Origin: a virus
Direction: 5' to 3' (one strand)
Virus record (IMG/VR): IMGVR_UViG_3300037042_000847
Span: 1 to 21,915 of that record
Length of the DNA: 21,915 bases
Within the stretch, counting starts at the first letter, position 1. Every line of letters starts with the position of its first letter. The translations under genes were made by a program, and so were the position numbers. Of the stretch, positions 1 to 21,915 are shown in pieces. The notes under the pieces were generated by a model. That model did not search any database, was not told the DNA's origin, and saw nothing but the letters and a program-made list of their open reading frames with translations.

Positions 1-900
1 ATGTCCCGAACCAGGATTACCTGATTGGGCATTATCTTTTGCTTCATAAAAAAATAGGTTTGAAGACCCACCATTTATACCTGATGTTCCATTTGTCCCT
101 GATGTTCCACTTGAACCTGAACTACCATTAGTCCCGTTTGTTCCTGATGTCCCATTCGTTCCATTACTACCAGATGTCCCGTTAGTTCCTGATGTTCCTG
201 ATGTTCCACTTGTCCCTGCTGCCCCACCTGTAAATCCAGTAACGACAATTGTATTACCATTTAAAGTTGTTAATGTTAATTCTGTTGTCCCTGAACTATA
301 AGTCCCTCCTGTGATTGCGTATGTTTGGAAACTATCACAATTTTCTAATGTGGAACAAGTTAAGTATTGTGTAAATGGATTAACGGGGGATAAATTTGTT
401 TGAATGATATTACCCATAGGAGTAATACAATTTGAATGTTTTACTTTTAAAGGGAATTGACCCACCCATCCACATACTTTATCGGGGGTTTCATCAACGC
501 CAGGGAAACAACTAATATCCCCATCTATTTTTAAACCATAATTACCCCAATTTACTTCTATCTCTGTAATTAAATCTTGTAGTGTTTGTAGTGTATCACT
601 TAACACCTCTTGTGAATTATCACTATCCACACCATTTATTTCTAAATAGTTAGATTGGATATTTATTTTATCCATCAACAAAACCGTGATGCCATAAGTT
701 GGGACTGCGGTTTTATTAGTTATTGATATTGTGCTTTGTTGGTCTAATGTAAGCCACAAATAAGGGAATTTCATTTGTCTTGATGTCCCTATTTCACTGG
801 TCGCCCCATACCCAAAATCATTTATAAAAAAATGTTGTTGAGCAAACGAACTAAATAGGTTGATTATTTGGTTTAACGAAATTATATTTACTACACTCAT
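1..900 (-). CDS. Collagen-like tail/fibre protein, 3' end cut by window edge
   Basis: An uninterrupted frame of 300 codons runs from the ATG at 900-898 to the left edge, so the C-terminus lies outside the window. Residues 1-165 are a globular domain (begins MSVVNIISLNQIINLF; contains SDTLQTLQDLITEI) that resembles a small virion or tail-completion protein common in Bacteroidota phages; this is from memory, not a search. Residues about 223-275 are Gly-X-Y triplets, mostly G-T-S or G-T-N, a collagen-like stalk typical of phage fibres. The start overlaps the stop of the frameshifted chaperone upstream (ATGA), so the two are translationally coupled. A likely role is a tail-tip or fibre protein with a neck-like N-terminal anchor. 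Frame and collagen repeat are certain; the structural role is inference. Confidence 0.8.
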   Translation of the reverse strand, partial: MSVVNIISLNQIINLFSSFAQQHFFINDFGYGATSEIGTSRQMKFPYLWLTLDQQSTISITNKTAVPTYGITVLLMDKINIQSNYLEINGVDSDNSQEVLSDTLQTLQDLITEIEVNWGNYGLKIDGDISCFPGVDETPDKVCGWVGQFPLKVKHSNCITPMGNIIQTNLSPVNPFTQYLTCSTLENCDSFQTYAITGGTYSSGTTELTLTTLNGNTIVVTGFTGGAAGTSGTSGTSGTNGTSGSNGTNGTSGTNGTNGSSGSSGTSGTNGTSGINGGSSNLFFYEAKDNAQSGNPGSGH

Positions 901-1699
901 AAATTACCTTTTTTACTTTCTTCTACTTTATTTTTTTGATAAAAATAAGACATCCAATTTAAACACGAAATATAATTTTTTTCATATATCATCGTATCAG
1001 TTGTATTTAACTCTTTTAATAAATGATGAACTATACCCAACCATAAAAACTTATCTTCTATTTTTATACTTTTTTTGATGTCTTCAAATTTGCTTTGCTT
1101 TTCCTTTTTTGTTTGGGCGGGTTTTCCAAAGATGGGTTCATATTGTTTAATAATGAACTCCCGCCATTTAAAAAAAAATTAAATATATTTAACACACTTG
1201 AAACGGGGGTGGTTTTAAACAATTCTGCTCTTGCCATAAATTCCCCTGTGAATGCTTCCAGTTTTCCATTTTCTTTTTTCTTACGAAGAAAAATACATAA
1301 TAATTTATCCATAACTTTAAACAGATTATTACCCCCTTGTTCTAATATGGTTTCTATACTTATAACCTCACCCATAGTGAATGAACTAAAATCTTTCTTT
1401 AACCAATATTCTTCACCATCTAAAACAATAAAATCCACATCAACACCTTTTAATTCCGTATTAACAAACGCTAATTCCTCTGCTAATTTTTGAAATTCAT
1501 TAACAGGCAACATATAAAACTTTTCTTGGGGGACACCTGATAATAAACTAATGGTTTCTACAACCACCTCAATCATACTTAATCCTTCCCTTTCAAAACT
1601 AAATATTTTTACAAATTCACCTATACTTACTTCATCCCAACTTTGGGGTAAATTGAACTCAACTAATTCGTCATCAATTTCTAAATTTATTTTTACCAT
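897..1699 (-). CDS. Tail assembly chaperone, -1 frameshift fusion (G-GT-like), 267 aa
   Basis: A -1 slip on seven A residues (1076-1070) replaces the final Val with Ser and adds 57 residues, ending at TGA 899-897. The extension starts SIKIEDKFLWLGIVHHLL and contains NYISCLNWMSYFYQK. It has no ATG near its start and no recognisable ribosome site, so frameshifting is the natural way to express it. Its stop overlaps the ATG of the collagen-like protein. The Tyr- and Leu-rich helical ending resembles T-domain extensions of tail chaperones, which bind tail-tube subunits. I did not see an obvious strong stimulatory hairpin downstream. The alternative, that the 163 bases are non-coding, is unlikely given 57 open codons in exactly the predicted frame in AT-rich DNA. 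Confidence 0.75.
1064..1699 (-). CDS. Tail assembly chaperone, unshifted (G-like) product, 211 aa
   Basis: This acidic helical protein ends in a Lys-rich tail and is the zero-frame product of a frameshifted pair. Family knowledge: long-tailed phages make a short and a longer -1 frameshift form that bind the tape measure and recruit tail-tube subunits. Here the last codons TCA AAA AAA GTA contain a perfect A AAA AAA slippery heptamer (1076-1070), two codons before the TAA. The next frame is open and reaches exactly to the start of the following gene. N-terminal beta-type residues (MVKINLEIDDELVEFNLP) followed by WDEVSIGEFVKI fit tail-chaperone proteins of Bacteroidota phages. The gene lies 21 bases after the 55-aa holin-like gene, with AAAGGA just upstream of the ATG. 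The chaperone call rests on architecture and the frameshift rather than a search. Confidence 0.75.
   Translation of the reverse strand: MVKINLEIDDELVEFNLPQSWDEVSIGEFVKIFSFEREGLSMIEVVVETISLLSGVPQEKFYMLPVNEFQKLAEELAFVNTELKGVDVDFIVLDGEEYWLKKDFSSFTMGEVISIETILEQGGNNLFKVMDKLLCIFLRKKKENGKLEAFTGEFMARAELFKTTPVSSVLNIFNFFLNGGSSLLNNMNPSLENPPKQKRKSKANLKTSKKV
1070..1076 (-). promoter_or_regulatory. Slippery heptamer A AAA AAA for -1 ribosomal frameshifting
   Basis: Seven consecutive A residues on the coding strand are phased as X XXY YYZ in the chaperone frame (TCA AAA AAA GTA). Tandem AAA codons slipping one base back would read AGT next, leading into the 57-codon extension. The zero-frame stop lies three bases after the site. 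Confidence 0.8.
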
Positions 1700-1720
1700 C
1701 CTTTTATATTTTTTTTATTG

Positions 1721-1888
1721 TTATGCTTTTGCCTTGTTTATAATACTCCAAATACCACCGATAAGGGTTAATGCCCCACCAATAATCTCTGTAATTGTTT
1801 GTTCGTCTGTAATACCCTTCATTACAAAAATACCCCCAACAAATGTTAAGGTGTGTCTAATAATTCCTAAAATAATTTCTTTTTTCAT
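1721..1888 (-). CDS. Small holin-like membrane protein, 55 aa (Pam3-gp28-like)
   Basis: A 55-codon frame (begins MKKEIILGIIRHTLTFVGG, ends WSIINKAKA) starts at ATG 1888-1886. It has two hydrophobic stretches, residues 5-25 and 35-50, separated by a short acidic loop (GITDEQTITE), and a basic C-terminal tail. The pattern I-R-H-xLTFxGG-xxVxKG-x5-T-x4-GGxLTLxGxxWSIxxK matches, from memory, the Pam3-gp28 family of putative phage holins. Such proteins permeabilise the inner membrane at lysis. It lies between the large terminase and the tail chaperone and has its own promoter-like sequence. It may pair with the YkuD-like lysin further upstream in the same left-reading block. A second, unrelated holin-like gene sits in the capsid module, so which one triggers lysis is open. 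Confidence 0.7.
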   Translation of the reverse strand: MKKEIILGIIRHTLTFVGGIFVMKGITDEQTITEIIGGALTLIGGIWSIINKAKA

Positions 1889-1903
1889 AGTTCTAATTTA
1901 TTA

Positions 1904-1938
1904 TAAATATATTTTTATTGATGGTGTTTTTACAAAAA
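1904..1938 (-). promoter_or_regulatory. Bacteroidota-type promoter before the holin/chaperone genes
   Basis: On the minus strand TTTTTG (1938-1933) is followed after 21 bases by TATATTTA (1911-1904), close to the Bacteroidota consensus TTTG / TAnnTTTG. It lies partly in the 3' end of the terminase gene. Predicted transcription would begin about 10 bases before the ATG at 1888. Confidence 0.45.
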
Positions 1939-3243
1939 TTTAAATGTCTTTGTTGCCCCCATTTTTATTTCAAAAATCATTCTATATGCCATCGCATCAC
2001 TAAAATCGGGGGAATGTCCTAATACCCTTTTAACCTCCCCCTTACTAATCATAGCAATTTTACCAACCCTTTCACTTGGTTTATATTTTACCTGTTGTAA
2101 TTCATCTATTATGATTGATTGATATTTGGTATTAAGTATCTTTAAACTACCATTATTTATTGCTTCAGCCATTTTGAAATATAATTGTGTTTTTAGATTT
2201 TCATAATTTTCTTCTCTTAATGCCCTTGCATTATTGACGATTGGTTTTGCTGATTTTAAATAGTTCATTAAATATTTACCAACCCCATCACTATCATAAC
2301 TTATATTTTGTGGGGAAACTTTATACTCCTTTGCCTTTTCTTTAATAACCTCTTCTATTTTACCATCAGGATTTACTATAATGTCTATTAAGGTTAAATC
2401 ATCCCACACCATTATTACCGCCTTATCACTTGTAAAGGCAATATCTGCACTGATATATCTTTTACCTTTTTCATCGGGGGTATAATCGTCAATAAAAATA
2501 TTTAATATAGTATCAAAAGTCATTAACGCATCAGGGCTATTTTCATAATCCCAATTACCATTTATCAATCTCTCCCTATCTTGCATAGATAAAGATTTTT
2601 GTAGATTATCCACATATAAAGTATTTATGAATGGGTTGTCTAATACTAACGATTGTATGAACTTTCTATGTGTTGGTAATAGATTATCTTTACTTGGTTG
2701 ATAAAAGTCCCTGTATAAGAAATTCTTTGATGGATTACAAGTCATTAACAATAGGGGTTTAATCCCCAAATCACCATTCATCCATCTACCTAATCTTGAT
2801 TGTAATATTTGTTTTCCCTTCTCATCAACCTCACCTGCCTCATCAATAATGGCAAAAGTCAATAATTGTCCGCCTAACCTCGTATAATTTGGGTCTGAAG
2901 GTAAATACCTTAATTCTAAACAAACTATCTTAGAACCATTCATAAAGGTAATCTCACCCGTTGTGGAGTTATACTTATAGTGTTCGTCTGTTTTTAAATT
3001 CCAATCACTTAACACCTCCATTAAAGATACTATTGTTGTCTTTTTTAAAGTCGTTAATTCATTTCTTGCTAAACCAACTCTAATGTTGGGGTATTGAAGG
3101 CACTTTATTATTGTAAATGCACAAGCTCCATAGGATTTTCCACCAGCTGCAGCCCCTCCGTATAATATTTCTGTTGTTTCTTCATCATCAAAATAATCAA
3201 AGATTAAATCCTGTTTTAATGATGGGGTGAAATTTATCTCCAT
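1930..3243 (-). CDS. terL: Terminase large subunit (ATPase-nuclease), 437 aa
   Basis: This is the DNA-packaging motor, which docks on the portal, pumps DNA into the capsid and cuts concatemers. The ATPase domain has Walker A GGAAAGGKS (residues 29-37), Walker B FAIIDEAG with D134-E135, and a coupling motif LLLMTCNPS near 164-172. The C-terminal RNase H-like nuclease has the expected acidic triad: D267 (ISADIAF), D317/D319 (SYDSDGVG) and D413/D416 (SPDFSDAMAYR). Length is normal for the family. It resembles PBSX/T4-like large terminases found in Bacteroidota phages. Its 5' end overlaps the HExxH protein gene by 47 bases in another frame. The small terminase lies two genes upstream. Confidence 0.95.
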   Translation of the reverse strand: MEINFTPSLKQDLIFDYFDDEETTEILYGGAAAGGKSYGACAFTIIKCLQYPNIRVGLARNELTTLKKTTIVSLMEVLSDWNLKTDEHYKYNSTTGEITFMNGSKIVCLELRYLPSDPNYTRLGGQLLTFAIIDEAGEVDEKGKQILQSRLGRWMNGDLGIKPLLLMTCNPSKNFLYRDFYQPSKDNLLPTHRKFIQSLVLDNPFINTLYVDNLQKSLSMQDRERLINGNWDYENSPDALMTFDTILNIFIDDYTPDEKGKRYISADIAFTSDKAVIMVWDDLTLIDIIVNPDGKIEEVIKEKAKEYKVSPQNISYDSDGVGKYLMNYLKSAKPIVNNARALREENYENLKTQLYFKMAEAINNGSLKILNTKYQSIIIDELQQVKYKPSERVGKIAMISKGEVKRVLGHSPDFSDAMAYRMIFEIKMGATKTFKFL

Positions 3244-3640
3244 AATTTTTATCCTTATATCTTCTTATATTTACTTCTTTAAACACTTCTGGCATAATCT
3301 CATTAGTTAATTCTTCACCCCAAGTTATTATTTCTTCTTCTTTATCAATATTGTAATCATAATATTTAAATCCCCCGTGTGTGCATTCGTGTTGAACTAA
3401 TGTTATATCTCTATACGAACCATCACAAGCAGATAGATTGATGAAAATATAAAATCTACTATAATCGTTGGGGATAAAATTACACATACCATCAAAATAT
3501 GTTCCCCCTTCTTCCATTCGTTTTATACAAGCAGTTCTATTTAATCCGTGTAATTCATCTACACCATAATAATCAAATAACTCAATAGCATCTTCACCTA
3601 TTATAAATTCGTAGTCGTCGTTATTCCGTAGTATAATCAT
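3197..3640 (-). CDS. HExxH zinc-metalloprotease-like protein, 147 aa
   Basis: The protein carries LVQHECTHGGF at residues 81-91, a perfect HExxH motif (H84, E85, H88), followed by acidic residues E101-E103 and E109-E110 (EEEIITWGEELTNEI) that could supply the third, gluzincin-like zinc ligand. The region before it (FIFINLSACDG) looks like the edge strand and the loop leading into the active-site helix of minimal metallopeptidases. No signal peptide or membrane segment is seen. It sits between the two terminase subunits, overlapping the small-subunit gene by 20 bases and the large-subunit gene by 47. I recall similar short HExxH proteins in Bacteroidota phages but know no function. Cleavage of a packaging or virion protein, or of a host regulator, is speculative. 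Confidence 0.7.
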   Translation of the reverse strand: MIILRNNDDYEFIIGEDAIELFDYYGVDELHGLNRTACIKRMEEGGTYFDGMCNFIPNDYSRFYIFINLSACDGSYRDITLVQHECTHGGFKYYDYNIDKEEEIITWGEELTNEIMPEVFKEVNIRRYKDKNYGDKFHPIIKTGFNL

Positions 3641-4037
3641 CTTTATTTGGTTTTAGGTAGTTAATAACTATCCCTTCGTGTTTATGTTCGTGTTTCTCGG
3701 CTGTATAATAACCAAACATTTTATTTAACATATCTAATCCTTTAATAAGGTTTTTTCTGTCTGTTGATGTTTCATTTTTACATTCATCAATTAAGTCAAT
3801 TAAATCTTTTACAACCTTATCCTTATTTACCCCGTATTTTAATTGTAATTCACTTTCTTTAAACTCAATATATTTACTGACCTCTATAGATTGTTTCATT
3901 TTATGGACGCATCTTTTTGCAATATCAGGGTTTTCATGCCCCATTATTTCCATATATGCTCTCGTCCAATTTAATCCATTACTAAATGCGGCATCAACAA
4001 CCGCCTTCTTTTTTTGAAAGTTTGTTTTGTATCCCAT
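3621..4037 (-). CDS. terS: Terminase small subunit, 138 aa
   Basis: Residues 1-50 form a helix-turn-helix-like region (AAFSNGLNWTRAYMEIMGHENPDIAKRCVHKM), as in terminase small subunits that bind the packaging site. This is followed by a helical section (VVKDLIDLIDECKNE...LIKGLDMLNKMFGYY) and a short C-terminal tail (HEHKHEGIVINYLKP) that commonly contacts the large subunit. Length and the LDMLNKMxGYY motif are typical of small terminases in this phage group. It lies directly downstream of the zinc-ribbon gene (3 bases apart) and upstream of the HExxH and large-terminase genes. Its overlap with the HExxH gene suggests coupled translation. Confidence 0.8.
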   Translation of the reverse strand: MGYKTNFQKKKAVVDAAFSNGLNWTRAYMEIMGHENPDIAKRCVHKMKQSIEVSKYIEFKESELQLKYGVNKDKVVKDLIDLIDECKNETSTDRKNLIKGLDMLNKMFGYYTAEKHEHKHEGIVINYLKPNKDDYTTE

Positions 4038-4040
4038 AAT

Positions 4041-4325
4041 TTACATATTTTTAGTTTTTTTCTTACACTTTGTGCAAGGTGGTTTAGAACTTGTTTCAAT
4101 TTCTTCAACAACAGGGATATTTGCCTCCTCATTTATTGCCATTAAATTTAACCAATTTTGTATTTGTCTTTGTGCAAACTTTATTTGTGCGGCACAGGAT
4201 GTGCAGACATTAAACTTGGGGTCAAAATGTTCCCTTATAAATTTAATCATCTCTTGCACTTCACCTTTATACACTCTGTTTAATCCTATAAAGTATAATG
4301 CTTTGTCTTTTATTTCTTTTTCCAT
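4041..4325 (-). CDS. Small zinc-ribbon-like protein next to terminase, 94 aa
   Basis: Two CxxC pairs, CTSC (about residues 41-44) and CTKC (about 84-87), are separated by a helical stretch rich in Gln, Asn and Leu (AQIKFAQRQIQNWLNLM). They could bind one structural zinc, or be two half-knuckles. Proteins of this shape sit beside the terminase small subunit in Bacteroidota phages (from memory); a role in packaging or DNA binding is inferred from the neighbourhood only. The gene is 3 bases upstream of the small terminase. Its leader contains a short run of TTTA/AAAT repeats (4332-4350). Confidence 0.65.
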   Translation of the reverse strand: MEKEIKDKALYFIGLNRVYKGEVQEMIKFIREHFDPKFNVCTSCAAQIKFAQRQIQNWLNLMAINEEANIPVVEEIETSSKPPCTKCKKKTKNM

Positions 4326-4349
4326 TATTCGTTTTATTTATTTATTTAT

Positions 4350-4931
4350 TTAAAATTCTTTTATTAAACAATATGATACTGATGATTGTGATTTAACTAA
4401 TGATATTACCTTTAAGTATTTTACCATATCATTACTTACCTGGCAACCAGCACTCCATCCGTCTATATCTTCTTTTTTTAACCATGCTTTTATATTATAA
4501 TCGTTTGGATGAAAGTTTATGCCGTAATACCCTTCAGTATATTTACCTAACTCTTCACTCTTTTTATCACCATCCCCATCTCTAAATACTTTAATAGTAT
4601 TTCCAAGTTGTAATAACGCTGGTATTTTACCTCTATGTAATCCATACTTCCATACATTATAATACCATTCATTCGTCTTAACAATTGCTGCCCCAAGTTT
4701 ATTGAATTTTAAAAAACCATTTTCTAATATGGGGGTGCCAGGATTTGTTGTTCCTTGTAATACCATAATAAATTCTTCATCTTTGAATAGGTAGAACTTG
4801 TCGTCAAATGTATTAGGGGTGTCCTCTAATGAACTTACTCCCAATAACCAATACCCACTTGGTATTGACTTAAAAGATGTAAGAGATTTAACCTTATCTA
4901 ACAATTGTTTATCTGTATAATTTTTTACCAT
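4350..4931 (-). CDS. YkuD/L,D-transpeptidase-like protein, candidate endolysin, 193 aa
   Basis: The C-terminal half carries the L,D-transpeptidase-type signature: GINFHPND with H141, followed by DGWSAGCQV with S160, G162 and nucleophile candidate C163 (pattern H...SxGCxx). Upstream, YGLHRGKIPALLQ and IKVFRDGDGD resemble the core strands seen in phage proteins of this fold. The family acts on the peptide part of peptidoglycan as a cross-linking or cleaving enzyme. In a phage with no other lysin in view, a cell-wall degrading role at lysis or entry is reasonable. No signal peptide is seen, so a holin would be needed for export. The start overlaps the methyltransferase stop (TAATG). An internal virion role is the main alternative. 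Confidence 0.6.
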   Translation of the reverse strand: MVKNYTDKQLLDKVKSLTSFKSIPSGYWLLGVSSLEDTPNTFDDKFYLFKDEEFIMVLQGTTNPGTPILENGFLKFNKLGAAIVKTNEWYYNVWKYGLHRGKIPALLQLGNTIKVFRDGDGDKKSEELGKYTEGYYGINFHPNDYNIKAWLKKEDIDGWSAGCQVSNDMVKYLKVISLVKSQSSVSYCLIKEF

Positions 4932-6217
4932 TATTTCTTTTTTATTAAATCTTTATATTGTTCCCAACTATCAATCCTTGCTTCTGCGATGTTGAAGTAT
5001 TCCTCATCCATTTCCATTCCTATAAACTGGAACCCCTCTAATAATGCGGCAATGCCAGTTGAACCACTACCCATATAGCAATCCATTACAATACCATTTT
5101 GTGGGGTTATTAACCTAACCAAATATGTTAATAAGTTAATTGGTTTTATGGTGGGGTGATTATTCTTTTGACTTTTTGTCTTCTCTTCTTCATTATCTCT
5201 TGGAGCATTTACTCTTACACTTGATTTATCCTCAAATCCATCTAACCCCAAGTTTCGTTCCTTCTTACTTACCTTTGCAACATAGAAAAATCTTGATGCT
5301 CCACCTGTATCACCATAACCACCTAACCCTGCGGCATTATCAATTTCTTTAAAACCATAACCAATATCTGTCCTATCTAATGATTTTTGTGTTGCTTTAC
5401 CTTTACCACCTTGTGATTTACTATCCCCACTTTGTTCGTCTAATAATTCAGCAGCGGTTTCATCAAAAATTAAATTAGCTGGGAACCTACCTTCTGTTAA
5501 AGTTAAATCAACTCTTTTGGTTTTACTACCCATAATTTTAGAGTTGGAAGTTTCTTGGTTAGGATATTTTTTATTGTTAATATAATAATACATATCACCA
5601 GTTGGTGTTTCTTTTTCTATATCAAATTCAATTCTACATCCATCTATATTTATACCACCCGTTCCGTGTTTTAATACATTCTCCGCAATTGTTTTTTCAC
5701 TTAATGGTTTTCTTGCAACACAGATAGGTTCGTTTGCTGGTTTTAATGCCGTTCCCCACCCTTCATAATCACTTTGTCCTTTTGTTTCTTTATTATTAAC
5801 TTCATATCCAAACATACCATAACTTCCTCCCCCGTGTCTTTTACTATCACCAACAACCTCTCTTTCATTACCCTCAATCTTATCAACCGCCTTACCGATG
5901 TTATGTGATTTGGGAAAGCCACTACCATATACCCACATAATTTGGTCGCGTATCTCAAAACCCGCATCTTCCATATTTACAACCATTCTGTGATATGTTC
6001 TTGTTCCCCCGAAGGATAATACATGCCCACCTGGTTTTAATACCCTTAAAGCCTCTTCCCAAAACTCAACAGATGGAACATCATAATCCCACTTCTTACC
6101 CATAAAGGATAATCCATAAGGTGGGTCGGTTATAATACTATCCACAAAATTATCAGGTAATTCCCTTAATTTTTCTATGTTGTCCCCCAACATAAGTTTT
6201 ACATTCTCGTTTTTCAT
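4931..6217 (-). CDS. DNA methyltransferase (DPPY type, beta-class order), 428 aa
   Basis: The catalytic motif IV TDPPYG (residues 30-35) comes first and the SAM-binding motif I DCYMGSGSTG (379-388), followed by GMEMDEEYF (motif II), comes near the C-terminus. This order is the beta class of amino-methyltransferases (N6-adenine or N4-cytosine; DPPY favours adenine). A long middle section of about 250 residues, including RFPANLIFDE and ASRFFYVAK, probably holds the target-recognition region. No restriction enzyme gene is adjacent, so it is likely an orphan protective or regulatory enzyme. The leader has an AATATTTAT element and an AAAAGGAT sequence. It starts a left-reading group ending in the terminase genes. 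Target sequence cannot be read from the protein. Confidence 0.9.
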   Translation of the reverse strand: MKNENVKLMLGDNIEKLRELPDNFVDSIITDPPYGLSFMGKKWDYDVPSVEFWEEALRVLKPGGHVLSFGGTRTYHRMVVNMEDAGFEIRDQIMWVYGSGFPKSHNIGKAVDKIEGNEREVVGDSKRHGGGSYGMFGYEVNNKETKGQSDYEGWGTALKPANEPICVARKPLSEKTIAENVLKHGTGGINIDGCRIEFDIEKETPTGDMYYYINNKKYPNQETSNSKIMGSKTKRVDLTLTEGRFPANLIFDETAAELLDEQSGDSKSQGGKGKATQKSLDRTDIGYGFKEIDNAAGLGGYGDTGGASRFFYVAKVSKKERNLGLDGFEDKSSVRVNAPRDNEEEKTKSQKNNHPTIKPINLLTYLVRLITPQNGIVMDCYMGSGSTGIAALLEGFQFIGMEMDEEYFNIAEARIDSWEQYKDLIKKK

Positions 6218-6285
6218 TCTTTTTTTTTATCCTTTTATTTAAAATAAATATTAAACAAGATTTTTTGTTTTTATTTATTATTGTA

Positions 6286-6402
6286 ATGAAACAAATTGAA
6301 ATAACTTTACAGGAACTTTTTGATGCTTTGAAGACGAATATTTATAAAAATAAAAAGAAGTATTATAGAAAAGTTAAGCATAAAAAAAAGGGGGATGATT
6401 AA
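6286..6402 (+). CDS. 38-aa basic protein, candidate small gene on the opposite strand
   Basis: ATG at 6286 opens a 38-codon frame (begins MKQIEITLQELFDALK, ends HKKKGDD) that fills the gap between two leftward genes. It has an amphipathic N-terminal helix followed by a very basic middle (KNKKKYYRKVKHKKK), which suggests nucleic-acid binding. I recall tiny proteins of similar build in other Bacteroidota phages, but this is memory only. Its last codons overlap the terminator of the leftward sigma-like gene. No convincing rightward promoter lies just upstream, though TATTTATT occurs at 6271-6278. Expression is uncertain. Confidence 0.45.
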   Translation: MKQIEITLQELFDALKTNIYKNKKKYYRKVKHKKKGDD

Positions 6403-6408
6403 CCCCCC
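6382..6408 (-). terminator. Intrinsic terminator after the second sigma-like gene
   Basis: On the minus strand a G-run (6408-6403) and CCCCC (6394-6390) form a G:C stem around an 8-base loop, followed directly by eight T residues (6389-6382). It lies just past the stop codon at 6416-6414. Confidence 0.85.
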
Positions 6409-6413
6409 TATTA

Positions 6414-6929
6414 TTACAATTGTTTTTTAATTTTTTCTTTTACCTTTTTCACATTATGAAAGACGAGGCAGTGGTCTAACCCATATTCAGCTTCTATTTG
6501 TCTATATGTTTTTCCGTTGATATAATATTCTTCCCACATCTTATCTTCAAACCAGGTTTTACTTGTGTCTTTGTATAATTTATTTATTTTATTTAATTTT
6601 TCTTCAAACTCTATTTTGGTTTCTATATCATCATCATCTATCATATCCATTATTTCCCCAATATAATTATATTGATTTATTCTATTATTTTTATGGAATG
6701 GGGATGTTGAGGAATGGACTTGATTACGAATTGTATTTATAAAATAATATTTAAAATACCCATCACTATAAACTTTTTCTATTTTTTCAGCGTTTTCTAA
6801 ATAAGATATGGCAATTTCACTTATCAATTGTGGTTTTAAATCAACACGGGGGTTTAAAACATTATTCATAATTTCATCAAAAATTGAACCCTTCCTTGTA
6901 ATCTCTACTAATATTTGGTTTATAGTCAT
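6414..6929 (-). CDS. Sigma-70-like protein (degenerate), 171 aa
   Basis: The N-terminal half looks like sigma region 2: an acidic helix (LKPQLISEIAISYLE) and then YFKYYFINTIRNQVHSSTSPF, corresponding to the conserved FxxWLxxIxRN segment that contacts the -10 element and core polymerase. After an acidic linker (DMIDDDDIETKIEFEE), residues about 130-168 (WEEYYINGKTYRQIEAEYG...VFHNVKKVKEKIKK) fit a region 4-type helix-turn-helix. Bacteroidota phages often carry such a protein with an NxxxSSTSPFxKN motif, annotated as a sigma factor (from memory). It probably redirects host RNA polymerase to phage promoters, or acts as a DNA-binding regulator. The ATG overlaps the preceding stop (TAATG), and a strong terminator follows. 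A second sigma-like gene lies rightward at 8536. Confidence 0.65.
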   Translation of the reverse strand: MTINQILVEITRKGSIFDEIMNNVLNPRVDLKPQLISEIAISYLENAEKIEKVYSDGYFKYYFINTIRNQVHSSTSPFHKNNRINQYNYIGEIMDMIDDDDIETKIEFEEKLNKINKLYKDTSKTWFEDKMWEEYYINGKTYRQIEAEYGLDHCLVFHNVKKVKEKIKKQL

Positions 6930-7312
6930 TATTGTAGTATTTTTTTAAATGTATCAAACATATTATCAACTAACATCCTAAATTTTATAGTATTGTCCGT
7001 ATCTTTAAATATTTTATTCATAATTAAACAAAATGATTGTTCCATTTCTTTATGTAATTCTGCCGATAATTCAAACTTTTCGTGTTTATTATAAATGTAT
7101 AACACAGCAGAGGCAGTTCCTAAAATCGTGTATAAGGTTTCTTGTTCGTTTTCTATAAAATCATCATAATAAACCCCATCTATTTCTTCATATTCATCAT
7201 ATAACATTAATTTAAATGTTATAGTTGCGTTATAGTCCATCATTTCTTGCATAATTTTATCGTGATGTCCGTCTAAATTTTTAATATCTATTTGCATTAA
7301 ATCTTCTATCAT
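6929..7312 (-). CDS. Unknown acidic helical protein, 127 aa
   Basis: I do not recognise this protein. It is acidic and mostly helical, with many Met, Asp and Glu residues, one acidic segment around residues 37-57 (LYDEYEEIDGVYYDDFIENE), and no signal peptide or membrane span. It is translated within a tight group: its ATG overlaps the previous stop (ATGA) and its stop overlaps the next start (TAATG). Its place between a 75-aa protein and a sigma-like protein suggests an early regulatory or host-takeover role, but this is inference from position. Confidence 0.7.
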   Translation of the reverse strand: MIEDLMQIDIKNLDGHHDKIMQEMMDYNATITFKLMLYDEYEEIDGVYYDDFIENEQETLYTILGTASAVLYIYNKHEKFELSAELHKEMEQSFCLIMNKIFKDTDNTIKFRMLVDNMFDTFKKILQ

Positions 7313-7536
7313 CTTTTTTCTTTTTGTTGTTTTATGAAATTTGGTATTTCAACATATAATTCTATTAGTGTGTCTAATGATATTGGGTCGTCTAAACGAT
7401 GTCTAATCTTATCAGTATATACTTTATATGTTATATCATATTTAAGTCCCTTAAAAACCATTAAATACCCCCTATCCTTAAATTCATCAGCTCCTACTTG
7501 TTCTAATAATTCTAAACCCATTAGTATTATTTCCAT
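7309..7536 (-). CDS. Unknown small protein, 75 aa
   Basis: I do not recognise this protein. It has an N-terminal hydrophobic helix (MEIILMGLELLEQVG), a central beta-like stretch (YLMVFKGLKYDITYKVY), and a charged C-terminus. Its stop overlaps the start of the following gene (ATGA). The leader holds a TATTTATA element and an ATAAAAGGAT sequence, also seen before the methyltransferase gene, so transcription may restart here after the nuclease gene. Confidence 0.65.
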   Translation of the reverse strand: MEIILMGLELLEQVGADEFKDRGYLMVFKGLKYDITYKVYTDKIRHRLDDPISLDTLIELYVEIPNFIKQQKEKR

Positions 7537-7594
7537 TTTTTTATCGTTTTATCCTTTTATTTATTTATAAATACTTTGTAAAATATCAAAAGTT

Positions 7595-8077
7595 CTAATT
7601 AACCCAAATATTTTCATCTTTTTTTATTGTAATGATATTAAACCATTCTTTGAATAAGTTTCTATGAACCAAATATCCCTGAACTCTACCCCCATCTCCT
7701 GATTGTTCTGTTAGTTGTAAATCATTAGTCATCACCAGTAATCTTAATTTACTCATAGGTATAACATAAGCTACTTCTAAATCGGGGAAATAATATACAA
7801 AGTTGTCTGCTTGTGAATTGGATATACCAGATGGCTTACCACTACAAGATATTTCTATAAATAAATTATTGGTGATGTATCCTTTGAAGTGTTCGTATCT
7901 ATCCGTTTTAACCTCAAAAGAGATTGTCTCCCCACTTCTAATCCCTTTAAAGTCGTATCTATAATTGTCGTTGTAGATAATGTCTGTAAGATGATATTTT
8001 GTTGTGAAATGTTCGGCTACTATTCGTTCCCCTTTTTGTCCTTCACTCAAATCCTTTAACCATTTTGTATTTTCCAT
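7595..8077 (-). CDS. PD-(D/E)XK-like nuclease fold protein, 160 aa
   Basis: The order of conserved residues fits the PD-(D/E)XK core: GERIVAEHF with E17, RYDFKG with D42, and SFEVKTDRY with E55-V-K57. These would bind the catalytic metal and the scissile phosphate. Downstream, NLFIEISCSGKPSGISNSQAD resembles phage-encoded members of this fold, where the SGKPSGI loop precedes a helix and the strand FVYYF. Possible roles include DNA resolution, host DNA degradation or recombination; the sequence does not tell which. It is the first gene of the left-reading early-type group and has its own promoter-like box about 15 bases upstream of its ATG. Confidence 0.7.
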   Translation of the reverse strand: MENTKWLKDLSEGQKGERIVAEHFTTKYHLTDIIYNDNYRYDFKGIRSGETISFEVKTDRYEHFKGYITNNLFIEISCSGKPSGISNSQADNFVYYFPDLEVAYVIPMSKLRLLVMTNDLQLTEQSGDGGRVQGYLVHRNLFKEWFNIITIKKDENIWVN

Positions 8078-8090
8078 TTTAACTATTTAC

Positions 8091-8101
8091 ATATAAATAT
8101 G
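8091..8101 (-). promoter_or_regulatory. TATTTATA promoter-like box before the nuclease gene
   Basis: The minus strand reads CATATTTATAT, ending about 13 bases before the ATG at 8077. This matches the boxes in front of several other genes in the window. I see no clear upstream TTG at the right distance, so only the downstream box is supported. Confidence 0.35.
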
Positions 8102-8147
8102 CAGTAATTGTGTAAAAAACACTTTACTTGTAAAAATATTTAACTAT

Positions 8148-8201
8148 ATGGAGGCATTCTTACTAATCTTTATTGGTGTATTTTTAATAATCTTTATTTA
8201 G
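8148..8201 (+). CDS. 17-aa hydrophobic micro-ORF (very tentative)
   Basis: ATG-GAG-GCA opens an 18-codon frame for MEAFLLIFIGVFLIIFI, a peptide that could span a membrane once. It lies in the divergent intergenic region, and an A+T-only stem-loop overlaps its TAG. The composition could arise by chance in TTT-rich DNA, so the call is weak. Confidence 0.2.
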   Translation: MEAFLLIFIGVFLIIFI

Positions 8202-8216
8202 AATTATTCTAAATAA
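8194..8216. repeat. Perfect 10-bp inverted repeat, 3-base loop
   Basis: TTATTTAGAA and TTCTAAATAA flank TTA. It is all A:T except one G:C pair. A T-rich stretch follows on the plus strand (8221-8245). It could be a weak terminator isolating the sigma promoter, or a binding site for a dimeric regulator between the divergent operons. Confidence 0.5.
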
Positions 8217-8246
8217 TAAATTATTTTTACTTTTTTTTCATTTTAA

Positions 8247-8276
8247 TTGTCTTTTGATAAAGTATCATATATTTAT
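8247..8276 (+). promoter_or_regulatory. Promoter of the rightward sigma-factor unit
   Basis: TTGTCTTTTG-A-TAAAGT begins at 8247 and ATATTTAT begins at 8269. The same two blocks with exactly the same 22-base spacing recur before the next gene at 9205-9234. The layout fits a Bacteroidota promoter (TTG, about 18 bases, then TATATTTA). The predicted start near 8283 would give a leader of about 250 bases. Confidence 0.65.
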
Positions 8277-8290
8277 ATGATGTAGTCGTT

Positions 8291-8493
8291 AATTATTTAC
8301 TAATACGATGAAGGAATGAAGTGTAATCGTGGCTTGGAACTGATAAAAGGTGTGTTAGTAAATAATATCTTAAATGTAATAGATGGGTCTTCTACAACTT
8401 ATTACCCGATTACAGCCATACGAAATAGTAGGTGATATATAAGTTATACTTTCTTATGGGGGGTAGGGGGGTATAACTTATTTATTATCACCC
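8291..8493 (+). ncRNA. Structured leader/possible ncRNA upstream of sigma factor (possible pseudoknot)
   Basis: Four pairings are visible. Stem A: 8292-8307 with 8351-8366, 16 base pairs including two G:U. Stem B: TGTAATCG 8322-8329 with CGATTACA 8407-8414; its 5' arm lies in the loop of A and its 3' arm outside, which would make a pseudoknot. Stem C: 8376-8381 with 8400-8405. Stem D: 8431-8437 with 8486-8492 and TAAGTTATAC 8440-8449 with 8471-8480, closing a loop with two six-G runs (8458-8463, 8466-8471). Base composition in 8308-8430 is clearly richer in G+C than the AT-rich flanks. It follows a good promoter and ends 43 bases before the sigma start. I recognise no known riboswitch or ribozyme. 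It may control sigma synthesis, or be an independent RNA or a DNA site such as an origin. Confidence 0.5.
8316..8435 (+). CDS. 39-aa ORF inside the structured leader (doubtful)
   Basis: An ATG at 8316 opens 39 codons (begins MKCNRGLELIKGVLV, contains TTYYPITAIRNSR) ending at TGA 8433-8435. The product looks mildly protein-like, and AAGGA directly abuts the ATG. However, it uses codons rare in the neighbouring genes (CTG, CGT, CGA, AGG, CCG, GGC), and its bases also form the stems described for this region. It may be a regulatory leader peptide or a chance frame across a structured RNA. Confidence 0.25.
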   Translation: MKCNRGLELIKGVLVNNILNVIDGSSTTYYPITAIRNSR

Positions 8494-8535
8494 TCAAAAT
8501 AATAATTAAAAAAATAAATGTAAAAAATGATATAA

Positions 8536-9198
8536 ATGGAAATTAAAGAAATAACAAATAATATTAACAATCTTCTAAATAAAGTTAAAGAATGTAGATT
8601 TATTCCCGATGAAGATAAAAAAGATATTTCACAGGATACAATATTAAAATTATTAACAGCTAAAAACTTTGATATAACGAACTCTTTTGAAGAGAATAAA
8701 GGTTATATATTCATAACAACAAGAAACTGCTGCCTTGCCCACCACAAGACAAAAAAGAAAGATTATAATGTGGTTAATGCTGACTGGATATTTGAAACTA
8801 TTTCAAATGAGGGGGATAAATATTATGATAATACAAATGAGTATTATATGAATAAAGTAAATCAAATTTTAGAAACAGATAAAGCCTTCAACGAAACTGA
8901 AAAATTAATATTAAAATTAAGATTGATGGGATTAACTAATATACAAGTATCTAAACAATTGGGTATAAAAGAAACATCACAAATTTATTATAATGCAAGA
9001 ATAAAATTAAAATATAAGTTAAACCCCAAAGTTAGATTTATCGTTAGAGATAAACGACTTAATAAAGATTATGAAATAAAAGAAAGAACTGATGTATTAA
9101 AGTTTTTACCCCATCTTAACGAGAATTATATTAATGTATTTTTAAGAAATGAGTTGGGTATTTTAAACTCACGATATAAAGTTTCAAAAATAATTTAA
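8536..9198 (+). CDS. ECF-like RNA polymerase sigma factor with C-terminal extension, 220 aa
   Basis: Residues about 20-85 match sigma region 2: DEDKKDISQDTILKLL corresponds to the conserved D-xxQDxxLKxL helix, and YIFITTRNCCLAHHKTKKK to the WLxxIARNxxxxxxRKxKR segment. Residues about 117-161 match region 4: FNETEKLILKLRLMGLTNIQVSKQLGIKETSQIYYNARIKLKYKL, a helix-turn-helix for the -35 element. Residues 162-220 are an added domain (KVRFIVRDKRLNKDYEIKERTD...NSRYKVSKII) not seen in minimal ECF factors, which has a NUMOD-like feel. It is the first long gene of the rightward unit, behind a strong promoter and a long structured leader. It probably programs host polymerase for a phage gene class. The sigma call is good; the added domain is unassigned. 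Confidence 0.7.
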   Translation: MEIKEITNNINNLLNKVKECRFIPDEDKKDISQDTILKLLTAKNFDITNSFEENKGYIFITTRNCCLAHHKTKKKDYNVVNADWIFETISNEGDKYYDNTNEYYMNKVNQILETDKAFNETEKLILKLRLMGLTNIQVSKQLGIKETSQIYYNARIKLKYKLNPKVRFIVRDKRLNKDYEIKERTDVLKFLPHLNENYINVFLRNELGILNSRYKVSKII

Positions 9199-9204
9199 AA
9201 TAAT

Positions 9205-9234
9205 TTGTCTTTTGCTAAAGTTGTAGATATTTAT
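9205..9234 (+). promoter_or_regulatory. Second copy of the TTGTCTTTTGnTAAAGT promoter
   Basis: TTGTCTTTTG-C-TAAAGT starts at 9205 and ATATTTAT at 9227, spaced as in the copy at 8247. It lies just after the sigma stop codon. The small gene at 9273 would have a short leader of about 30 bases. Confidence 0.65.
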
Positions 9235-9272
9235 TAGTATAGACAATAAATAAACAAATAAAAAATTTAAAA

Positions 9273-9482
9273 ATGAACGAAGAACAAAAAGAAGAAGAAC
9301 AAGGAAGATTAGTAAATATTACCTTCAACGATGTAATGCAAGTGATTGCAAGTGATAAAACCTGTGAAGATGATAAATTGGTTTATATTTATCTTTTAAA
9401 TGTTATTATGGACTTACACGAAAAAGTTGATAAGTTAGAAGCTCAATCTAAAAAAGTTAAAAAGAAAATAAATAATATTTAA
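9273..9482 (+). CDS. Small acidic/basic coiled-coil protein, 69 aa
   Basis: I do not recognise this protein. The N-terminus is very acidic (EEQKEEEQG), the middle is helical with a hydrophobic face (LVYIYLLNVIMDLHEKVDKLEAQ), and the C-terminus is basic (KKVKKKIN), which suggests a small dimer-forming helical protein. It has its own copy of the sigma-unit promoter and is followed by a strong terminator, so it can be expressed separately. A partner or antagonist of the neighbouring sigma factor is possible but only inferred from position. Confidence 0.65.
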   Translation: MNEEQKEEEQGRLVNITFNDVMQVIASDKTCEDDKLVYIYLLNVIMDLHEKVDKLEAQSKKVKKKINNI

Positions 9483-9507
9483 TTCATTACTCTTAATTGC
9501 GTAATTC

Positions 9508-9549
9508 CCCCCGTTGTGTTTGTGCTCCCATTCACTTCGGGGGTTTTTT
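9508..9549 (+). terminator. Intrinsic terminator closing the rightward unit
   Basis: CCCCCG (9508-9513) pairs with CGGGGG (9538-9543). A TT/TT internal mismatch and a GTG/CAC pairing follow inside, and TTTTTT comes directly after (9544-9549). It separates the rightward unit from the converging propeller gene. On the other strand there is no T-run, so it acts mainly rightward. Confidence 0.85.
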
Positions 9550-9552
9550 GTT

Positions 9553-10872
9553 TTAATAAACTATAACATTCTGCCATCCATTTACATCAGGAGATGTTGG
9601 TTGGTTCCATCCTAATCCATCACTATCAGTATAATATACACCATCAGTTCCAGCATTTTTATCAAAAGCAATAAACCTGTTAATATCAGGAACACAAACT
9701 AATTGTGAGTAATTTACTTTTGGTGGGGCAATAGTGGTAAATGAAACACAACCATCATAAGATACTAAACCAAAGTCGGCATTATCACTCATACACATCC
9801 AAAGATTAGTTTGGGGATTATAAGCCTGACAGATATAATCTTCTTTAGTTGCAGGTTGTGTTGAAAAATATGCTTCTGTCCAGTGGTCTCCATCACCAGA
9901 TGTATAAATTGCAGTATAACTTGGGGATGCTAATGTATTTCCAACGACTGCAACAAATAAACCAATATTATCAATCCACTCTACAGATACTATATCTTGT
10001 GCAAATGATGTGTGTGAAGAACAAACACTCCAAGTTGAACCTATATCTGTTGAGTATAAAAATCTTGTTGTATTAACTGATGGGCTCCTTCTACCACCCA
10101 ATACCATTCTATTTAAACTTGGAGAATATGCCGCTTTTTGTGGGAAAAATGATGGGGATATTGTGCTTTGTGTAAAAGTTGTTAATCCGTTTATTGATGT
10201 TTGTTTATTAAATGTATTAGTTGTTGTAAATGAATAGAATAAATTATCATTTACCCAAATCATCGCATCAGCAGCTTTACTGGCGACCGCACTAAAGGTG
10301 TGTTGTAAAGTATATGATTGTGTTGGGATGTCGTATTTGTAAATATAAGTTTTACCCGCAGCATGAGTTGAACCAAAATATGCTTTTGTTCCTGCAAGGG
10401 CTTTAGAGTTCATTTGTGCTGGTGCAAATACCCCACTTGGTAATGCTGATGGTATTTGAATTACACTTGTTGAAAATGTATCACCACTATCATTTGAAAA
10501 ACCACAAGTAAGATTTTGAAAGCCTGTTGCCATAATATTATATGCTGGTGGTGAAGGTATATTTGTTCCTATGTATGCACCTGCATATTTCCAAAAGGTA
10601 TAAAAGTCATAAATATTTGGGTCATTAGTATTTTCATAGGCAATAAATTCATACGGAACATCCCCATTACTAATAGTATTCCACTGGCTCCAAAAACTAA
10701 ACCTTGAATGATTATTATATTCATACCATTCTTTCATACTATAAATTATAGAACCATCACCCATCAATAATCCTCCTGAAAAAGTTGTATATTGGTCGTA
10801 GGTTTGTGGTGTAGCTCCACTAACTACATTTGAATTACTCCAAAAATAATTCATATCAATTGTATAAGGCAT
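9553..10872 (-). CDS. BNR/Asp-box beta-propeller protein, candidate receptor-binding protein, 439 aa
   Basis: At least five sialidase-type Asp-box motifs (S-x-D-x-G-x-x-W/F) are visible: SNDSGDTF (126-133), STDIGSTW (274-281), SGDGDHW (325-331), SYDGCVSF (371-378) and DSDGLGW (416-422). They mark blade turns of a beta-propeller. The protein is rich in Thr, Ser, Tyr and aromatic residues and has no signal peptide. In phages such propellers are exposed fibre or spike tips that bind or cut host surface sugars. A sialidase Arg triad is not obvious, so binding may be more likely than catalysis. It is the last gene of the long leftward structural block. Residues 1-110, rich in Trp and Tyr (YDFYTFWKYAGAY), may be the particle-attachment domain. 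Confidence 0.7.
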   Translation of the reverse strand: MPYTIDMNYFWSNSNVVSGATPQTYDQYTTFSGGLLMGDGSIIYSMKEWYEYNNHSRFSFWSQWNTISNGDVPYEFIAYENTNDPNIYDFYTFWKYAGAYIGTNIPSPPAYNIMATGFQNLTCGFSNDSGDTFSTSVIQIPSALPSGVFAPAQMNSKALAGTKAYFGSTHAAGKTYIYKYDIPTQSYTLQHTFSAVASKAADAMIWVNDNLFYSFTTTNTFNKQTSINGLTTFTQSTISPSFFPQKAAYSPSLNRMVLGGRRSPSVNTTRFLYSTDIGSTWSVCSSHTSFAQDIVSVEWIDNIGLFVAVVGNTLASPSYTAIYTSGDGDHWTEAYFSTQPATKEDYICQAYNPQTNLWMCMSDNADFGLVSYDGCVSFTTIAPPKVNYSQLVCVPDINRFIAFDKNAGTDGVYYTDSDGLGWNQPTSPDVNGWQNVIVY

Positions 10873-10903
10873 ATTGTTTTTTTTTTACTTTATTTATTTT
10901 TAA

Positions 10904-11287
10904 CTATTTAAATAGTTGTCCCCCTTTTTTATAAGAGACATTTGCTTCAACTAATTTATCATACACAGCTGCACCAATACTGGGGGATTTACCAATATTC
11001 CATCTCCCGTATTTATTTTGTCCAGAGGTAATACATACACCATTACCATCAACGATGTCGTCAAACAAACGCATATCAACATTATAGTAGGTATAAGTTT
11101 GTCCGTTATTAAACCTTATTACCATTTCCTTTAATTCGTCGTTATACGACACCACTTCAACATTAGAAGACCTAACATAATTTGTATAATTTTTAAAAAA
11201 AACAATATCTTTTATTGTATTAAATTTGTAATCATCACTCAACTTGGGGTGATTGATTATTTCCTCTATTTTTTTTATATCTTCCAT
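10904..11287 (-). CDS. KTSC-domain protein, 127 aa
   Basis: The central part reads VRSSNVEVVSYNDELKEMVIRFNNGQTYTYYNVDMRLFDDI, which fits the KTSC domain (SSN-x-x-x-x-x-YD...L-x-I-x-F-x-x-G-x-x-Y-x-Y-x-x-V). The domain is small and of unknown biochemical function, and is frequent in phages. The N-terminal 30 residues are a charged helix. I chose the ATG at 11287 rather than the TTG nine bases earlier because GGAGG lies nine bases before the ATG and the upstream stop codon ends two bases before it. The gene follows the connector candidate, so a virion or neck role is possible but unproven. Confidence 0.65.
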   Translation of the reverse strand: MEDIKKIEEIINHPKLSDDYKFNTIKDIVFFKNYTNYVRSSNVEVVSYNDELKEMVIRFNNGQTYTYYNVDMRLFDDIVDGNGVCITSGQNKYGRWNIGKSPSIGAAVYDKLVEANVSYKKGGQLFK

Positions 11288-11289
11288 AA

Positions 11290-11877
11290 TTAACAACCTC
11301 CTCTACTACAATCATATCTATCACCTACAAATGTTGGTATATCTCTAAATAAATCTCTACCCCTTCTTTGAAGATATACTCCACTAAAATACGCTTTACT
11401 ATTTGCAACTAAATTTTCATACGGGTCAGGATTTTGATATTCAGGAAATAAATAACCAAAATCACATAAATAAGCGGCAATCCTTCTTAAATAAAATTCA
11501 GCTAAATCTCTAATGGCGGTTCTCATATATTTTATTTCGTCCAATTCCGATGGTTGTGAAAATTCACTACTTTCTTTTGATACGGCTTTATTAGTCGTTT
11601 TAAAATTAAGGAACGGATATGCCTCAAAATATACCCATTGCGCTAAACAAGGTTGCACATAATCAGTTAAAAAATCTGTTTCTAAGGTGGTTAAGTTATT
11701 AAGCGTAACCCCCGATTTTAATCTGTTATAAAAATTAGTTCCTAAAACTTGTTGGATATGTGTGTCTTGTGCAGAATAGATAAACGGAACGAGTTTATTA
11801 TCATCCACATTATCTTCTATAGTTGTGTTTTGTTTCAAATATATTGTTGAAATAAATTTTACTTTTAAATTTGCCAT
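11290..11877 (-). CDS. Head-tail connector candidate, 195 aa
   Basis: The protein is mostly helical, with a pattern I associate from memory with portal-neighbouring connector proteins of Bacteroidota phages: LVPFIYSAQDTHIQQVLGTNFYNRL early, DFLTDYVQPCLAQWVYFEAYPFLNFKTTNKAVSKES in the middle and IRDLAEFYLRRIAAYLCD later. Such proteins form the ring below the portal. The gene lies five bases after the portal, the usual place for a gp6-like adaptor. The C-terminus (GDRYDCSRGGC) has two cysteines. Its final codons include the GGAGG that serves the next gene. No enzymatic motif is present. Confidence 0.55.
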   Translation of the reverse strand: MANLKVKFISTIYLKQNTTIEDNVDDNKLVPFIYSAQDTHIQQVLGTNFYNRLKSGVTLNNLTTLETDFLTDYVQPCLAQWVYFEAYPFLNFKTTNKAVSKESSEFSQPSELDEIKYMRTAIRDLAEFYLRRIAAYLCDFGYLFPEYQNPDPYENLVANSKAYFSGVYLQRRGRDLFRDIPTFVGDRYDCSRGGC

Positions 11878-11882
11878 AATGA

Positions 11883-13247
11883 TTAAAGTATTTGTTGTGT
11901 ATTATCAGGGGTTATTTTTTGTTCGGGTTCTCCTAACATTCGTCTTGCATGTGTGGGGTTTATACCATATATTAATTCTAAAATTGATGCCCCACTATCA
12001 ACGCTTGTAATACCTTGTGATACGGACGATTGTATTGCTAAAATACCCTGAACTCCCGCTGCTGACCCCTTCAATTCTGCCTGTGCTTTTAATTGTATTC
12101 CTAAATCTTCTTCTTTATCCACATTAACCTCATCATATTTTTTTAATCTTATGTCTTCATTAAAACCAATTTTAGATAAAACATAATTAAATTGTGCTTC
12201 CATTTGTTGTTGTCTAATTTCAATATAATATTGTTGAAATTCAACGAGTAATTCTTGTCTTTCTTGTGTTGAACCTAATTTGCCAGGGGTTAGAATAATC
12301 AATTGTGGGGGTATTTCATGCCCCATCACTATATTTTTCTCTACCATATCTTGCAACATAATAAAACGCTCATCACTATCGTTTAAAGTAATGGGTGTTA
12401 TTTCAGGTTTTTCATCTGCTCCGTTTGAATAGGTGATTATTACCTTACCACTATTTCCCGACCCTTGATAATTTCGTCTAAAATCTCTATAATATTCGTC
12501 CATTTCTTCAATACCAGGTATGCCAGTAGCAAAGTTAATTAGAAACGACGGGGCGAACCCAAGTTTTACTTGATTAAGATGGAACCTACTTATTTCGTAA
12601 TCTAACTCAATCCAATTTATACTTGTAGAATATCCTGGTATGCTATAAACCTCATCTTGTTGTGGGTTAGGTTCAATATAATAATATAGTTGTTTCCCCG
12701 TTCTTTCTAATGGGTTAAACTTTTTAATAAATCTTGGTTGATATTCGTCTTTTTTAAATTCCCTCCAATTTTTAGAATACCAATAATGCGGATAATCTAT
12801 TTCTTTTGTTTCAATACCCTTTCTTATTTTAGCAAATGGCATGTAATGTATTGAAAATGAGCTACCATCCATATTCCATATTACCTCAAAACAAAAACCA
12901 TTAAAAACTTCAAAATCAACATTACATCTTTGTAATACCTCATCTAAATTATTATCCTCTACATATTGTCTTAATTCAGGAGTTATTATATCTGCCAATC
13001 CAAACCCTGTAGTTAAACGGGTTTTTTTGTTAATGATAGATTTATGGGCGGTTGAACCATAATGGTTATACAAGTTTAATAAATAGTGGGGGTATAGATT
13101 ATCATTTCCCCACTGAATGAACCCGTGTGCTTCATTATATTTATATTCGGGAGCTACATACTCTTCACCAAAATTAAAGACCTTAAAAGCCCCCTTTAAT
13201 GATTTTACTTCTTCGTTCAATATTATTTCTTCGTTTTTATTTTTCAT
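11883..13247 (-). CDS. Phage portal protein, 454 aa
   Basis: This is the ring at the capsid vertex through which DNA passes; it binds terminase and connector. It is recognised from the N-terminal arm (FIQWGNDNLYPHYLLNLYNHYGSTAHKSIINKKTRLTTG), the wing region, and the stem-like segment IIFAxG-type GNSGKVIITYSNGADEKPEITP, followed by a long helix (QERQELLVEFQQYYIEIRQQQMEAQFNYVL) and a C-terminal crown (SSVSQGITSVDSGASILELIYGINPTHARRMLG). The length is usual for HK97-like portals. I prefer the ATG at 13247 to the TTG twelve bases earlier because the previous gene's TAA ends one base before this ATG. The connector candidate follows. Confidence 0.85.
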   Translation of the reverse strand: MKNKNEEIILNEEVKSLKGAFKVFNFGEEYVAPEYKYNEAHGFIQWGNDNLYPHYLLNLYNHYGSTAHKSIINKKTRLTTGFGLADIITPELRQYVEDNNLDEVLQRCNVDFEVFNGFCFEVIWNMDGSSFSIHYMPFAKIRKGIETKEIDYPHYWYSKNWREFKKDEYQPRFIKKFNPLERTGKQLYYYIEPNPQQDEVYSIPGYSTSINWIELDYEISRFHLNQVKLGFAPSFLINFATGIPGIEEMDEYYRDFRRNYQGSGNSGKVIITYSNGADEKPEITPITLNDSDERFIMLQDMVEKNIVMGHEIPPQLIILTPGKLGSTQERQELLVEFQQYYIEIRQQQMEAQFNYVLSKIGFNEDIRLKKYDEVNVDKEEDLGIQLKAQAELKGSAAGVQGILAIQSSVSQGITSVDSGASILELIYGINPTHARRMLGEPEQKITPDNTQQIL

Positions 13248-13248
13248 A

Positions 13249-13623
13249 TTAATTTTCAAATGTATATTCTGTTTTAGGGCTATTAAATGTGGTTCCTGAT
13301 GTTGAACCTGATGTTATTATATTACATAAACCACTTTCAACAACATCGTTGATAGTTAATCCTGTCGTTGATAAAGTATTACCTGTTGTTTGCCATACAA
13401 AGTAATCATAAGTTCCCCCGATTAAATTTAAATAACCTATATTAACGGGGAAATAGTTATATCTTGCATTATTATTTGTCGTATCACCTGTTAAAAAAAA
13501 ATAATTATGGTCGTGGTTTTGATTACTAAATAAATCCATAATATAAGTAGCACCCGACAAGGTGGTTTTTTCAAATAATGTTAAAGGAACTAATGTTTGT
13601 GTGTTAGCCGATATTGTAATCAT
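13249..13623 (-). CDS. Small beta-rich protein of unknown function, 124 aa
   Basis: The sequence is rich in Thr, Asn, Tyr and aromatic residues (TLVPLTLFEKTTLSGATYIMDLF...YFVWQTTGNTL...VESGLCNIITSG), which suggests a beta-sandwich. I recall similar LTLxEKTTLSxxxYxxxF proteins in Bacteroidota phages, without known function. It begins a new transcription segment: a terminator lies upstream and a CATATTTATAA box precedes the ATG by about 12 bases. Its stop codon is one base from the portal start, so the two are coupled. A capsid decoration or portal-associated role is inferred. Confidence 0.6.
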   Translation of the reverse strand: MITISANTQTLVPLTLFEKTTLSGATYIMDLFSNQNHDHNYFFLTGDTTNNNARYNYFPVNIGYLNLIGGTYDYFVWQTTGNTLSTTGLTINDVVESGLCNIITSGSTSGTTFNSPKTEYTFEN

Positions 13624-13634
13624 ATTTGTTTTTA

Positions 13635-13646
13635 TTATAAATATGG
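13635..13646 (-). promoter_or_regulatory. TATTTATAA promoter-like box before the portal operon
   Basis: The minus strand reads CATATTTATAAT shortly before the ATG at 13623, after a strong terminator. It would restart transcription for the beta-rich protein, portal and connector genes. No clear upstream TTG is present, so the call is moderate. Confidence 0.35.
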
Positions 13647-13669
13647 AACTTTAAATTTTGTTTATATGT

Positions 13670-13699
13670 AAAAAACCCCCACCTGAAAAGATGAGGGTT
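13670..13699 (-). terminator. Intrinsic terminator after the putative tail-tube gene
   Basis: On the minus strand AACCCTCATC (13699-13690) and GGTGGGGGTT (13683-13674) form a ten-pair stem with two G:U pairs and a six-base loop. A T-run follows (13675-13670). It splits the capsid and portal segments. Confidence 0.85.
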
Positions 13700-13756
13700 T
13701 ATAGGGTTAAACGAATAAAAGGATAAATTTAAAACCCCTATGTAAAAGTTTTACAA

Positions 13757-14272
13757 TTAAGGTGCTACTGGTAATGATGTTCCAATTAACGAACCATTTA
13801 TAAGGTAAATACCATTTGCAGATTTAGTGGTGATTTCTAAGGTCGCGCCATTCATATCTCCGAGAGCAACACCTAATGAAAGCATTCCAGCCGTAGCTCT
13901 ACCCGCACTTTCTACGCCCATCGCATAATATGCGCCAGCATTACTTTTCACTACTGCGAAAATCGGTGCCCTACCAAGAGCGACAATTAGATTTCTTAAA
14001 TCACAAGTTAATTCTATGAACTTTAATGATAATACACTCTCATAAAAAACGCTACCATTTTCTCTTGAAAATTGTCCGTTTTGGTTAATTCCTGCATATT
14101 CTATATCTTGTTCTATTTCGTATAATGTAATACCAGATGTTACGCCAGTAATAGTATTACATACATCAAATGCGTATGATTGGTCTATATCCCAAGTTCC
14201 AATCCATACTTTCTCTACTCCTCCTAATGTTGCGCAACCGAGCAAATATCCCTGGTCTATAATACAACTCAT
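13757..14272 (-). CDS. Putative major tail (tube) protein, 171 aa
   Basis: The protein begins MSCIIDQGYLLGCATLGGVEKVWIGTW, with an N-terminal cysteine pair followed by a beta strand. It ends with a pattern seen in tail-tube proteins of Bacteroidota phages (GxESAGRATAGMLSLGVALGDMNGATLEITTKSANGIYLING), where the G-D-x-N-G-x-x-x-x-x turn joins two strands of the tube barrel. The middle holds a helix (LTCDLRNLIVALGR). The size fits single-domain tubes. It lies immediately downstream of the major capsid gene and is followed by a terminator, which suits an abundant structural protein. A minor capsid protein is the main alternative. Confidence 0.5.
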   Translation of the reverse strand: MSCIIDQGYLLGCATLGGVEKVWIGTWDIDQSYAFDVCNTITGVTSGITLYEIEQDIEYAGINQNGQFSRENGSVFYESVLSLKFIELTCDLRNLIVALGRAPIFAVVKSNAGAYYAMGVESAGRATAGMLSLGVALGDMNGATLEITTKSANGIYLINGSLIGTSLPVAP

Positions 14273-14306
14273 ATCTTTATGTTTTTTTTTAGTTTATTTT
14301 TTTATA

Positions 14307-14325
14307 AAGGGGACTTTCACCCCTT
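14307..14325. other. Hairpin between capsid and tail-tube genes
   Basis: AAGGGG and CCCCTT flank a seven-base loop. On the leftward transcript it is not followed by a T-run, so it is more likely an mRNA-stabilising or processing hairpin than a terminator. In the other orientation a T-tract follows (14329-14335). Confidence 0.5.
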
Positions 14326-14340
14326 AAGTTTTTTTAATTA

Positions 14341-15273
14341 TTATAGTTGAAAGAATACAACATAGTCAGGGAATGCAAATTGAACTCCTTGCTTCCATTT
14401 AGCTCTAAATCTCACCTCGTCAAAGTCAGCAGAATAAAAAATTCTAAACTCCTCTGCGTCTGATAATAAGTCAGTTCCAAAGTAAAAGTTAGATGCTGAT
14501 GATAAGAACATTTGGTTTGTTCCATTTAAACCACGAACAGCAACAACTTTAATGTTCGTTCCTGGTATTGGTTGTGAAAAGTCCTCACCTTGATTTTCTG
14601 CACCTGTATAGTGGAAAAGGTTAGCGTTTCGTAGAGCCAATGCGTATGTTCTATACACATCATAACCAACAAATAATGTTAAGTCGTCTTGTCCTAAAAT
14701 GTTAGTAGGGACAACTGAAGAAACATCATCAATTAAAGTAATAATGTTTGCTGCTGTGATTGCAGTTGCTGAAGTAATATTACCATTAACTACTGAACCT
14801 GAAAAAGTTGTTGAAGCTAATACCCCAAATCCATCACATAAGTTTAGGTTAGTTGAACCTGTAAGAGAAACATCACCTTTCCAAATCAAATCATCAATAA
14901 GAGCGTTGATTTTATCAGCCTTTTCAGATGCAAAGATTTCTTCAAAAGGGATTTGTTCGTTATAACTACCTGGTCTCATCATTTTTTGCGTATAATAATT
15001 TTCCAAAGTATCCAGACAAATACTCTCATTAACCTTTAACGGACATACCGCTAATAATTGTTGAGTTAAAATTGTTTCGCCAGCATCGTTAAAACCACAG
15101 GCACCTGCTTGAGCAACCAAGTCAGAGTTTAGGATGTTAATCGTTGCACTTGATTTTATATCAGGTTGCACCGAAATGTATCGTAGGGTTCTTCCCCCCA
15201 AGATTGCTTTTTTAATCAAAGCCATCTTATTTTCGTCAGTGTAAGTCGTTAGACCTAAAACATTTAAAGACAT
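14341..15273 (-). CDS. Major capsid protein, 310 aa
   Basis: This is the main shell protein. The N-terminus (LNVLGLTTYTDENKMALIKKAILGGRTLRYISVQPDIKSSATINIL) and the segment VCPLKVNESICLDTLENYYTQKMM match, from memory, the major capsid proteins of Bacteroidota siphoviruses. The C-terminal part (RFRAKWKQGVQFAFPDYVVFF) fits an HK97-fold A/P-domain end. Length is normal. Three cysteines in ACGF, VCPL and ESICL are close together. It lies directly after the scaffold and the protease, as expected for a capsid morphogenesis cassette. Codon use appears optimised relative to neighbours, as expected for a highly expressed gene, though I did not count it. Confidence 0.8.
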   Translation of the reverse strand: MSLNVLGLTTYTDENKMALIKKAILGGRTLRYISVQPDIKSSATINILNSDLVAQAGACGFNDAGETILTQQLLAVCPLKVNESICLDTLENYYTQKMMRPGSYNEQIPFEEIFASEKADKINALIDDLIWKGDVSLTGSTNLNLCDGFGVLASTTFSGSVVNGNITSATAITAANIITLIDDVSSVVPTNILGQDDLTLFVGYDVYRTYALALRNANLFHYTGAENQGEDFSQPIPGTNIKVVAVRGLNGTNQMFLSSASNFYFGTDLLSDAEEFRIFYSADFDEVRFRAKWKQGVQFAFPDYVVFFQL

Positions 15274-15315
15274 AATGTAATTTTTTAATTAGTTTATTTT
15301 TTTATTTTATTTTTT

Positions 15316-16071
15316 TTATCTTGCAAAGAATTTTAATTTATCATCTTTACTTGTTTTTGAAAATTTAATTTCGTGATTTGTAGGTGTTTCAGAAGGGGAC
15401 TTTGAAAATTTATTAAAATCATTTTTCATCGTGTTATTTTCTTCTTTAATAGATTTCACCTCAACTCTTAATCTTTTAACCTCTTTGATTAAAGAAGATA
15501 ATGAATTAAATAATTCAGCCATACCTTCCTCTTCTTCTTTTTTAGTATCGGGGGTTTCAATTTCGTTGATAAGTCCATCAGCATCTACATAGATAATTAC
15601 ACCATCTATTAAATTATGTTGTCCTTCAGGTGCGTTAATATATTTACCATCAATAAAAGCTTGAACTCTTGCACCAATTGCTAACAACCCTCCAATAACT
15701 CTTACCTTTGTTCCGTCCATAAGGGTTGTATCTAAATCCATCATTTTGTCTTTTTCTACCATATCCTTATCTTCCATAGAAATACTATCTTCAACATCAT
15801 CTACATCAATTTCTAATGCTTCAGTTTGTTCTGTGATATTAGTAATTTTACCATCAACAACATTAAGCAATAAACCATCCTCTAATTCGTAATCTCCGTT
15901 TGGTAAATCTACTTCACCATCTGCGGTAATTTCTTTTACCATTTCACCAACATCCAAACCTTCACCATAACATCTAATTATTCTACCATCGGTGGTTTTG
16001 TAATCGGCACCAAACTTTTCATCTGTATTAAAAAGTTCTTTAATTTTCCCTAAAATTGTTTTTTTATTCAT
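15316..16071 (-). CDS. Scaffold-like capsid assembly protein with duplicated domain, 251 aa
   Basis: Two copies of a domain of about 55 residues are visible, about residues 26-80 and 116-172. Each reads DG-(R/T)-x-(I/V)-R-x-x-G, then a hydrophobic VG/IG turn, DLPNGDYELEDGLLLNVVDGKITNI or APEGQHNLIDGVIIYVDADGLINEI. An acidic Met-rich linker joins them. After residue 175 comes a coiled coil (LFNSLSSLIKEVKRLRVEVKSIKEENNTMKNDF) and a basic C-terminus (KTSKDDKLKFFAR). The coiled coil, acidic character and position between protease and capsid genes indicate a scaffold that is probably cleaved by the protease. A promoter-like CTATATTTATA box lies before the ATG. Confidence 0.65.
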   Translation of the reverse strand: MNKKTILGKIKELFNTDEKFGADYKTTDGRIIRCYGEGLDVGEMVKEITADGEVDLPNGDYELEDGLLLNVVDGKITNITEQTEALEIDVDDVEDSISMEDKDMVEKDKMMDLDTTLMDGTKVRVIGGLLAIGARVQAFIDGKYINAPEGQHNLIDGVIIYVDADGLINEIETPDTKKEEEEGMAELFNSLSSLIKEVKRLRVEVKSIKEENNTMKNDFNKFSKSPSETPTNHEIKFSKTSKDDKLKFFAR

Positions 16072-16117
16072 GCTTTTTTTTTATAAATATAGTTTATTTT
16101 ATTATGTTTAATGGTTT

Positions 16118-16564
16118 TTATTTCTCCAACTTATCCTTCACCTCACTTACCCCATAGATAATGGATTTAAGACCACTAAAAAACTTTTTAATCTTATCTG
16201 TAATACCTTCTCCTTTAATCCATTTTACTTTTTCATCAATACTTGTGTATTCTATCCAAATGAAAAACCCAGTCCATAATTTTGTAAATCCATAATCAAA
16301 CCAAATGTATTTCCTTGTGATTTCATTTATCATATAATAATCTATAAAATAAGAAAATAATATTACCGATAAATAAATTATTAGTTTAACACATAATCCC
16401 CTTCTTGTTTTTCCACTTGTAATAAGTTCCCCCTTTTGTTTAGCATACCACCTACCAACAAATGTATCAAAAATAGTAGCTATTGTTATTATCATCATTA
16501 GTGGAAATAGTGGGGACATAAAAGTTAAAAAGGCAAGACAAAAGTTAATAGTAAGGTTTTTCAT
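16118..16564 (-). CDS. Holin-like membrane protein, 148 aa
   Basis: There are hydrophobic segments at residues about 8-35 (CLAFLTFMSPLFPLMMIITIATIF) and 60-80 (KLIIYLSVILFSYFIDYYMI), plus a weaker one near 90-108. The loop between the first two, DTFVGRWYAKQKGELITSGKTRRGLCVKL, fits the pattern D-xxxGxxxAxxxGxxxSSxxxRxGLxxK of the phage holin 4-type family (from memory). Such proteins form membrane lesions for lysin release. The C-terminus is basic and cytoplasmic. Its ATG overlaps the stop of the protease gene (ATGA), an odd place for a lysis gene, inside the capsid cassette. A membrane-bound assembly factor is an alternative. Confidence 0.6.
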   Translation of the reverse strand: MKNLTINFCLAFLTFMSPLFPLMMIITIATIFDTFVGRWYAKQKGELITSGKTRRGLCVKLIIYLSVILFSYFIDYYMINEITRKYIWFDYGFTKLWTGFFIWIEYTSIDEKVKWIKGEGITDKIKKFFSGLKSIIYGVSEVKDKLEK

Positions 16565-17502
16565 AATCCAAGTATTAGTTTTATTTGTTGTTCTTTATCT
16601 TCATCAGGTAAATTAGAAAATAATATGTTTTTTACCGAATTAAATAACTTATCCGATAGTTGTGTTTCATAATCTTCTTTAAAAAATCCTTCTAAACTAA
16701 ACCCTGTAAAACCATTTTCTTTTATTTCATTCCAATAGGTTTCATCTTCAATAAAAAACGATGCTACCCAACTACCTTTTGGTAAGTCAGGGTATAATTT
16801 ACTTTCGTTTCTATCCCCCACTATAAAACTCTCAATCATATATACACCATTAGCAATCCTTGTGGGGTCGTGTTCTTCATTTACACGATGTATTTTATTT
16901 TCTTTGAAGTATTTTTTCATCATCTTTAAAATCGTCTCCTCTTTAAATTTAACATAATACTTACCAATTGTTGGGTTAAATCTTAATATGGGGGTTTCAG
17001 CCAACATAACGGGGGCTGTGATAATTCTTTTTTCTTCGTTAAGTGAAAATTCTAATTTACTCATATTATTATTCCACATATTTCTATTAGCCCACTCCAT
17101 CTTGCGTAATGCCCATTCAACTCCTTCATCACCACCCCAAAAATCCCAACTGATGCCTCCACAACCTTTGTCGTATGGAACATCTTTATTTTGTTGATGT
17201 CTTTTAAATGATGCCATCCTACCGATTGTGTCTAAAGATAATTTATCCCCATTACATAATTGGTTTGCCCTTTTTAAACCAACCAAAGTTCCACAATCAG
17301 TTTTATTTTCTATTTGATATTTTAAAGCTCTACATGCGTTTTCACTTGCAGCTTTTGGATAGTCATTAAATGTATCGTTCAATACACTAAACATAGTCCA
17401 ATTAAGTTGTGTTGCGGGAGAGGTGACGAATGATATTGCATCAACCCCACTTTTCATACTATCTTCATCTATTTCTAAATAGTAAGTTGGTAATTTTTCC
17501 AT
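16561..17502 (-). CDS. XkdF-like prohead protease with inserted domain, 313 aa
   Basis: The N-terminus (YYLEIDEDSMKSGVDAISFVTSPATQLNWTMF) and residues 146-290 (KLEFSLNEEKRIITAPVMLAETPILRFN...GSWVASFFI...GFTGFSLEGFF) match the XkdF-type putative serine protease of phages. His205 or His211 and a Ser in GSWVAS (244-248) are likely catalytic residues. Between them, residues about 48-140 form an extra module (YPKAASENACRALKYQ...GTLVGLKRANQL...GRMASFKRHQ...DFWGGDEGVEWALRKM) with four cysteines. I know this module from other phage protease or portal-region proteins, where it occurs alone or fused; its function is unknown to me. The gene precedes the holin-like and scaffold genes. It probably cleaves scaffold and capsid arms. 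Confidence 0.75.
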   Translation of the reverse strand: MEKLPTYYLEIDEDSMKSGVDAISFVTSPATQLNWTMFSVLNDTFNDYPKAASENACRALKYQIENKTDCGTLVGLKRANQLCNGDKLSLDTIGRMASFKRHQQNKDVPYDKGCGGISWDFWGGDEGVEWALRKMEWANRNMWNNNMSKLEFSLNEEKRIITAPVMLAETPILRFNPTIGKYYVKFKEETILKMMKKYFKENKIHRVNEEHDPTRIANGVYMIESFIVGDRNESKLYPDLPKGSWVASFFIEDETYWNEIKENGFTGFSLEGFFKEDYETQLSDKLFNSVKNILFSNLPDEDKEQQIKLILGL

Positions 17503-17538
17503 AATCTAAATATCAATTTAGTGTTTTTTGTTTAGTCG

Positions 17539-20031
17539 TTAAAATTGAACGCTATTTTCAATACGATTTATTCTCTTTTGTGATGAGGTTATTTCACTTT
17601 CAACAACATAAGCCCTTATGGTTTGGTTTTGATTATTATTATCCCCAAATACAACACCTTGTCCGTTTGATGTTCCTGAACCCAATTGTGGTAATAATGA
17701 TTGACCCCCACCAGCTCTGTTAATCATATCTAATGCTTGGGGGAACATAGAGGTTGAACGGGCATTTATTACCGCTTCGCCAGGTGCTAACATAGATGAT
17801 ACACTATCAACATCTCCTGGCATTCCATTACCAGGAACAATACCACCTCTTGCGGCTTTAAATTGTTGTGAGGCTATAACCCCTATTTGTGCTGCTGATG
17901 CAACTCCAGCTATACCTGCTAATATAAAGTTCGCTGGTGGTGGGGCTGCACCTAATGCTTGTAATACGGCTAATGCTCCTGCTTGAATACCTGTTGCAAT
18001 ATTAATACCTTTTTCTCTATTAAAAGCCTTTCTTTGTATTTTTTTAGTTTCTTCTTCTAATTTCTGTTGATTTTGTTGTGTAATAGCATCAAACTCCTCT
18101 TGACTTATTATTCTATTTTCCAGTTGGGATTTTAATGATAAACTCTCTACCTCGGCAGCTTCGTTTATTTTTTCTAATCTTTTTTTACCCACTTCTTCAA
18201 ATAAGGCATTTAATGAATTTGCTAAATTTAAAACTGCGTCCCCATATAAAGAAATGTTTTTTGCTAATTCCTCATATTTTTTGTTTTGTTCCTCTAATCG
18301 TTTCGCCGCCGCATCTTCCTCAATTTTTGCCATATCGGCATTAAATATTTTTTCTTCTAATAATACTATGTCTTGGTAATCTTGCCTACTTATTTTTTCC
18401 TCCTCTAATAATTTGTCTAAATCGTGTAATCTTTCAGTATATGCCCCTTGACGAATTGCCTTTTCTTTTGCTTCTCCACTTTCCATTTGGGAGATTTTTA
18501 AATCCCTTACTTTTTTCTCATCTTGGAATGCTTCCTCACGAAGTTTTTTGGCTTCTTCTTTTTCTTGTTTTTCTTTATCTTGTTTTTTCTTAAGTTCTTC
18601 GTCAGCTTGTTTATCAAAATTCGCGTTTATTTCTTTATCTTTTTGAATTTTTTCTGCATTTAAATTATCTATAATTTTTAATTCAACATCACTTAATGTT
18701 TTCTTATTCTTTTTTAAATCTTCAATTTGTCTTTCAAAACTAACTCTGTTTGCCTCTAATTCTTTTGCTCGTCCCTCCTCCATTAAAGCTAATTCACTAT
18801 CTTTTAATTTTCTTAAATTTTCTTCTGCAAGTTTTTGTTGTTCGTCTGCGGTTTTTTGTTTATTATCCGTTTCTCCTTTTGCTGCACTTTTTCTTGCTGC
18901 TATGGCGTCTGCTTCAATTTTATTTATTGCAAGTTGATAGCCAGCGACTTCATTTTTTAACCCCAATAAAGTATTTTCTTGTTCCTCAATCATTTTTAAC
19001 CCATCCGTTTTAACTGCCTCGGGGTCAAATACAAAACTCGCAAGAGTATCAGTAATACTATCTGTTAAATTAAGAGCTCCTGATGTTATACCTAACAAAG
19101 CAAGTCCCTCCGAAATCCAGTCAATAGCCTTGGTAATTAGTAAAAGGGGAGCCATAGAAAGCATTATAAACCCTTTGAGTATATCTTTATTTCTTTGTTC
19201 GGTTTCTATTTGTGATTTTAGTGTTAGTTTAGCGTTTTTAATACTTACTTCTAATGCACCAATATTTGCCTTACCTTGTAAAACCTTTTTTTGTAAAATT
19301 TCTTTTTCAGTTAAACCTTGTAGTTTTAATATATTATCTTGTCCTTTTAATTCTTTAAATTTCTTTTCTTGTAATTCCAGATTTGCTGCTGCTTTTTTAT
19401 TTAGGTTTTCTTGTTCTACACTAATCCCACTCATCGCAGCTTTAATATCATCCCAATAAGCAACTAATAAACCAACAGCAATAACTAATAAACCTATACC
19501 CGTTGCTGCCACTGCACCTTTTACTCCTTGTAATGCCGCTGATGCGGATTTACCAAAAGCCACAAAGTTAGTTTTTAATTTTGTTATATCATCCCCTAAC
19601 TCACCTAACGATGCAATAGCTCCCGACATAGCCATTAACCCTTGTAATTTAACCATCGTTTCTTGTAGGGCTTCTGACTTACTACCAAATACGGCTTGAG
19701 CTCCCGCTAAACCTTGAAATGCATTAACCCCAATTTTTGCTACACTTGTTAATCCTGCACCTAAATTACCTACTGCTGATGTGGCGGTCGCATTAATTAC
19801 AGATGCGGTGTCTGATATTTTATCCTTTAATTGTCCCGCCTTTAATGTTAATTCTGTAAATCTTGCTGAACCAGGTTCTAATCCCTGTAATTCTTGTGTT
19901 AGTGATTTTAATTGTGCCTTTAAAGTTCCTGTTGATTGTTCTGTTGTTTTTATGGAATTATTTAAACCATCAACACTTTGCTGTCCCTGACTACTATCAA
20001 CTTTAATATTTATCTGTGCCGTTTGTGCCAT
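17539..20031 (-). CDS. Tail tape measure protein, 830 aa
   Basis: The protein sets tail length. The N-terminal part is helical and Gln/Ser/Ala-rich (VDSSQGQQSVDGLNNSIKTTEQS). There are hydrophobic membrane-like segments at about residues 178-200 (GIGLLVIAVGLLVAYW) and around 290-320. Long coiled coils cover about 400-640 (Lys/Glu/Leu-rich, with LKKKQDKEKQEKEEAKKLREE). The C-terminus has an Ala/Gly-rich helix (GIQAGALAVLQALGAAPPP) and the typical ending AARGGIVPG...DVDSVSSMLAPGEAVINARST. By the usual 1.5 angstrom per residue rule, 830 residues would suggest a tail near 120 nm, an estimate that ignores trimming. No lysozyme or peptidase domain is evident. The tail chaperone is far away, at the left end of the window. 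Confidence 0.9.
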   Translation of the reverse strand: MAQTAQINIKVDSSQGQQSVDGLNNSIKTTEQSTGTLKAQLKSLTQELQGLEPGSARFTELTLKAGQLKDKISDTASVINATATSAVGNLGAGLTSVAKIGVNAFQGLAGAQAVFGSKSEALQETMVKLQGLMAMSGAIASLGELGDDITKLKTNFVAFGKSASAALQGVKGAVAATGIGLLVIAVGLLVAYWDDIKAAMSGISVEQENLNKKAAANLELQEKKFKELKGQDNILKLQGLTEKEILQKKVLQGKANIGALEVSIKNAKLTLKSQIETEQRNKDILKGFIMLSMAPLLLITKAIDWISEGLALLGITSGALNLTDSITDTLASFVFDPEAVKTDGLKMIEEQENTLLGLKNEVAGYQLAINKIEADAIAARKSAAKGETDNKQKTADEQQKLAEENLRKLKDSELALMEEGRAKELEANRVSFERQIEDLKKNKKTLSDVELKIIDNLNAEKIQKDKEINANFDKQADEELKKKQDKEKQEKEEAKKLREEAFQDEKKVRDLKISQMESGEAKEKAIRQGAYTERLHDLDKLLEEEKISRQDYQDIVLLEEKIFNADMAKIEEDAAAKRLEEQNKKYEELAKNISLYGDAVLNLANSLNALFEEVGKKRLEKINEAAEVESLSLKSQLENRIISQEEFDAITQQNQQKLEEETKKIQRKAFNREKGINIATGIQAGALAVLQALGAAPPPANFILAGIAGVASAAQIGVIASQQFKAARGGIVPGNGMPGDVDSVSSMLAPGEAVINARSTSMFPQALDMINRAGGGQSLLPQLGSGTSNGQGVVFGDNNNQNQTIRAYVVESEITSSQKRINRIENSVQF

Positions 20032-20034
20032 ATC

Positions 20035-20241
20035 TTATTTTTTATTTGATTTAGGATGTCCTTTTTCACAAGTTATTTCAACTATGGCATTATATTCGCC
20101 TGTAGCGTATCCTTGTATAATAGCGTTCTTTTTTGCATTCCTTCGTTCTCCTTCATTATCGGGGGTATAGGTATAACATTTACCCTCTTGTCCCCACTTA
20201 TAGCCTGGTAAGTCGTTTAAATTACAATCTTGAATTGGCAT
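20035..20241 (-). CDS. Small conserved-looking protein (PGYKWGxxGKCYTY), 68 aa
   Basis: The sequence reads PGYKWGQEGKCYTYTPDNEGERRNAKKNAIIQGYATGEY. From memory this resembles short phage proteins with the pattern GxRWGxxGKxYTYxPGxxxxRxxAxxxAxxQGxA, often found near capsid protease and portal genes or fused to them. It has three cysteines (two N-terminal, one near the C-terminus). It lies three bases before the tape measure gene and ten after the fibre gene, so it is probably a minor virion or assembly component. Its function is unknown. Confidence 0.65.
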   Translation of the reverse strand: MPIQDCNLNDLPGYKWGQEGKCYTYTPDNEGERRNAKKNAIIQGYATGEYNAIVEITCEKGHPKSNKK

Positions 20242-20251
20242 AATATTTTTT

Positions 20252-21331
20252 TTATTGTTTAATCATTAGTATTCCTGCGGCATTAAGGGGAGCTGCTCCT
20301 GAACCATCAGTTTGAAATATGTCTCCCGTTGTTAAACCACCACCACCAGCATTGGCATCATTAGCAAATGCGGGTATATTTAATAATCTTAAAAAAGCTG
20401 AAGCAGAGGGGTCAATTTGAATACCAGCAGCACTAACTAATACTTGACTACCAACACCACCTATTGTTGCATCCATTTGAATAGCAATACTACTAACTTC
20501 AAGTGAATTTACAATTGTTGTTCCAGCTGTATCATCATATATTAAATTTAAACTTTTTGATGTGGGTATGTGTAATTTAGCGTATTCACCTGTAGCCGTA
20601 TCTAAAGTTTGTAAATCGTGTAATAAGGCTGTTGGGTCTGCTGTATAAGAATAACCATAACCAGTTGCGCTATCAACGACTGAGCTACCAAGATTAGTAG
20701 GAAAAACTACTTGTGTTGCAAAATCCCCAGTGATATTATCACTTGTAAATACACTAAAAACTCCAGGAGATAATGTTAAATTCATCGGTAGATTACCCGC
20801 AACAGATGGTATATCTAATATTATATTTTCTGTATCATCAATACTAAATGTTGCCGCATTAACCCCATTTGTTTCAACTACTATACTTGTTCCTTGATAT
20901 GTAGAATTGATTGTATTAACATCGGTGGCGTCTAATGGGTTTTCAACCTTTAATTTTGTAATTGGGGATAAACCTTGTTGTAAAGATAAAGATGATTTAC
21001 TTGTATCCCCAAGTATTTTTACTGAACCATCTAAAATTATATCATCAAATATTGTGATTGGGGAACATCCGTGTAAGTTTGTGATGTATAAATCTGCAAT
21101 ACAATTACCACTACCACCACTGAATGTTGAACCTGAAACTAAAAGTGGTATTTGTCCGTTGTTTGTTCTAATCCATGCACTATCATCATTTACATTAACA
21201 AATATTTCACCAATAAAAGTGTCCGTATCTATAAATGTTGATAAAGTATTACCTGTTGGTATTGTTGGAACTACACCAGGTGTGTTAGTTCTCTTTAATA
21301 ATAATCTTGAATATTCTGTTTTATCCGACAT
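20252..21331 (-). CDS. Tail-fibre/structural protein, 359 aa
   Basis: The N-terminal 100 residues have features of fibre proteins of Bacteroidota phages: LLLKRTNTPGVVPTIPTGNTLSTFIDTDTFIGEIFVNVNDDSAWIRTNNG, with GEIFVNVxDxxxxxR as the attachment pattern, and GNCIADLYITNLHGCSPITI. The middle is beta-rich (ILGDTSKSSLSLQQG, IILDIPSVAGNL). The end is LTTGDIFQTDGSGAAPLNAAGILMIKQ, a C-terminal tip pattern I recall from the same phage group. It is likely a trimeric fibre or side-fibre. The leader has AAATATTTAGATT before the ATG. It follows the fibre-like gene at the right edge. Confidence 0.7.
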   Translation of the reverse strand: MSDKTEYSRLLLKRTNTPGVVPTIPTGNTLSTFIDTDTFIGEIFVNVNDDSAWIRTNNGQIPLLVSGSTFSGGSGNCIADLYITNLHGCSPITIFDDIILDGSVKILGDTSKSSLSLQQGLSPITKLKVENPLDATDVNTINSTYQGTSIVVETNGVNAATFSIDDTENIILDIPSVAGNLPMNLTLSPGVFSVFTSDNITGDFATQVVFPTNLGSSVVDSATGYGYSYTADPTALLHDLQTLDTATGEYAKLHIPTSKSLNLIYDDTAGTTIVNSLEVSSIAIQMDATIGGVGSQVLVSAAGIQIDPSASAFLRLLNIPAFANDANAGGGGLTTGDIFQTDGSGAAPLNAAGILMIKQ

Positions 21332-21372
21332 AAGTTTTTAATCTAAATATTTATTTTTGTTGTTTGTTTTTG

Positions 21373-21915
21373 TTAAATTGAATTACTATTACCACCATCT
21401 ATAATAGGACGGGACTTACTATCTCCCCCATAATTTCTAACACTATCTTCCGTTCCGTCAATTATATCTATTAAGTTTGTTTTATCAATTTTCATAACAT
21501 CATTTTCTCCCCCATCCGTTAAATAAAATGTATTATAAACTAACCCATCAATAGAGGATAGTTTCCAATTACCAACATAAATAGATGTATTTTCATTAGG
21601 GGTTATATTATCACCAACTACGATGATTTTATCATAAGTGTTTGTTGAACCTGTTGTTCCTGATGAGGTTGGGAATGGGGACTGACTTGGTATTGAATTA
21701 TTATCACCTATTATCATACCCGACATTATACCTCCCCCAACATTATTATTATTTCCACGAATAATATAACCAGGACTTTCAACAGCGTTATTGTTTTTCA
21801 TCATCGCCATCGTCCTATCAACTGATGCCGCAGTTCCATTTGCCCCACCTTTTAAAACTATATTAGATGTGGCTTCACCATTTCTATCAAAGATATATTC
21901 GTTTAAACTTGTTCT
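21373..21915 (-). CDS. Fibre/tail-associated structural protein, 5' end cut by window edge
   Basis: The frame is open from the right edge to the TAA at 21375-21373, so the start lies outside. Within the window it encodes 180 residues, beginning RTSLNEYIFDRNGEATSN. It has low-complexity turns (RGNNNNVGGGIMSGMIIGDNN), which suggest a beta-helix or fibre shaft, then a beta-rich end (YDKIIVVGDNITPNENTSIYVGNWKLSSIDGLVYNTFYLTDGG) and IIDGGNSNSI. An ATG at 21810 is internal, because the 35 codons before it are all open and protein-like. It is probably a partner of the following fibre gene. Confidence 0.7.
   Translation of the reverse strand, partial: RTSLNEYIFDRNGEATSNIVLKGGANGTAASVDRTMAMMKNNNAVESPGYIIRGNNNNVGGGIMSGMIIGDNNSIPSQSPFPTSSGTTGSTNTYDKIIVVGDNITPNENTSIYVGNWKLSSIDGLVYNTFYLTDGGENDVMKIDKTNLIDIIDGTEDSVRNYGGDSKSRPIIDGGNSNSI

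Follow-up and report, generated by a model that had tools for sequence, protein, structure and literature searches.

In the plasmid ColE1, a G-rich loop of the transcript RNA II pairs at a C-rich stretch of the template downstream. ColE1 does without an initiator, its origin being opened and primed by RNA II (PMC5043065); at oriF and oriG of phage T4, a promoter is followed by an A+T-rich unwinding element and an R-loop serves as primer (PMC3016281); and at mitochondrial CSB 2, a hybrid G-quadruplex has been proposed to end transcription and to stabilise an R-loop linked to priming (PMC5027508). The element that we describe here lies in a tailed phage and is, on balance, likely to be an origin transcript standing in for a protein initiator, that is, an RNA-based, initiator-less origin. 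Like RNA II, it would give a structured transcript, has its own promoter (predicted here) and occurs with no recognised encoded initiator, whereas the persistent RNA-DNA hybrid from which RNA II primes with host enzymes (PMC5043065) has a counterpart only in the model that we propose below. In contrast to RNA II, which measures 550 nt, the element measures 110-225 nt, is found in phages and combines twin G-tracts with two repeat pairs that change in concert; nothing like the antisense RNA I was seen, and no sequence or structure relation to RNA II was found, plasmid matches being no better than chance and Rfam matches absent.

Similarly, the element has the promoter and the A+T-rich stretch of oriF and oriG, but T4 R-loops are independent of specific sequences, and the T4 replisome is encoded by the phage itself, whereas the core of the element is a conserved folded RNA and no replication protein is recognised in its small carriers. 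With CSB 2 it shares two adjacent G-tracts, with the G in the RNA; however, no covarying hairpins or repeats are described at CSB 2, the polymerase is unrelated and two members of the element family lack G-tracts. GOLLD and ROOL, both in Rfam, are likewise structured noncoding RNAs of phages, but the element is far smaller, has another structure and has no Rfam match. Finally, DUF6291 and HTH_36 (O-like, DnaD-like) proteins occupy the same slot and, by inference, may have the same role, although they are protein and not RNA, and DUF6291 is uncharacterised.

The window, by which we mean the whole 21.9 kb stretch analysed, is a tailed-phage fragment from IMG/VR with genes for terminase (1930-3243) and portal (11883-13259), in which GC skew tracks the coding strand. 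Among isolates, the phages nearest by terminase are those of Flavobacterium, Cellulophaga, Bacteroides and Polaribacter (34-39% identity), and since these are Bacteroidota phages the host is probably a member of the Bacteroidota. A second ECF-like sigma protein, encoded at 6414-6929 (-), matches NCBIfam sigma70-ECF at 2.8e-7, under the cut-off; it is kept across the phage group, and its family served to retrieve relatives. The nuclease-like protein at 7595-8077 (-) (phrog_13596) has homologues in unrelated carriers of 64 kb (L006) and 52 kb (L024). A tiny hydrophobic ORF at 8149-8202 (+) (MEAFLLIFIGVFLIIFI), possibly encoding a small membrane peptide, recurs almost unchanged in L001 and L002, within a block that is ~91% identical at the DNA level.

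The element spans window positions 8280-8504 and is present, at one copy per record, in about 28 contigs of IMG/VR that belong to several phage groups; the carriers are partly related to each other and many of the contigs are incomplete. Further copies were retrieved via the sigma gene's relatives, via DNA patterns (mid hairpin, G-hairpin) and via searches with neighbouring proteins; pattern matches in L004, L005, L010-L013, L015, L017-L023 and L027 were judged to be due to chance and were discarded. A covariance-model search of homologues, as the initial annotation had advised, was run with a model built from six copies, the window left out; it recovered the window at 109.5 bits (E ~2e-17) as well as four other held-out copies. 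In Rfam 15 no family reached the gathering cut-off, permissive searches giving one chance match only; BLAST searches with several types of element gave chance-level matches only, both among isolate phages and among plasmids, the window element matched nothing in plasmids above chance, and the sole match in one scan of genome contigs was archaeal and due to chance. The element is structured, absent from Rfam and undescribed, in agreement with the earlier view that it resembles no known riboswitch or ribozyme.

Members of the family vary in form. The element of a 69-kb contig (L148, 4408-4566) has three G-tracts as well as an AAGCAAA repeat and sits in a phage of higher G+C (~45% at the locus), which shows that the family is not confined to A+T-rich phages. 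Minimal elements in L114 (4572-4681) and L132 (3283-3393) lack both the 5' domain and the G-tracts, and their L/L' repeat is an identical 13-14 nt. The contig of L026 (G010, 34 kb) is possibly a chimeric assembly, as two of its loci (L046, L050) are terminase-like and belong to one family.

The + strand of 8288-8500 folds at -52.3 kcal/mol (z = -2.45; 3/200 shuffles were equally good), and the helices of the element are conserved and covary. In a structure-blind MAFFT alignment, 98% of cells pair and nine pairs have changed on both sides, against 3.6 in shuffles and at most two with the partner slid. Double-change cells number 53 against 13 in shuffles for 12 sequences, and 118, matched by no shuffle, against 33 for 25 sequences, in alignments that were fitted to the structure and are therefore biased towards it. 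The conserved core consists of the mid hairpin M and the final hairpin F, the 5' domain being optional (Table 1); in L114 and L132 the promoter lies directly 5' of hairpin M, and so the core alone appears to be enough. The best-supported helix, the outer mid stem TGTAAT/ATTACA, was overlooked in the initial annotation, but two features reported there, an inner stem (GGGT/ACCC) and the GGGGGGTAGGGGGG-bearing final hairpin, are present and conserved. The 16-bp stem reported alongside them also exists, as stem A of 15-16 bp, and both of its arms have changed in L025, L026, L045 and G013; its counterparts (TTTACTAA/TTAGTAAA, TTTACC/GGTAAA, ATTTACC/GGTAAAT and GATATAATC/GATTATATT) are shorter, and any one shorter relative by itself is near chance.

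A predicted pseudoknot of stem A with hairpin P1, whose loop supplies one arm of stem A and whose outer pair is G-C, A-U or G-U among relatives, is supported. The pseudoknot originally suggested was a different one, formed through a helix B (GTAATCG 8323-8329 / CGATTAC 8407-8413) that is complementary in the window but unconserved, and which competes with the TGTAAT/ATTACA stem; of the compensating changes to be sought in stems A, B and D, those in A were found, and helix B was rejected as unconserved. The stem of P3 varies among relatives yet remains paired (GUAC/GUAC, GCAU/AUGC, GUAU/AUAC). Helix cells contain 37 G.T against 12 A.C, which points to the + strand as the folded strand, an excess that cannot tell RNA from single-stranded DNA.

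Table 1. Features of the element and its flanks, in window coordinates
Feature	Position	Strand	Details
Bacteroidetes-type promoter, TTG-N18-TATATTTATA	8247-8277	+	Predicted; similar motif 5' of the element in most group-1 relatives
Hairpin P1	8285-8309	+	GUCGU 8285-8289 / ACGAU 8305-8309; optional 5' domain
Stem A	8292-8366	+	P1 loop 8292-8306 pairs with 8352-8366; predicted pseudoknot with P1
Hairpin P3	8319-8335	+	AAG/CUU stem; conserved loop UGUAAUCGUGG
Core hairpin M	8375-8414	+	8375-8380/8409-8414 and 8385-8388/8404-8407; covariation
Loop repeat L (AACTTATT)	8396-8403	+	Identical to L'; concerted change
Repeat DR1 (AAATAGTA)	8423-8430	+	After M; concerted with DR2; 7/8 identical in the window
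Core hairpin F	8431-8492	+	8431-8437/8486-8492 and 8439-8449/8471-8481; covariation
Twin G-tracts GGGGGGTAGGGGGG	8458-8471	+	Loop of hairpin F
Repeat L' (AACTTATT)	8475-8482	+	3' arm of hairpin F
Very A+T-rich stretch	8493-8572	+	88% A+T, 99th percentile of the window; candidate unwinding region
Repeat DR2 (AAATAATA)	8497-8504	+	After F; concerted with DR1
ECF-like sigma gene	8536-9198	+	Lies next downstream; not regarded as the target; NCBIfam sigma70-ECF 8.5e-11; PHROG sigma

The good upstream promoter noted in the initial annotation is supported by our comparison, and the transcript would be expected to start near 8280-8285. The element is also richer in G+C than its surroundings, as had been remarked for the window, and this holds for 27/27 elements relative to their contigs; the downstream flank, in turn, is A+T-rich across elements (median 98th percentile). 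Coding conservation of an open frame, which had been named as the finding that would speak against an RNA, was not seen among relatives: open frames differ and indels break them, and we rejected a small protein-coding gene. A promoter-mimic (6S-like) role was dropped, as changes in the loop are not accompanied by changes in the phage promoter motif.

Each G-tract has 4-6 G, and the spacer between them is two bases, mostly NA. Two or more G-tracts lie on the non-template strand and RNA in 22/25 elements and are of equal length in 19 of these 22 (r = 0.85); at least two such tracts are what a CSB 2-like hybrid quadruplex calls for, the quadruplex itself being putative. The mid-loop repeat L (consensus RACUURU) recurs as L', in the variants AACTTAT, GACTTAT, GACTTGT and AACTTGT, with CAGGGACTTATTT in L114 and L132, while DR1 and DR2 occur as AAAATAG, TTGAATAG, AAGCAATATG, AAGTAGTT or AAATAAAG. 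For both pairs, the copies follow one another within a phage although their sequence differs between phages (own-versus-cross permutation 0/20,000 for each, a test that carries a shared-ancestry caveat), L026 being an exception to the concerted change of L and L'. When the reverse complement of L was sought as a trans target in the fetched loci (10-mers), none was found outside the element. Besides the 5' arm of F, which is missing in L114 and L132, the partner shared by both L copies is the template DNA strand, and it is on this common partner that our RNA-DNA hybrid model is based.

The element occupies a replication-initiation locus. Group-1 relatives without it carry a protein gene in the same slot, which is DUF6291 in seven element-negative records and, in G031, an HTH_36 protein (phrog_428 replication initiation, E 5.6e-12), with G015 weakly likewise. 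The HTH_36 protein matches replication initiation, O-like and DnaD-like families, and the long forms of DUF6291 have matches among PHROG primosomal proteins (E as low as 7e-7), from which we infer an initiator or primosomal type of role for DUF6291; its fold prediction is of low confidence (mean pLDDT 48). A DUF6291 or HTH_36 initiator is present in 0/22 carriers and 9/21 non-carriers (Fisher p = 5e-4, an approximate value because the records are related and many are fragments). Indeed, L008 and L133, with 91-94% DNA identity, differ by the exchange of a 229 nt element for 717 nt containing a DUF6291 gene and a 69-aa ORF, and a similar replacement in front of sigma distinguishes L104 (element) from L101 (DUF6291). 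In G013, a near-complete carrier of 28.5 kb with structural, sigma, HNH and methyltransferase-like genes, a PHROG scan recognised no replication gene; together with searches for PF19808 and phrog_428, it revealed no encoded initiator in the carriers, which are incomplete contigs. The larger carriers gave nothing against initiator families except a weak HTH_36 match (15 bits, below the cut-off) adjoining the element in G003. In G003 and G008 the element heads a replication/recombination operon with an Erf-like protein and DnaB, and G006 and G057 likewise encode DnaB-like helicases.

Neither the element nor a recognised initiator is present in the non-carriers L107, L108, L110 and L098. Small or unknown ORFs lie upstream of sigma in the first three and may be further replacements; one of them, a 330-aa protein in L110, has no structural relative by sequence. 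A separate leader motif, absent from the window, is found in L001 (3793-3890), L102 and L104 (~3640-3760), and also in L133. It consists of two interleaved stems (pseudoknot-like) and a T-tract terminator, lies 5' of the RNA element or DUF6291, and has the look of an attenuator acting on the replication unit.

Given that the RNA replaces initiator-type proteins, that it sits at replication loci, and that it is accompanied by a promoter, G-tracts and an A+T-rich flank, we lean towards an origin transcript. As relatives without the element carry an initiator-type protein there, the phage probably starts replication with RNA instead, which is in line with two of the options originally listed, a separate RNA and an origin. 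A function in replication, by whatever route, we consider reasonably probable; an R-loop mechanism is a plausible proposal that we hold with less assurance. In this model, host RNA polymerase would transcribe the element. Since L equals L' and DR1 equals DR2, each RNA segment can pair with the template at the second copy, and RNA L and DR1 would pair with the template strand at the downstream L' and DR2. Folding, twin G-tracts and repeats would keep the transcript hybridised to DNA at hairpin F or immediately beyond it. The resulting R-loop would then open the A+T-rich DNA, supplying the 3' end of a primer as well as a displaced strand onto which a helicase could be loaded; this helicase would be the host's in 28-32 kb phages and the phage's own DnaB in larger ones. 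More tentatively still, the element may represent a class of phage RNAs not described before, standing in for protein initiators, in which repeats and G-tracts program a site-specific RNA-DNA hybrid and RNA and protein initiators are alleles of one locus.

An unlikely alternative, although the one that fares best, is a free-standing RNA, for regulation or host takeover, that occupies an exchangeable slot among the early genes and would bind a protein or host RNA via its two RACUURU copies. The exclusion of DUF6291 would then reflect one slot with alternative cargo, and the element's own promoter, varied neighbours, duplicated loop motif and exact cassette exchange all agree with this. However, the alternative cargo is repeatedly of initiator or primosomal type, the element is at replication operons in larger carriers, and the two DR copies remain similar even as they drift freely, which would be needless for a fixed protein site. 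Improbable to a greater degree is an origin acting as DNA, with hairpins in single-stranded or supercoiled DNA that load the host primosome or a nickase (a phiX174-type site) and with transcription secondary. Such an origin would draw on the same replacement evidence, the strong hairpins and the A+T-rich flank, but there is a conserved promoter in front, the pseudoknot stem A suits RNA, and the G.T excess favours a folded + strand, be it RNA or single-stranded DNA.

The initial annotation took the element for a leader before a phage sigma factor that could gate sigma synthesis in cis. The placement holds in group 1 (contigs to ~34 kb), where the element lies mostly upstream of a sigma-like gene, but not elsewhere, where replication operons, HNH or unknown genes follow. 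The sigma genes following the element belong to two unrelated families, element and sigma gene are divergent in L099, an HNH endonuclease gene intervenes in L081 (2802-3191, -; with its own promoter-like sequence), the next gene in L007 is preceded by its own promoter-like sequence, and in 52-69 kb phages, which have no sigma gene there, the element precedes HTH, HNH or unknown genes. A constant same-strand downstream gene, the mark of a sigma cis leader, was not found among the loci compared. Because downstream genes vary and sigma may be divergent, separated or absent, we conclude that the element is not a dedicated sigma leader; the varying downstream genes already largely refute control of sigma synthesis, which is very improbable. 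Least probable of all is mobile DNA or a site of recombination or packaging, DR1/DR2 then being a target-site duplication on either side of hairpin F, since although the repeats flank F and differ between phages and the allelic exchange is clean, both repeats keep a fixed register with two covarying hairpins, each record has one copy and no transposase or integrase is among the PHROG matches of G013.

If the element is indeed an origin transcript, it would account for genome copying in dsDNA phages of ~30 kb that have no recognisable replication genes. Tailed phages without replication proteins of their own would have an RNA-only origin, and RNA and protein initiators would be interchangeable as alleles of one locus. 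What triggers formation of the ColE1 hybrid (PMC5043065) and which rules R-loops follow at T4 origins (PMC3016281) are still listed as open, and the element would offer a small, tractable system for the conversion of a nascent transcript to a primer. Furthermore, as a new RNA family it can serve to mark uncultivated Bacteroidota-type phages.
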